Source: a virus. Taken from it: 56,321 bases of DNA. A model generated the notes under the pieces. The model made no database searches. It was not told where the DNA came from and saw nothing but the letters and a program-made list of their open reading frames with translations. The stretch is from the IMG/VR virus record IMGVR_UViG_3300035682_000045, positions 1 to 56,321 of that record; one strand, given 5' to 3'. Positions within the stretch are counted from its first letter, which is position 1. Each line of letters starts with the position of its first letter. Shown one piece after another: positions 1-56,321 of this stretch. The position numbers and the translations under genes are program-made.

Positions 1-2
1 TT

Positions 3-2240
3 GGTCTTATTGGTGGTACAGCAACATCTGCTAACACACCAGACACAGTAGTAAAGCGTGATGGCTCAGGAAACTTTGCTGCAGGAACAATTACAGCAAC
101 TATCACAGGTACAGTTTCAAGCCTTTCAAACCACGACACAGATGACCTTGCTGAAGGAGCAAACCGTCTGTATTTCACAAACCAAAGAGCACTTGATGCA
201 ACATCTGCAGCATATGACGCAGCTGGTTCTGCTTCAACAGCACAGACAAACGCACAAAACTTTGCTACAGATGCAATTAATGATCTTACAACATCTCATA
301 TTGAAGAAGGAACAAATCTTTACTTCACAAACCAACGAGCAATTGATGCTGTTGGTGGAACAATTGGCGATGCAATTGATCTTCTTGACACAGACGACAT
401 TGAAGAGGGTGCAACTAATCTGTACTACACAGATGAGCGTGCTCGTCTTGCAGTAGACAATGGAGATGGATTAAACTACAACTCTACAACTGGTGTATTC
501 TCAGCACACTTAGGAAATGGTCTTGAATTTTCTCTTGGTGGAGCAATTCAGATTGATGATTCAGTTGTTGTAACAGAAACAGATCTTACAACCGCTCTAA
601 ATAATCACGATGTTGCTTCTGGAGTTCACGGAGTTACAGGTAACGTTGTAGGTACAACAGATGCACAAACAATTTCTAATAAGACTCTTGGCGGAGATCT
701 TGCTGCAGGCGGATTCCAGATTACAAATCTTGGTACACCAAACAACAGCACAGATGCTGCAACCAAGGGATATGTTGATGCAGTTTCTGAAGGACTTCAT
801 GTTCATCCAGCAGCACGAGCAGCAATTCTTACAAATGTTGCAATTGCTACTGCTCTTGAAAATGGAGACACTGCTGGTGGAGTAACACTTGTCACAGGAG
901 ATCGTATTCTTCTTAATGGTCAGACCAATGGTGCAGAAAACGGTATCTACGTAGTTCAGGCTTCAGGTCAAGCACTTCGTGCAACAGACTTTGATACAGC
1001 AACAGAGGTAGACAGCGGAGACTTTATCTTCGTAAGTGCGGGTACTTATGCAAATACAGGTTGGGTACAAACACTCAAGCCAGCAACAATTGGAACAGAC
1101 CCAATATCATTTACTCAGTTCTCTGGAGCTGGTACATATACTGCTGGAAATGGTCTAACCCTTGACGGTACAGTATTTTCAATTAATGAAACAATAACAG
1201 CAACAAAATCATATGTTGATGAAGAACTAGATGCACACATTGACTTAACAGACAATGTTCACGGTGTAACTGGTACTGTAGTAGGAACTTCAGACAGCCA
1301 GACTCTTACAAATAAGACTCTTGGTGCTGGAACAGTTCTTAGTGCAGATATTGATGCTGTTAATTCATACACAATTAAAAACCTTGAAGAGCCAACAGCA
1401 AATCAAGATGCAGCAACTAAGTTCTATGTTGATGCAGCAGAATCTGCAGCAAACTCATACACAGATGGTGAAATAACTACTGCCCTTACAACTGCTCAAG
1501 GATATGCTAATACAGCAGAACAAAATGCTAAGGATTATGCAGATGCTCTTGATACAGATGACGTAGCAGAGGGTACAACAAATAAGTACTTCACAAATCA
1601 GAGAGCAATTGACGCTGTAGGTGGCACAATTGGAGATGCAATTAATGCACTGGATACAGATGATATTGAAGAAGGTTCAGCAAATCTTTATTATACATCT
1701 ACTCGTGCAAAGACTGCAGCAGCAGAACTTCTGACTGGTGCATCAAAGACAAATATTACAATTACAGGAACAGGTGCAGGACTTACTATTACCGCAGAAA
1801 ACGGTGTAGCAGATTCTACAACTACTGATCTTGCAGAAGGTACAAATCTTTACTTTACAAATGCTCGTGCAGTAACTGCTCTTGAAGCAGTTGTTCCAAA
1901 CTTCACAGCAGTTGAGATCAACTCAGTTGCTAAGCAAGTTGCAGCAACTCTATCAGCACCAACAGCAGGAATTCAGACAGCATTCTCATGGGCACATGCA
2001 GATTATCGCTCAGCAGAATTCCTGGTAAAGGTTGCTTATGGAGATCACTCAGAAATATCAAAGGTTCTTGTAACTCTTGATATCAACAATAATATCGCAA
2101 TTACTGAATACGGTATCGTTGGAACTAACGGATCAGCATCTTCAATATCAGCTAGCATTGATGGGGCAGATGTTGACTTGATAGTAGACACAGAAAACAA
2201 CAGCTCAACAGTTACAGTTGTTGGAACATTGTTAGCATAA
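3..2240 (+). CDS. Tail fibre protein, 5' end cut off by the window
   Basis: The frame is open from base 3 to TAA at 2238-2240, about 745 residues, with no start codon inside, so the N-terminus lies outside the window. It is low-complexity and Thr/Ala/Asn-rich, with repeated motifs typical of phage fibre shafts: several LYFTNxRA units, DTDDIEEG-type links, VHGVTG segments and ATKxYVDA units. Bases about 771-1184 encode a domain (EGLHVHP ... VFSI) that recurs in the fibre at 2761-8046. The last ~100 residues lose the repeats and look like a folded tip (WAHADYRSAEFLVKVAYGD). The inferred role is host receptor binding as part of a trimeric fibre. The next gene follows after 17 bases with a GAGGAG-like ribosome site. 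A structural fibre is likely; the receptor is unknown. Confidence 0.8.
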   Translation, partial: GLIGGTATSANTPDTVVKRDGSGNFAAGTITATITGTVSSLSNHDTDDLAEGANRLYFTNQRALDATSAAYDAAGSASTAQTNAQNFATDAINDLTTSHIEEGTNLYFTNQRAIDAVGGTIGDAIDLLDTDDIEEGATNLYYTDERARLAVDNGDGLNYNSTTGVFSAHLGNGLEFSLGGAIQIDDSVVVTETDLTTALNNHDVASGVHGVTGNVVGTTDAQTISNKTLGGDLAAGGFQITNLGTPNNSTDAATKGYVDAVSEGLHVHPAARAAILTNVAIATALENGDTAGGVTLVTGDRILLNGQTNGAENGIYVVQASGQALRATDFDTATEVDSGDFIFVSAGTYANTGWVQTLKPATIGTDPISFTQFSGAGTYTAGNGLTLDGTVFSINETITATKSYVDEELDAHIDLTDNVHGVTGTVVGTSDSQTLTNKTLGAGTVLSADIDAVNSYTIKNLEEPTANQDAATKFYVDAAESAANSYTDGEITTALTTAQGYANTAEQNAKDYADALDTDDVAEGTTNKYFTNQRAIDAVGGTIGDAINALDTDDIEEGSANLYYTSTRAKTAAAELLTGASKTNITITGTGAGLTITAENGVADSTTTDLAEGTNLYFTNARAVTALEAVVPNFTAVEINSVAKQVAATLSAPTAGIQTAFSWAHADYRSAEFLVKVAYGDHSEISKVLVTLDINNNIAITEYGIVGTNGSASSISASIDGADVDLIVDTENNSSTVTVVGTLLA
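771..1184 (+). repeat. Duplicated fibre domain, copy 1
   Basis: This segment encodes about 138 residues, starting YVDAVSEGLHVHP and ending near TVFSI. The same domain is encoded at 6133-6549 in the large fibre. Shared landmarks in the same order are EGLHVHP, ENGDT, GVTL, TGDRIL, NGIYVV, RATDFDTA, EVDSGDF, NTGWVQ, PATIGTD and QFSGAGTY. It is either a fibre module duplicated within the phage or a patch kept similar by recombination. Confidence 0.85.
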
Positions 2241-2257
2241 CAAACGAGGAGTGAGAG

Positions 2258-2716
2258 ATGGCAACAGGCAACAAAGACTTTAAGGTAAAAAATGGCCTTG
2301 TCGTTAATAGCGACGGTACATTTGGAGGAACAGTTACTGTTGCCACTCCCACCCTTGGAAATCATGCAGCAACAAAGGCTTATGTAGATTCAGCAGCTGG
2401 AGCACCCAGCCTTCCAATATCAGATACACCACCTGTATCTCCAACAAATGGAGATCTATGGTTTGACAGTGTTACACAAAGAGTTCATGTTTATTATGAT
2501 AGCCAGTGGGTAGCAATTGCAACACTTGCTGATGCAGAGGTTCTGCAAGATCATATCCATGACACTTCAATTGATGGTAATGGATTAATTGTTAGTATGT
2601 TTATGTCTGGCGGATCATATGATGAGCCAGGCGTTTTAGTAAGTGCAGGAAATTATAATACAACATCCTGGGAAAACACCTGGGATGGAGGAACGGCAAT
2701 AGATAACTTTAACTAA
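2258..2716 (+). CDS. Small fibre-related protein
   Basis: 152 residues. The N-terminus (FKVKNGLVVNSDGTFGG) and the HAATKAYVDSAAG segment resemble the shaft of the neighbouring fibres. The middle segment (PTNGDLWFDSVTQRVHVYYDSQWV) is a short beta motif often seen at fibre or spike ends. No catalytic motif is visible. The ATG at 2258 is preceded by GAGGAGTGAG at a suitable distance. It sits 17 bases after one fibre gene and 44 bases before the next, so it may be a fibre adaptor, a short fibre or a chaperone-like tip. Its exact role is not known. Confidence 0.65.
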   Translation: MATGNKDFKVKNGLVVNSDGTFGGTVTVATPTLGNHAATKAYVDSAAGAPSLPISDTPPVSPTNGDLWFDSVTQRVHVYYDSQWVAIATLADAEVLQDHIHDTSIDGNGLIVSMFMSGGSYDEPGVLVSAGNYNTTSWENTWDGGTAIDNFN

Positions 2717-2721
2717 TTATC

Positions 2722-2730
2722 TGTTATAAT
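2722..2730 (+). promoter_or_regulatory. Extended -10 promoter before the large fibre gene
   Basis: TGTTATAAT (TGn plus a perfect -10), 30 bases before the ATG of the fibre. The leader contains AAGGAGA as ribosome site. No convincing -35 is seen. It belongs to a family of such sites in this window. Confidence 0.7.
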
Positions 2731-2760
2731 ACTATTACATCACCCATAAGGAGAGTTTAA

Positions 2761-5700
2761 ATGGCAACAAGAATGCAACAGCGTAGAGGAACCGCAGCTC
2801 AGTGGATTTCTACTAACTCAGGCCAAGGACCAGTCCTTAACGCTGGTGAAATTGGTTTTGAAATAGATAACAACAGATTTAAGATTGGTGATGGTGTAAA
2901 TCACTGGGTAGACCTTCCATACTTTGCTAATAATGAGGCGATTACTGATTTAATTGATGGAGCCCCAGCCCTATTAGATACTCTTAATGAGCTTGCAGCT
3001 GCAGTTGGTGATGACCCAGCTTTCTTTACAACAGTTGCCACAAACCTATCTAACCACCAATCAGACACTACTAATATTCACGGTATTGCAGACACATCTC
3101 TTCTTGCAACAACAGCTAATGTTGCAACAGCAAAATCAGAAGCAATTTCTGCTGCCTCTTCAGACGCTACAACAAAGGCTAACGCAGCACAGTCTACAGC
3201 AATCTCAGCAGCAGCAGCAGATGCTACTTCAAAGGCTAACGCAGCTCAAGCAGCAGCAGAAGCAACAGCCTCTGCAGATGCAACATCTAAGGCAAATGCT
3301 GCACGAACTGCAGCAGAAGCAACAGCAGCATCAGCACTTTCAACTGCAATCTCAACAGAGGTTTCAAACCGCAACACAGCAATTTCAACTGCAGTAGATT
3401 CATTAGTAGATGGTGCGCCAGCACTTCTTAATACATTAAATGAATTAGCAGCAGCAATTAACGATGATGCTAATTACACCACAACTATTACAACAGCACT
3501 AGGAACAAAAGCTCCATTAGCTTCTCCAGATTTAACTGGTGTTCCAACTGCTCCAACAGCAGCAGCAAATACAAATACAACTCAGATTGCTACAACAGCG
3601 TTTGCAAAAGCAGAAGCAGATGCAGCTCAAGTAGCAGCAGAAGTAGATGCTACTTCAAAGGCTAACGCAGCTCAAGCAGCAGCAATCTCAGCAGCAGCAG
3701 CAGATGCTACTTCAAAGGCTACATCCGCTCAAGCAGCAGCAGAGGCAACCGCAGCAGCAGCTCTTTCAGCACATGACTCAGATACAACAAATGTTCATGG
3801 AATTGCAAATACATCGCTGCTTGAAACACAATCAGGGGCTCAAACTAAAGTAGACACACATAGTTCAGATACAACAGGTGTGCATGGTATTGCAGATACA
3901 TCATTGCTTGAAACACAAACAGGTGCTCAAACTAAGGCAGACTCTGCAGTTAGCTCTCATAGCTCAGATACAACAAATATTCACGGTATTGCAGACACGC
4001 AAGCTCTTGAAACACAAACAGGTGCTCAAGACAAAGTAGATTCTCACAATTCTGCTACAACAAATGTACACGGTATTGAAGACACAGCAGACTTGGCTAC
4101 ACAACAGTATGTTCTTGATCAAATTGCAAACTCAACAGGAGATTATCCAGACTTAGCTGGAGAAGGTCTTGATTGGAATGGAGTTACTTTAGCATTTGAT
4201 ATTGATTCAACAGTTGCAACTAAGACTTATGCAGACACAGCAGTTTCAACACACTCATCTGACACTACATCAGTTCATGGTATTACAGATACTGCAGAAT
4301 TAGCAACTAAGGCATTTGCAGCAGAACTTCTTACAAATGCAACTAAGACAAATGTTACTATTACAGGCGATAAGAATGGTTTGACCATTACAGCTGAAAA
4401 TGGAGTAGCAGACTCCACAACTTCTGATTTAGCAGAAGGAACAAACCTTTACTTTACAAATGAAAGAGCACAAGATGCAATTGGAAATTCTCTTGGAACT
4501 GGACTTACATATACAGATTCAACAGGAGCAATTTCTGTAACTACAAACACATACGATTCCTATGGATCAGCAAGTGCTGTAGCAGGAGATCTTTCTACAC
4601 ATACTTCAGATACAACAGATGTTCACGGTATTGCAAACACTGCAAACCTAGCTACAAAACAATATGCTGCAAGTCTTTTGCTTAATGCAACTAAAACCAA
4701 TATCACAATAACAGGAGACGTAGATGGTCTCACTATTAATGCTGAAAACGGAGTAGCTGATTCTGATACAGACTTCCTTACAGAGGGAACAAACAATCTT
4801 TACTTTACAACAGAGAGAGCACAAGATGCAGTAGGAAACTCTGTTGGAACTGGTCTTTCATATAACGATGCAACTGGAGCAGTTTCTGTAGATACAACAG
4901 CAATCCAGGCTCGTGTAGCAGATGTTTCTGATACAGAAATTGGATACTTAAATGGAGTTACTTCATCAATTCAAAACCAGATTGATACTAAAGCAGCACT
5001 AGTTTCTCCTACATTTACAGGTACCGTTTCAGGTATTACAAAGACAATGGTGGGATTAGGCAACGTAGATAATACTTCAGATGCAAACAAGCCAGTATCT
5101 ACTGCACAAGCTTCAGCAATTGCTACTGCTAAGTCAGAGGCTATTGCGGATGCAACATCTCAGGTTACATCTGTTATTGATGGTGCACCAGCTGCACTAA
5201 ATACACTTAATGAACTTGCAGCAGCTCTTGGAGATGATGCTAACTTTGCTTCAACAATTACATCAACACTTTCAACAAAAGCACCAATAGATGCCCCAAC
5301 GTTTACTGGAACTGTTTCTGGTATTACTAAGTCAATGGTTGGTCTTGGAAATGTAGACAACACATCAGATTCAAGCAAGCCAATATCTTCAGCAACCCAA
5401 ACAGCATTAGATGCTAAGCTTGCATCAGCAACAGCAGCAAGCACTTATGCACCAATTGATTCTCCTACTTTCACAGGAACAGTTGCAGGCGTAACAAAGG
5501 CACACGTAGGTCTTGGTAATGTTGATAATACATCTGATGCAAGCAAGCCAGTGTCCACAGCGACACAGACTGCACTTGATCTAAAGGCAAACACTTCCGA
5601 TGTTGCAGAACTTGCACAGGATGCAGTTAATACAGCAATTGTTGCTGGTACTGGACTAGACAAGGTATACAGCGACGTAGCAAATACAATTACACTTGAT

Positions 5701-8046
5701 ATTGATTCAACTGTTGCTACACTAACTGGTACACAGACCCTTACAAACAAGACTCTAACATCTCCAGCAATTACTACACCAACTGGAATTACAAAGTCAG
5801 ATGTTGGTTTGGCAAATGTTGATAATACAACAGATGCAGGTAAGCCAGTTTCAACTGCTACACAAACAGCACTTGATCTTAAGGCACCACTAGCAAACCC
5901 AACATTCACAGGAACAGTAACTCTACCAACTGGAACAGTTACTTCAGGAATGATCCTTGATGGAGCAATCGTAAACGCAGACATTAATGCGTCTGCAGCA
6001 ATTGCACAATCAAAGATTTCAGGACTTACTACAGACCTATCTTCTAAGCTAGCACTTGCTGGCGGTACAATGACAGGAGCACTTACACTATCAGGTTCAC
6101 CAACAGAATCTCTTCATGCAGCAACAAAGGCATATGTGGATTCTGCTGTAGAAGGACTTCATGTTCATCCATCTGTAAAGGCAGCTACAACAGCAAACAT
6201 AACACTTGCAACTGCTGTTGAAAATGGAGATACTATTGACGGAGTTACTCTTGCTACTGGAGATCGTATTTTGGTTAAGAACCAGACTACAACTTCACAA
6301 AATGGTATTTACGTTGTAGCAGCAACAGGTGCTCCAACTCGTGCTACAGATTTTGATACAGCAGCAGAAGTTGATTCTGGTGACTTCGTATTCGTAGATC
6401 AAGGTACCACTAATGCTAATACTGGATGGGTACAAATTAATACTCCTGCAACTATTGGAACAGATGCTATAGAGTTCGTTCAGTTCTCAGGCGCTGGAAC
6501 CTACCTAGCAGGTAGCGCACTTACATTAACTGGTAATACATTCTCTATTGCAGATGGAGCAATTACATCAGCCAAACTCGCAGATGGAACAATTGTAGAC
6601 GCAGATGTTAACGCATCAGCAGCAATTGCACAGTCTAAGATTTCAGGTTTAACATCTGATCTTGCTGCTAAGGCACCAATCAATGCCCCAACGTTTACTG
6701 GAACTGTTTCTGGTATTACTAAGTCAATGGTTGGTCTTGGTAACGTAGATAATACTACAGACGCAGGAAAGCCAGTCTCTACTGCTACACAAACTGCACT
6801 TGACCTAAAGGCTCCTTTGGCAAACCCTACTTTCACAGGAACTGTCTCTGGTGTAACAAAATCACATGTTGGACTTGGAAGCGTTGATAATACAGCAGAT
6901 GCTGATAAGCCAGTATCTTCTGCGACAACAACAGCCCTTGCACTAAAGGCAAACCTTGCTTCACCAACACTGACTGGAACTCCTTTATCTACAACAGCTA
7001 CTGCTGATACAAATACAACACAAATTGCTACTACAGCATATGTAGTTGGACAAGCATCATCAACAACTCCAGTAATGAATGGAACAGCTGCAACAGGAAC
7101 ATCGTTAAAATATGCCCGTGCAGACCACGTTCACGCAACTGATACTTCTAGAGCTCCACTTGCAAGCCCTACATTTACTGGCACTGTAACTCTTCCAACT
7201 GGAACAGTAACATCTGCAATGATTCTTGATGGAACAATTGTTAATGGAGATATCAGTGCAACTGCAGAAATTGCTCAGTCTAAGATTTCAGGACTTTCAA
7301 CAAGTCTTGGTCTTAAGGCAGATCTTGCTTCTCCAGCACTTACTGGTACCCCAACAGCACCTACAGCTACTGCTGGTACAAATACTACTCAGGTAGCAAC
7401 AACAGCATTCGTAGGAACAGCAGTTGCAGATCTTGTAGCCTCAGCTCCAGCAGCACTTAATACTCTGAACGAGTTGGCAACTGCTCTTGGAAATGATGCA
7501 AACTTCTCAACAACAGTAACAACATCTCTTGCATCTAAGGCTCCTCTAGCATCACCTACATTTACTGGTACAGCTACAATACCTACACTAACACTTACCA
7601 ACCCATTGTCTGCTGCTAACGGCGGTACTGGACTGTCAAGTCTTGGAACAGGCGTAGCAACATTCCTTGGAACACCATCATCTGCAAATCTTGCAGCAAT
7701 GATTACAGATGAAATTGGAACTGGAAACATTGTTCTATCAGAAATTGCAACAAGTTCACAGACAGCATCTTACACACTAGTTGCAGGCGATAGAGGAAAG
7801 CTAGTTGAAATGAATGTTGGTTCTGCTAATACTTTGACAGTACCTCTTGATTCAACAGTTAACTTCCCAGTTGGAACACAAATTGATATCCTACAGGTTG
7901 GATCAGGACAAACAACCGTAGCTGGAGCAGTTGGCGTAACAGTTAATGCTACTCCAGGCTTAAAGATTAGAGCACAATGGGGTGGCGCAACTCTTATTAA
8001 GCGTGCAGCCAACACTTGGGTATTAATTGGAGATCTAACAGCATAG
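2761..8046 (+). CDS. Giant repeat-containing tail fibre protein
   Basis: 1761 residues. Residues 1-60 (RMQQRRGTAAQWI ... GEIGFEIDNNRFKIGDG) match the N-terminal attachment domain seen in many phage fibres. The first third carries seven histidine-pair units of the form HxSDTTxxHGI. The rest carries six copies of a VGLGNVDNT(S/T)D repeat with KPVSTATQTAL and PTFTGTV linkers, a repeat common in tail fibres. A domain encoded at 6133-6549 is shared with the truncated fibre upstream. The last ~120 residues (from SEIATSSQTASYTLVAGD) form a non-repeated tip with a GDRG motif, plausibly receptor-binding. Composition is rich in Ala and Thr, and long Ala stretches suggest a coiled-coil shaft. It has its own promoter at 2722 and a terminator follows at 8089. 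Confidence 0.88.
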   Translation: MATRMQQRRGTAAQWISTNSGQGPVLNAGEIGFEIDNNRFKIGDGVNHWVDLPYFANNEAITDLIDGAPALLDTLNELAAAVGDDPAFFTTVATNLSNHQSDTTNIHGIADTSLLATTANVATAKSEAISAASSDATTKANAAQSTAISAAAADATSKANAAQAAAEATASADATSKANAARTAAEATAASALSTAISTEVSNRNTAISTAVDSLVDGAPALLNTLNELAAAINDDANYTTTITTALGTKAPLASPDLTGVPTAPTAAANTNTTQIATTAFAKAEADAAQVAAEVDATSKANAAQAAAISAAAADATSKATSAQAAAEATAAAALSAHDSDTTNVHGIANTSLLETQSGAQTKVDTHSSDTTGVHGIADTSLLETQTGAQTKADSAVSSHSSDTTNIHGIADTQALETQTGAQDKVDSHNSATTNVHGIEDTADLATQQYVLDQIANSTGDYPDLAGEGLDWNGVTLAFDIDSTVATKTYADTAVSTHSSDTTSVHGITDTAELATKAFAAELLTNATKTNVTITGDKNGLTITAENGVADSTTSDLAEGTNLYFTNERAQDAIGNSLGTGLTYTDSTGAISVTTNTYDSYGSASAVAGDLSTHTSDTTDVHGIANTANLATKQYAASLLLNATKTNITITGDVDGLTINAENGVADSDTDFLTEGTNNLYFTTERAQDAVGNSVGTGLSYNDATGAVSVDTTAIQARVADVSDTEIGYLNGVTSSIQNQIDTKAALVSPTFTGTVSGITKTMVGLGNVDNTSDANKPVSTAQASAIATAKSEAIADATSQVTSVIDGAPAALNTLNELAAALGDDANFASTITSTLSTKAPIDAPTFTGTVSGITKSMVGLGNVDNTSDSSKPISSATQTALDAKLASATAASTYAPIDSPTFTGTVAGVTKAHVGLGNVDNTSDASKPVSTATQTALDLKANTSDVAELAQDAVNTAIVAGTGLDKVYSDVANTITLDIDSTVATLTGTQTLTNKTLTSPAITTPTGITKSDVGLANVDNTTDAGKPVSTATQTALDLKAPLANPTFTGTVTLPTGTVTSGMILDGAIVNADINASAAIAQSKISGLTTDLSSKLALAGGTMTGALTLSGSPTESLHAATKAYVDSAVEGLHVHPSVKAATTANITLATAVENGDTIDGVTLATGDRILVKNQTTTSQNGIYVVAATGAPTRATDFDTAAEVDSGDFVFVDQGTTNANTGWVQINTPATIGTDAIEFVQFSGAGTYLAGSALTLTGNTFSIADGAITSAKLADGTIVDADVNASAAIAQSKISGLTSDLAAKAPINAPTFTGTVSGITKSMVGLGNVDNTTDAGKPVSTATQTALDLKAPLANPTFTGTVSGVTKSHVGLGSVDNTADADKPVSSATTTALALKANLASPTLTGTPLSTTATADTNTTQIATTAYVVGQASSTTPVMNGTAATGTSLKYARADHVHATDTSRAPLASPTFTGTVTLPTGTVTSAMILDGTIVNGDISATAEIAQSKISGLSTSLGLKADLASPALTGTPTAPTATAGTNTTQVATTAFVGTAVADLVASAPAALNTLNELATALGNDANFSTTVTTSLASKAPLASPTFTGTATIPTLTLTNPLSAANGGTGLSSLGTGVATFLGTPSSANLAAMITDEIGTGNIVLSEIATSSQTASYTLVAGDRGKLVEMNVGSANTLTVPLDSTVNFPVGTQIDILQVGSGQTTVAGAVGVTVNATPGLKIRAQWGGATLIKRAANTWVLIGDLTA
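6133..6549 (+). repeat. Duplicated fibre domain, copy 2
   Basis: Encodes the same ~139-residue domain as bases 771-1184, beginning YVDSAVEGLHVHP and ending near NTFSI. Protein similarity is high while the DNA has drifted at many third positions, so the duplication is not very recent. Confidence 0.85.
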
Positions 8047-8088
8047 TACTTATAAAAAAATAGAGTACTAACTCTATACTAAAGATTT

Positions 8089-8119
8089 ACACGCTCTTTA
8101 TGAGCGTGTTTTTCTTTTT
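8089..8119 (+). terminator. Intrinsic terminator after the fibre module
   Basis: Stem ACACGCTC (8089-8096) pairs with GAGCGTGT (8102-8109) around a TTTAT loop and runs into TTTTCTTTTT. It separates fibre transcription from the ribonucleotide reductase gene. Confidence 0.85.
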
Positions 8120-8125
8120 AAAGTG

Positions 8126-8134
8126 TGTTATACT
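8126..8134 (+). promoter_or_regulatory. Extended -10 promoter for ribonucleotide reductase
   Basis: TGTTATACT directly after the terminator, 61 bases before the ATG at 8196. The leader can form a 7-bp hairpin (TACTTCA at 8142-8148 with TGAAGTA at 8156-8162) and has GAAAGG as ribosome site. Confidence 0.65.
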
Positions 8135-8195
8135 TAGGTACTACTTCAGAAAACATGAAGTACTCCCGTTAATTTTACTTTGAAAGGTATATAAA

Positions 8196-10229
8196 ATGTC
8201 AGAAAGCGTATTTTCATTTCGTTTGTCAGAAGAGTTTGTAAATAAATATCAATTAATTCCAGCACCTTTTGGATTCTCAGATGCAGGGTCTAACTCTTTG
8301 GGAGAAATAACATTTATTCGTACATATTCTCGTGTCAAGGAAGATGGAACTAAAGAGCGCTGGCATGAAGTTTGTCGTCGTGTAATTGAGGGTATGTATT
8401 CAGTACAAAAGAATCATGCCAAAGATAATCGTCTACCATGGAATGATAACAAAGCACAAAAGTCTGCACAAGAAGCCTTTCAAAGAATGTTTGAATTAAA
8501 GTGGACACCACCAGGCCGTGGTCTTTGGGCATTTGGAACTCCCATGACAATGGAAAAGCGTAACTCCGCTTCCCTTCAAAACTGTGCAATGGTGTCAACA
8601 AGAGACATTGATCGCAATGATCCTGGTGCATTATTTGCTTGGGTGATGGATGCATTAATGCTGGGTATTGGAGTAGGGTTTGATACCCTTGGACAAGACA
8701 AGCAAATGTCTATTTATGCTCCTACTGAGCCAGCATCTATTTATGAAATTCCTGATACCCGTGAAGGATGGGTTGAGTCAGTCCGTCTTTTAATTAATTC
8801 ATTCCTTCGTCAAAATCAACCAGTACAAGAGTTTAACTATGACCTTATCCGTCCTCTAGGTGCCCCTATTAAGGGCTTTGGTGGCGTTGCAAGCGGTCCA
8901 GCACCACTTATTGATCTCCATACACGCATTCGTAATGTAATTGGTTCTAGAGCAGGAGAAGCTTTAGATAGCCGTGCTATTGTAGACATTGTTAACCTAA
9001 TTGGAACATGTGTTGTATCTGGTAATGTTCGTCGCTCTGCAACTCTTGCACTTGGTACTCCAGAAGATAATGGTTTTATTAATCTTAAGAACCCAGAAGT
9101 ATTTCCAGATCGTAACTCCTATGATCCAGAAAAGCCAGGTTGGGCATGGATGTCTAATAATTCTATTTCTGCTGAAGTTGGAACAAAGTATGAAGATTAT
9201 GTTGATTTAATTGCAGACAATGGAGAACCAGGATTTATCTGGCTTGATGTTGCAAGAGATTATGGTCGCCTTGCAGATGCACCAGACTATAAGGATTCCC
9301 GAATCATGGGATTCAATCCTTGTGCGGAGCAGCCATTAGAGTCATACGAACTTTGTACGCTTGTAGAAGTGCACCTTAATCGTCATGAGTCTAAGGAGGA
9401 CTTCCTCAAGACATTGAAGTTTGCATATCTTTATGGAAAGACTGTAACTCTTATGCCAACACATTGGCCAGTAACAAACGGTATTATGCAAAGAAACCGT
9501 CGCATTGGCACATCTTTGACAGGTATTGCTGCATTTGCAGATCAATATGGTTTACCTACAACCCGTGAGTGGATGGACGAAGGCTACAACACAATTCGTA
9601 AATATGATCACCAGTACTCAGAATGGCTATGTGTTCGTGAATCAGTTCGTGTAACAACGGTCAAGCCATCAGGATCAGTTTCCCTTCTTTCTGGTGCAAC
9701 TCCTGGAGTTCACTGGGGACCTGGCGGAGAGTTCTATCTACGTGCCATTCGCTTTGGTAACCAAGACCCAATGCTACATCTTTTCAAAGCTGCAGGGTAT
9801 AAGATTGAAGATGATCTAGTATCAGCAAATACATCAGTGGTTTACTTCCCAGTTGCATCAGGACATAGACGTGCTGAGAAGCAGGTTAGCCTATTTGAGA
9901 AGATTGGTTTGGCAGCAACTGCTCAGAAGTACTGGTCAGATAATGGTGTTTCTGTAACTCTTTCTTTTGATAAAGACACAGAAAAGCAATTTGTTGCCCC
10001 AGCTCTAAATATGTATGAGGGTCAGCTAAAGGCAGTCTCATTTCTTCCAATGGGCAATAAGACATATCCTCAACAGCCATATACAGAAATATCAAGAGAA
10101 GAATACAACGCATACGTAGGAACAATTGGTAAGATTGATTGGTCTGCTATTTATGATGGTGTAGAAAACCTTGAGGCTCAAGGTGAAGCCTACTGCTCAA
10201 CAGATGCTTGCGAACTTAAAACATATTAA
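8196..10229 (+). CDS. nrdJ: Adenosylcobalamin-dependent (class II) ribonucleoside-triphosphate reductase
   Basis: 677 residues. Reduces ribonucleotides to deoxyribonucleotides for phage DNA synthesis, using coenzyme B12 to generate the thiyl radical. All landmarks of the monomeric Lactobacillus leichmannii RTPR type are visible. These are the first active-site cysteine C130 (SLQNCAMVS), N374/C376/E378 in NPCAEQ with radical cysteine C376, and partner cysteine C387 in ELCTLVEV. The C376-C387 spacing of 11 equals that of C408-C419 in the L. leichmannii enzyme. The C-terminal redox pair C667/C672 (CSTDAC) keeps the family spacing of five. VKPSGSVSLL at ~489-498 is another conserved block. At 677 residues it is somewhat shorter than the ~739 of the prototype. 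It sits between the fibres and the portal with its own promoter and a terminator upstream. No thioredoxin or NrdR gene is nearby. Confidence 0.95.
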   Translation: MSESVFSFRLSEEFVNKYQLIPAPFGFSDAGSNSLGEITFIRTYSRVKEDGTKERWHEVCRRVIEGMYSVQKNHAKDNRLPWNDNKAQKSAQEAFQRMFELKWTPPGRGLWAFGTPMTMEKRNSASLQNCAMVSTRDIDRNDPGALFAWVMDALMLGIGVGFDTLGQDKQMSIYAPTEPASIYEIPDTREGWVESVRLLINSFLRQNQPVQEFNYDLIRPLGAPIKGFGGVASGPAPLIDLHTRIRNVIGSRAGEALDSRAIVDIVNLIGTCVVSGNVRRSATLALGTPEDNGFINLKNPEVFPDRNSYDPEKPGWAWMSNNSISAEVGTKYEDYVDLIADNGEPGFIWLDVARDYGRLADAPDYKDSRIMGFNPCAEQPLESYELCTLVEVHLNRHESKEDFLKTLKFAYLYGKTVTLMPTHWPVTNGIMQRNRRIGTSLTGIAAFADQYGLPTTREWMDEGYNTIRKYDHQYSEWLCVRESVRVTTVKPSGSVSLLSGATPGVHWGPGGEFYLRAIRFGNQDPMLHLFKAAGYKIEDDLVSANTSVVYFPVASGHRRAEKQVSLFEKIGLAATAQKYWSDNGVSVTLSFDKDTEKQFVAPALNMYEGQLKAVSFLPMGNKTYPQQPYTEISREEYNAYVGTIGKIDWSAIYDGVENLEAQGEAYCSTDACELKTY

Positions 10230-10260
10230 TGGTAGATAGTGGTTCACATTAGCATCATTA

Positions 10261-10269
10261 TGGTATACT
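10261..10269 (+). promoter_or_regulatory. Extended -10 promoter, leaderless start
   Basis: TGGTATACT with TTCACA 15 bases upstream (10243-10248). The preferred start codon ATG at 10277 lies 7 bases after the -10, which is where transcription should begin. No ribosome site fits between. Confidence 0.7.
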
Positions 10270-10276
10270 TATGGTT

Positions 10277-10687
10277 ATGAGTAAAACAAATAATCCATTA
10301 ATTAATCCAAACACTGGTTTGCCAATTGTTGGAAACGTACGTAAAAAGGTAATTGAAAAGAACTACGACTGGGGTCTTTACGTATATAAAAAGGCTAATG
10401 GGCGATGGTTTACTGACGGCAACGGAAATGTGCTCAACATTGAGTCCATGCGTAGCGATATTTCAAAAATAACTGAGCTAAAGAATGCAGCAAAATACTA
10501 TGGTGATGCAGGTGACGGAGAAGCAATCTTCGTTCCTGGACTTACACGCATTTCAGAAGAAGAGCATTCGGAGCAGCTTGACCGTATGGTTAATGGTTTG
10601 ATTCCTTCACAAAATGACTTAGGTGCTTGGAAGGCTGCAAAAGATACACTAAATACATATGGAAGAGAAGCGTACGAAAATGGCTAA
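10277..10687 (+). CDS. Hypothetical protein upstream of portal
   Basis: 136 residues if started at ATG 10277. An in-frame ATG at 10271 is only one base from the -10 element and would lie upstream of the expected transcript start. The protein is soluble and charged, with YDWGLYVYKKANGRWF and a C-terminal helix-rich part (LGAWKAAKDTLNTYGREAYE). No family is recognised. Its stop overlaps the portal start, so the two are translationally coupled and it probably has a head-assembly role. That role is inferred from position only. Confidence 0.7.
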   Translation: MSKTNNPLINPNTGLPIVGNVRKKVIEKNYDWGLYVYKKANGRWFTDGNGNVLNIESMRSDISKITELKNAAKYYGDAGDGEAIFVPGLTRISEEEHSEQLDRMVNGLIPSQNDLGAWKAAKDTLNTYGREAYENG

Positions 10688-12284
10688 TGAAGAGTATCAG
10701 TATATTTCTGCAAGTTTGAATACACAAGAACAAGCACCAAATTCTTTTAAAGAGCAAGATCCCTTTAATAAGTCTTGGGATAACCTAAAGGATTACTCTG
10801 GCCTAGATCAAAACTTTCGTCGTAGAACTGCTAGAAATATTGGAAAAGCTTTAGATGTAACTAGTCAGGCCTACATGGATTCTGCTAATACAACACCTTC
10901 AGGAGTAGATGCTGGATCTAAGGCTATCAATCCTGGAACGGTATACAGAAATGGTTACGGTCTATTTGATGTAATTACTCCTCCATATAACCTATACGAA
11001 CTTGCAAATTTTTATGATACATCATTTGCTAACCATGCTGCTATTGATGCAAAGGTTGCAAACATTGTTGGTCTTGGATATTCGTTTGAAGTAACAGATC
11101 GCACTATGCTTTCTTTTGAAGGTAAAGAACAAAGTGCTACAGATAAAGCACGCAAGCGCATTGAAAGAATGAAGCTTGAAATGCGTGACTGGTTAGAAAA
11201 TCTAAACGATGATGATTCTTTTACAAAGACAATGGAAAAAGTTTACACAGATGTTGAATCAACTGGAAACGGATATCTAGAAATAGGTCGTACCGTTAAT
11301 GGTGAAATTGGATATATTGGACACATACCTTCAACAACAGTTCGTATTCGTCGTCTACGTGATGGATACATGCAGATCATTGGACAAAAGGTAGTTTACT
11401 TTAGAAACTTTGGAGCAAAGAATCCTAACCCAGTAACAGCAGATCCACGACCAAATGAAATTATTCATATTAAGGAATATTCTCCACTCAACACTTACTA
11501 CGGCATTCCTGATATTATTGCAGCACTTCCTTCACTTATTGGTGATCAGCTTGCCTCACAATACAATATTGATTACTTTGAGAACAAGGCTGTTCCACGA
11601 TATGTTGTGACACTAAAGGGAGCTAAGCTTTCTGGAGAAGCAGAAGATAAGATGTTCCGTTTCTTGCAAACAGGTCTAAAGGCACAGTCCCACAGAACTC
11701 TTTACATCCCACTTCCTGGAGATACTGACCAGAACAAGGTTGAGTTTAAGATGGAGCCAATTGAGAACGGTATTCAAGATGGTTCATTCAAAGAGTACCG
11801 TAAGCAAAATCGTGATGATATTCTTGTTGCTCATCAGGTACCAATTTCAAAACTTGGCGGTACTGACTCAGCAGCAATCGCAGCATCAATTGCACAAGAT
11901 AGAACATTCAAGGAGCAAGTTTCACGTCCTGCACAAGGTCATTTAAACAAAGTCATTAGCAAGATCATCAAGGAAAAGACAGACATTCTTGAGCTTAGAT
12001 TCAATGAACTTACATTGACAGATGAGATTACTCAGTCACAAATTCTTGAGCGTTATGTTAAGACTCAGGTTATGATGCCAAATGAGGCTCGTGAAGCAAT
12101 TGGACTTCCTCAACATCCAGATGGAGATACTCCATTTGAAATGTCTCCAAGACAAGCAACAGATGCTAGAGCAAATGCATCTGGCAATAGAGCAAGAGAT
12201 ACTGAACGAAACAATAGTCAATCTGATGGGCCTGCAACCACAACTGGACGCAATCCACAAGGTGAAGGTAGAGCGTCTCAATAG
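10680..12284 (+). CDS. Portal protein
   Basis: 534 residues from ATG 10680, which overlaps the previous stop (TAA 10685-10687); an in-frame ATG at 10659 is a less likely start. The portal forms the dodecameric ring at the capsid vertex through which DNA is packaged. Features typical of the HK97/PBSX portal family are a central segment NEIIHIKEYSPLNTYYGIPD, a long helix with YNIDYFENKAVPRYVV, the clip/stem region, and a late region HQVPISKLGGTDSAAIAAS followed by helices ending MPNEAREAIGLPQ. The last ~50 residues are polar and probably disordered (RNNSQSDGPATTTGRNPQ). Immediately downstream are protease-scaffold and capsid genes, as expected in a head operon. Confidence 0.92.
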   Translation: MANEEYQYISASLNTQEQAPNSFKEQDPFNKSWDNLKDYSGLDQNFRRRTARNIGKALDVTSQAYMDSANTTPSGVDAGSKAINPGTVYRNGYGLFDVITPPYNLYELANFYDTSFANHAAIDAKVANIVGLGYSFEVTDRTMLSFEGKEQSATDKARKRIERMKLEMRDWLENLNDDDSFTKTMEKVYTDVESTGNGYLEIGRTVNGEIGYIGHIPSTTVRIRRLRDGYMQIIGQKVVYFRNFGAKNPNPVTADPRPNEIIHIKEYSPLNTYYGIPDIIAALPSLIGDQLASQYNIDYFENKAVPRYVVTLKGAKLSGEAEDKMFRFLQTGLKAQSHRTLYIPLPGDTDQNKVEFKMEPIENGIQDGSFKEYRKQNRDDILVAHQVPISKLGGTDSAAIAASIAQDRTFKEQVSRPAQGHLNKVISKIIKEKTDILELRFNELTLTDEITQSQILERYVKTQVMMPNEAREAIGLPQHPDGDTPFEMSPRQATDARANASGNRARDTERNNSQSDGPATTTGRNPQGEGRASQ

Positions 12285-12306
12285 TTGAGAAACATATAAA
12301 AAGGTT

Positions 12307-12315
12307 TGGTATAAT
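12307..12315 (+). promoter_or_regulatory. Extended -10 promoter for protease-scaffold, leaderless start
   Basis: TGGTATAAT with TTGAGA at 12285-12290 (19 bases upstream of the -10), which is also one arm of a small 6-bp hairpin. The ATG at 12325 is 9 bases after the -10 hexamer, leaving at most a few bases of leader and no ribosome site. Confidence 0.72.
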
Positions 12316-12324
12316 AGAATCGTC

Positions 12325-13632
12325 ATGAATATAAATAAAGCACATTGGTCAACAGACGGCGATAATGTACGTCTGTCAATGCCACTTACAAAAGTAGACA
12401 AAGAGAAGCGCATCGTTTCTGGATTTGCATCTTTGGATAACCTTGATAAGCAAGACGATATCGTCACAACAGAAGCATCTATGCAAGCATTTGCAAAGTT
12501 CCGTGGAAATATCAGAGAAATGCATCAACCATCAGCAGTAGGCAAGATGGTTTCATTTAAAGAAGAAAAGTATTTTGACCCAGAGTCAAAGAAGTTTTAT
12601 AAGGGTGTTTTTGTATCAGCGTATATCTCAAAGGGCGCACAGGATGCATGGGAAAAGGTTCTTGATGGAACCTACACTGGTTTTTCTATTGGGGGACGAA
12701 TGAACAAGTGGGATGATGCATATGATGAAAAAGCAGATAAGACAATTAGAGTTATTAAAGAATATGATTTGATTGAGTTGAGTCTTGTAGATTCCCCAGC
12801 AAATCAATTTGCAAATATTGTATCCGTTGAAAAGGTTGACGGAGTAGACACACTGACAGGTTCATCAGCTAATGTAGTTGTTGAGAATGTATTTTATGAT
12901 TCAGAGTCTGGAATAGTAACTCTATCTGCAAACGAATCAGAGGTAAGTCCAGTTACTGGCGAAGAAATGAAAAACATTGGTTTTGTTGAAAAAAATGATT
13001 CAGAAAAAGTAGAAATGATAAAGTTCTTAGTTGATAGTGCAAAAGGCATTAGAACAATTAAGATAGCAAAGGAGGATAATCCTATGACAGAAGAAACAAC
13101 AGCAGTTGTTGATGCTCTAGCAGCACCAGCAGCAGAGGTAGTTAATGAAGTTGAGGTTGCTCCAGAGGCTCCTGCAGAGGCAGTTGCAAAGTCACTAGAA
13201 GTTACAGAAGAAGTTGTAGCAGAAAAGTCAGATGCAGTTGTTGAAGAGGTTAGTGCTCCTTCTATTGAAGAAGTAACAGAGAAGGCTGACGAAGCAATCG
13301 TTGAGGTTGCAACAGCAACAGCAGAAGTTGCTAAAGCAGTTTCTGAAATCCAGAACTCTGTAACTAATGCCTTGAGCGATCTAGCAGCAACAGTAAAGGC
13401 TATGCAAGCTAATGTTGATGCAATTACAAAGTCTCTTGAATCCGTAACAGAGGAAGTTAAGGAAGTTAAGGGAAGCTTTAATGAGTTTGGAAAGACCGTA
13501 GATGCCGTAGTTGCAGATACCGCTTTCCGCAAGTCTGGCGATCTCGGCGAGATTGTACAGGAATCACCTAAAGTGATTCAGAAATCCCTATGGGGCGGAC
13601 GTTTCCTCACAAATTCCGACCTATTTAACTAA
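12325..13632 (+). CDS. Prohead protease fused to scaffolding domain
   Basis: 435 residues. Residues 1-165 match the phage prohead protease fold (XkdF/HK97 S78-like): an N-terminal strand region KEKRIVSGFASLDNLDKQDD, catalytic His candidate H67 in REMHQP, catalytic Ser candidate S121 in YTGFSIGG, and the conserved EYDLIELSLVDSPAN (147-160). From about residue 250 the protein becomes an Ala/Val/Glu-rich coiled coil, ending KSLWGGRFLTNSDLFN, like a capsid scaffold whose C-terminus contacts the shell. The protease matures the capsid by cutting scaffold and itself. A second, in-frame start for the scaffold part is present at 13084. The gene follows a promoter with almost no leader and precedes the major capsid gene. 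Confidence 0.88.
   Translation: MNINKAHWSTDGDNVRLSMPLTKVDKEKRIVSGFASLDNLDKQDDIVTTEASMQAFAKFRGNIREMHQPSAVGKMVSFKEEKYFDPESKKFYKGVFVSAYISKGAQDAWEKVLDGTYTGFSIGGRMNKWDDAYDEKADKTIRVIKEYDLIELSLVDSPANQFANIVSVEKVDGVDTLTGSSANVVVENVFYDSESGIVTLSANESEVSPVTGEEMKNIGFVEKNDSEKVEMIKFLVDSAKGIRTIKIAKEDNPMTEETTAVVDALAAPAAEVVNEVEVAPEAPAEAVAKSLEVTEEVVAEKSDAVVEEVSAPSIEEVTEKADEAIVEVATATAEVAKAVSEIQNSVTNALSDLAATVKAMQANVDAITKSLESVTEEVKEVKGSFNEFGKTVDAVVADTAFRKSGDLGEIVQESPKVIQKSLWGGRFLTNSDLFN
13068..13086 (+). promoter_or_regulatory. Internal ribosome binding site for nested scaffold gene
   Basis: AAAGGAGG (13068-13075), a near-perfect Shine-Dalgarno sequence, stands 8 bases before an in-frame ATG at 13084 inside the protease gene. 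The outer start at 12325 has no such site. Confidence 0.8.
13084..13632 (+). CDS. Nested capsid scaffolding protein (in-frame internal start)
   Basis: 182 residues, identical to residues 254-435 of the protease-scaffold protein. Evidence for separate translation is the strong Shine-Dalgarno at 13068 and the exact fit of the start to the domain boundary: the protease fold and an acidic linker lie before it, a long Ala/Val/Glu helix after. The arrangement copies lambda C/Nu3, where free scaffold is made in excess over the protease-linked form. The C-terminal basic helix VIQKSLWGGRFL is the likely capsid-binding end. Strong inference; protein evidence would be needed to confirm. Confidence 0.72.
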   Translation: MTEETTAVVDALAAPAAEVVNEVEVAPEAPAEAVAKSLEVTEEVVAEKSDAVVEEVSAPSIEEVTEKADEAIVEVATATAEVAKAVSEIQNSVTNALSDLAATVKAMQANVDAITKSLESVTEEVKEVKGSFNEFGKTVDAVVADTAFRKSGDLGEIVQESPKVIQKSLWGGRFLTNSDLFN

Positions 13633-13658
13633 AACAAAATCACTAGGAGGTGAACAAT

Positions 13659-14786
13659 ATGTCAGAAACAACAAACACAGATCTTCAAAAGTCTTTTAAT
13701 CATCCCACAGGTGATGGCGTTGCCGTATCAGGTGGAATTGGTGGTGCAGTAGCACAAGGACCCGATGGAAATCTAAGTCCAGCAGCTTCACTTGGTAATA
13801 TTGCGACAGCAAATTACGGATTAACTACTGGTCCAAACGCAGTAAACCCAACTGGTACACCAGGTGGTATTCTAGCACCAGAGCAGGCACGTCGCTTTAT
13901 TGATTATGTATGGGATGCAACTGTACTAGCTAAAGATGGACGTAGAGTTACAATGCGTGCTAACACAATGGAACTTGAGAAGGTCAACGTTGGAGAGCGT
14001 GTCATCCGTGCAGCAGCACAGGCACAACCTACATTTGAAAATGCAGGTGCAACATTCTCTAAGGTAGAACTTACAACCAAGAAGATTCGTCTTGACTGGG
14101 AAGTTTCAACAGAAGCACTAGAAGACAATATTGAAGGCGCAGCACTTGAGGATCATCTAGTTCGCTTGATGACCAATGCATTTGCAAACGATATTGAAGA
14201 CCTTGCCATTAATGGTGATGGTTCAACAGGTGACTTCCTTTCAATCATGGAAGGTTTCGTAAACCGTGTTAAGACAGATGGTGGAGCACATGAGTCAATC
14301 GTTACTGTAACAGATAACGCATGGACACCAGAAGTTATGCAGGATATCATCCTAGCAATGCCACGCAAGTACCGTGCTATCAAGAACAATCTAAAGTTCT
14401 ACGCAGGTACAGATGCATTCCAGGGAATCGTTAAGAATAACGGTACACTTGCTGATGCAGTTGCAGAAGCATTTGCAGGACAGATCGCAGGATCAACACA
14501 GGCTAATCGTCAAGCTTACCTAGATGGTGGAGCACAGACATTTGGTGGAGCACGTACAACACGTGTTCTTGGTGTTGACGTTCAGGAAGTTCCATACTAC
14601 CCAGCAGGCTATGTAGATCTTACATTCCCTTCAAACCGTGTATGGGGATTCCAGCGAGATATCACTGTAAACCGCACATACCAGCCAAAGAAGGACACAA
14701 TTGAGTACACAGTATTCGTCCGCTTTGGTCTACAATGGGAAGAGCTTGATGCAGTTGCTTACGCAGATGCTGCAGTAGAGTCATAA
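13659..14786 (+). CDS. Major capsid protein (HK97 fold)
   Basis: 375 residues from ATG 13659, chosen because AGGAGG (13645-13650) is 8 bases upstream; a GTG at 13650 lies inside that site. Forms the icosahedral shell. Features of HK97-type capsid proteins are a Gly/Ala-rich N-terminal arm (about residues 1-75), then GGILAPEQARRFIDYVWD, E-loop strands, a spine helix region ALEDHLVRLMTNAFANDIEDLAINGDG and a C-terminal P-domain with RVLGVDVQEVPYYPAG and VNRTYQPKKDTIEYTVFVRFG. The protease-scaffold gene is 26 bases upstream. A hairpin follows, as expected for an abundant transcript. Codon choice is regular and the stop is TAA. Confidence 0.93.
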   Translation: MSETTNTDLQKSFNHPTGDGVAVSGGIGGAVAQGPDGNLSPAASLGNIATANYGLTTGPNAVNPTGTPGGILAPEQARRFIDYVWDATVLAKDGRRVTMRANTMELEKVNVGERVIRAAAQAQPTFENAGATFSKVELTTKKIRLDWEVSTEALEDNIEGAALEDHLVRLMTNAFANDIEDLAINGDGSTGDFLSIMEGFVNRVKTDGGAHESIVTVTDNAWTPEVMQDIILAMPRKYRAIKNNLKFYAGTDAFQGIVKNNGTLADAVAEAFAGQIAGSTQANRQAYLDGGAQTFGGARTTRVLGVDVQEVPYYPAGYVDLTFPSNRVWGFQRDITVNRTYQPKKDTIEYTVFVRFGLQWEELDAVAYADAAVES

Positions 14787-14804
14787 TCTCAAATTAACTT
14801 GACG

Positions 14805-14834
14805 AGGGAGACAGCGTAAAAACTGTCTCCCTTA
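14805..14834 (+). terminator. Hairpin after major capsid gene
   Basis: GGGAGACAG (14806-14814) pairs with CTGTCTCCC (14823-14831), extended by A14805-T14832. The tail (TTAGTCATATT) is only moderately T-rich, so it may be a weak terminator or a 3' stability structure. Confidence 0.65.
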
Positions 14835-14843
14835 GTCATATTC

Positions 14844-14852
14844 TGATATAAT
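14844..14852 (+). promoter_or_regulatory. Extended -10 promoter for the connector genes
   Basis: TGATATAAT, 16 bases before ATG 14869, with GGAGG (14859-14863) in between. It restarts transcription after the capsid hairpin. Confidence 0.7.
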
Positions 14853-14868
14853 AGCAGTGGAGGATACA

Positions 14869-15207
14869 ATGTCATTAATAGATGAATTAAAAAGTAAAAC
14901 TGTCTTTGAACTAAAGTCATACGCAAAGAAAAATAACATTGACCTATTTGGGGTAAGTACAAAAAATGATATTTTAGAGGTAATTTTTAGCTTTGTGCCT
15001 AAAGAGTCATCAGAGCTAGTGGTTAAAAAGCAAGAGCCAAAAGAGAAGGTAGCAATTTATTCAGTTCGCAATCTTTACTGGAATGGCGTTGGTGAGTTAA
15101 CCAAGGGGTATAACATAGTCACTAAGGAGGATGCTGATAAATGGATAACAAACAAGTCTGTACGCACAGCTTCTCCAGAAGAAGTGAAGAGAGCATACGG
15201 TAAGTAA
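14869..15207 (+). CDS. Small protein with SAP/HeH-like N-terminus
   Basis: 112 residues from ATG 14869 (GGAGG 5 bases upstream; a GTG at 14857 overlaps the ribosome site). Residues 5-40 (LKSKTVFELKSYAKKNNIDLFGVSTKNDILEVI) have the helix-extension-helix pattern of SAP/HeH or Rho N-terminal domains, which bind nucleic acid. The rest (IYSVRNLYWNGVGELTKGYNIVTKEDADKWI) resembles small proteins coded right after capsid genes. Position suggests a head-tail junction or head accessory protein. Function is uncertain. Confidence 0.65.
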   Translation: MSLIDELKSKTVFELKSYAKKNNIDLFGVSTKNDILEVIFSFVPKESSELVVKKQEPKEKVAIYSVRNLYWNGVGELTKGYNIVTKEDADKWITNKSVRTASPEEVKRAYGK

Positions 15208-15210
15208 CCC

Positions 15211-16173
15211 ATGGAAGCTTTAAGATTACCACCATATCCTATTCTTGTCACGTATACCGTTGCAGAGCCAGACACGGATCATATAGTTCATATCAAGGAC
15301 AAAGACAGAAACGACATACTTGCAGAATATGAAGTAGAGTCTTCTGCAGATGCCAAGGTATCAATAGAACTTTCTGGAGATTTTACTAAGTATGACGACA
15401 GCTACTACCTGGTTATTTATCAGGATTCTGTAGATCAAGACTCAATCGTTGTTGAGGATAACCTAGAAGTAAAAAGACCTTACGTAAACCCTAACAAGCT
15501 AGGAACAACAGCATCTGAGGTTGCAGAGTATGCTCAGCATGAAAGAATTGCAAGAGCTATCATTGATTCAATTACAGGTGGTTTTTACTATAAGGTTGAG
15601 TGGCTTGATAAGACTGGACAAGGAACGGACTACCTTCCTATTTGGGACAGAACTTATAAAATTTTAAAAGCGTATGAAAACTCAGAGCTAGTATATGATG
15701 CAACTTTAGAGTCTCCTGTTCTTGGTGAATGGGTATATGAATTAACAAAAGATAAAACTGCTATTATGAAAAATACAGAAACAGCAGGATTAGTTGGAAA
15801 TAGATCTGAGCAAAAGGGTATGAACCTTCATGTTGCTCCATCAGACTCATTCAATGTTTATGACACAGACTACAGCGAAAATGCATATACATTCGCAACT
15901 GGTGCAGCCTTCCCAGAAGGATGGGATTATCTATTCTTGCTTGAAATAGGATACAAGGTTGTTCCTCACGATATTTATGAGGCAACATTAATGCTAATTG
16001 AAGATGTTAAGTGTGGCAAGGTAGATTATTACAAGCGATATGTGACATCATACAATACAGAACAGTTTAGAGTTCAGTTTGACAAGACAGTTCTAGACGG
16101 TACTGGAAATATGATCGTTGATAAGATTCTTGATAAATATAAGCAAGGTATCACAAGAATAGGTATTCTTTAA
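15211..16173 (+). CDS. Putative head-tail connector (adaptor) protein
   Basis: 320 residues. The N-terminal ~90 residues are beta-rich (LPPYPILVTYTVAEPD, then VSIELSGDFTKYDDSYYLVIY). The central part includes a helix (ASEVAEYAQHERIARAIIDSITGGFYY) like the helical core of gp15/gp6-type adaptors, followed by further beta segments. Assigned as a head-tail connector from its place between capsid and head-closure genes and from the helix that often carries such adaptors. It starts 3 bases after the previous stop and ends in a TAATG overlap with the next gene. No enzyme motif is visible. Confidence 0.6.
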   Translation: MEALRLPPYPILVTYTVAEPDTDHIVHIKDKDRNDILAEYEVESSADAKVSIELSGDFTKYDDSYYLVIYQDSVDQDSIVVEDNLEVKRPYVNPNKLGTTASEVAEYAQHERIARAIIDSITGGFYYKVEWLDKTGQGTDYLPIWDRTYKILKAYENSELVYDATLESPVLGEWVYELTKDKTAIMKNTETAGLVGNRSEQKGMNLHVAPSDSFNVYDTDYSENAYTFATGAAFPEGWDYLFLLEIGYKVVPHDIYEATLMLIEDVKCGKVDYYKRYVTSYNTEQFRVQFDKTVLDGTGNMIVDKILDKYKQGITRIGIL

Positions 16174-16619
16174 TGCAATGCGAGCCAACAGACTTTATAT
16201 ACCCAATGCTTGCAGATGTTTACTATCCAATAGTAGATCAGGGAGCATACGGTAACGTAAAGAAGCAGTGGATTCTTGATAGATCTATTGCCTGCAACTT
16301 TGCTCCTACTGGCCAATCAGCATCTGAAGATGTTAAGCCAAATGTTAATATAACTAAAGAAAATATACTATTAGGAAGAACCAAAACAGACCTTAGAGTA
16401 TCTTCATCAAACAACAGAAATTCAGTAACTAATGTAGTTGTAACAAACATAAGAACACCACAACAAGAAGACGTATACCTAGAAACTTCTGGCCCTAGAA
16501 ATGGAAGATCAACAATCTATGAAATAGCATCAACTGAAGCTATAGTTGGACCATTTGGAAATGTTGAGTATTATAAGGTAGTCTTGAGACGTTCAGAGAA
16601 TCAGGCAAGTGACCTATGA
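16173..16619 (+). CDS. Putative head closure (stopper) protein
   Basis: 148 residues, beta-rich, coupled to the previous gene by TAATG and to the next by an ATGA overlap. Contains MLADVYYPIVDQGAYGNVKKQW, which fits the small beta-barrel closure proteins that plug the portal after packaging. The assignment rests on size and gene order (adaptor, closure, neck, tail terminator). Confidence 0.55.
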   Translation: MQCEPTDFIYPMLADVYYPIVDQGAYGNVKKQWILDRSIACNFAPTGQSASEDVKPNVNITKENILLGRTKTDLRVSSSNNRNSVTNVVVTNIRTPQQEDVYLETSGPRNGRSTIYEIASTEAIVGPFGNVEYYKVVLRRSENQASDL

Positions 16620-17290
16620 TGAAAGTCATAATGAACAACGCTGCTTTTAAAAAAGATATGAAGAATATTATTGACTATTCAATAGGATTTTTAGATGGGG
16701 TTCAAGCAGGAAAAACACCATTTTTAAACAACATGGGAATAATGACAAAAGAATTATTAGAACAATATATAGATTCAAATGCCAGGGTAAATCCAGAAGC
16801 ACTACACCATATTTACGAATGGTATAAAGTGGGAAGTCCTGATGCACGTCTATACGATATAAACTACACAATAAGCAACCTTGGCCTTTCGTTTGTGTCA
16901 ACATTGAAGCAATCAACATCAATTAAAGATGGCTCATCAGTACCTTTTTATAACAAGGCAAAAATAATGGAAGAAGGCACTCCAGTAACCATAAGACCAC
17001 GCAAGTCAAACGTGCTGGTCTTTGAAGATGGTGGAGAAACAGTCTTTACTAAAGGCGAGGTTTTTATTCAATCACCTGGTGGTCCAGCCACTAAGGGTGC
17101 ATTTGAAAATGTAGTAAACACATTTTTTAATAGATACTTTACTCAGGCTTTTCTAAAGTCAAGCGGTATGTCTGAATATTTAAGTAACCCAGTAGCATAC
17201 AAGAGAAACTTAAAGTCAGGAAAAGCCTCTGGCAAGACCAAGGGCTACCAAGTAGGTTACAGATGGATAGCGAATGCGGGGATTAGATAA
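16616..17290 (+). CDS. Putative neck / tail completion protein
   Basis: 224 residues; two tandem ATG codons at 16616 and 16619 are both possible starts. It begins with a helix (AAFKKDMKNIIDYSIGFLDGVQAGK), then FLNNMGIMTKELLEQYIDSNARVNPEALHHIYEWYKVGSP, then beta strands, and ends in a basic tail (KSGKASGKTKGYQ). This pattern matches HK97 gp10-like tail completion proteins. Neighbours on both sides overlap it by one to four bases. Confidence 0.6.
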   Translation: MMKVIMNNAAFKKDMKNIIDYSIGFLDGVQAGKTPFLNNMGIMTKELLEQYIDSNARVNPEALHHIYEWYKVGSPDARLYDINYTISNLGLSFVSTLKQSTSIKDGSSVPFYNKAKIMEEGTPVTIRPRKSNVLVFEDGGETVFTKGEVFIQSPGGPATKGAFENVVNTFFNRYFTQAFLKSSGMSEYLSNPVAYKRNLKSGKASGKTKGYQVGYRWIANAGIR

Positions 17291-17874
17291 TGGCAAATGA
17301 TTCACCACTAAATACACCAGTTCTTTGGATTAATAAATACTTACAGGCTAAGGTTCAGGAGCTAACAGATATTGAAACCCCATTTTTTCCATCAACACCA
17401 TCTACCCTAGAAAATCTGACAGTAATGTTTCCAGAAGGTGGCGTAATGGCTACTTGGGATAGATTAATTAAAATGAATCGTAAGGGATTCCCACACATCA
17501 AGTGTGAGCAGCTTCTTTATTATTTCTATGCAACAGCAGAAAATACTGTAGAAAATATGGTTCAAATTCAAGAGTCAGTCCTTAGACTTATGGATCGTTT
17601 TGACGAAACAGCAGAAGAGGTAAATAACTGGTGCTCTAACAGACAGATAAACCTAGGTACAGAGCAGAACCCAGATCTAATAGATAACATGTTTTACTTC
17701 CACAACTTTAAGGTATACCAGCTTGAGGAGACCAGAGATATTATAGACTTTGGCACAGCCCGTACCTATGGCGGTAACAAGATAATCATTGACTTTGATT
17801 ACCACCAAATGCCAGACCTTACAAACAATGTTTGGACCCCAGAGCCTAAGTTAGCCACAAAAATAGTCCTATAA
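17290..17874 (+). CDS. Putative tail terminator protein
   Basis: 194 residues. Located directly before the major tail protein, where siphoviruses encode the protein that caps tail length. It contains CEQLLYYFYATAENTVENMVQIQESVLRLMDRFDE, a helix with flanking strands compatible with a terminator fold, and a C-terminal beta segment (GGNKIIIDFDYHQMPD). Two cysteines (CEQ, WCSN) have no clear role. Assignment is by position. Confidence 0.58.
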   Translation: MANDSPLNTPVLWINKYLQAKVQELTDIETPFFPSTPSTLENLTVMFPEGGVMATWDRLIKMNRKGFPHIKCEQLLYYFYATAENTVENMVQIQESVLRLMDRFDETAEEVNNWCSNRQINLGTEQNPDLIDNMFYFHNFKVYQLEETRDIIDFGTARTYGGNKIIIDFDYHQMPDLTNNVWTPEPKLATKIVL

Positions 17875-17879
17875 AACAC

Positions 17880-17888
17880 TGTTATAAT
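17880..17888 (+). promoter_or_regulatory. Extended -10 promoter for major tail protein
   Basis: TGTTATAAT, only 6 bases after the previous stop and 62 bases before ATG 17951. The relatively long leader carries AAAGAGGTG as ribosome site. Confidence 0.7.
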
Positions 17889-17950
17889 TGACTTGAGGAA
17901 ACACAACGCCGTACAATTTAATATCTATTTTTACAGAAAGAGGTGAATAA

Positions 17951-18592
17951 ATGGCAGATTACAAGCGTGGGTCTAGCAATAAGATTATTGTTGGAGCAGC
18001 AGCACTTTTTGTCGCAGATTCAGTATTAACGCCAACAGGTGCAGCAGCTCCTGCAGCTTTTGTTAATGCAGATTCATACAGAACGACACTAACAAACGAC
18101 GCTAACTACACTAATGTTGGTTACACAATGAATGGTATTGAGATTCAATTCCAACCAGATTTTGGTGAAGTACAGGTTGACCAGGTTCTTGACGTTGCTA
18201 AGCTTTACAAGCAAGGAATGCAAGTTAATCTTGCAACAGCATTTGCTGAGGCTACACTAGAAAATCTTCTTTTGGCTTTAGCATATAAGGACACAAAGCT
18301 TACTACAGCACTTAATGGAGACAAGACATTAGACTTGTCAGCAGGAGATATCGGTGAATGCCCAGTTGAGCGAGGACTCGTTGCAATTGGACCAGGAACT
18401 GGTGACTGTGAAGACTCTGATGTTGTAGAGCGTGTTTACATAGCATACCGTGCACTTTCAATTGAAAATGTAACAGTATCTGCAAAGCGTGACGAAGCTT
18501 CAATGTTTGAGGTTTCATTCCGTTTGCTACCAGATGATACTTCTTCCTCATACGGTAAGATCGTTGACCGTACATGGGGCGACGCTTCATAA
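17951..18592 (+). CDS. Major tail (tube) protein
   Basis: 213 residues. Builds the hexameric rings of the tail tube. The N-terminus (KRGSSNKIIVGAAALFVAD) and the middle (YTMNGIEIQFQPDFGEVQVDQVLDVAKLYKQGM, then ATAFAEATLENLLLALAY) match the common major tail protein pattern. The C-terminal strands (IENVTVSAKRDEASMFEVSFRLLPD) complete the beta-sandwich. It has its own promoter and a strong terminator downstream and is followed by tail assembly chaperones and the tape measure, the canonical order. Confidence 0.88.
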   Translation: MADYKRGSSNKIIVGAAALFVADSVLTPTGAAAPAAFVNADSYRTTLTNDANYTNVGYTMNGIEIQFQPDFGEVQVDQVLDVAKLYKQGMQVNLATAFAEATLENLLLALAYKDTKLTTALNGDKTLDLSAGDIGECPVERGLVAIGPGTGDCEDSDVVERVYIAYRALSIENVTVSAKRDEASMFEVSFRLLPDDTSSSYGKIVDRTWGDAS

Positions 18593-18614
18593 TAACAACT
18601 TAATAATACGACTT

Positions 18615-18650
18615 AGCCCATCTCATAACGAGGTGGGCTTTGTTGTTTTT
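18615..18650 (+). terminator. Intrinsic terminator after major tail gene
   Basis: AGCCCATCTC (18615-18624) pairs with GAGGTGGGCT (18630-18639; one G-T wobble) around ATAAC, followed by TTGTTGTTTTT. Confidence 0.87.
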
Positions 18651-18651
18651 G

Positions 18652-18660
18652 TGGTAAACT
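18652..18660 (+). promoter_or_regulatory. Extended -10 promoter, near-leaderless chaperone start
   Basis: TGGTAAACT immediately behind the terminator. ATG 18670 lies 9 bases after the hexamer, so the leader is a few bases at most and no ribosome site is possible. Confidence 0.6.
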
Positions 18661-18669
18661 TAATAGACT

Positions 18670-19368
18670 ATGGCAACAACTATATATAAGACTAAAAATA
18701 TATTTTTATTTGATGGCACAGAGATAGAGACAATGCCTCTTAAGATTAAGTATCTTAGAGAGTTTATGGATGCATTTGATAAAATAAGATATACCAAAGA
18801 TGATGATGAAGCTATGCTAGTTTTGCTTGAATGCACACGAATTGCAATGAAGCAGTATTGTCCAATAATATCAAAAACAGTAGAAGATGTTGAAAATAAC
18901 ATAGATTTACCAACAATGCATGAAATACTAGAAATTGCTGGAAACATTAAGGTAGCCCCAGAGTCTGATGAAGATGTAAAAACTCAGGCACAAAAGGGAG
19001 ATGCTGGACCAACATGGGAAGAGTTTGATTTAGCAAAAATTGAATCAGAGGTATTCTTGCTGGGTATATGGAAAGACTATAATGAGCTAGAAGAGTCTTT
19101 GTCATTAGCAGAAATAATGGCAATACTATCAAGTAAAAGAGAACTAGATTATCAGGAAAAGAAGTTTTTTGCAGCAATACAGGGAGTAGATATAGAAGAT
19201 TCAAATGACTCTGATCGTGGTCAACAAGAATGGGAAAACCTTAAAGCAAGAGTATTTAGTGGTGGAGCAACAAGTGATAGCAAAGATATTTTAGCCCTTC
19301 AAGGACAAAATGCTAGAAGCGCAGGGTTTGGAATTGGCATGGGTCTTGATTATGAAGATCTTAGATAA
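18670..19368 (+). CDS. Tail assembly chaperone, long form
   Basis: 232 residues. The N-terminal ~105 residues are homologous to the next gene: MATT, (F/L)DGTEI, PLKI, LR-FM, (L)LEC, IAM-QY and ENNIDLPT occur in the same order. The C-terminal ~125 residues (WEEFDLAKIESEVFLLGIWKDYNELEESLSLAEIMAI ... YQEKKFFAAIQGVD) resemble the T-domain of siphovirus GT-type chaperones, which load tail tube subunits on the tape measure. In most siphoviruses G and GT come from one locus through a -1 frameshift; here the long form is one continuous frame. I see no slippery heptamer at the domain junction (near 18960). Confidence 0.8.
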   Translation: MATTIYKTKNIFLFDGTEIETMPLKIKYLREFMDAFDKIRYTKDDDEAMLVLLECTRIAMKQYCPIISKTVEDVENNIDLPTMHEILEIAGNIKVAPESDEDVKTQAQKGDAGPTWEEFDLAKIESEVFLLGIWKDYNELEESLSLAEIMAILSSKRELDYQEKKFFAAIQGVDIEDSNDSDRGQQEWENLKARVFSGGATSDSKDILALQGQNARSAGFGIGMGLDYEDLR

Positions 19369-19382
19369 AATAAACGTTATTA

Positions 19383-19391
19383 TGCTATAAT
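19383..19391 (+). promoter_or_regulatory. Extended -10 promoter for short chaperone / tape measure
   Basis: TGCTATAAT, 27 bases before ATG 19419; GGGAGGG (19406-19412) serves as ribosome site. Confidence 0.7.
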
Positions 19392-19418
19392 TGATACAAA
19401 CCTATGGGAGGGATCAAT

Positions 19419-19745
19419 ATGGCAACAACAGTGCACGAAGCACATGTGATTAAGCTACTTGATGGTACAGAAATTACTCTAAGACCGCTTAAGATTTCAC
19501 TTTTACGAAAGTTTATGAAAAAGTTTGAGGGTATCGCTGCAGTAGTAGATAACAATGAGAAATCAATTGACTTGCTAATGGAGTGCGTAGTAATTGCTAT
19601 GGAGCAATATGCTGCTGGACTATCAGTAGATCTTGCAAATTTAGAAGAAAACATTGACTTGCCTACTGTATATCAGATTGTTGAAGTAGCATCAGGAATT
19701 CCACTTTCTGAAGCAGCAGCAATTTTCAGTAGCGATGAAGAATAA
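19419..19745 (+). CDS. Tail assembly chaperone, short form (paralogue)
   Basis: 108 residues from ATG 19419, selected because GGGAGGG lies 6 bases upstream; an in-frame ATG at 19404 overlaps that site. It aligns over its full length with residues 1-105 of the long chaperone at 18670 and ends where that protein's C-terminal domain begins, in a similar acidic tail (SSDEE versus ESDEDV). It therefore corresponds to the G protein, supplied by a separate gene. The tape measure gene starts 24 bases later. It has its own promoter, which allows more short form than long form, the ratio that frameshifting normally sets. Confidence 0.8.
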   Translation: MATTVHEAHVIKLLDGTEITLRPLKISLLRKFMKKFEGIAAVVDNNEKSIDLLMECVVIAMEQYAAGLSVDLANLEENIDLPTVYQIVEVASGIPLSEAAAIFSSDEE

Positions 19746-19769
19746 CAACTAAATAAAGAGGTGTAGTGA

Positions 19770-22700
19770 ATGGCTGATGCTCAGTCCAATATTAAAGTAA
19801 GTATTGATACTACTGAAGCACTTGCTAGTATCAAAAACTTACAGAGACAGATATCAGCCTTTCATACCTCAATGGCAAAGAGTGGTGCTGCAGCAAATGC
19901 AGTTACTGCTCAGATGCAACAAAATTTAATTAATTCTGTTAATGCTACGGGCAAATTCTCTGCCCAGATGAAGACTATAAAAACCACAACAGAATCATTT
20001 ACAGACTCACTGCAAAAAAACAAATTCTCTATGGGAGAATATTTTAGATATGCGGGTGGTGCATCCAAGAGCTTTGGTAGGTTGTTCAAGACTGAGTTTG
20101 AGACAATTAATAAGGTTGCTAGAGAAAATGTAAAAGATCTTCAAACTCAGTATATTAAGATGGGTCGTGATGCCAACGGAGCAATGAAGGCAATTGCAGT
20201 TCGTCCTCTTGCACTTGACATGAACGACCTTGCAACTAAAACAATGATTGCCTCTGAAAAGCAGGCACTTTTAAATCAGCTACTTAAGCAAGGCTCAACA
20301 AATCTTCTTAACTTTGGTAAAAATACACAGTGGGCTGGTCGTCAGCTTATGGTTGGTTTTACAATTCCGTTAATTGCTTTAGGCTCTGCAGCATCAAAAA
20401 CATTTATGGACATGGAAACACAGGCCATAAGATTTAAAAAAGTTTATGGAGATTTGTTTACTCCAGCATCAGAAACACAAGCAGCACTAGAAGGAATTAC
20501 AGAACTTGGAAAGCAGTTCACAAAATATGGAATTGCTGTATCAACAACTGTAGGTTTAGCATCAGAAGCAGCAGCAGCAGGTTTTAAGGGTCTTGATCTT
20601 CAAAGACAAACATCTGCAGCAACAAAGCTTTCCATTCTTGGACAAGTAGATAGTCAAAAAGCTCTTGAAACAACAATTGCTTTGCAAAATGCTTTCTCTA
20701 TGTCTTCTGAAAATCTTGCAGAATCAATTGACTTTCTTAACGCAGTAGAAAACCAAACAGTTCTTTCTCTAGATGACGTTTCAACAGCTATTCCAAAAGC
20801 AGCTCCAATCGTTCAGCAGCTTGGCGGAGATGTTAAAGATTTAGCATTCTTCATGACTGCAATGAAGGAAGGTGGAATCAACGCATCAGAAGGTGCTAAC
20901 GCACTAAAGTCTGGTCTTGCATCATTGATTAATCCAACTGGAAAAGCAGCAGCAATGCTTGAAGGTTTTGGAATTAATGCAAAGAAGATTGTGGTAGACA
21001 ATAAGGGCGACCTTAAGAAAACTGTTATTGAGTTTGCAACAGCTCTCAATCAGCTTGACCCACTTAACCGTGCACAAGCTATTGAGCAAATGTTTGGTAA
21101 GTTCCAGTTCTCCCGTCTGTCTACTCTTTTTGCAAACGTAACAAAAGAAGGAACACAGGCCTCTCGTGTTCTTGACCTAGCTGGCGCATCTGTACAAGAT
21201 CTTGCTGCGCTATCTGAAAAAGAATTAGGCATGACCTCAGAGTCTGCAATGAATAAGTTTAAAGCTTCTGTTGAAAACCTTAAGCTATCCCTTGTTCCTG
21301 TTGGAGAAGAATTCTTAAAGGCAGTCACACCTATTGCTGAGTTTGTTACAAAGATTTTAGACAGATTCAATAATCTTGGAGATGGAACAAAAAAGATTAT
21401 TGTTACAATGACAGCAATAATTGCAGGCATTGGGCCAGTTCTACTAATGACATTTGGTTTGCTTGCTAATGGTCTTGCAAATATAATTAAGGGCTTTACA
21501 GCAATGAAGACGCTGTTCAATAAAACTGGACAGTCTTCAGCAACACTTGGTACAGAAGTTAAATATATGACTCTTGAACAAAGAAATGCTGCTGCTGTTG
21601 CTGCATCTCTTGATCAGGTTCATAGAAATCTTGCTCAAACATTTACATCTGAAGCTACAGCAGTTAATGCTCTTACAACAGCATATCAAAGATCTATTGC
21701 TGCTCAGGGACAGTTTATGCCAGTGGCAAGACCAATGGGGCGTGGACCACTTAAGAAGTTTGCAGATGGCAAGCCTTCAATAATTGGCGGTACAGGAAAC
21801 CAAGACTCAGAGTTAGCATTGCTACAACCAGGAGAAACAGTAATACCAACAAAGATGAGTAAGAAGTATGGCGCACTTATCAATGGCATGATTGCTGATA
21901 ATATTCCTGGATATAAAAAGGGACGTGGCATTAGCTTTGGCGGAAAGACCTATGACATACCAGTGTCTTCAAATGAGCAAGCTTTAAATGAATCGCTGGG
22001 AAGGTTTAGCAAAGACCTTGATGGTGTTACACGAGTACTAACAACTCTTGAACAAGAAGCAAAACTTGCTGGAGATAGCTTTAAGCATCTAAGCTCCGAT
22101 GCGCTTAAGGAAACATTAGATGCACAAGGTGTTCCAAGAAATAATCCAAGAGGAACATCTGCAACCCTGTATGATAATGAAAAATATGTTTTTGCTCATG
22201 CAAAGCCACAAAATGCAGAGATAACAGACCCTAAGCAAATACAAGCACTTGCTGGACAAACATCTTCAAAGTCTTTATCTAGAGATTTACGTGCTGCAGC
22301 AGCATCAGGTGGAAAGGTTCAGCAGTTAAGCAGCTTCGGCTTTATGATGCCAGAGTCTGCAAACAAGAGAACATCTGGTGGAAACTTTGAAATGGGAAGA
22401 GACCAAATGGCTTCTCTTTTCACAGGACCAAAAGCTGAAAGAACACTTGCTCCAATCTATCAATCTTGGGCAGAAAGTAATGGATTAAGCCTAAAGACTG
22501 TTCTTGCAGATCCAAAGCTAACAAAAGAAATGCATTCAAGTGTTGCTAGATTTGGTGGTTTAGTTGGAGATGAAATAAAACAACTTCCTAAAAACTTTGG
22601 GGAAAAAGATTTTTATAATGCAGTAGATAGAGCAGTACAAAGAATTGACAAGGCAGACGCTAAACTTACACGAGCAGTTGCTGATATGCAACAAACATCA

Positions 22701-25109
22701 ATGCTTGCTGTAGATAACAGCAAGTCTGGGAAAGTTCTTGAAAGAAGAACTGTTGGTAAAAAAGATAAAAACTTAAGAAGAGCTCTTGGAACACCAGCAA
22801 ACTTTACAAACTATAAAGATGTAGGAAACAGAAATATTCTTGTTATGGGAGATAGGGTTGCACAGGCAAGTGGAGCTAAAGATGCAGCTGCGTACAATCG
22901 TGGTGCAGCATCAGCATCAACACCTAATAATGATAAGTATGTTCAGAACCGTTCAAAACAAAGAAGTGCACACAACCTAGCACCAAAAGATGGCAGAGAT
23001 GATGCAGTTGCATATCAAACTGCTGTTGAAAAATCAATTGCAAGAAACCAAAGAAAACTTGCTAAGCGTGGACAATCCGCTCCAACTATAATTCCTTCAA
23101 GAATGTCAAGAGTAAAGGGTGCAGCAAGCAAGGTTGGTGGCAAGCTGGCAGGACGTGGAGCAGCAGTTGGTATGGCAGGAAACTCTGCAATGATAGCAGC
23201 CTCATTCCTTCCTGGCAAGATGGGTGAACTTGCTCAAAAGATTATGCCAGCAGTATTTGGATTCCAAGCACTATCAATGATACTAAAGATGCTTCCAGGA
23301 CCATTTAAGCTGGTTACACTTGGCATTGCTGCAACAGTGGGAATAATTAAGTTGCTCAATGCAGCTAAAGAACGTGAGCGTGTAGCTATTGAAGGCTTGG
23401 GCGATGCTGCAACGGTATCTGAAAAGAAACTTAAAACTCTTGGTGACTTTTTTGGAGTTGTACCAACTAAGATTGATTATCTATCTAGAGATAATACGGT
23501 AGCAACTACAGGAGCAACACCAGAAGAACAATCTGCAATTGATTCGCTACAGCAAAATAAGCAATTCCAAAAAGACTTTAAGAATGACATTGCATCTTTA
23601 AAGAAGGGCAATGACGCACAGGCTAAACTAGTATTTGACTCTATTGCTATTCAGTTGCGTGGCTCAGGTTTTGCTAAAGAGCAGATTGATTTAATAGTTA
23701 AGGCACTACAGGAAGAATCTGGTAAGACTAATATTAAGTTTGACTTTGCCAATATTGATCTTTCAACAGATCAAGGTATATTGAATTTTGATAAGAACTT
23801 TGGAGTTATCTTAAAAGATCTAGACTCTTTGCTTGTTCAATCATACGACAAGATGAAATCATTTGATTACCAAACTCAAAAGTGGGTTGGCGGTGTAGTT
23901 ACTAATATATCTGAAGAAGCAAAAATTAATCTTAAACTAGCTAGCGATGCAGCTGTTGGATTTATAAATGGCTTAACAGCACAGCTAAATAATGGAACCA
24001 TTTCTGCAGAGCAATTCTCTCAAGGATTTGCAAGAATAAATTCATCTATTGCTACAATGCCAAAGCCAGACCAGATTATTTTGTTAGATGAAATATTTAA
24101 GACATTGCCAGAAGCTTTACAAAAAGCAACATCTGGAATGACAGATACTGGCGTGAGAATGAAAATTCTTGAGGCACAATCATTGGGTCTAGCAGGAGCT
24201 GCACTTATTTTAGCAGACTCATTTAAAATACTAAATTCACCAGATGTTTTTGGACCAGAAAATGCAATAAGAAAATATAATGCATTAACTGCTTATAACA
24301 AGGCTTTAGATAAAATTGCTGCTGAATCAAAAAGAGTTGCTGCTGACTTAAAGAAAAGAATGGGCGGATCCGATGGAACTAAACCATATACAGATCCAGA
24401 TACAGGCACATCAGGCGGTAAGAATCTAACAGATGAAGAAAGATATCTTAAGATATTAGACAAGCAAATTGATGCTTTGAAGGCAAAGCAAGATGCTCAA
24501 AAAAAGATTAATGATGAAATTCAAAGAGAAGTAGATTTAATTAATGAACTAGATGACCTTGCTTCTAAGGCAACAACAGCAAAGCTAACTGGTAACTATA
24601 TTGAAGCAGCAATGTTTGGAAGACAGGCTATCCAGGCACAACAAGAGTTTGATAGACAGACACAACTAAATCTTCAAGAAGAGCCAATTGATAAGCTGAT
24701 GGCACGTAAAAAAGAGATTGAGGATGGCTCAAAGCTAACTAAGTCAGAGAAGTCACAACTGCCTAAAAAGGTTGTTAAAAAGGCCAATGGAGGCCTTATA
24801 AAGGGTCCTGGCACAGGTCGCTCAGATTCTATTAAAGCAACACTTGGTTATGCAGGTGGAGGATCAATTCGTGTTTCAAATGGAGAGTTTGTAGTAAAGG
24901 CTTCTTCTGTAGGCAACTACGGTATTGATAAGATGAATGCTGTAAATAATGGAACTGCAGACATAATCACAAACCCTGGCGGTACATCAAATACTAATGT
25001 AACTATGTATGTCACTGGATCAAACTCTGATGAGATAGCAAAGAAGGTTATGGTAGAATTAGATAGATTACAAAAGAAAAATAATAAAACGAATATGGTG
25101 GCAAAATAA
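19770..25109 (+). CDS. Tail tape measure protein
   Basis: 1779 residues. Sets tail length and is carried into the cell envelope on DNA ejection. The N-terminal coiled-coil part (SIKNLQRQISAFHTSM) is followed by the conserved TMP region: LMVGFTIPLIALGSAASKTFMDMETQ near 190-215, then SEAAAAGFKGLDLQRQ, AMKEGGINASEGANALKSGL and LNRAQAIEQMFGKFQFSRLSTLF. Hydrophobic segments lie near 545-580 and 1130-1200. A Gly-rich motif (IIGGTGNQDSELALLQPGETVIP, near residue 670) recurs near the C-terminus (GLIKGPGTGRSDSIKA ... NGEFVVKA), bracketing ~1000 residues that include a stretch rich in Lys/Ala. AAAGAGGTG precedes the ATG. The stop overlaps the next start. Confidence 0.93.
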   Translation: MADAQSNIKVSIDTTEALASIKNLQRQISAFHTSMAKSGAAANAVTAQMQQNLINSVNATGKFSAQMKTIKTTTESFTDSLQKNKFSMGEYFRYAGGASKSFGRLFKTEFETINKVARENVKDLQTQYIKMGRDANGAMKAIAVRPLALDMNDLATKTMIASEKQALLNQLLKQGSTNLLNFGKNTQWAGRQLMVGFTIPLIALGSAASKTFMDMETQAIRFKKVYGDLFTPASETQAALEGITELGKQFTKYGIAVSTTVGLASEAAAAGFKGLDLQRQTSAATKLSILGQVDSQKALETTIALQNAFSMSSENLAESIDFLNAVENQTVLSLDDVSTAIPKAAPIVQQLGGDVKDLAFFMTAMKEGGINASEGANALKSGLASLINPTGKAAAMLEGFGINAKKIVVDNKGDLKKTVIEFATALNQLDPLNRAQAIEQMFGKFQFSRLSTLFANVTKEGTQASRVLDLAGASVQDLAALSEKELGMTSESAMNKFKASVENLKLSLVPVGEEFLKAVTPIAEFVTKILDRFNNLGDGTKKIIVTMTAIIAGIGPVLLMTFGLLANGLANIIKGFTAMKTLFNKTGQSSATLGTEVKYMTLEQRNAAAVAASLDQVHRNLAQTFTSEATAVNALTTAYQRSIAAQGQFMPVARPMGRGPLKKFADGKPSIIGGTGNQDSELALLQPGETVIPTKMSKKYGALINGMIADNIPGYKKGRGISFGGKTYDIPVSSNEQALNESLGRFSKDLDGVTRVLTTLEQEAKLAGDSFKHLSSDALKETLDAQGVPRNNPRGTSATLYDNEKYVFAHAKPQNAEITDPKQIQALAGQTSSKSLSRDLRAAAASGGKVQQLSSFGFMMPESANKRTSGGNFEMGRDQMASLFTGPKAERTLAPIYQSWAESNGLSLKTVLADPKLTKEMHSSVARFGGLVGDEIKQLPKNFGEKDFYNAVDRAVQRIDKADAKLTRAVADMQQTSMLAVDNSKSGKVLERRTVGKKDKNLRRALGTPANFTNYKDVGNRNILVMGDRVAQASGAKDAAAYNRGAASASTPNNDKYVQNRSKQRSAHNLAPKDGRDDAVAYQTAVEKSIARNQRKLAKRGQSAPTIIPSRMSRVKGAASKVGGKLAGRGAAVGMAGNSAMIAASFLPGKMGELAQKIMPAVFGFQALSMILKMLPGPFKLVTLGIAATVGIIKLLNAAKERERVAIEGLGDAATVSEKKLKTLGDFFGVVPTKIDYLSRDNTVATTGATPEEQSAIDSLQQNKQFQKDFKNDIASLKKGNDAQAKLVFDSIAIQLRGSGFAKEQIDLIVKALQEESGKTNIKFDFANIDLSTDQGILNFDKNFGVILKDLDSLLVQSYDKMKSFDYQTQKWVGGVVTNISEEAKINLKLASDAAVGFINGLTAQLNNGTISAEQFSQGFARINSSIATMPKPDQIILLDEIFKTLPEALQKATSGMTDTGVRMKILEAQSLGLAGAALILADSFKILNSPDVFGPENAIRKYNALTAYNKALDKIAAESKRVAADLKKRMGGSDGTKPYTDPDTGTSGGKNLTDEERYLKILDKQIDALKAKQDAQKKINDEIQREVDLINELDDLASKATTAKLTGNYIEAAMFGRQAIQAQQEFDRQTQLNLQEEPIDKLMARKKEIEDGSKLTKSEKSQLPKKVVKKANGGLIKGPGTGRSDSIKATLGYAGGGSIRVSNGEFVVKASSVGNYGIDKMNAVNNGTADIITNPGGTSNTNVTMYVTGSNSDEIAKKVMVELDRLQKKNNKTNMVAK

Positions 25110-25741
25110 TGGCATTTCTTATTCAGTCTGGACTTCATGTGTCTTTAGATAATATTACATGGTATAAACTTACAGACCACAACAGAGATGCTATAAGTAT
25201 ATCACCAGAGCTTATTGAGCAACAAGCACGCATGGCAAATGGCAAAATGAGAAAATATGTTATTGGTCAAAAAAATACAATATCAACATCTTGGAAGTAC
25301 GTTCCAAGTGCAACGAACTTGGTCGTTGATGGTCAGTTACAAAGCGCAGATATTAATTTTGCAGCTGCTTGGCTTGAATCATTCTATAAAGCAAATGCAG
25401 GCATACCTATTTATCTTAAGATAATTAGCTCAGAATATCAATCAGAACCAGCAACTGGATCGGTTCCAAACGTGGGAGATGAGCCTGGTACAACAATTAG
25501 TAATTTTAAGACAGCTGCAGAGCTTACATTTAATAGTGGTTCATCAGGTCTTACTGGATCAACATATACCACATCAGATGAAACTACTGCAGTGGCTGAC
25601 CAAAAGGGCTCAACATTACGTAAGAACGCTACTGGATTTAAAGTGTACAATGTTTATATGACTGATTTTTCTAAAACCATTATTAATAGAACAAAAAACT
25701 CAGACTATGTTGATATGAGTATTGAGTTTACGGAGATATAA
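25109..25741 (+). CDS. Putative distal tail / minor tail protein
   Basis: 210 residues, coupled to the tape measure by a TAATG overlap and to the next gene in the same way. The N-terminal beta region (LIQSGLHVSLDNITWYKLTDHNRDAIS) and the segment WKYVPSATNLVVDG-QLQSADINFAAAWLESFYKANAGIPIYLKI fit small tail-tip proteins. Gene order (tape measure, this gene, then a very large tail protein) matches the Dit position of siphoviruses. Confidence 0.65.
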   Translation: MAFLIQSGLHVSLDNITWYKLTDHNRDAISISPELIEQQARMANGKMRKYVIGQKNTISTSWKYVPSATNLVVDGQLQSADINFAAAWLESFYKANAGIPIYLKIISSEYQSEPATGSVPNVGDEPGTTISNFKTAAELTFNSGSSGLTGSTYTTSDETTAVADQKGSTLRKNATGFKVYNVYMTDFSKTIINRTKNSDYVDMSIEFTEI

Positions 25742-28700
25742 TGCTCAGTGAAGTAAACTCATCAGTATTTGAAAATTCAGATTCAATCAAGTTAATTCCA
25801 GTAGTATCTGCGGAATGGAATCATAACCTATTTAATCCACCGTACATAACTACTGCTGGAACTGGAACCAAAATTTCTGGAACCGTTACATCTGGTACTA
25901 TCTATGATGCAGACAATGAAAAAGAAAACTTTACAACTAAAGCCCTTGAGTTAACCAATGGAAATGGCTCTGTATCATACACAGTGTCTGGACTATCTGG
26001 ATCAGCATACAAGGTTATAACATATGTTAAAACTAACAGCGCAACACCAATAATGGTTAATGCATTTGGAAAAGGATCAGCCTCTCAGTTTGGTTCTGAA
26101 CAGGTTGAAGCAAGTTCTTTAGGATGGACTAAGCTAGTCACATATGTAGGTGCCTCAAAAAATTCAGATACTTTTTCTTCTTTTGTTTATAAGATTGTTG
26201 CAAACTCTTTTTCTGAAACAGCATACGATGATGCAATTGACGCTGATAATGCAATAATTCTTATGTTTACAGTACCAGAAATATATGAAACTACATACTT
26301 TGATTATAAATATGGATCACTTTGGCCTACAGAAAGCCCATTTACATATTTTAGACCAGGAGAATCATACGTGGGTTCTGGAGATACCAACTGTTCTTTT
26401 GGTTCAAACTATAGAAGAATTGCTTCAAAAGTTTTAAATTCAGAAACATTGAGCGGTGGTTTTTATGGTAACAAGTATATGCCAGTTAGTCCAATTATTC
26501 AAAACCCATCTTTCTTTCTATCATCACCACCAGTTGCTGTTTTAAAGAATGCATTGCCAACAGACACATCTTCATACCAATACTTTGTATCTGATTACTC
26601 TTCAAAAAGCATATCTGCTGTTTATGAAAAAAATATTGTTACAAATAAGATTGTAATTAAGTGTAATACAATTATGACAACTCCAACATTTAGTATGTAT
26701 CTTGATGATTCAGCGCTACCATCTTTAACAGGCATAACTCCAAACTCATCTGGCGTGGTTGTCTTATACTACACTGGATCAGCATGGACACAAGACAAAT
26801 GGTTAGATATGCCAAAGTTTGATGCAAATGGTGTTCTTACTACAAAAACAACATTTAAGAAAATTAGACTTACCCAAACATCAAGAGTTGTTAATTCAGC
26901 ATTCTTATCTTACTCTGGAGACTCAGTTACCAATGATCTTAATAGAATGCAGATAGTTGAGATATCTCCAAGACTAGAGATTAACTTGTCGGATTTTGTT
27001 CAAAGCATAGATATTGATAAATCACTTGACGCAGATAATAGCTCGCTTCCAATTTCATCAATAAACTCTAATGATGCAAGAATGGTTTTATCTGGAATAC
27101 CAGTTGTAAAAAATGATGGTTCTTTTGTGCCAATATTTTCTAGTCAAAGCAATAGTGCAGCAACAATTCTTTCTAATATGATGAGAAAAAATGTTAAGTT
27201 CTATGTTAATTTTAATTTAGTAGACCATGCTGTTCTAGGCTCTGCACCAACCCTAAACGTAAATACATATATTCCAGGCGGTGTATTCTATTCAGACTCA
27301 TGGGAAGAAAACGATATAAGCGATGTGACAATCCAAAGCTTTGATATATCTAGATACCTTCAGTCAAAACCAGTTCCAGACTATGTTGCTAATTTAAAAA
27401 CGGTATTTGAAGTTATAACAAATATACTAGACCTTGCTGGATTTACTGACTATGACTATGATTCATTATATAAGATATGTAATAATAAAGCTAACCCGTT
27501 AGATATAGCATACTACTACTGTAACTCAAAAGACTCTACGGTTATTGATGCACTAAATCAAATATTTGTTGCTTATCAAATTGGTGCATACATTGATGAG
27601 TATGGAGTTATGAGATTTTTAAGTCTTCACAAGATGCTAACTGATACAGCTTCAGTTTTGACTATTGAAGACCAGGATATTGTAGAGGGTGGTATATCAG
27701 TATCTAATTTACAAAAACCAGGAAAAATATCTTTAAGATATCAAACACCAAAGGTAAAGCAATCACCAGCATTGCAAAATGTAGAAAATCTTGATATCAA
27801 GAATTCTCCCTCAGCTATTTATACAACATCAAATGACGTGGTTTGGGAGCAACAAACTACTGATTCAGTTGGATTTAATTACCTGTACTCAGATATGTCA
27901 GAAGAGTCAAATACAATGACAATAAATAATAATGACTTATTAGATATATTCCATACCTTTAACCTGGACAATAGTGGATATGCTGCAATTGAAAATGAAA
28001 TAGTTTCTTTTGAGTATAAGCAATACACAATTTCAGCTGTAAATGGATCTAACCCAGTAAATGTTTCTGTTAAGAATAATCTTGAGCTGTCTTCTGAAGT
28101 AAACAAGTATATCAAAGAATATACAGTTGGGTTAAAAACTTCTGATGGAACATCTAAGCAAGGATATGATATTAAGATTGTTCCAACAGGTAAAATAACT
28201 AATGTGCAGCGTGGTATGTTTGGAACAGTTCCAACAGCACACAACAGAGTAACAACTTTAGCAAGCAAGGGTTTAACAGAGAAAACAATTAACTCTTCTT
28301 TTAATTTTTCATCAACAACTGGAAATATTTTTATAACAAACAACAAAGACTCAGACCCAACACTACCTTTGCCAGATGTAACAAAAATTGGTATAGGTGT
28401 TTCTGGAACAAACAAGATAGCTATATGTCCAGCGGTAGAAACAGATAACGAGTATAAAACATACTCTGTTAAGTTTGACTTGCCAGATCAGTATGTCGTG
28501 GCAGCAGGAATGTTCCTTAATCAAACTTCTAGTGGATCTTCAACACCTCTATTTATAGAGTTAATTAGATATAGTACAATAAATCCACAGACTGGCGGTT
28601 TTTATGACGTACCAAAGTATAAGTATATTCTTGCAGTATATGACTCGTCATCAACTGTCTATGCATGGGCAGATGTAACTGGCCAATGTAATAATATATT

Positions 28701-29859
28701 GAATAATCTTCCTAAGATATTGACTAAGACAGCAGATGGATCAATTTATGCATATTCGTATGTAGTTGATAAGGCGTTTAATCTTAAAGTTGTTATTAAT
28801 TCATCTAACGGATCTGACGGTGAGAACGCAACTGAAAATTTTCATAAGGCAGTTTTATATGTTTCGTTAAACAATTATGAAGTAACTGGATGGCAAATTC
28901 CTAAAACAAGCACAACATGGGAACCACCTAAAATAAATACACTTACTGGGGCAAGACAAAAACCAGTTGTGCCAGATATGTTTACCTCATCTAAAAGTTT
29001 TGGATTTTATGCTTCACCTTCTCCAGTAGTTATACCAGGAACATCAGACGAAATATCTTATCCGACTCCCAACTATATGCTTTCTGTTGCAAACCTTAGA
29101 GAAATTCATGCTACAGAAAAACCACTTTTTGAAAGAAGTGTAAGCTATTTTTATCAAGATAGAGAGTTTTTGAATGGTCTAGTTCAAAAGCAACCGCTAT
29201 ATTCAAATTCTTTAACATATATTATGCAAACAACACCATCTATTTCTGGAATTAATTATTATGATGTTCAGTACGATACACCTGCTGCAGTATCAGTAGA
29301 TGTATTTCCTGTTGAGTACATGCTCACCTATTTCCCTGGCAGCTCTAAACAAGATCAACAAAATAAGCAAAAAAAGCTGGTAACAGAATATTCACTATCT
29401 TACTCAACACCAATCAACACAGGGTTTAGAGCAAGGATGGCAATTGCAAACAATTCACCGCACATGGTATTATTAACAAAAGAACCAGATGAAATACAAA
29501 GAGTTAAGGTTACCCTTAATCTTTGGACACATGAAATTGTTGGACCGTCTTCTCCAGAAATTATTGAATCGGTAATAGATTCCTCAAATTCTTCTGAGGT
29601 TGTCCAGCTTGACTCAGAATGGATACAGTCAAAAACAGCTGCCTATAAGCTTCTCAAGATTGTTGAAATGGGTATTGAGGGATTCTCTAAAACCGTCACG
29701 GTAAACATGTTTGGAAATCCACTAATACAAATAGGAGATGTAGTAACCCTATCGTATACTTTAAAGGGCATGCTAGCCAAAAAGTATATTGTGACATCTG
29801 TATCTCAAAGTTTTAGCCAAGGACTTAGCACCAGTCTAACACTTAAAAGGCTTTACTAG
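25741..29859 (+). CDS. Large tail tip / baseplate protein (Tal-like position)
   Basis: 1372 residues. Residues ~60-180 look like a carbohydrate-binding-type jelly roll (GSVSYTVSGLSGSAYKVITYVKTNS ... LGWTKLVTYVGASK). Residues ~540-680 (PDYVANLKTVFEVITNILDLAGFTDYDYD ... VAYQIGAYIDEYGVMRFLSLHKML) resemble the hub part of tail-associated proteins. The C-terminal end (VNMFGNPLIQIGDVVTLSYTLKGMLAKKYIVTSVSQSF) is a beta domain typical of minor tail proteins. No lysin or protease motif is seen. The stop is followed by a promoter for the next transcription unit. Confidence 0.72.
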   Translation: MLSEVNSSVFENSDSIKLIPVVSAEWNHNLFNPPYITTAGTGTKISGTVTSGTIYDADNEKENFTTKALELTNGNGSVSYTVSGLSGSAYKVITYVKTNSATPIMVNAFGKGSASQFGSEQVEASSLGWTKLVTYVGASKNSDTFSSFVYKIVANSFSETAYDDAIDADNAIILMFTVPEIYETTYFDYKYGSLWPTESPFTYFRPGESYVGSGDTNCSFGSNYRRIASKVLNSETLSGGFYGNKYMPVSPIIQNPSFFLSSPPVAVLKNALPTDTSSYQYFVSDYSSKSISAVYEKNIVTNKIVIKCNTIMTTPTFSMYLDDSALPSLTGITPNSSGVVVLYYTGSAWTQDKWLDMPKFDANGVLTTKTTFKKIRLTQTSRVVNSAFLSYSGDSVTNDLNRMQIVEISPRLEINLSDFVQSIDIDKSLDADNSSLPISSINSNDARMVLSGIPVVKNDGSFVPIFSSQSNSAATILSNMMRKNVKFYVNFNLVDHAVLGSAPTLNVNTYIPGGVFYSDSWEENDISDVTIQSFDISRYLQSKPVPDYVANLKTVFEVITNILDLAGFTDYDYDSLYKICNNKANPLDIAYYYCNSKDSTVIDALNQIFVAYQIGAYIDEYGVMRFLSLHKMLTDTASVLTIEDQDIVEGGISVSNLQKPGKISLRYQTPKVKQSPALQNVENLDIKNSPSAIYTTSNDVVWEQQTTDSVGFNYLYSDMSEESNTMTINNNDLLDIFHTFNLDNSGYAAIENEIVSFEYKQYTISAVNGSNPVNVSVKNNLELSSEVNKYIKEYTVGLKTSDGTSKQGYDIKIVPTGKITNVQRGMFGTVPTAHNRVTTLASKGLTEKTINSSFNFSSTTGNIFITNNKDSDPTLPLPDVTKIGIGVSGTNKIAICPAVETDNEYKTYSVKFDLPDQYVVAAGMFLNQTSSGSSTPLFIELIRYSTINPQTGGFYDVPKYKYILAVYDSSSTVYAWADVTGQCNNILNNLPKILTKTADGSIYAYSYVVDKAFNLKVVINSSNGSDGENATENFHKAVLYVSLNNYEVTGWQIPKTSTTWEPPKINTLTGARQKPVVPDMFTSSKSFGFYASPSPVVIPGTSDEISYPTPNYMLSVANLREIHATEKPLFERSVSYFYQDREFLNGLVQKQPLYSNSLTYIMQTTPSISGINYYDVQYDTPAAVSVDVFPVEYMLTYFPGSSKQDQQNKQKKLVTEYSLSYSTPINTGFRARMAIANNSPHMVLLTKEPDEIQRVKVTLNLWTHEIVGPSSPEIIESVIDSSNSSEVVQLDSEWIQSKTAAYKLLKIVEMGIEGFSKTVTVNMFGNPLIQIGDVVTLSYTLKGMLAKKYIVTSVSQSFSQGLSTSLTLKRLY

Positions 29860-29876
29860 TAAATTAGCAAGCGCTA

Positions 29877-29885
29877 TGGTATAAT
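29877..29885 (+). promoter_or_regulatory. Extended -10 promoter for distal tail adhesin genes
   Basis: TGGTATAAT, 20 bases before ATG 29906 with AGGACAGGAGAG as ribosome site. Confidence 0.72.
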
Positions 29886-29905
29886 TAATAGGACAGGAGA
29901 GTGCT

Positions 29906-30427
29906 ATGCCATATGTAAAAATATCAGATCCAAACGTAATTGACCTTTCTGCTTGGCATCAGGTTATCAATGTTGTAAATCAGCACAGCGATAGCCTTAG
30001 CTCAATCACTAATAATTTAGGTGGGCCAGCACCAGCTGTAGTGGAATGGAATGGTGAAAACGATTTTGTTCAGCAGTACGACCCTGGCTCACAAAAAATA
30101 TTATACGGAAGACATAAGCTTAATACTGCAGATATGTCACCGCTATATGATGGTCAGATTTTTCATGGAAGTATTTCATTTGAAGATGATGGTGCTACAG
30201 GATTTAGAGCAAGACCAATAGTTACAGCAACAATACAGTTTGGACACTCAACAATTGATGCTCTTGATGATACGAACCATAACATTATTTTAAATTTATT
30301 TAACATTACAGGAAGTCAGTTTAAATTTAGAGTGACTAGGGCGATTAGTGATATGGATGATCCAACACCACCACCCCCACTTACTGGTTATTTTTATCTA
30401 AACTGGACAGCAACAGGTCCAAAATAA
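29906..30427 (+). CDS. Minor tail protein
   Basis: 173 residues. It begins with a coiled-coil-capable region (IDLSAWHQVINVVNQHSDSLSSI), a frequent trimerisation motif in tail proteins, then a beta domain (ILYGRHKLNTADMSPLYDGQIFHGSISF) ending in a Pro-rich stretch and LTGYFYLNWTATGPK. Such small proteins attach to baseplates. No further function can be assigned. The next gene starts 12 bases later. Confidence 0.6.
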   Translation: MPYVKISDPNVIDLSAWHQVINVVNQHSDSLSSITNNLGGPAPAVVEWNGENDFVQQYDPGSQKILYGRHKLNTADMSPLYDGQIFHGSISFEDDGATGFRARPIVTATIQFGHSTIDALDDTNHNIILNLFNITGSQFKFRVTRAISDMDDPTPPPPLTGYFYLNWTATGPK

Positions 30428-30439
30428 TCTGGTGATCAA

Positions 30440-33400
30440 TTGAAATCACAGTACAGAGGCAATAAAACTGTTGCTAAAAATCCAACTATTTCAATAGATG
30501 TTGATGACCCAAGAGTATCTTGGGATAAAATTGCATTAACTAAATCAAGAATTGGTTCAGAAATTGACATTATTGGACTTGATGGAAAGTCATTGATTTC
30601 TGGCGGATTAAATTTAACAGATGGATCAAGCAAGCCTGATCAAAATCAGGTAATATCAAAACCTCTAACAATTCCAGGTGTACCCAAAAAAGGAGTTCCA
30701 CCACTACCAGTAGAAAACCTTGTTGCAGACTGGGCAGTAAATGACGGTATTGTTTTAACTTTTGATTTTGATACAACAAACTCTGCCAATGTATACATAG
30801 ATAGATTCATAATAAAGGTATACGATTCATTAACAGAAGATTGGCATTTATTAAGATCTGGGTTTGGCTATGAAGGATCAACATTTTTAAGTACATCTTC
30901 ACCACAACAAACACTCACGCTAACTGCATCTGACATATACTCTTCAATAGATATAAATACTCTAATTTCTAATATAACAAAAGTAGCAGTAGCTACCGCT
31001 GATATTTTAAATATTGGAGAATATGTTGAAGCAGATCTTACAGAATACGAATCACCATTACCACAGCCTGTTTTTACTTTGTCTTCAGGTGTTGACTACT
31101 ATGTTGTTACTCTTGATCCGCTAAATATAGCAGATGCATTAACAAAAGGTTTTGCTGGTGTTATAGTTGAAGAACAAATAACACCTGAACTGGTAAAGGC
31201 AAATGTAAGTTTAACAACTGGATGGTCACAGGCAGCACCACTTACGTCAAATTCTGTTATAGTTGTATATGCACCAGATGCTGAACATCGTTGGGTTAGA
31301 CTTAAATATGTTAGCGCAATGGGAAATGCTTCTGTATATTCAGATATTGCAGATATAACTCCAGATGCATTTCAGCCACCAAACACAGATCCACCAGACC
31401 AGTTTACAGAAGCAAGCATAGCATGGGTTGGAGATGATATAAAGGTTACTTTTACATTGCCAGAAGAAAATGTTCCAACAACTATAAAAGTAAAGCTTGT
31501 TCCTTATGTTAATGGTGCAGAAAGTCAAATTTTTTATTCAGATCATTACCATGTAATTGTTCCACCAGTAGATTTTTTTATGATAAGGTCAACAGAGTTA
31601 TTTGCAAACTATGGTAAATATTATTCAGAATTTAGGGGATACATAACATCCTTGTCTGGTCAAGGTGTTCCAACAGCTGGAGCAACAATTGTTACTAACA
31701 AAATTACTAGATCTAGCTTGTTATCAAGTGTATATCCAATATTAGGAATACCAGATGCATCTAATCCAACAGGAAAATTTAGAGTTACGCCATCTGTTAA
31801 TGGATACATAGTTGACTTTGATATGCCTGCAGGTGCATCAAGATTAGAGGTTTATGAAAGTCCTACTGCATGGACAGCTATACCAACAAACGATGATCTT
31901 GTAGTTTATTCAGGATTGAGCCCAGCAAATGTTCCAACACCTGTTGGAGACTTTGATGACAGATATGTTATTGTAAGATACTATGATTCATATGGTGGAT
32001 ACTCTCACTATAGTATGGAAACTGCTGGTCAAGGTTCTGGAAAGTTAGTAAAACCAATTGATATTGGTTTAGAGTCATTAATTACATACCCAATTAAAAT
32101 ATCAGCAGATGGTGGAAGTATATTTGCTGGATCTGGCGATGTAGACAATTACCCACAGGTATTCTTTAATGCACTTGGATTATTTGCTTATGACCAAGGT
32201 CAAAACAATACAACATCAATCATAAGTAATGCTGCAACTGGGCAGCCAACATTTATTACAAAGAAGGCAACAATTGGTGCATGGTCAGTAGGAGAAGGAG
32301 TTGTTTCAGAAAATCCAACAGTAACAAAAACTTTTATTCAAAACAATATCTATGCTGCAACTAAAACTAAAGAATACACTGGGCTGTCTTCGGACGGAAC
32401 ATATTCTTTTTGGGCTGGAGCAACATCATCACTTAATACAGACAATGATGCTGAGTTTTCTGTAAAGCCAAACGGAGAAGTTGAAGCTAGGAAATTAATT
32501 ATTAGAGGTGGGGGAACAAATGGAATTTTAATAGATACTCCAAACTTTACAGTTGATCGTGATGGTGAGGTTGTTGCACTAAAGGCAGAACTTGAAGGAA
32601 CCCTCACTGTTAACGGACAATCTTATTTTGATGCTAATGTAAACATTAGAAACGGCTACCTAATTACTGGAGAAGGAGACTTTGGAGAAGGGCCTAACGT
32701 ACAAATAGGATCAATGGGATTACAAGCACTTGATTCAGAAGATGATCCAACCACAAAAATATACTCAGATCCTAAATCAGTAACTGTTACAAATGCTTTA
32801 ACTGGGGATTCATCTACAGTGTCTGGAATTACTCTATGGACTAAAAAAGCTTTATTTAAATCTCAAGAACCAGGAGAAGAAGGATCAGGTGGATTTGTTA
32901 TAAGTGATGGTGTAATTCAGTCAAACCAAATACTTATAGATTCAGTAAATGAACAATTTGTTATTAGATCAACAACAACTAATTCAACAAATGGTATTAT
33001 ATTACAAGCTTCAGATGATAGCGACTACTCAATAGCAGTTGGAAATCTTAATTATTTTGTAGACCCAGATGAGTATCCAGCACTCCCAATATTTTCTGTT
33101 AGTACTACAGGATTGATGACAGCAAATAATGCTGTAGTTAAGGGAATAATAAAGGCAACTGAAGGATTTTTTGGAACAGAAAACGGTACACGATGGGAAA
33201 TTGGTTCAACAGGCATAACCGCAAATGGAGTTGCAAGCATAGATTTATCATCAGGTGGAGTAATTAAAGTTGGCAGTTATGAAATAAAAGCTGTTGTAGC
33301 AACAGAAGGAAACGAATTTTCAATTATTGATACTCGTACTAATCAGGCTATATTAGTAACAGATAAAAAATCAGGAACAAATAGAATATTTTTGGGTCAA

Positions 33401-33610
33401 AATGGACGACAAGTTGAAGTAAAAAAACCTGCACAAATATCTGGAGCTGGAACAACGTTAGCAGATCCAGGAGACAGTTCTTTAGCATCTCAAGCATATA
33501 GATCTGGAGGCTTAAGAAACATGTTTACTGTTCAAAAGAGCAACTATGATGAAAACCCAGCACAATTTCCTTCTGCAGAAAATGGAGATGTACTATTGGT
33601 ATATACCTAA
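30440..33610 (+). CDS. Large minor tail / fibre-like protein
   Basis: 1056 residues, starting at TTG 30440; the next in-frame ATG is hundreds of codons in, and GGTGAT stands just upstream. The first ~500 residues look like fibronectin III-type beta domains (PPLPVENLVADWAVNDGIVLTFDFDTT, then PNTDPPDQFTEASIAWVGDDIKVTF). The second half (GEVEARKLIIRGGG, NFTVDRDGEVVALKAELEGTLTVNGQ, GFFGTENGTRWEIGSTGI) resembles repeated beta-helix or tail-tip modules. It probably forms the distal tail together with its neighbours. No enzyme motif was seen. Confidence 0.68.
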   Translation: MKSQYRGNKTVAKNPTISIDVDDPRVSWDKIALTKSRIGSEIDIIGLDGKSLISGGLNLTDGSSKPDQNQVISKPLTIPGVPKKGVPPLPVENLVADWAVNDGIVLTFDFDTTNSANVYIDRFIIKVYDSLTEDWHLLRSGFGYEGSTFLSTSSPQQTLTLTASDIYSSIDINTLISNITKVAVATADILNIGEYVEADLTEYESPLPQPVFTLSSGVDYYVVTLDPLNIADALTKGFAGVIVEEQITPELVKANVSLTTGWSQAAPLTSNSVIVVYAPDAEHRWVRLKYVSAMGNASVYSDIADITPDAFQPPNTDPPDQFTEASIAWVGDDIKVTFTLPEENVPTTIKVKLVPYVNGAESQIFYSDHYHVIVPPVDFFMIRSTELFANYGKYYSEFRGYITSLSGQGVPTAGATIVTNKITRSSLLSSVYPILGIPDASNPTGKFRVTPSVNGYIVDFDMPAGASRLEVYESPTAWTAIPTNDDLVVYSGLSPANVPTPVGDFDDRYVIVRYYDSYGGYSHYSMETAGQGSGKLVKPIDIGLESLITYPIKISADGGSIFAGSGDVDNYPQVFFNALGLFAYDQGQNNTTSIISNAATGQPTFITKKATIGAWSVGEGVVSENPTVTKTFIQNNIYAATKTKEYTGLSSDGTYSFWAGATSSLNTDNDAEFSVKPNGEVEARKLIIRGGGTNGILIDTPNFTVDRDGEVVALKAELEGTLTVNGQSYFDANVNIRNGYLITGEGDFGEGPNVQIGSMGLQALDSEDDPTTKIYSDPKSVTVTNALTGDSSTVSGITLWTKKALFKSQEPGEEGSGGFVISDGVIQSNQILIDSVNEQFVIRSTTTNSTNGIILQASDDSDYSIAVGNLNYFVDPDEYPALPIFSVSTTGLMTANNAVVKGIIKATEGFFGTENGTRWEIGSTGITANGVASIDLSSGGVIKVGSYEIKAVVATEGNEFSIIDTRTNQAILVTDKKSGTNRIFLGQNGRQVEVKKPAQISGAGTTLADPGDSSLASQAYRSGGLRNMFTVQKSNYDENPAQFPSAENGDVLLVYT

Positions 33611-33625
33611 TAGTAGAATAATAAT

Positions 33626-36600
33626 ATGCCTGGTAAATTAAAAGTCGGTGGGTCTTGGAGAGATATCACCTATATTAAACTAAAAGTTGGTTCTATATGG
33701 ACTAATGTTGGAGAGGCGTATTTAAAGGTAGGCGGTGACTGGAGTAAGTTCTTTGGTGCAAGTGGACCACAGATAAGTCAAAAACCTGTAATCACGGCAA
33801 GCAGCACTACATTCCCAGCAATAGTAACTGGACGAAACTATCATTGGGATTCAGGAAATGTGTTTACTTATGTATTTCAATATTCATTGACTGCTCCAAC
33901 ATCAACTACAGCGTGGATAGACATAGGAGAGTACCAGTCAATTACAAACCCAGCAGTTGGATCTTCAGTAACAAAGACATATGATTTAGCAGATTTAGAA
34001 GTTGATGTAGAAGATGATATTTGGGTAAGATTTACGGTGCTAGCCGTTAATACTGTAAACTCAACACAGACAATTGAGAGTAGTGATCCTGTGCAAGTAT
34101 CAAACAATCTTCCAGTTGGAACACCAGTATCTGCGGTAATAGTAAGAGATTCTGAAGATGGATACGTATACAGCGTATCAAATCCTGGTATATGGACAAA
34201 GACTCCTATTCTTTCATATAGATACCAATGGCAACAGAATACCTCTGGAACAACATGGGCTGATATAACAGGGGCAACATCTATATCAAGAAACATGCTT
34301 TCATTCGTTGGTAAAAATGTTAGAGTAAGGGTTTGGGCAACAAACTCATCTGGAGAATCATTTAGGCCAATTGTTTCAAATTCAATGATGGTAACTTATG
34401 CACCACCAGAGATTAGTTCATTTACAGTAACTCCAAGAGCAGGTGGCGCTACTATTAGTTATTCTGCAAGCACAGACGATCCTGACTATAGTATTTCTGT
34501 TTTATTAGAAAGACTGAGTGGTGGAACATATTCAGACTATTTCTTTATCCCAATACCTCTTACATCCCTTACTGCAACAGACATTGAATTTACTACTGAT
34601 GTTTTGGCATCTGGTACATATCGTTTTACTCTTGTTGTAATAACTAATGATTTGATAGAAACTACCTCACAGGTTTCTGGAGTTGTCGTACCAGCACTTT
34701 CTGCTTCTTCTTTAACGGTTACAGACACAACACCAACAACAGACTATACTCCATCAGGACTTACAGTAACAAACCCATCAAACAATCTTGGTTTAGTTGA
34801 ATGGACAAATGGAGCAAATGCAGATCTTGCCACATTGGTTTTAAGCGGTGCAGCAACTGGAACAACAATTTTTGATCCAATAGAATCAAGTAAAACCTTT
34901 AGCGTAACAGTAAGTGGAACAGTAACAGCTTCTTTAACCAATACTATAAAAGGTGAAGCAACTATAGCATGGAGTCAAAGTGGTGCTAGAAGTTTTAAAT
35001 TAAAATATGAGGTTGGTGGAAATCCTGTAACATACAATGTTGCAGATACTACATCTACATCTCCAAGTCTAAATATAATGTCTAATGGTCTTCAGGTTAA
35101 AGCAGTTTCTGTTGAGGTATTCCCTTTGACAAATTATCAAGGTACATCAACACTGTTTACTCCATCAGTAGCACCAACTGCAACACCAACAAACAAGGTT
35201 AGCACTCCAGCCATTACTGCAAGTGGAACAGTAGAATTCCTTAATCCAAGTGCATCCTCTTTGGCAATTGCAAACACAACACCAAACGCAACACCTACTG
35301 TAACTAGTGTTAGAAACAGTGCAACAACAAATGTTGGAACTGTAGATTGGGAAAATGGAACTGGAGCAACTAGTGGCTGGCTAGAAAAGATGACAGCAGC
35401 TGGAATTGTAACTGGACAACCAATTGCCGATCCTGGAAGTCTGTCTACTACTGGATCATTTAATATTTTAATTACTGGAAATGCAACGGCAGTAGTAAAA
35501 AATAGATCAAATGCACAAGTCACCATATCTTGGTATCAATCTTCTGTAAAAAGCTATAGGCTAAGATATACCGTTGCTGGAACTTCTTATACTAGAAATG
35601 CAAATACTGTAGATGAAAATGGAGCTGCAATAACTGGAACAACTTCTTTTATTATTCCAATTGATGTAAACAATAAAGCAGTTGTTGTTACAGAGCTAGT
35701 TGTATATTCTGGATTAAACCAAAATGGAATTCCATCTGCTGCTGTACTACCAGGTTCAGCATCTGTTACAGCAACAAACATAACAAATGAAGCAACAGGA
35801 TCTGGTGCAGTGACTTATGCAGCACCAGCAACAGCTCCAGGAACTCCAACAAACCTACAAAGAAACCTTGATGGAGCATCAAAAACATTTACTTGGACCG
35901 CACCATCTGACGGTGGTTCGCCAATAACAAATTATGAGTTCAATATAAATAACACTGGATGGTTTGCTAGAAGTCCAGCATCTTCAGCTACATCTTATTC
36001 ACTTACAGCAGTAACTGGAAATATTGGAAACACTTTTCAAGTTCGTGCAGTAAATGCAGTAGGTTCTTCTGCTACCCCAGCTAGTTCTGGAACTTATTAT
36101 GTTCCATCTGTTGGAGCTCTTACTACATCATCTATTACTAAGACTTCAGCAATAATTACTTGGACTTCAGGTACAGCTGCACAAGCTGCATGGTCACTAT
36201 CACTTCCAGGAGCATCAGGTTCACCATTTACTGCAAATAATAGTAATACGTCCTTTGGTGTTACTGGATTAGTAGCAGGAACATCTTATACACCAACATT
36301 AACTCTTACATCTTCAAGTGGTGATACAAACTCTAGAACTGGAACTGAATTTACTACAGTAGGTCTTTCAGGAATTAAAACGTTGTCAAACCTTACAGTA
36401 TCTTCTGGAACACTAAGTCCATCATTTCTTTCTGGTACTAATTCATATACTGTTTCTGGACTATCTAATGCAACATCATCTATTACTGTTACTCCTACAG
36501 TTACAGACTCTACATCTACCGTCACAGTAAATGGAGTTTCAGTAGCTTCTGGGTCAGCATCAGGTGCAATTTCACTCACTGCTGGATCAACAACTAATAT

Positions 36601-39049
36601 TAACATTATAGTTACTGCAGAAAATGGAACCACTAATACTTATACAATTGCAGCTAGCAGAAATCTTCCAGCACTTAGCATTTCTCTTTCCAATGTTACT
36701 AAAACGCTTACTGGATTTACATTTACTTTAACAAGTACGTATGATTCCAACTATACATGGACAGCATCTGTTCAATCACCTGCCACCATCTCCCCTTCTT
36801 CAGGATCTTCTAGTGGGCAAACCTACACGGTATCTGGAATGACATCTGATGGTGGACCAAAAATGGCCACAATAACTGCCTCACGTCCTGGATATGATAC
36901 AGGATCTGATACAAGGACTGGATCTGTTCTAGCACCATCTGTATCTAATTTTACTATTTCAAATACAACGGCAAACCCAGTTCCTAGTTCAATTACCGTT
37001 GGAAATAGTGCAACAGTAAATGTTGGTACAGTAAATTGGGCAAATGGAACTGGTACAGATAGATCTTGGGTATCATCTGTGACACCTGGATCATCCTTTA
37101 CTGGCTCAGAAGGTACACTGAGCCCTACATCACAAAATTTCACCATTACATCTACTCAGTCAGCAGCAGTTGCAACAGTATTTAATAAAGCATTTGGTAC
37201 AGCAACAATTTCTTGGAATCAGTCTGATGCACAAAGCTATACATTAATATATACCATTAGTGGAGTACCTGGACAACAAACAGTTAATGCAAATAGTACA
37301 GCATCCAGTGTATCCCGTTCTGTTAATGTAGATGGTTTAGCTGTTACCCTTGTATCAATTAAGGTTTTTACTGGACCAAATCAAACTGGAAACTTTAATA
37401 GTATAACATCAAGTTCATCAGTAACACCAGTTGATAAGATTAACTCAGCAACTGGTTCTGGATCTATAACACGTGTATCACCTCCAGGTACTCCAACAAT
37501 AACAATATCAAGTAAAACAACATCTGGATTTAACGTGAGTTGGTCAGCATCTGGTGCAACAACATATAATGTTAATGTATATAACGTAAGCACTGGAGTT
37601 TCAGTTTCTGGATATCCTTTAACAAATACAACCAATACATCTGCAACCATATCAGGATTGACTGCAGACACTAACTATAAGGTTGAGGTTTTTGGAAATA
37701 ATGCAGCTGGGTCTGGATATAATTTTGCAGATGTGACAACACTTTCAGTAACTCCAACTATTAGTGGAATATCTATTAGTAATAATGCTATTTCTCCAGG
37801 TTCTTCTACTAGCATATCTGTTTCTAATACCCCACCATCAAATACTGGATCTGTATCATGGGCAAACGGATCTAATACATCAGCAGCAGGCTTGTTTACA
37901 GTATCTGGAGCAGGTTCTGGTGGTTCATCTCCAACAAACCCATCATCACTGTTAACCGCTGGAACGTTTACGGTAACATCAACTGGAACTGCATCGGTTG
38001 GTATACGTGCAATTAATACAAATAAGGGTGCAAATGTTTCATGGACACAATCTGCAGCACAAAGCTATTCAATTAATATAACTGCATCAGGGCTTTCCAC
38101 CTTCAATGTCACTGGAAACTCAAGTGCAAGCAGTCCAAGCATTCCTGTTATATCTAATGATTCATTATCTAGAACAGTTACAGTAAATAGTGTTACAGTT
38201 TATTCTGGACTAAATCAGACTGGTACACCAGCATCACTTTCTTCTGGATTAAGCATAACAACTGCAAATGGTATTACAGATACCCCAGGTTCTGGCTCTG
38301 TAACTTATAGTCTTCCATCTCCTGGAACACCAAACTTCCTTACTGCATCCACAGGAAGAACAGATGGAGTTGAGCTTTCATTTAGTGGTTCTTCTAATGC
38401 AACTAGTTATGATATTTATTGGAATACTACTTCAGCAGTAAAGCCAGCAACAACTGTTACTCCAGATTTTCCAGGAGTAACTTCACCATACCTAGATTCT
38501 GGAATACCACCTGGAGGAAGTAGACAATATTGGGTTAGAGGAAAAAATTCAACTGGATTTTCTGCATGGTTCCCAACAGGAACAGGTTCTAGTGGAAGAG
38601 TTGGAACAAGAGCTTCAGCTCCTCCTTTCTTCCCTCCTTTCTTCCCTCCTTTCTTCCCATTCTTCCCACCGTTCTTCCCATTCTTCCCACCGTTCTTCCC
38701 ACCGTTCTTCCCACCGTTCTTCCCACCGTTCTTCCCACCGTTCTTTGGTGCTTCAACACCACCATTAACACCAACAGGTCTAACAGCACAACTATCTGGA
38801 TCAAGTACTGTGCTTAACTGGAATGCAGCATCTGGTGCAACAAGCTATGAGCTATGGTATCAACCAAGTTCTGCTCAATATTCTGGAACAACTTTTGACT
38901 ATCCAGCTCCTGGACAACCAGCTATAACAAATACTACATTCTCTGCACCAGTTGGTTACTCACAGTACTGGACAGTTAGAGCAAGAAATTCAGCAGGTGT
39001 AAGTTCATGGTCTACAATGGTACAGTCATCATCAGGTGGTCCAGTATAG
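33626..39049 (+). CDS. 1807-residue adhesin-like tail fibre with beta-domain repeats
   Basis: The N-terminus carries three short KVGxxW-type units (residues ~4-50), likely the anchor to the tail. It then has Ig-like domains and a ~180-residue domain present four times, each with a Trp in V-x-W-x-NG (W393, W575, W1138, W1412) and a later WxQSxxxS motif. An FN3-like domain (~745-835, TPTNLQRNLDGASKTFTWTAP) and a cadherin-like beta domain (~915-1010) lie between copies 2 and 3. Residues 1666-1707 are an uninterrupted run of PPFF/PFF units before a final FN3-like tip domain. Composition is Ser/Thr/Gly-rich. There is no clear ribosome site; a weak -10-like TGGTATATA lies at 33597. The inferred role is receptor or surface binding. 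Confidence 0.75.
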   Translation: MPGKLKVGGSWRDITYIKLKVGSIWTNVGEAYLKVGGDWSKFFGASGPQISQKPVITASSTTFPAIVTGRNYHWDSGNVFTYVFQYSLTAPTSTTAWIDIGEYQSITNPAVGSSVTKTYDLADLEVDVEDDIWVRFTVLAVNTVNSTQTIESSDPVQVSNNLPVGTPVSAVIVRDSEDGYVYSVSNPGIWTKTPILSYRYQWQQNTSGTTWADITGATSISRNMLSFVGKNVRVRVWATNSSGESFRPIVSNSMMVTYAPPEISSFTVTPRAGGATISYSASTDDPDYSISVLLERLSGGTYSDYFFIPIPLTSLTATDIEFTTDVLASGTYRFTLVVITNDLIETTSQVSGVVVPALSASSLTVTDTTPTTDYTPSGLTVTNPSNNLGLVEWTNGANADLATLVLSGAATGTTIFDPIESSKTFSVTVSGTVTASLTNTIKGEATIAWSQSGARSFKLKYEVGGNPVTYNVADTTSTSPSLNIMSNGLQVKAVSVEVFPLTNYQGTSTLFTPSVAPTATPTNKVSTPAITASGTVEFLNPSASSLAIANTTPNATPTVTSVRNSATTNVGTVDWENGTGATSGWLEKMTAAGIVTGQPIADPGSLSTTGSFNILITGNATAVVKNRSNAQVTISWYQSSVKSYRLRYTVAGTSYTRNANTVDENGAAITGTTSFIIPIDVNNKAVVVTELVVYSGLNQNGIPSAAVLPGSASVTATNITNEATGSGAVTYAAPATAPGTPTNLQRNLDGASKTFTWTAPSDGGSPITNYEFNINNTGWFARSPASSATSYSLTAVTGNIGNTFQVRAVNAVGSSATPASSGTYYVPSVGALTTSSITKTSAIITWTSGTAAQAAWSLSLPGASGSPFTANNSNTSFGVTGLVAGTSYTPTLTLTSSSGDTNSRTGTEFTTVGLSGIKTLSNLTVSSGTLSPSFLSGTNSYTVSGLSNATSSITVTPTVTDSTSTVTVNGVSVASGSASGAISLTAGSTTNINIIVTAENGTTNTYTIAASRNLPALSISLSNVTKTLTGFTFTLTSTYDSNYTWTASVQSPATISPSSGSSSGQTYTVSGMTSDGGPKMATITASRPGYDTGSDTRTGSVLAPSVSNFTISNTTANPVPSSITVGNSATVNVGTVNWANGTGTDRSWVSSVTPGSSFTGSEGTLSPTSQNFTITSTQSAAVATVFNKAFGTATISWNQSDAQSYTLIYTISGVPGQQTVNANSTASSVSRSVNVDGLAVTLVSIKVFTGPNQTGNFNSITSSSSVTPVDKINSATGSGSITRVSPPGTPTITISSKTTSGFNVSWSASGATTYNVNVYNVSTGVSVSGYPLTNTTNTSATISGLTADTNYKVEVFGNNAAGSGYNFADVTTLSVTPTISGISISNNAISPGSSTSISVSNTPPSNTGSVSWANGSNTSAAGLFTVSGAGSGGSSPTNPSSLLTAGTFTVTSTGTASVGIRAINTNKGANVSWTQSAAQSYSINITASGLSTFNVTGNSSASSPSIPVISNDSLSRTVTVNSVTVYSGLNQTGTPASLSSGLSITTANGITDTPGSGSVTYSLPSPGTPNFLTASTGRTDGVELSFSGSSNATSYDIYWNTTSAVKPATTVTPDFPGVTSPYLDSGIPPGGSRQYWVRGKNSTGFSAWFPTGTGSSGRVGTRASAPPFFPPFFPPFFPFFPPFFPFFPPFFPPFFPPFFPPFFPPFFGASTPPLTPTGLTAQLSGSSTVLNWNAASGATSYELWYQPSSAQYSGTTFDYPAPGQPAITNTTFSAPVGYSQYWTVRARNSAGVSSWSTMVQSSSGGPV
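38621..38746 (+). repeat. (P)PFF-encoding tandem repeat
   Basis: 126 bases encode eleven units, nine PPFF and two PFF. At DNA level the first three units use CCT CCT TTC TTC and the later ones CCA CCG TTC TTC (12-bp period), so it grew in at least two rounds. It is in frame within the adhesin at 33626. Confidence 0.95.
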
Positions 39050-39070
39050 TATGTTAACAAACAATCAGTA

Positions 39071-39079
39071 TGATATAAT
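39071..39079 (+). promoter_or_regulatory. Extended -10 promoter for small-protein / replication module
   Basis: TGATATAAT, 17 bases before ATG 39097, with AAAGGAGG (39083-39090) between. It is the only clear promoter before the DnaB-like gene, so it may serve the whole early block. Confidence 0.72.
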
Positions 39080-39096
39080 AATAAAGGAGGAATAAA

Positions 39097-39309
39097 ATGA
39101 GCGCACTTTTAACTTATGAAGAAAAATCTGGGATTATTAATCAACACATTAAAAATCTTGATTATTCTATTTTTAATATTGAAATGTCTTTAGTTGAAGA
39201 AAAAGCAATTAAAACATCAGAGACTTCAGATTCTTTAGAATCTCAACTGGCAGATTTAAACTTAAAACGAGATGCCCTGCTTGCAGAGCTGGCAAAACTT
39301 TCAAAATAA
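39097..39309 (+). CDS. Small coiled-coil protein
   Basis: 70 residues, charged, with leucine periodicity in the second half (LESQLADLNLKRDALLAELAKL) that predicts a coiled coil. It has a near-perfect Shine-Dalgarno and promoter, so expression is probably high. It is first in a run of small genes between the tail and replication modules. No family is recognised. Confidence 0.65.
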   Translation: MSALLTYEEKSGIINQHIKNLDYSIFNIEMSLVEEKAIKTSETSDSLESQLADLNLKRDALLAELAKLSK

Positions 39310-39325
39310 AATAAAGGGGTAAGGT

Positions 39326-39511
39326 ATGGATAATAAAGCAGAGCTAGTTATAATGGCATTGCAACAACGCATAGGTGAGCTTGTTTCAAACTATGAAACA
39401 CAGGTTGCAATTCTTAGGGCTGAAATTACTCAAGCTGCTCAAGAAAAAGAAGCAAAGCAAAAAGCTATGGAAGAATACTCTAATAGTATTGAAGAAAAAA
39501 TTTCTAACTAA
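39326..39511 (+). CDS. Small coiled-coil protein
   Basis: 61 residues, almost entirely helical (MALQQRIGELVSNYETQVAILRAEI), with heptad-like leucines and many Glu/Lys/Gln. Preceded by AAGGGGTAAGG. Similar in style to the gene before it, but no clear sequence match between the two. Function unknown. Confidence 0.6.
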   Translation: MDNKAELVIMALQQRIGELVSNYETQVAILRAEITQAAQEKEAKQKAMEEYSNSIEEKISN

Positions 39512-39519
39512 GGGGCATT

Positions 39520-39711
39520 ATGCTAAAATGCAATAGGTGCACTGGTCGTGTATTTGTAGATAGGCAGTACACTACTGCTGAACATATAGAGACAGCCTGC
39601 ATAACATGTGGAAATAGAAAGTTCTATCATCCACCTTCTGCAACAAAAGAGGGAAAATGGATACTTCAAAAGGAAAAATCCAGAGCCAAGCATACAATAA
39701 CGAACCTATAA
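39520..39711 (+). CDS. Small zinc-ribbon protein
   Basis: 63 residues with CNRC near the N-terminus (C4, C7) and CITC (C27, C30), a four-cysteine zinc ribbon. AAGGGG precedes the ATG by a few bases. The last 55 bases overlap the next gene in another frame. Small zinc ribbons like this often regulate transcription or bind DNA; here that is only a guess. Confidence 0.6.
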   Translation: MLKCNRCTGRVFVDRQYTTAEHIETACITCGNRKFYHPPSATKEGKWILQKEKSRAKHTITNL

Positions 39712-40199
39712 TAAAAGGTAAGGTTAAGGTATGGTTTATCAATGGAGACCTAGTGAAGGTTTACCACAGCTCTCGTTCTACTGGCATGGTAACGTTTTAT
39801 AATATAACTAAAGATCGTTTAGAGACATGTCTGCTTTCTGATTTTAAAAAGGGTCGTGAAAGAGCATACAGTGTAGCAGAGACTGCTAAGCTTGTCAATA
39901 GACATAGAAAATATATTCCAAGTTTAATTAAACGAGGAGTGATTCCACCACCAATTGGTGCATCACTAAATGGAGAAAGATCTTTTAAAGTAAGAGCTTA
40001 CTACTCTGAATCTCACGTTAGGGAGATACGTGCTATACTTGCAAGTATACATATTGGACAACCAAGAAAAGACAAATTAATAACGAATAACATGACTCCT
40101 ACAAGCCAAGAGTTGACACGGCGAATGGGAGACGGTATACTTACATATACGAGAACAGAAGATGGACGATTTATTCCAGTGTGGAATGAGTCTATATAA
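39657..40199 (+). CDS. Helix-turn-helix DNA-binding protein
   Basis: 180 residues. Residues ~71-100 (AYSVAETAKLVNRHRKYIPSLIKRGVIPPP) form a MerR/excisionase-type winged helix-turn-helix, followed by a wing and helix with SESHVREIRAILASI. The N-terminal ~60 residues are beta-rich (VKVWFINGDLVKVYHSS, TGMVTFYNITKD). The start at 39657 is supported by GAGGGA 6-10 bases upstream despite the 55-base overlap. A phage transcription regulator at the head of the replication module is plausible. Confidence 0.65.
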   Translation: MDTSKGKIQSQAYNNEPIIKGKVKVWFINGDLVKVYHSSRSTGMVTFYNITKDRLETCLLSDFKKGRERAYSVAETAKLVNRHRKYIPSLIKRGVIPPPIGASLNGERSFKVRAYYSESHVREIRAILASIHIGQPRKDKLITNNMTPTSQELTRRMGDGILTYTRTEDGRFIPVWNESI

Positions 40200-40218
40200 T
40201 TTAGAAATGGGTGGGGTA

Positions 40219-40446
40219 ATGGAAAATAGCAATTACGTAGTAACAAACGAACCAACAAAGATAAATGTAACACTAGGATACACACTTAATTTAGGAAACT
40301 TTCAATCACTAAGACTTGATCTGGGAGTTGTAGATAGCAAGCGTGATGGTGAGACTACAAATGAAGCTTTTGAGCGTGTATATAAGTTTGTAGAAGATAA
40401 GCTAACTGATAAAATTAACGAAGCAAAGTCTGAAATCAACGAGTAA
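40219..40446 (+). CDS. Hypothetical small protein
   Basis: 75 residues from ATG 40219, preceded by GGGTGGGG; upstream in-frame starts (from 40162) would overlap the previous gene. It has a strand-rich N-terminal half (INVTLGYTLNLGNFQSLRLDLGVVDS) and a helical C-terminus (EAFERVYKFVEDKLTDKINEAKSEI). Conserved-looking but unrecognised. It overlaps the next gene in TAATG. Confidence 0.6.
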   Translation: MENSNYVVTNEPTKINVTLGYTLNLGNFQSLRLDLGVVDSKRDGETTNEAFERVYKFVEDKLTDKINEAKSEINE

Positions 40447-40754
40447 TGGCTGAACGCAAAGACCGAATGGCTTTGCTTAGTAGATACTCAAAATTGCATA
40501 CAGCAAGATATGAGCAAAAGCCATCTCTAAATTTAAATGTTGAACAGTGGGCAGCTGACGGCCTTGTTGAATCATACGGAATGTCTCAGTGCTATGACTT
40601 ATTAGACTATTACTTTTCTGTTGCACAAGATCCAACTTGGAACTACTTTGCTTATAATGCAGAAAAAATTCTTAATGGTAAACTAGATGTAGAGCAAGAT
40701 ATAAAAGATAGACAAGAGCGTAGGGCTAAAGCAAAGGAGTGGCTAAGTGAATAA
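40446..40754 (+). CDS. Hypothetical protein beside DnaB (possible helicase loader)
   Basis: 102 residues, helical and basic, with LLDYYFSVAQDPTWNYFAYNAEKIL as its most distinctive part. It ends 8 bases inside the helicase gene. Phages often encode a helicase loader directly upstream of a DnaB-like helicase, and the size fits, but no AAA+ motif is present. The loader role is inference from position only. Confidence 0.55.
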   Translation: MAERKDRMALLSRYSKLHTARYEQKPSLNLNVEQWAADGLVESYGMSQCYDLLDYYFSVAQDPTWNYFAYNAEKILNGKLDVEQDIKDRQERRAKAKEWLSE

Positions 40755-41970
40755 TACAGAAGCTAAAGTAATTTCAGCTGTATTGCAGGATAAGCAACTC
40801 CATGTATTATTACAGGCAAACGTAGAAACATTCCTTAGAACACATAATGATGTATGGAACTTTATTCGTCTTTATGCTGAGAACAATGGAACAGTGCCTC
40901 CAGCATCTTTGGTCGTAGAAAAGTTTAGAGACTTTGAGATTATTAAAGAAGTTGGAGCAACCAAGCACCACCTAGAAGAATTACAAACAGAATATTTAAA
41001 CGATACATTAAAAGATATTTTAAGATCAGCAGCAACTGAAGTACAAGGTGGTCAGGGATCAATAGCACTTGAAGAACTTATCACCAAGACATCTACTCTA
41101 AAAAAGAATACATCTTCTATTCGTGATATTGATGCTACAGATATTGATTCTGCGATTGCTTACTTTGAAAATGTAAAAGAGCAAATGGCTTTAGGTCATC
41201 GTGGTATAAAGACAGGCTTGCCAGGTTTTGATAACTACCTACCTTCTGGAATTATGCCAGGGCAGCTGGGAGTCTTTCTAGCCTATCCAGGTATAGGAAA
41301 GTCTTGGATGGCTCTATACTTTGCTGTACAGGCCTGGAAACAGGGTAAGACACCCCTTATTATCTCCCTTGAGATGAGCGAGACAGAGGTTCGTAATCGT
41401 GTCTTTACAATTATGGGTGAGGGTCTATGGTCACATAGAAAGCTTTCTAATGGTGAAGTAGAACTTGATATGATGAAGAAGTGGCATACAGATAGAATTG
41501 ATGGTCGCCCACCATTTCACATTATCTCAAATGACTCTGGTGGAGAAGTAACACCTTCTGTGATTCGTGGAAAGCTAGATCAGTACAAGCCTGACTTTGT
41601 TGTAGTTGATTACCTACAGCTTATGTCTCCAAACCAAAAGGCTGATAACGAAACGGTAAAAATGAAAAACCTTTCCCGTGAACTAAAGCTTATGGCTATT
41701 AGTGAAGAAGTGCCTATCATTGCTATCTCATCTGCAACACCTGATGATGTAAAGGATATGTCTACTGTTCCTACCCTTGCACAAACTGCATGGTCAAGAC
41801 AGATTGCATATGATGCTGACTGGGTTTTAGCGCTAGGTCGTGGACTCAATAGTGACATTATTGAATGTGCCTTTAGAAAGAACCGTAATGGTTTTATGGG
41901 AGACTTTTTAGTACAAGCAGACTTTGACAAGGGATATTACAGATACAAGGACTTTGAAGATGGCAAGTAA
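40747..41970 (+). CDS. dnaB: DnaB-like replicative DNA helicase
   Basis: 407 residues, starting at GTG. The N-terminal helical domain is short (1-125). The RecA-fold motor begins near 150 (HRGIKTGLPGFDNYLPSGIMPGQL), with Walker A AYPGIGKS at 179-186, the DnaB motif LIISLEMS (~204-211), Walker B VVVDYLQLM at 285-293 and a later motif AISSATPDDV. It unwinds the phage replication fork as a hexamer and should pair with the primase encoded next. Its stop overlaps the primase start. Confidence 0.92.
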   Translation: MNNTEAKVISAVLQDKQLHVLLQANVETFLRTHNDVWNFIRLYAENNGTVPPASLVVEKFRDFEIIKEVGATKHHLEELQTEYLNDTLKDILRSAATEVQGGQGSIALEELITKTSTLKKNTSSIRDIDATDIDSAIAYFENVKEQMALGHRGIKTGLPGFDNYLPSGIMPGQLGVFLAYPGIGKSWMALYFAVQAWKQGKTPLIISLEMSETEVRNRVFTIMGEGLWSHRKLSNGEVELDMMKKWHTDRIDGRPPFHIISNDSGGEVTPSVIRGKLDQYKPDFVVVDYLQLMSPNQKADNETVKMKNLSRELKLMAISEEVPIIAISSATPDDVKDMSTVPTLAQTAWSRQIAYDADWVLALGRGLNSDIIECAFRKNRNGFMGDFLVQADFDKGYYRYKDFEDGK

Positions 41971-42886
41971 AGAGATATATACAGAAGAACAAATTCGTCG
42001 TATTCTTAATGGAGCAGGTTTGGACATTGAGGCTGAGTTTGGAAACGACTTTATAATTTATTGCCCATACCACAATAACACCAGAACTCCTGCTGGAGAA
42101 GTAGCAAAAGATAGTGGCTTATTCTTTTGTTTTGGTTGCCAAACAACAAAAAACCTTGTTGAGCTTATTATGTTTACTTCAAATAGATCTTATTTTGAAA
42201 CGGTACGCTATATTAAGGGAAAAGAGCAGCAGTCTGATATACAAACCATAGTAGATAAAGCACTCTATGCACCACCAGATTTTGTACAGTATGATGAGTT
42301 ACTTATTAAAAGATTAAATAAGCAGGCACTTGATAGCCCAACAGCGATGAATTATTTTCATGGTCGTAGAATTACTAAAGAGTCTGTGGTAAAGTTTGAC
42401 CTTGGCTATTCAGAAAAACAAGGATCAGTAACCATACCCATCCACTCACCTGACGGAATGTGTATTGGGTTTGTTGCTAGAACAATTGAAGGTAAAGAAT
42501 TTAAAAATACTCCAGGGCTTCCCAAGAGCAAGGTTTTATTTAACTTACACAAAGTCAAGAGCTCTAGTATAGTATATGTAGTGGAGTCATCTTTTGATGC
42601 TATACGCTTAGATCAAGTTGGTTTTCCAGCAGTTGCAACGCTGGGTGCTAATGTGTCTGTATCACAAATCAGACTATTAGAAAAGTACTTCAATAATGTA
42701 GTACTAGTTGCAGACAATGACGAGGCTGGTACAATTATGAAAGACAAACTAATTGAAAAATTAGGAAGTCTTGTAACTGTAATTAAGCTAGACACAAAAT
42801 ACAAAGACATAGGAGACATGGATGATGATGAGATTAGAAAACTAGAGTTCCAGTTTGACAATTCAATCATTTCTATGCTAAAATAA
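41960..42886 (+). CDS. dnaG: DnaG-type primase
   Basis: 308 residues from ATG 41960, which overlaps the helicase stop. It makes RNA primers for replication. The CHC2 zinc finger is C35, H38, C57, C60 (CPYHNN ... FFCFGC). The Toprim domain has catalytic E209 in VYVVESSFDAI and D252/D254 in VADNDEAG, and ATLGANVS lies between. The protein is short and lacks the C-terminal helicase-binding domain of bacterial DnaG, which is common in phage primases. Confidence 0.93.
   Translation: MASKEIYTEEQIRRILNGAGLDIEAEFGNDFIIYCPYHNNTRTPAGEVAKDSGLFFCFGCQTTKNLVELIMFTSNRSYFETVRYIKGKEQQSDIQTIVDKALYAPPDFVQYDELLIKRLNKQALDSPTAMNYFHGRRITKESVVKFDLGYSEKQGSVTIPIHSPDGMCIGFVARTIEGKEFKNTPGLPKSKVLFNLHKVKSSSIVYVVESSFDAIRLDQVGFPAVATLGANVSVSQIRLLEKYFNNVVLVADNDEAGTIMKDKLIEKLGSLVTVIKLDTKYKDIGDMDDDEIRKLEFQFDNSIISMLK
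42855..42884 (+). promoter_or_regulatory. Strong promoter for the putative SSB gene
   Basis: A consensus -35 TTGACA (42855-42860), an 18-base spacer, then TGC-TAAAAT (-10 at 42879-42884). It overlaps the 3' end of the primase gene. The start codon is 32 bases downstream with AAGGAGA. Confidence 0.75.
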
Positions 42887-42916
42887 AAACAATAAACAAA
42901 CAAGGAGAAATAAAAA

Positions 42917-43573
42917 ATGGCAATTGTAAAAGGATTAAAAAACATTAACGCATTAGTAGACAAGCCAAAGTTTGAAGGCACAGGTGCAAAGGTTCGTTGG
43001 TTCAAGATCGCTGATGGTCAAGCAGTAAAGATTCGTTTTATTGAAGAGCTTGATGAAGATTCAGCTAACTATAATGAGGCTCGTGGCCTTGCATTGGTTG
43101 TTTCAGAGCACACAAATCCAAAGGACTACAAGCGTAAGGCTGTAGACACGATGGAATCAGAAGGTCGTGACTGGGCAGAAGAAATGCACCGTAAGGACAT
43201 GAAGGCAGGATGGCGTGCACGTCTTCGCTTTTACTGCAACGTTCTTGTAGATGATGGCATTGAGGCACCATATGTTGCAATTTGGAACATGGGTGTTAGC
43301 AAGCAGTCTGCATTTAATACTATTCGTGAGTATGCACTAGAAACAGGAAGCATCTCAAATCTTACTTGGAAGGTAAAGCGCAACGGTCAGGGAACTGAGA
43401 CAAGCTATACATTGATTCCAAGCTCTCCAGATTCTGCACCATTTGATTGGTCAGGAGTTGAACCTTATCCTTTGGAGAAGGCTCTCAACAAGGTTCCATA
43501 TGCGGAACAAGAAGCCTTTTATCTAGGCTTTGATACTCCTTCATCTTCATCATCAGCAAACATTGACTGGTAA
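42917..43573 (+). CDS. Putative single-stranded DNA-binding protein
   Basis: 218 residues. Assigned from position between primase and polymerase, the strong dedicated promoter, and the C-terminal tail SSSSSANIDW, which ends with an acidic-aromatic tip like that of SSBs. The core has KVRWFKIADGQAVKIRFIEELDE and ARLRFYCNVLVDDGIEAPYVAIWNMG, a beta-rich pattern suitable for an OB fold, and resembles phage gp32/SSB-like proteins. It would coat single strands during replication and recruit polymerase and RecA. Not a bacterial-type SSB by sequence. Confidence 0.7.
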   Translation: MAIVKGLKNINALVDKPKFEGTGAKVRWFKIADGQAVKIRFIEELDEDSANYNEARGLALVVSEHTNPKDYKRKAVDTMESEGRDWAEEMHRKDMKAGWRARLRFYCNVLVDDGIEAPYVAIWNMGVSKQSAFNTIREYALETGSISNLTWKVKRNGQGTETSYTLIPSSPDSAPFDWSGVEPYPLEKALNKVPYAEQEAFYLGFDTPSSSSSANIDW

Positions 43574-43576
43574 TAG

Positions 43577-46500
43577 ATGAACTACGTTGGCTTACATGTC
43601 CATACACACTACTCCTTAATGGATGGTGTTGCTACTCCAGAAGAATACGTGAACCGTGCAGTTGAGTTAGGAATGACAGCAATTGCCATTACTGACCACG
43701 GTACTTTATCTGGGCATAGGGAACTGCACCGTATTGCAAAAGCAAATGGAATTAAGCCAATTCTTGGTGTAGAAGGCTATATGACGACAAGTATGGAAGA
43801 TAAGAGAGCAAAGGCAGACCGCCTTGACCCTCTTGACCAAAACTATCATCATATAGTCCTTCTCGCTAAGAACCAACAAGGTTTGGAAAACCTTAACAAG
43901 ATTAATGAAATTGCATGGACAGATGGTTTCTTTAGTAAGCCAAGATTTGATTTTGAAACATTGGCAAAGTATAAAGAAGGCATTATCGTAACCTCTGCAT
44001 GTCTTAGTGGCTGGATAGCCAAGGCTGTTGAACTAGGTGAGCTTGCAACAGCAAAGAAACACATACAGTGGTTTAAAAAAGAATTTGGTGATGATTACTA
44101 TATTGAGGTAATGCCACACAACCCACCAGAAGTTAATAAGGGAATTATTGAGCTTGCGGATGCAGCCAAGGTTAAGATTGTTGTAACACCAGACTGCCAT
44201 CACTCTGACACAAGTCAAAAAGAAGTTCAGGAGCTAATGCTACTTCTAAATACTCATGCCAAGTTACAGAAAGATGTAACATATGATAAGTCAAAGAAGC
44301 ATGAGTCATTCATGGATCGCCTTGATTATCTTTATGGTGCAGACCGCATGATGAGTTTTAATAAGTTTGACATTCATCTTCTTTCATATGATGAGATGAA
44401 GGATGCAATGCTTAAGCAGGGCATTGATCGTGAAGACATGTTTGCTTCTACAAACGAAATTGCTGACAAGGTTGAAGGCTATGACATTAAAGAGCATTTA
44501 GATTTACTTCCAGTACAGTATAAAAAGCCAATGGATGAACTTAAGAAGCTTGCACTTGAAGGTCTTAAGGAAAGAAAGTTAGACAAGGATAAAAAATATC
44601 TTGAACGACTTGATGAAGAGTTAGAGATTATTGGTGAGAAAAACTTTGGTCCATACTTTCTAGTTGTTCGTAATATGCTTAACTGGGCAAAGAGTGAAGG
44701 CATTATGGTTGGTCCTGGTCGTGGATCTGCTGCAGGTTCACTACTATGTTATGCGCTTGGTATTACAGACATTGACCCAATCAAGCATGGATTACTGTTT
44801 TTCCGTTTTATTAACCCAGACCGTAATGACTTTCCTGATATTGACTCAGACATTCAAGATACTCGTCGTGATGAAGTAAAGGATTATCTAGTTCGTCAGT
44901 ACCGTCACGTTGCATCTATTGCTACATTTTTACAGTTTAAAGACAAGGGTGTGGTACGAGATGTTGCAAGATGTTTAAATATTCCTTTGCCAGACGTTAA
45001 CAAGGTTCTTAAGGTTGTTGATACATGGGATGACTTCTGTACTTCAAAAAATACTTATTGGTTTAGAGAAAAGTATCCAGAGGTAGAGCGCTACGGAGAC
45101 CAACTTCGTGGAAGAATTCGTGGTACTGGAATTCACGCAGCAGGAGTTGTAACAAGCAAAGACCCAATCTTTAGATATGCACCATTAGAAACACGATCAG
45201 TTACTGGACAAGATGAACGTATTCCAGTAGTAGCGGTAGACATGGGCGAAGCAGAAAACATTGGTCTGATTAAGATTGATGCACTTGGACTAAAGACTTT
45301 AAGCGTTCTCAAGGATTGCATTGATATTATTAAGGAACGTGAAGGCACAAAGATTGATCTATTAAAGATTGATATGGACGATGCAAACGTATATACAATG
45401 CTATCTGATGGATACACAAAGGGTGTGTTTCAGTGTGAAGCAGCACCATATACAAACCTTCTAGTTAAGATGCGTGTTAAGAATCTAGCAGAGCTTGCAG
45501 CATCAAATGCACTCGTTCGCCCTGGTGCTATGAATACAATTGGTAAGTCTTATATTGCTCGTAAACATGGACGAGAGAATATTGATTATAAGCATCAGGT
45601 TATGAAATCATTTACGGAGGAAACATATGGCTGTATTCTTTACCAGGAACAAGTTATGCAAGCATGCGTACAGCTTGGCGGTATGTCCATGTCGGAAGCA
45701 GATAAAGTTAGAAAGATCATTGGAAAGAAAAAAGATGCTAAAGAATTTGATGTTTTCAAAGATCAATTTGTTAAGGGTGCTTCGCAATATCTTTCGCCAA
45801 ACGATGCGCTAGATCTATGGCATGACTTTGAGGCTCACGCAGGGTACTCATTTAACAAGTCTCACGCAGTAGCATACTCAACATTGTCATATTGGACAGC
45901 GTGGTTAAAGTACCACTATCCACTAGAGTTTATGTTCGCACTTCTTAAAAATGAAAAGGACAAGGATGGACGAACAGAGTATCTTATTGAAGCAAAGCGT
46001 ATGGGAATTCCTATCAAGCTTCCTCATCTTAATGATTCAGACATTGACTTTAAGATTGAGGGTAAGGGAATTAGGTTTGGACTAACTGGAATCAAGTATA
46101 TATCTGATAAGATTGCTGAAAGATATATTGCTGGTCGTCCATTTGCCTCATACAAAGAGGTTGAAGAGTTTACATTTACAAAAGGTAACGGAGTAAATAG
46201 TCGTGCATTACAAGCAATGCGATGTGTGGGAGCACTTACATTTCCAGATAATCCAGCAAATCCGCAGGAAGTTAAAGAAAATCTTTATGAGTATTTAAAT
46301 CTTCCTGAGTTCAATACATCTATACCTCAACACTATTATGCATACATCAATGATGTTGAAGAATATGAGGAGACTGGATCGTTTGTATTGTTGGGAATGG
46401 TAAAGTCAATCAAGCGTGGAACAGGGTGGTCAAGAGTTGAAGTTTTGGACAAGACTGGCAGTGTTGGTATATTTGATGAAGAGTCTCCGTCTATTGAGAC

Positions 46501-46852
46501 TGGTCGCACTTATCTTATTCTTGCAAGTGACAATAGGATTGTATCTGCAGTTCCTGCTGACGAGATAAAAGGATCTAAAAGCTCATTAGTAAAGTTCTTA
46601 AACTATAAGATGCTTCCTTATAAAGAAGGCGAACACTTTGTTGTTTCTTTCAAGCCAAGAGTAACAAAGGCTGGCAAAAAGATGGCATCTCTTGTTGTTG
46701 CTGATGCAGGAAGAGAGATGCATTCAATAGTTGTATTTCCAATGCAGTTTGCAAAGGCATACATGAAGATTGAAGAAGGCAGTGTATACAAGTTTGATTT
46801 TGGAAAAACAAAGGATGGAACTATAACAATGAATGAGGTAGAAAATGTTTGA
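43577..46852 (+). CDS. dnaE: DNA polymerase III alpha subunit
   Basis: 1091 residues, near full length for the family. The N-terminal PHP domain has the HVHTH motif at residues 7-11, ITDHGTLSGH and TPDCHHS. The polymerase core shows GPGRGSAAGSLLCYALGITDIDP and the catalytic aspartates D421 and D423 in DFPDIDSDIQD, followed by GVFQCEA and the finger region LIKIDALGLKTLSVL. The C-terminal part includes a HhH-like stretch (RALQAMRCVGAL) and an OB domain (FVLLGMVKSIKRGTGWSRVEVLDKTGSVGIF). It replicates the phage genome. A separate proofreading exonuclease is not seen, so proofreading may rely on PHP or the host. Confidence 0.96.
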   Translation: MNYVGLHVHTHYSLMDGVATPEEYVNRAVELGMTAIAITDHGTLSGHRELHRIAKANGIKPILGVEGYMTTSMEDKRAKADRLDPLDQNYHHIVLLAKNQQGLENLNKINEIAWTDGFFSKPRFDFETLAKYKEGIIVTSACLSGWIAKAVELGELATAKKHIQWFKKEFGDDYYIEVMPHNPPEVNKGIIELADAAKVKIVVTPDCHHSDTSQKEVQELMLLLNTHAKLQKDVTYDKSKKHESFMDRLDYLYGADRMMSFNKFDIHLLSYDEMKDAMLKQGIDREDMFASTNEIADKVEGYDIKEHLDLLPVQYKKPMDELKKLALEGLKERKLDKDKKYLERLDEELEIIGEKNFGPYFLVVRNMLNWAKSEGIMVGPGRGSAAGSLLCYALGITDIDPIKHGLLFFRFINPDRNDFPDIDSDIQDTRRDEVKDYLVRQYRHVASIATFLQFKDKGVVRDVARCLNIPLPDVNKVLKVVDTWDDFCTSKNTYWFREKYPEVERYGDQLRGRIRGTGIHAAGVVTSKDPIFRYAPLETRSVTGQDERIPVVAVDMGEAENIGLIKIDALGLKTLSVLKDCIDIIKEREGTKIDLLKIDMDDANVYTMLSDGYTKGVFQCEAAPYTNLLVKMRVKNLAELAASNALVRPGAMNTIGKSYIARKHGRENIDYKHQVMKSFTEETYGCILYQEQVMQACVQLGGMSMSEADKVRKIIGKKKDAKEFDVFKDQFVKGASQYLSPNDALDLWHDFEAHAGYSFNKSHAVAYSTLSYWTAWLKYHYPLEFMFALLKNEKDKDGRTEYLIEAKRMGIPIKLPHLNDSDIDFKIEGKGIRFGLTGIKYISDKIAERYIAGRPFASYKEVEEFTFTKGNGVNSRALQAMRCVGALTFPDNPANPQEVKENLYEYLNLPEFNTSIPQHYYAYINDVEEYEETGSFVLLGMVKSIKRGTGWSRVEVLDKTGSVGIFDEESPSIETGRTYLILASDNRIVSAVPADEIKGSKSSLVKFLNYKMLPYKEGEHFVVSFKPRVTKAGKKMASLVVADAGREMHSIVVFPMQFAKAYMKIEEGSVYKFDFGKTKDGTITMNEVENV

Positions 46853-47162
46853 TGAGTTAGCAAGAGACATACATAAGAATGCAGTAGACAAAGGTTTTTG
46901 GGATCGTCCAGCAGATGAAATATTTGTTACAAAACAAATGATGATGATTGTCTCTGAGGTTGTTGAAGCAATGGAAGCACTAAGAAAAGAGATGGACCCA
47001 GACCAACTATCAGATGAGTTTGCAGATATCATTATTCGCACACTAGATTTATATGCAGGTATGGTAAGTGCAGGGTATATGACTAAATCATTAAACATGG
47101 CCATAAAAGAAAAGATGGCAAAGAACTCTGATAGACCAAAGAAGCATGGAGTAAGATTTTAA
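46845..47162 (+). CDS. mazG: MazG-like nucleotide pyrophosphohydrolase
   Basis: 105 residues. The metal-binding pattern of the all-alpha NTP pyrophosphatase superfamily is visible: SEVVEAMEALRKE (ExxE) and DEFADIIIRTLD (ExxD). MazG enzymes cleave NTPs or ppGpp-type nucleotides; in phages they may adjust host stress signalling or dNTP pools. It overlaps the polymerase gene by 8 bases. Confidence 0.85.
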   Translation: MFDELARDIHKNAVDKGFWDRPADEIFVTKQMMMIVSEVVEAMEALRKEMDPDQLSDEFADIIIRTLDLYAGMVSAGYMTKSLNMAIKEKMAKNSDRPKKHGVRF

Positions 47163-48175
47163 TGATGACTGTAGAAGAGGTATTGGCTCAGCTTAGTCCT
47201 AAGCTACGCAAGACAGTAATGGCAGGAGACACTATCCCTGCAACACAATATGCAGCAACTCCTAGTTTTGGTTTAAACCGTGCTCTTAATGGTGGTCTAC
47301 CATATGGTCGTCAGGTGTTAGTCTGGGGATCAAAGTCTTCTGCAAAGTCATCTTTGTGTCTGCAGATGATTGGTTTAGCACAGAAAGAAGGAAAGATCTG
47401 TGCTTGGATTGATGCAGAAATGTCATATGATAAGAAGTGGGCAGAAGGTCTTGGTGTTGACTCATCAAAGCTTATTGTGTCACAATGTCGCACCATTAAT
47501 GAAATGGTTGATGTAGGAACAAACCTAATGAATGCAGGGGTTGATATAATTGTTATTGACTCTATAACATCTTTATTGCCAGCTATCTATTTTGAAAAGG
47601 ACTCAGATGAACTTAAACAACTTGAAAATACAAAACAAATTGGTGCAGAGTCTAGAGACTTTAGCAACGCTTGGAAAATGCTTAACTATGCTAATAATAA
47701 GGTTAAGCCTACGATGCTTGTTCTTATTAGTCAGTCTCGTAACAATATTAGCGCTATGTATACTAGCCAGCAGCCTACTGGTGGTCAAGCTACTAAGTTC
47801 TATTCTTCTACTGTTATTAAATTATTTTCATCGGAATCCGACAATCAAGCAATTAAAGGTAAGATTCATGTTGGAGATAAACTTATTGAAGAAAAGATTG
47901 GTCGCAAGATTCGTTGGGAACTCCAATTTTCTAAGACCTCTCCTGGCTTTCAGTCTGGCGAGTATGACTTTTATTTCAGGGGAGATAATGTTGGTATTGA
48001 TAGCATTGGTGATCTTGTTGATACGGCTGAAATGATGGGAATTGTTGAACGTACAGGTGCTTGGTATGTCTTGCCAGATGGAACCAAGGTGCAAGGCAGA
48101 GAAGGTTTTGTCAACAGGGTTCGTGAAGATTTAGATCTACAAGATTCTATTAAGAATAAGATTTTAGATGTCTGA
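47162..48175 (+). CDS. RecA/UvsX-like recombinase
   Basis: 337 residues; starts at ATG 47162 or 47165. Walker A reads GSKSSAKSS, where Ala replaces the usual Gly before Lys. T4 UvsX also deviates at this position. Walker B is DIIVIDSIT. The glutamine switch region is VLISQSRNN, and loop L2 is GGQATKFYSSTVIKL, matching the GGxALKFYAS pattern of RecA. It mediates strand exchange during recombination-dependent replication and repair. A conserved N-terminal helix and C-terminal domain (DLVDTAEMMGIVERTGAWY) complete the fold. Located with three possible nuclease genes in the same transcription unit. Confidence 0.9.
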   Translation: MMTVEEVLAQLSPKLRKTVMAGDTIPATQYAATPSFGLNRALNGGLPYGRQVLVWGSKSSAKSSLCLQMIGLAQKEGKICAWIDAEMSYDKKWAEGLGVDSSKLIVSQCRTINEMVDVGTNLMNAGVDIIVIDSITSLLPAIYFEKDSDELKQLENTKQIGAESRDFSNAWKMLNYANNKVKPTMLVLISQSRNNISAMYTSQQPTGGQATKFYSSTVIKLFSSESDNQAIKGKIHVGDKLIEEKIGRKIRWELQFSKTSPGFQSGEYDFYFRGDNVGIDSIGDLVDTAEMMGIVERTGAWYVLPDGTKVQGREGFVNRVREDLDLQDSIKNKILDV

Positions 48176-48350
48176 AAAATTTACAATATTTTCAGGAAAG
48201 TTTCCATGCAAAACATGTGGAGAAGAAGTTACGTCTATAAGATTATGGAAAGACAGTGCAGACTTGACATGGATGTGCACTAACAAGCATCTGTCAAGAG
48301 TAGCTATTATTATGACAAGGAAAGACTTTGAGCGAAAGAGCGGAAAGTAA
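48168..48350 (+). CDS. Small zinc-binding protein
   Basis: 60 residues, overlapping the recombinase by 8 bases. CKTC (C14, C17) with a later CTNKH (C37, H41) can coordinate one zinc. It is basic at the C-terminus. Possibly a DNA-binding cofactor of the recombinase; this is inference. Confidence 0.6.
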   Translation: MSEKFTIFSGKFPCKTCGEEVTSIRLWKDSADLTWMCTNKHLSRVAIIMTRKDFERKSGK

Positions 48351-48618
48351 AAGGATTGGTGCTAAGCAGCACAAGAACTCAGGTCGTAACACCCATAAGG
48401 GTGATGCTACTTGGAAAAATTTTACTGTTGACTTCAAAGAGTGCTCTAAGTCTTTTACCCTAAACAAAGATGTGTGGGCTAAGGCTGTTACTGATGCAAT
48501 AAGAAATGGAAATGATCCAGCCATACTCGTTGTACTTGGCGAAGGTAACTCAAAAATAAGATTAATGATAACAGAGTTTGAACTAATAGAACAAATAATA
48601 GGAGAAGAAAATGAGTGA
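48328..48618 (+). CDS. Possible PD-(D/E)XK nuclease
   Basis: 96 residues, starting at TTG 48328 after AAGGAAAG. The N-terminus is very basic (SKRIGAKQHKNSGRNTHKG). A GD pair (KGDAT) followed about ten residues later by DFK (VDFKE) fits motifs II and III of a PD-(D/E)XK core, and the size and recombination context suit a small resolvase or nuclease. A true RuvC-like enzyme is encoded at 49994, so the role would be distinct. Low confidence; the rest of the protein (DPAILVVLGEGNSKIRLM) also fits a nuclease beta core. Confidence 0.5.
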   Translation: MSERAESKRIGAKQHKNSGRNTHKGDATWKNFTVDFKECSKSFTLNKDVWAKAVTDAIRNGNDPAILVVLGEGNSKIRLMITEFELIEQIIGEENE

Positions 48619-48913
48619 ACAAACAACAATAGAAATGGTAAACGGGCTATCTGAAATAGCTGATTATATGCAGGATGAGGAGCTTACTCAAGCTCTTACA
48701 TTTATTGCTAAGGTCATCATTAAGCCAGATATTCCACTAAATGTAGCAACTGTAGAGATCGTAAGGCTACAGGCAATAGCAGCAAAGATGGCTTTTAAGG
48801 CTACCTGGATGGCTAATGTTGACAAAAATGACAGGGCAAAGAAGAATATTTACTATACAGCAGCAGAATCAATCAACAACTTGGTATCAGCACTCAAATA
48901 TATTATGCGCTAA
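48611..48913 (+). CDS. Hypothetical helical protein
   Basis: 100 residues, ATG overlapping the previous gene by 8 bases. It is almost fully helical with hydrophobic stripes (LTQALTFIAKVIIKP, IVRLQAIAAKMAFKATWMAN). No family is recognised. It ends one base pair before a new promoter, so it closes the polymerase-recombinase unit. Confidence 0.55.
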   Translation: MSEQTTIEMVNGLSEIADYMQDEELTQALTFIAKVIIKPDIPLNVATVEIVRLQAIAAKMAFKATWMANVDKNDRAKKNIYYTAAESINNLVSALKYIMR

Positions 48914-48915
48914 CC

Positions 48916-48924
48916 TGGTATACT
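48916..48924 (+). promoter_or_regulatory. Extended -10 promoter for nuclease gene
   Basis: TGGTATACT, 20 bases before ATG 48945, with AAAGGA as ribosome site. Confidence 0.68.
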
Positions 48925-48944
48925 TATATAAACAAAGGAATATA

Positions 48945-49730
48945 ATGACAAAGAATTTACTAAAGCAAATAATGATTAAAGAGGTTGAGACACCAGCACA
49001 GATTGACGCACAGGAGCTTGTAAAAGCTATTGAGGCTGGATATCTTGTTGGGCGTGAGCCTAAGCATACACAGAAGAAAACTTTTGGTCCATCTACTATT
49101 GCCTATGGCCATGGAGAATGTCCTAGATATTGGTACCTTGCATTTGAGGGTGCGGTATTTGAGGATAACTCTGACCCATATGCAGTAGCAAATATGACTA
49201 ATGGAACTCTTGCTCATGGAAGAATTGAGACAGCGTTTAAGAACTCTGGTATTTCAATTGATTCAGAGTTTAAGATTTTCAATGACGATCCTCCAATTTT
49301 TGGTTATGTAGATAACTTTATTAATTGGAAGGGTGAAGAGGTAGTTGTTGAAGTAAAGACAACCAACAACGAAGTCTTTGAATACCGTAAGCGTACAGGT
49401 AAGCCTAAAATGGGTCACGTTGTGCAGATACTTATCTATATGAAGATTCTTAAGAAGGCAAAGGGAGTTCTTATTTATGAGAATAAGAATAACCATGAAC
49501 TTCTTGTAATCCCAGTAGAGGTAAATGATCATTACCGTAAATGGATTGATGAAGCTTTTGAATGGATGAGAGTTGTTCGTAAGTCTTGGGAAGTCAAAGA
49601 GCTTCCAACCAAGAACTATAGATCAAACTCAAAGGTTTGCAAGAACTGTCCAATTAAAAAAACATGTGATGAAGCAGGAGCAGGCGTAGTTAAAATAGCC
49701 TCTCTGGAGGAATTGAGTGAAACTTTGTAG
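48945..49730 (+). CDS. Cas4/RecB-like PD-(D/E)XK exonuclease with probable Fe-S cluster
   Basis: 261 residues from ATG 48945. The longer open frame beginning at 48816 would cover the promoter and previous gene, so it was not used. Nuclease core: H91 (GTLAHGRIE), D123 (FGYVDNF), E136 and K138 (VVVEVKT), Q161 and Y165 (VVQILIYMK). Four cysteines, C59 (GECPRYW) and C232/C235/C241 (VCKNCPIKKTC), match the 4Fe-4S ligands of Cas4/AddB-type nucleases. It likely resects DNA ends for recombination by the RecA-like protein. No cas1, cas2 or CRISPR array is present. Confidence 0.9.
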   Translation: MTKNLLKQIMIKEVETPAQIDAQELVKAIEAGYLVGREPKHTQKKTFGPSTIAYGHGECPRYWYLAFEGAVFEDNSDPYAVANMTNGTLAHGRIETAFKNSGISIDSEFKIFNDDPPIFGYVDNFINWKGEEVVVEVKTTNNEVFEYRKRTGKPKMGHVVQILIYMKILKKAKGVLIYENKNNHELLVIPVEVNDHYRKWIDEAFEWMRVVRKSWEVKELPTKNYRSNSKVCKNCPIKKTCDEAGAGVVKIASLEELSETL

Positions 49731-50007
49731 CAGATGTGATAATAGGTTTCAACCAAAGGTCAGTTATCAAATATACTGCAGCCTTGAATGTAGAGACCTT
49801 GCTACAAAGGATAAGATTAAAGAAAGATATCAGGTAACTCGTAGACAAAAGAGGAAGGGGAAGGATCGCAGGTGTTTGGGTGGATGCGGTACTTCTCTTT
49901 CTATCTACAACGACTCTGGTTTTTGTGCAAACTGTAACGTTAGTGAAAAAGCTGTTCAGAAAATGATTAAAGAACTGAAAGGTTTTATTGAATATGAGCA
50001 AGACTAA
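49717..50007 (+). CDS. Zinc-finger protein with two Cys4 sites
   Basis: 96 residues, GTG start inside the previous gene. Two zinc sites are visible: CSRC with CSLEC (C4, C7, C21, C25), and CLGGC with CANC (around 53-72). A basic linker (RRQKRKGKDRR) joins them, so nucleic acid binding is likely. It overlaps the RuvC-like gene. Confidence 0.65.
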   Translation: MKLCSRCDNRFQPKVSYQIYCSLECRDLATKDKIKERYQVTRRQKRKGKDRRCLGGCGTSLSIYNDSGFCANCNVSEKAVQKMIKELKGFIEYEQD

Positions 50008-50590
50008 GTGGGGTGCAGAGATAACTCCTAAAAGGATATGTGCTATTGATGCTAGCACTAATAGTCTTGCTTTTGCTATTTTTGATACCTTTACAAAAGA
50101 TCTTATTAGTGTTGGAAAGATTAATTTTGAAGGCAAGAATACCTATGAAAAGGTTATGGATGCTGGTAAAAAGGTAAAAGCTTTCCTAGATATCTATGGT
50201 GGTTTTGAGGCGATAGTAATTGAGCATACTGTTTTTATGAATAGCCCAAAGACTGCTGCAGATTTAGCACTAGTTCAGGGAGCTATCTTAGGATCAGCTG
50301 GACAATCAGGAACTACAAGAATTGGAAGAGTGTCACCAATAACTTGGCAAAATTTTATTGGCAATAAAAAGATTTCAAAGGATGAGCAGTTATTTATTAG
50401 ATCTCAGAATCCAGGTAAGTCTGTTTCTTGGTATAAAACATATGAAAGAAATTTAAGAAAAGAAAGAACTATAAAGTTTATTAATATTAATTATGGTAGA
50501 ACGATAACAGATAATGACGTAGCAGATGCGTGTGGAATTGGTCATTGGGCATTAAAGAACTGGGATAAGGCGGTTGGCAATAATGACTGA
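49994..50590 (+). CDS. RuvC-like Holliday junction resolvase
   Basis: 198 residues from ATG 49994; a TTG at 49988 is a possible alternative with better ribosome-site spacing. RNase H fold with acidic residues in the order expected of RuvC: D19 (CAIDASTNSLAF), E77 (AIVIEHTV) and D175/D178 (DNDVADACGIGHWAL). It would cut Holliday junctions and branched DNA before packaging. Flanked by zinc-binding and small genes, in the same unit as the Cas4-like nuclease. Confidence 0.88.
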   Translation: MSKTKWGAEITPKRICAIDASTNSLAFAIFDTFTKDLISVGKINFEGKNTYEKVMDAGKKVKAFLDIYGGFEAIVIEHTVFMNSPKTAADLALVQGAILGSAGQSGTTRIGRVSPITWQNFIGNKKISKDEQLFIRSQNPGKSVSWYKTYERNLRKERTIKFININYGRTITDNDVADACGIGHWALKNWDKAVGNND

Positions 50591-50765
50591 AAGAGAAGCC
50601 AGGGTGTTTAAGGAAGAAGATGCTGATGTTATACTGACTGTCAGAACCCTTTCTCCAACCAAGTGGTTATTAATGGACCGTGAGACGGGGCAAATTTATC
50701 AGGGTAGTCCAAAGGGGTACTGGGATAGGTTAGAGCCAGTTATCAAAGTTGACAAGGATGCATGA
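50583..50765 (+). CDS. Hypothetical small protein
   Basis: 60 residues from ATG 50583, overlapping the resolvase. The sequence is a compact beta pattern (ADVILTVRTLSPTKWLLMDRETGQIYQGSPKGYWDRL). The stop TGA overlaps the following ATG. No family is recognised. Confidence 0.55.
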   Translation: MTEREARVFKEEDADVILTVRTLSPTKWLLMDRETGQIYQGSPKGYWDRLEPVIKVDKDA

Positions 50766-50920
50766 TGCCTGGTAAACTATATACATCAGAAGTATGGTTA
50801 AAGAAAAGATTTCTTATTGACAAGAAGTCTCCAGAAGAAATTGCAAAAGAATGTGGTGCAAGCGTAGAGACTATCTACGTTTATCTTGCTAAATTTGGAC
50901 TAAGAAAGAGTAGAAGATGA
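50765..50920 (+). CDS. Small helix-turn-helix protein
   Basis: 51 residues, ATG overlapping the previous TGA. SPEEIAKECGASVETIYVYLAKFGL is a helix-turn-helix of the resolvase/sigma-like type, followed by the basic end RKSRR. Probably a small DNA-binding regulator. Confidence 0.65.
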   Translation: MPGKLYTSEVWLKKRFLIDKKSPEEIAKECGASVETIYVYLAKFGLRKSRR

Positions 50921-51042
50921 ATAAATTACAAAAAGTTATAATTGCAGTTGGTGTTGCAGGTGCTGTTGGTATTACCTATGTCCTAACAGCTTTAAAGGGC
51001 ATGCCAGAGGCTTTTGATTGGGAAGACGAAGAAGATGAGTGA
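50917..51042 (+). CDS. Small single-span membrane protein
   Basis: 41 residues starting in an ATGA overlap. The hydrophobic stretch VIIAVGVAGAVGITYVLTAL spans a membrane, preceded by Lys and followed by an acidic tail (DWEDEEDE). It could be a membrane-active accessory or a very small holin-like protein, but no lysis gene is beside it. Confidence 0.55.
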   Translation: MNKLQKVIIAVGVAGAVGITYVLTALKGMPEAFDWEDEEDE

Positions 51043-51277
51043 TAATATAAAAATCACGGTTGACCAAGTTAATCACCCATCACACTATGTCTCTGACCCA
51101 TCAGGAGTAGAGTGTATTCAAATTACACGTCACCGTAATTTTAATATAGGTAATGCATTTAAGTATCTTTGGAGAGCAGGGCTTAAAGATGAGTCTAAAA
51201 CTATTCAAGATCTTGAAAAGGCAATATTCTACATTAAAGATGAAATTAATAGACTAGAGGGCAAGTATGTCAACTGA
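51035..51277 (+). CDS. DUF3310-family protein
   Basis: 80 residues from ATG 51035 (overlap with the previous stop; a TTG at 51014 is possible). The signature NHPSHYV ... ECIQITRHRNFNIGNAFKYLWRAGLKDE and DLEKAIFYIKDEI matches phage DUF3310 proteins, often linked to nucleotide metabolism, of unsettled function. Confidence 0.85.
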   Translation: MSDNIKITVDQVNHPSHYVSDPSGVECIQITRHRNFNIGNAFKYLWRAGLKDESKTIQDLEKAIFYIKDEINRLEGKYVN

Positions 51278-51803
51278 AGAAGAACTAATAAAGCATCTTG
51301 ACGTAATGAACGATGTTGTTAGTGAATATCTAAAAGGCAGCGATCCAACCACTATTTCAAAAGAATTAGCTATTCCACGCACTCGTGTAGTGGCATACAT
51401 TGATGAATGGAAAGAAAAGACTTCCAATAATACAGCAATCCGTGCTCGTGCAAAAGATGCACTTGCTGGAGCTGATGCACACTATAGCAAGCTTATACTT
51501 AAGTCTTATGAAGTAATTGATGAAGCCTCTATGACTAATAATCTTAGTGCAAAGACTGCTGCTATTAAGCTTGTGATGGATATTGAGTCTAAGAGAATTG
51601 ACATGTTGCAAAAAGCTGGACTTCTTGAAAATAAAGAACTTGCAGAAGAGATGGTTGAGATTGAGCGTCGTCAAGAAATTTTAGTTGGTATTCTTAGAGA
51701 CATAGCATCATCTCACCCAGAGGTTAGAGACATTATTATGCAAAGACTTTCTGTTATTGCAAAAGAGGGAGAAGTGATTACTGTTGTCCACGACGTTCAA
51801 TGA
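51267..51803 (+). CDS. terS: Putative terminase small subunit
   Basis: 178 residues, directly before and overlapping the large terminase gene by 20 bases. The N-terminal part (DPTTISKELAIPRTRVVAYIDEWKE, ~26-50) is a helix-turn-helix that could recognise the packaging site. The middle is long helices (YSKLILKSYEVIDEASMTNNLSAKTAAIKLVMDIESKRIDML), expected for oligomerisation. Assigned by architecture and position. Confidence 0.75.
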   Translation: MSTEEELIKHLDVMNDVVSEYLKGSDPTTISKELAIPRTRVVAYIDEWKEKTSNNTAIRARAKDALAGADAHYSKLILKSYEVIDEASMTNNLSAKTAAIKLVMDIESKRIDMLQKAGLLENKELAEEMVEIERRQEILVGILRDIASSHPEVRDIIMQRLSVIAKEGEVITVVHDVQ

Positions 51804-53565
51804 TTTTTTTGAGGTACTAAAAGAAAACCATTTTGTTGAGACTCCAGTTGACGCAAAGACTTTTGTTGAGTCTCCAGACTATCTTGGTCAACCACCACTA
51901 TCTGAAATTCAATACACCATTGTAGAGGCAATGAGCCAAATTTATCGTAAAGAAGATGTTGTTGACATGCTTGGCGACAAAGGTGAAGAATACTATAAAA
52001 AATATACAAAGAATGAGCTAATCCTGCAACTTGGCAAGGGATCTGGAAAAGACTTTGTATCAACAGTGGCCTGTGCATATGTAGTATATAAAATGCTTTG
52101 TCTTAAAGACCCTGCTATTTATTATGGAAAGCCTGCTGGAGATGCTATTGATATTATTAACGTTGCTGTTAACGCTCAACAGGCTAAGAATGTTTTCTTT
52201 AAAGGTTTTAAATCTAAGATTGAGAGATCACCATGGTTTGCTGGCAAGTACAACCCAAAGGCTGACTCTATTGAGTTTGATAAATCAATTACAGTTTATT
52301 CTGGTCACTCAGAACGAGAGTCCCATGAGGGTTTGAACTTGTTTATGGCTGTACTTGATGAAATTTCTGGATTTGCATCTGAGGTTGCAACTGGAAATGA
52401 GCAAGGCAAGACTGCTGACAATATCTATAAAGCTTTTCGTGGTACCGTAGATTCTCGCTTTCCTGATCTTGGTAAGGTAGTTCTACTTTCATTCCCACGA
52501 TATCAGGGTGACTTTATTTCTCAACGGTATGATTCAGTAATTGCTGAGAAAGAAATAATAGATAGATCACACAGGTTCATTATTAATGAAGATTTGCCAG
52601 AGGACAGCCCAGAAAATAGTTTTGAGATAGCTTGGGAAGAAGACCATATTCTTTCGTATAAGATTCCAAAGATATTTGCACTTAAAAGGCCAACATGGGA
52701 GGTTAATCCAACTCGTAAGATTGATGACTTTAAGATTGCATTCCTAACAGATTTAGGAGATGCAATGATGCGTTTTCTTTGCACACCAACATACTCATCA
52801 GATGCTTTCTTTAAGCAAAAAGAAAAGCTTGTTAACTGTATGACACTTACAAACCCTGTTGATAGTTTTAGAAGGTTTGCAGAAAACTTTAAGCCAGACC
52901 CAGACAAGCAATATTATGTCCATGCTGACCTTGCACAAAAGCACGATAAGTGTGCTGTTGCTATTGCACATGTGGATAAGTGGGTAAATATCCAGGTAAT
53001 TAAAGATTATGAACAAGTAGCACCTATCGTAATAGTAGATGCTGTAGCTTGGTGGGAACCAAAAGCAGAAGGACCAGTCAACCTATCTGAGGTAAAGCAA
53101 TGGATTATTAATCTAAGAAGACAAGGTTTTAATATTGGAATTGTTTCATTTGACCGTTGGCAGTCATATGATATTCAGCAAGAGCTTAAGCAGGTAGGAA
53201 TAAGAACTGACACTGTTTCTGTTGCAAAAAAACACTACGAAGATTTAGCAATGATGGTCTATGAAGAGCGTATTGCTATGCCCATGATTCCCTTGCTTCT
53301 GGAGGAAATGTCAGAGCTCAAGATCATGAAGGGTAATCGTGTAGATCACCCTAGAAAGAAGTCTAAGGACTTAGCAGATGCTGTTTGTGGGGCAGTATTT
53401 GGTGCCATATCTCATACCCCAAAGGAAATGAATATTGAAATAGATATTCATACCTGGGGATCTGCTGATAAAGTTGCAAGACAGCAGAGGGCTATGGTAG
53501 AATTGGAAGACAGGCAAATGCCTAATGATGTCAAGAGCTTTCTTGACAATTTAAAACTAATATAA
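51784..53565 (+). CDS. terL: Terminase large subunit
   Basis: 593 residues with TTG start at 51784; no in-frame ATG occurs until residue 50, past the conserved N-terminus. It packages DNA through the portal. Walker A GKGSGKD (84-90), Walker B FMAVLDE (187-193, D192/E193), coupling motif near VVLLSFPRYQGDF. The nuclease domain has D382 (VHADLAQKHDKCAVA), D457 (FDRWQS) and D529/D532 (SKDLADAVCG) as metal ligands. It follows terS and precedes the secreted-protein genes, while portal and capsid genes lie elsewhere in the window. Confidence 0.93.
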   Translation: MSTTFNDFFEVLKENHFVETPVDAKTFVESPDYLGQPPLSEIQYTIVEAMSQIYRKEDVVDMLGDKGEEYYKKYTKNELILQLGKGSGKDFVSTVACAYVVYKMLCLKDPAIYYGKPAGDAIDIINVAVNAQQAKNVFFKGFKSKIERSPWFAGKYNPKADSIEFDKSITVYSGHSERESHEGLNLFMAVLDEISGFASEVATGNEQGKTADNIYKAFRGTVDSRFPDLGKVVLLSFPRYQGDFISQRYDSVIAEKEIIDRSHRFIINEDLPEDSPENSFEIAWEEDHILSYKIPKIFALKRPTWEVNPTRKIDDFKIAFLTDLGDAMMRFLCTPTYSSDAFFKQKEKLVNCMTLTNPVDSFRRFAENFKPDPDKQYYVHADLAQKHDKCAVAIAHVDKWVNIQVIKDYEQVAPIVIVDAVAWWEPKAEGPVNLSEVKQWIINLRRQGFNIGIVSFDRWQSYDIQQELKQVGIRTDTVSVAKKHYEDLAMMVYEERIAMPMIPLLLEEMSELKIMKGNRVDHPRKKSKDLADAVCGAVFGAISHTPKEMNIEIDIHTWGSADKVARQQRAMVELEDRQMPNDVKSFLDNLKLI

Positions 53566-53582
53566 CAAGGAGAAATACAAGT

Positions 53583-55109
53583 ATGAATTCATTCAAGAAA
53601 ATCTCAATTGCTACTGCTGCAGCTTTAGCAATCGTTGGTCTTTCTGTAGCACCTTCTTCGGCAGCACCGCTGACCGTTTCAGTTGCATCAGTAACTAACG
53701 CTACAACAGCAGCACTTCCAGCAACCGTTGCAGTACCATCAAATAATCAAATTTTGGCTGGTACATCAGTTGCAATTGCAGCAACAGCAGATACAGGAAC
53801 AAGTGTTTCTTTTGCTGCTTCATCAACAGTTAAGTTGGTAACAGCACTGCACACAGTAGATGCACCAAAGACAGTTGCATCAGGAGTTTCATCTCTATCA
53901 CTTACATCTGCAGGAGCAGCAATCACTGTTTATGCATACACAACAACAACAGCAGTTGGATCAGTAACCGTAACAAACGGATCATATTCAACAATTGTTT
54001 ACATTGCAGGTACTCCAGGATCTGCATATAATCTAGGACTTTCAGTTCCATCTGCAACAGCAGTAGGAACAGTTCCAACAATTGCTCTTACAACAACAGA
54101 TGTATTTGGTAACGCAGTATCAGATACAGCAACAGTAACCTTGATTGGTTCAACTTTTGCTAATGGATCAGTTTCAACAATATTGACAACTGCTGCAGCA
54201 ACAAATGCTTCAACAGGTGCAGTTCTTGGAACAGTAACAGCAGCACTTGCAACAGCAGTTGCTGGAGATATTACAGTAGTTGCAACAGGTCTTGCAGCAG
54301 TAACACCAGTAACTGGTCTTGCTACTCCAACAAAGTCTGTAATTGCTAAGTTCACAGTATCTGATCTTGCTGGTATTATTACAGCACTAAAGTCTGATCT
54401 TGCTTCAGAAAAGTCTGCCCATGATGCAACTAAGGCTGCTTCAACAGCAGCAGCAAAGGCTGCAGCAGATCTTTTGGCAACAGAAAAGGCTACACATGAT
54501 GCTACAAAGGCAGCACTAACAGCAGAGTCAAAAGCTAAGTCAGAGCTTGCAGTAGCACTTTCCAAGGCAAATGCAGAGATTGCAACAGCACTTGCAGACT
54601 TGTCAGATGCTAAGAAGGCTAAGGCAGATGCGGATAAGGCTATTGCGGATGCTAAGACATCTACAGATAAGATTATTGCAGATCTAAAGTTGCTTCTTGA
54701 TAAGTCAAATGCAGATCTTGCATCAGCTAAGAAGGCTCTTGATGACCTAAAGGCTTCTTCAGATAAAGCACTTGCAGATGCAAACTCAGCCCATTCAAAG
54801 GCTATTGCTGATGCTAAGGCTTCTTCAGAAAAGTTGCTTGCTGACCTAAAGGCTTCTTCAGATAAAGCACTTGCTGATTTGAAGACATCTTCAGATAAGG
54901 CTCTTGCTGATGCTCAGGCATCACATGCAAAGGCTATTGCTGATGAGGTTACTGCACATGCAGTAACAAAGGCAGCACTTGCTAAGGCACAGTCAGATGC
55001 AGCAGCTAAGGCTGCAGCAGATGCTAGAGCAAAGGCAGCACTAAATGCAAAGATTAAGGCAGCAAACAAGAAGCTTCCTAAGTCATTGCAGATTCCTTTG
55101 GTTAAGTAA
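53583..55109 (+). CDS. Secreted coiled-coil protein with signal peptide
   Basis: 508 residues. The N-terminus is a classic Sec signal: KK, hydrophobic ISIATAAALAIVGLSV, then an AxA-type cleavage site in APSSAAP (about residue 27/28). Residues ~30-255 are Thr/Ala/Val-rich beta domains (NLGLSVPSATAVGTVPTIALTTTDVFGNAVSD is Ig-like). From ~268 it is a continuous coiled coil with Lys/Ala/Asp hendecads such as KASSDKALAD. It ends in LPKSLQIPLVK, not a sortase signal. The AAGGAG site is strong and a strong terminator follows. Such proteins are unusual in phages and look like cell-surface proteins of the host group; it may be host-derived. Roles to consider are surface decoy, exclusion or virion-attached. 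Confidence 0.85.
   Translation: MNSFKKISIATAAALAIVGLSVAPSSAAPLTVSVASVTNATTAALPATVAVPSNNQILAGTSVAIAATADTGTSVSFAASSTVKLVTALHTVDAPKTVASGVSSLSLTSAGAAITVYAYTTTTAVGSVTVTNGSYSTIVYIAGTPGSAYNLGLSVPSATAVGTVPTIALTTTDVFGNAVSDTATVTLIGSTFANGSVSTILTTAAATNASTGAVLGTVTAALATAVAGDITVVATGLAAVTPVTGLATPTKSVIAKFTVSDLAGIITALKSDLASEKSAHDATKAASTAAAKAAADLLATEKATHDATKAALTAESKAKSELAVALSKANAEIATALADLSDAKKAKADADKAIADAKTSTDKIIADLKLLLDKSNADLASAKKALDDLKASSDKALADANSAHSKAIADAKASSEKLLADLKASSDKALADLKTSSDKALADAQASHAKAIADEVTAHAVTKAALAKAQSDAAAKAAADARAKAALNAKIKAANKKLPKSLQIPLVK
54750..54915 (+). repeat. Hendecad-encoding tandem repeat
   Basis: Imperfect 11-codon units (AAG GCT TCT TCA GAT AAA GCA CTT GCA GAT pattern) starting near 54750, 54818, 54850 and 54883 inside the secreted protein gene. 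It encodes the coiled coil. Confidence 0.7.
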
Positions 55110-55123
55110 AACTTAATTAAGTT

Positions 55124-55159
55124 AGAGGGGTTAGCCAAGTGCTAGCCCCTCTTTCTTTT
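55124..55159 (+). terminator. Intrinsic terminator after secreted protein gene
   Basis: AGAGGGGTTAGC (55124-55135) pairs with GCTAGCCCCTCT (55141-55152; one G-T wobble) around CAAGT, with TTCTTTTG after it. Confidence 0.9.
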
Positions 55160-55168
55160 GCAATAAAA

Positions 55169-55177
55169 TGATATAAT
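55169..55177 (+). promoter_or_regulatory. Extended -10 promoter for second secreted protein
   Basis: TGATATAAT, 44 bases before the presumed ATT start at 55222; AAGGAGAG (55210-55217) is the ribosome site. Confidence 0.72.
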
Positions 55178-55221
55178 AGCCTTATTAGTCATATCACCAC
55201 TACGACTATAAGGAGAGAATT

Positions 55222-56321
55222 ATTAAGAAATTAATAAGAACAGGTATTGTTCTATCTTTAATTTTAGTACCACTATTTTTATCCACAGATAAAGCTCATG
55301 CAGCAGAAGGTTTGACTGCTCAAGTCTATAATGTGCAGGGTCAAAATGCTTCCCCATATATCCCACAGGGTTCCTCTCCAGTACTAACTACAAACGTACC
55401 CAACATTGACCACCAATGGGGTTCTGGTAGCGTCTTAGGTGGCCCAGCAGAGGACGTTATTGTACGTTTTACGGGCTCAATCAGAAGTGACTCTACTCAA
55501 AATATATCCTTTATGGCTACAGGAGATGACGGTACCAGGCTCTACATTGATGGAGCATTAATAACAGATGATTGGGTTGACAAGGGTGGTGGAGGATCAA
55601 CCTCTGCTCCAGTATCTTTTACAGCAGGAGTTCCAAAAACCATAGAATTAATGTACTATGAAAATGGTGGGGGAGCAAATGTATTCCTATATTGGGATCA
55701 ATCTGGATCTATGGGAATTGTCCCAGCATCAGCCTTTACTTCACAAGCAGCCCCAGTAGTAAGAACAATAGGTGCTCCAAGAAATCTTACAGTAACAGAT
55801 GGGGAAACTTCAACATTATTAATTTGGGAAGCCCCTAATACTGGTAATACTCAACCAGAAAGATATGCAATAGGTCTTAACACTGAAGGGCAAAATGGTT
55901 GGGGTATTGCAACTGGAAATGTTGGAGATGCTAACGCATTAAACACAACAATAACAATTAATCATTCTTTACTTGAAAGCCTAATGCCAAGCGGAACTGT
56001 ATGGTCATTTCATATTAGATCAGACAATGACACGTTAGGAGTTTACTCTGAAAATTCAAATGTTGTTACACTTAAAATTGGAAAAACTGCAGAGGAAATT
56101 GCAGCAGAACAGGCAGCAGCACAGGCTGCTATTGATGCAGAGAATGCAAGATTAGCAGCCATCGCTGCAGAAGAAGCAAGACTAGCAGAGATTGCACGAT
56201 TAGAAGAAGTTGCTAGGCTGGCTGAAATAGCAAGACTTGCAGAGGTTGCTAGACTAGCAGAAGTCGCTAGACTTGAAGCAGAAGCAGCAGCATTACTGGC
56301 AGCTCAACAAGAAGCAGCACG
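55222..56321 (+). CDS. Secreted PA14/FN3 protein, ATT start, 3' end cut off
   Basis: The frame is open to the window end (366 codons visible). The preceding in-frame stop is TAG at 55186-55188, and no ATG, GTG or TTG occurs between it and the end of the signal peptide. ATT 55222 lies 6 bases after GGAG; ATT 55219 is adjacent. A signal peptide follows (KKLIRTGIVLSLILVPLFL ... AHAAEG, cleavage after AHA). Then comes a PA14-like domain with the Asp pair (ATGDDGTRLYIDGALITDDW), an FN3-like domain (GAPRNLTVTDGETSTLLIWEAP), and a coiled coil with ARLAEV repeats. PA14 domains bind sugars. Probably surface-exposed. An assembly error in the start codon is the alternative to a true ATT start. Confidence 0.75.
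   Translation, partial: MKKLIRTGIVLSLILVPLFLSTDKAHAAEGLTAQVYNVQGQNASPYIPQGSSPVLTTNVPNIDHQWGSGSVLGGPAEDVIVRFTGSIRSDSTQNISFMATGDDGTRLYIDGALITDDWVDKGGGGSTSAPVSFTAGVPKTIELMYYENGGGANVFLYWDQSGSMGIVPASAFTSQAAPVVRTIGAPRNLTVTDGETSTLLIWEAPNTGNTQPERYAIGLNTEGQNGWGIATGNVGDANALNTTITINHSLLESLMPSGTVWSFHIRSDNDTLGVYSENSNVVTLKIGKTAEEIAAEQAAAQAAIDAENARLAAIAAEEARLAEIARLEEVARLAEIARLAEVARLAEVARLEAEAAALLAAQQEAA

Follow-up and report, generated by a model that had tools for sequence, protein, structure and literature searches.

Gene duplication as a probable replacement for the programmed frameshift of siphovirus tail assembly chaperones

The frameshift in tail assembly chaperone genes is among the most conserved recoding events of phages, and the usual explanation for it is that two proteins are needed in a fixed ratio. 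In lambda, the protein G coats the tape measure protein, the T part of the longer protein GT recruits the tail tube protein, and the G:GT ratio of about 30:1 is crucial (PMC5009743). Arrangements that do without the frameshift are also on record. The relevant passage of a 2024 paper (PMC10885494, citing Vladimirov, Gautam and Davidson 2022) describes some T4-like phages with a short gene and a longer fused gene and no frameshift, and the part of another report that deals with chaperones describes some Microbacterium phages, in some subclusters, with two chaperone ORFs and no evident frameshift (PMC7302621); since such cases have been described in these places, the principle as such is already known. 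Our subject is a pair of genes in a stretch of viral DNA of 56,321 nucleotides, which is called the window below. We consider it quite probable that the pair belongs to a siphovirus G/GT chaperone system in which a single gene duplication took the place of the programmed -1 frameshift.

The chaperone genes and their homologues

An earlier reading of the window, made from its letters only, had proposed two ORFs at this locus, and both were confirmed at the coordinates that it had given. The pair is flanked by the genes of the major tail protein and the tape measure protein, which is the position expected of a G/GT system:

17951 to 18592, + strand: major tail (tube) protein gene, the upstream neighbour (PHROG 2175, E 7e-33; weak Phage_TTP_17)
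18670 to 19368, + strand: long tail assembly chaperone gene, G and T fused in frame, 232 aa (PHROG 10504 and PHROG 10474)
18670 to 18960, + strand: G1 domain of the long protein (44% identity with the short protein; a single clade in the G tree)
18988 to 19365, + strand: T domain of the long protein (56% identity with the -1-frame T of the environmental locus L159; about 40% with the T of Streptomyces phages)
19419 to 19745, + strand: short tail assembly chaperone gene, G2, 108 aa (PHROG 10504; Foldseek; placement in the G tree)
19770 to 25109, + strand: tape measure protein gene, the downstream neighbour (PHROG 10030, E 1.8e-96)

The name of the upstream gene agrees with the annotation "major tail protein" at the homologous position in Streptomyces phages. 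The short ORF has an alternative start at 19404, giving 113 aa, an ATG that overlaps the gene's Shine-Dalgarno site; the conserved start is the ATG at 19419 (108 aa), 7 nt behind that site. Elsewhere in the window, a tail-region ORF of 1807 aa (33626-39049) carries PPFF repeats, arranged in a run, close to its C terminus, and a gene for a B12-dependent ribonucleotide reductase (8196-10229) is found within the structural gene region.

The sequence-only reading held that the two proteins are paralogous in their N-terminal domain and that only the long one has an extra domain, and both statements stand. In BLASTP, the first 97 residues align with 44% identity (E 2e-26); PHROG 10504 matches the long and the short protein alike (5e-20 and 1.5e-19, the latter for the short one), and PHROG 10474 matches only the long protein, in its remainder beyond G (3.6e-14). 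Both of these PHROGs are without a name, searches of the two proteins against Pfam and NCBIfam returned no applicable family and only chance-level matches, and among the solved structures of the PDB there was no significant match. Unrelated folds had been named as fatal to the claim of paralogy; in AlphaFold2 models of medium confidence (pLDDT 66 and 68), the G parts agree, both having an identical order of elements, a beta hairpin and then four helices, with additional helices in the long protein. For the short model, the best Foldseek match in the viral library was a tail assembly chaperone (E 7.6e-5, TM 0.66). Both genes are under purifying selection, the median dN/dS being 0.26 for G1, 0.16 for T and 0.18 for the short G.

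A short and a long protein with a common N-terminal domain are thus present, as in other G/GT systems, and so is homology to annotated tail assembly chaperones. A tblastn search of 50,697 phage records returned 127 Streptomyces and 3 Rhodococcus records, besides insignificant Microbacterium matches, with an E of 3e-31 for the window proteins against Coruscant. In the best Streptomyces records, the long protein aligns as two pieces in different frames; in Coruscant, Tomas and Mildred21 (Stanwilliamsviridae), these pieces correspond to a G and a T ORF with the major tail and tape measure genes on either side. Several of these ORFs are annotated "tail assembly chaperone", and a joined (frameshift) annotation is present in Yaboi and in the Rhodococcus phage Francesca. 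The short protein matches one place per record, and at the sensitivity of this search no second G copy was found in the Streptomyces and Rhodococcus phages. As the long protein matches G and T in two frames of frameshifting phages, it is a frameshift-free fusion of G and T, and the short protein is a second G. A pattern scan of 84,980 bacterial and archaeal genomes confirmed no copies there; the relatives point to an actinobacterial host.

Architecture of the relatives and direction of change

Relatives were collected with scans of IMG/VR and HMM scans for G and T. The 210 distinct loci, whose counts are not independent since they were collected by their likeness to the window and since the tree shows one event, fall into 180 with a long GT and a separate short G and 30 with a single G and a T in the -1 frame. 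The former comprise 326 loci (179 distinct) with a fused GT and then G, plus L029, which has an insertion between the two; the latter comprise 42 loci (28 distinct) and two Rhodococcus phages. The search for other states among relatives, which the sequence-only reading had proposed, has therefore turned up the frameshifting form and no mixed state (0 of 210), and a G-T-G-T intermediate was equally absent from the related loci. The arrangement of lambda, one G with T in the -1 frame, differs from what the 180 distinct loci have, as T is there in frame with G1; a separate short gene beside a longer fused one, as described for T4-like phages, is found, the likeness being one of function alone. 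The long-first order is fixed across the whole duplicated clade. It had been called the reverse of the usual order, and this is right for the order of the genes; T, being part of the first gene, nevertheless keeps the order of G and then T, and the novelty is the second G behind.

The space between the two genes can hold insertions. In L029, an endonuclease VII family gene (5759-6301) is inserted between the long and short genes and the pair is intact; in L003, the same gap contains another ORF (5746-6222) without a Pfam match, after which the contig ends. Inserted genes being tolerated between the two, their joint translation is not needed. Four loci that appeared to have a fused GT without a short gene were rejected as such: L003 for its inserted ORF and contig end, L270 and L316 because they are cut by a contig end, and L195 because its short gene is broken by a frame shift, perhaps a sequencing error.

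The proposal that duplication stands in the place of a -1 frameshift gains from the finding that frameshifting relatives do exist, as sister and outgroup lineages. Before the stop of G, an in-frame G GGA AAC is present in all 23 distinct environmental single-G loci, and Francesca and Trina (Rhodococcus) have an in-frame G GGA AAA. In the Streptomyces phage loci L161, L162, L163, L325 and L324, GGGAAAM is absent at the end of G; four Boydwoodruffvirinae loci have GAC CCG GAA in common there, Jada (Loccivirinae) has C CCA AAT in its stead, and CCC(G/A)(G/A)A may be the slip site of Streptomyces phages.

A functional slippery site in either gene would have spoken against the duplication, and the search for one found no conserved site in the long or the short gene; in particular, no conserved heptamer lies at the G/T junction among the fused loci. 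The window itself does have an in-frame heptamer of the form X XXY YYZ at this junction, AAAGGGA at codon 108 of the long gene, and the -1 frame stops about 11 codons later. The long gene could then make both products, GT in the zero frame and, after a -1 slip as in dnaX, a short G, and the second gene would be redundant. We give this next to no credence: AAAGGGA is common to only 6 of 179 relatives, the near relatives having AAG GGT or AAA GGC at the position, there is no stem-loop signal nearby (z 0.01), and the separate short gene is present wherever a contig end does not remove its place. Slippage at the end of the short gene was considered as well and rejected, as heptamers late in the gene are confined to 6 of 172 short genes and are not followed by a T. 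In L275 and L276, both of them fused loci, the short G contains an in-frame GGGAAAC close to its end that likewise lacks a T after it, and this looks like a relic.

For the direction of change, we turned to a tree built on 802 columns, in which the major tail protein, the N-terminus of the tape measure protein and T were concatenated. The fused loci form one clade in it (95/83), the environmental frameshift loci are the sister of that clade (92/90) and the Streptomyces phages are the outgroup; by parsimony, this topology makes frameshifting the ancestral state and gives the duplicated form one origin, and the most likely history of these sequences would be one in which frameshifting was lost once. 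The opposite course, from an original duplicated form to an environmental frameshift clade in which a single G with a -1 T had been restored, draws on the single-protein trees of T and the major tail protein, which place the frameshift clade, weakly, inside the fused clade, and on the grouping of that clade's G with G2. We judge it very improbable, however: the single-protein trees are less strong than the concatenated tree and its sister relationship, the frameshift form is also that of the outgroups, phages of Streptomyces and Rhodococcus, the Rhodococcus heptamer being nearly the same, and a reversal would need GGGAAAC to be invented again and G2 to be joined to T once more.

The trees of G bear on the date of the duplication. 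In a careful G tree, G1, G2, the single environmental G and the Streptomyces G each form one group; in a larger, quick tree, G2 clusters with the frameshift clade's single G, and G1 falls outside. The latter grouping could mean that the duplication predates the split of the clades, or that G1 evolved faster (dN/dS 0.26 vs 0.18). Holding G1 and G2 as one clade was not rejected (AU p 0.21), so that the duplication may have come before or after the split.

Expression signals of the two genes

The following signals precede the two genes:

18615 to 18639, + strand: intrinsic terminator between the major tail protein gene and the long gene (10-bp stem plus T run)
18652 to 18660, + strand: extended -10 element TGGTAAACT, 9 nt before the ATG of the long gene, predicted promoter
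19383 to 19391, + strand: extended -10 element TGCTATAAT of the short gene, predicted promoter
19407 to 19411, + strand: GGAGG, Shine-Dalgarno site of the short gene, 7 nt from its ATG, read from the sequence

That the genes have separate promoters and different initiation signals had been suggested from the window, and the predicted signals do contrast, consistently so in 164 intact relatives, to which the signal counts refer. The terminator region (18610-18652) folds with -20.8 kcal/mol (z -5.3), and a similar hairpin stands at this position in the relatives inspected. An extended -10 element is found before the long gene in 162 of the 164 relatives, 6-9 nt from the ATG in 151 of them, against 10-11% in shuffled sequence with a loose motif; its -10 boxes are mostly imperfect (TAGAAT, TAAAAT, TAAACT), with a perfect TATAAT in 20. 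A Shine-Dalgarno sequence before the long gene was found in none of the 164. Counting 6-7 nt from the -10 box, transcription would begin on the ATG or 1-3 nt before it, so that a near-leaderless start is predicted for the long gene; the 9-nt spacing of the window implies a leader of 2-3 nt and thus a transcript that is not fully leaderless. Leaderless translation is common and robust in mycobacteria, where leaderless mRNAs can match leadered ones (PMC4633059), and as they can be translated equally well, the long gene need not be translationally weaker. Cluster O mycobacteriophages are predicted to have leaderless promoters (PMC4351075), and a section heading in a study of M. smegmatis states that "Leaderless mRNAs may be transcribed less efficiently" (PMC7148126).

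For the short gene, the promoter scan gives TAGATA-18-TATAAT with TG. A perfect TGNTATAAT is present before this gene in 164 of 164 relatives, mostly 23-29 nt upstream of the ATG and kept despite very variable intergenic sequence, with 0.2-0.5% in shuffled sequence; the Shine-Dalgarno core is likewise present in all 164, as the full AGGAGG in 88. In the window as a whole there are nine perfect TGNTATAAT elements (2722, 12307, 14844, 17880, 19383, 29877, 39071, 47542 and 55169), all on the + strand, against 4.1 expected on both strands, and several directly precede gene starts, which suggests that the late region may have many internal promoters of the extended -10 type.

It is conceivable that the duplication is as we describe it and that the ratio of the products comes from translation of one long transcript or from terminator read-through, with the promoter-like elements doing little. 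Both promoters are predictions, after all, and no terminator was found between the long and short genes, which puts the short gene on the long transcript too. We nevertheless hold this to be unlikely, given a perfect element in every relative, at a place where the surrounding sequence varies greatly and shuffling yields 0.5%, and given the same element at many gene starts on the window's + strand.

The tape measure gene of the duplicated clade has an extended -10 element in only 1 of 156 relatives and a Shine-Dalgarno sequence in most. In the environmental frameshift clade (L159, L244-L343), the loci inspected have a TATAAT-type element in the gap that separates the stop of T from the tape measure gene. 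No such element after T was seen in the Streptomyces phages, and in the fused clade the promoter of the short gene takes up the spot behind T and in some cases overlaps the stop of T. This suggests that the extra G may have been placed under a former tape measure promoter.

The function of the short gene has been assigned by homology alone, more than half of the positions differ between G1 and G2, and each forms its own clade; the short protein might thus be a G paralogue with another job, for instance in regulation or as the chaperone of some other part of the tail, the long GT doing the classical work by itself. We find this distinctly improbable: it is G2 and not G1 that is nearest to the single G of frameshifting relatives, it retains their promoter and Shine-Dalgarno sequence (a perfect TGNTATAAT in 24 of 28 single-G relatives, with a Shine-Dalgarno also present), it adjoins the tape measure gene, and it is strictly paired with the fusion.

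In the duplicated clade, one copy of G is fused in frame to T and the slippery site is lost; another copy lies between T and the tape measure gene, where it may have settled under the promoter that the sister clade has at that place. By analogy with lambda, coating of the tape measure protein would fall to the short G2 as the abundant form, and the long G1-T, as the minor one, would in addition recruit the tail tube protein. Their ratio would be set by expression, the conserved signals pointing to separate promoters and different modes of initiation for the two genes. Preceded by a terminator, the long gene would have its own, usually weaker, near-leaderless promoter; the short gene would combine an extended -10 promoter of perfect sequence with a leader and a strong Shine-Dalgarno sequence, on a transcript that would also carry the tape measure gene. 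We lean towards a single event that combined duplication, in-frame fusion and division of labour and that put two promoters, in place of slippage, in control of a critical stoichiometry, the minor form being near-leaderless and the major form led by a Shine-Dalgarno sequence.

Comparison with known systems

A lineage that has abandoned the frameshift, beside a sister with an unchanged heptamer, allows the states before and after the change to be compared in nature. With such a pair one can test if it is the ratio itself that is conserved or a different property of frameshifting, and if the strength of promoters and of initiation is able to take over from frameshifting. For annotators, it is a warning that such gene pairs should be neither joined nor discarded.

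With lambda gpG and gpGT, the locus has in common an N-terminal G domain in both proteins, a T extension on the longer one and a position before the tape measure gene (PMC5009743); it differs in that lambda uses slippage in one gene, whereas the phage of the window has two genes and no conserved slippery site. The Stanwilliamsviridae (Coruscant, Tomas, Mildred21, Yaboi and Jada) have homologous G and T between the major tail protein and tape measure genes, as well as a terminator and an extended -10 promoter before G, but only one G, whose T is in the -1 frame (annotated in Yaboi as one joined gene), and no second G. The literature search found no paper that pairs "Stanwilliamsviridae" with "tail assembly chaperone". 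Francesca and Trina of Rhodococcus have a homologous T and the same gene order; they differ in their single G with GGGAAAA and a -1 T, the frameshift being annotated in Francesca.

The Microbacterium phages are likened to the window by description, and in the part of that report concerned with these ORFs, neither a duplicated G domain nor a GT fusion is reported (PMC7302621). T4-like phages share the layout, one short and one longer fused gene taking the place of the frameshift in them too, going by the passage that describes them; they are myoviruses, and the likeness is again one of description. What can be seen in the case of the window, by contrast, is a sister clade that frameshifts, a relic of the slippery site, and a contrast between the promoter and initiation signals of the two genes. 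As far as the literature that we searched shows, what is new here is a siphovirus case with just these three: a sister clade that still frameshifts, a relic of the slippery site, and contrasting initiation signals.
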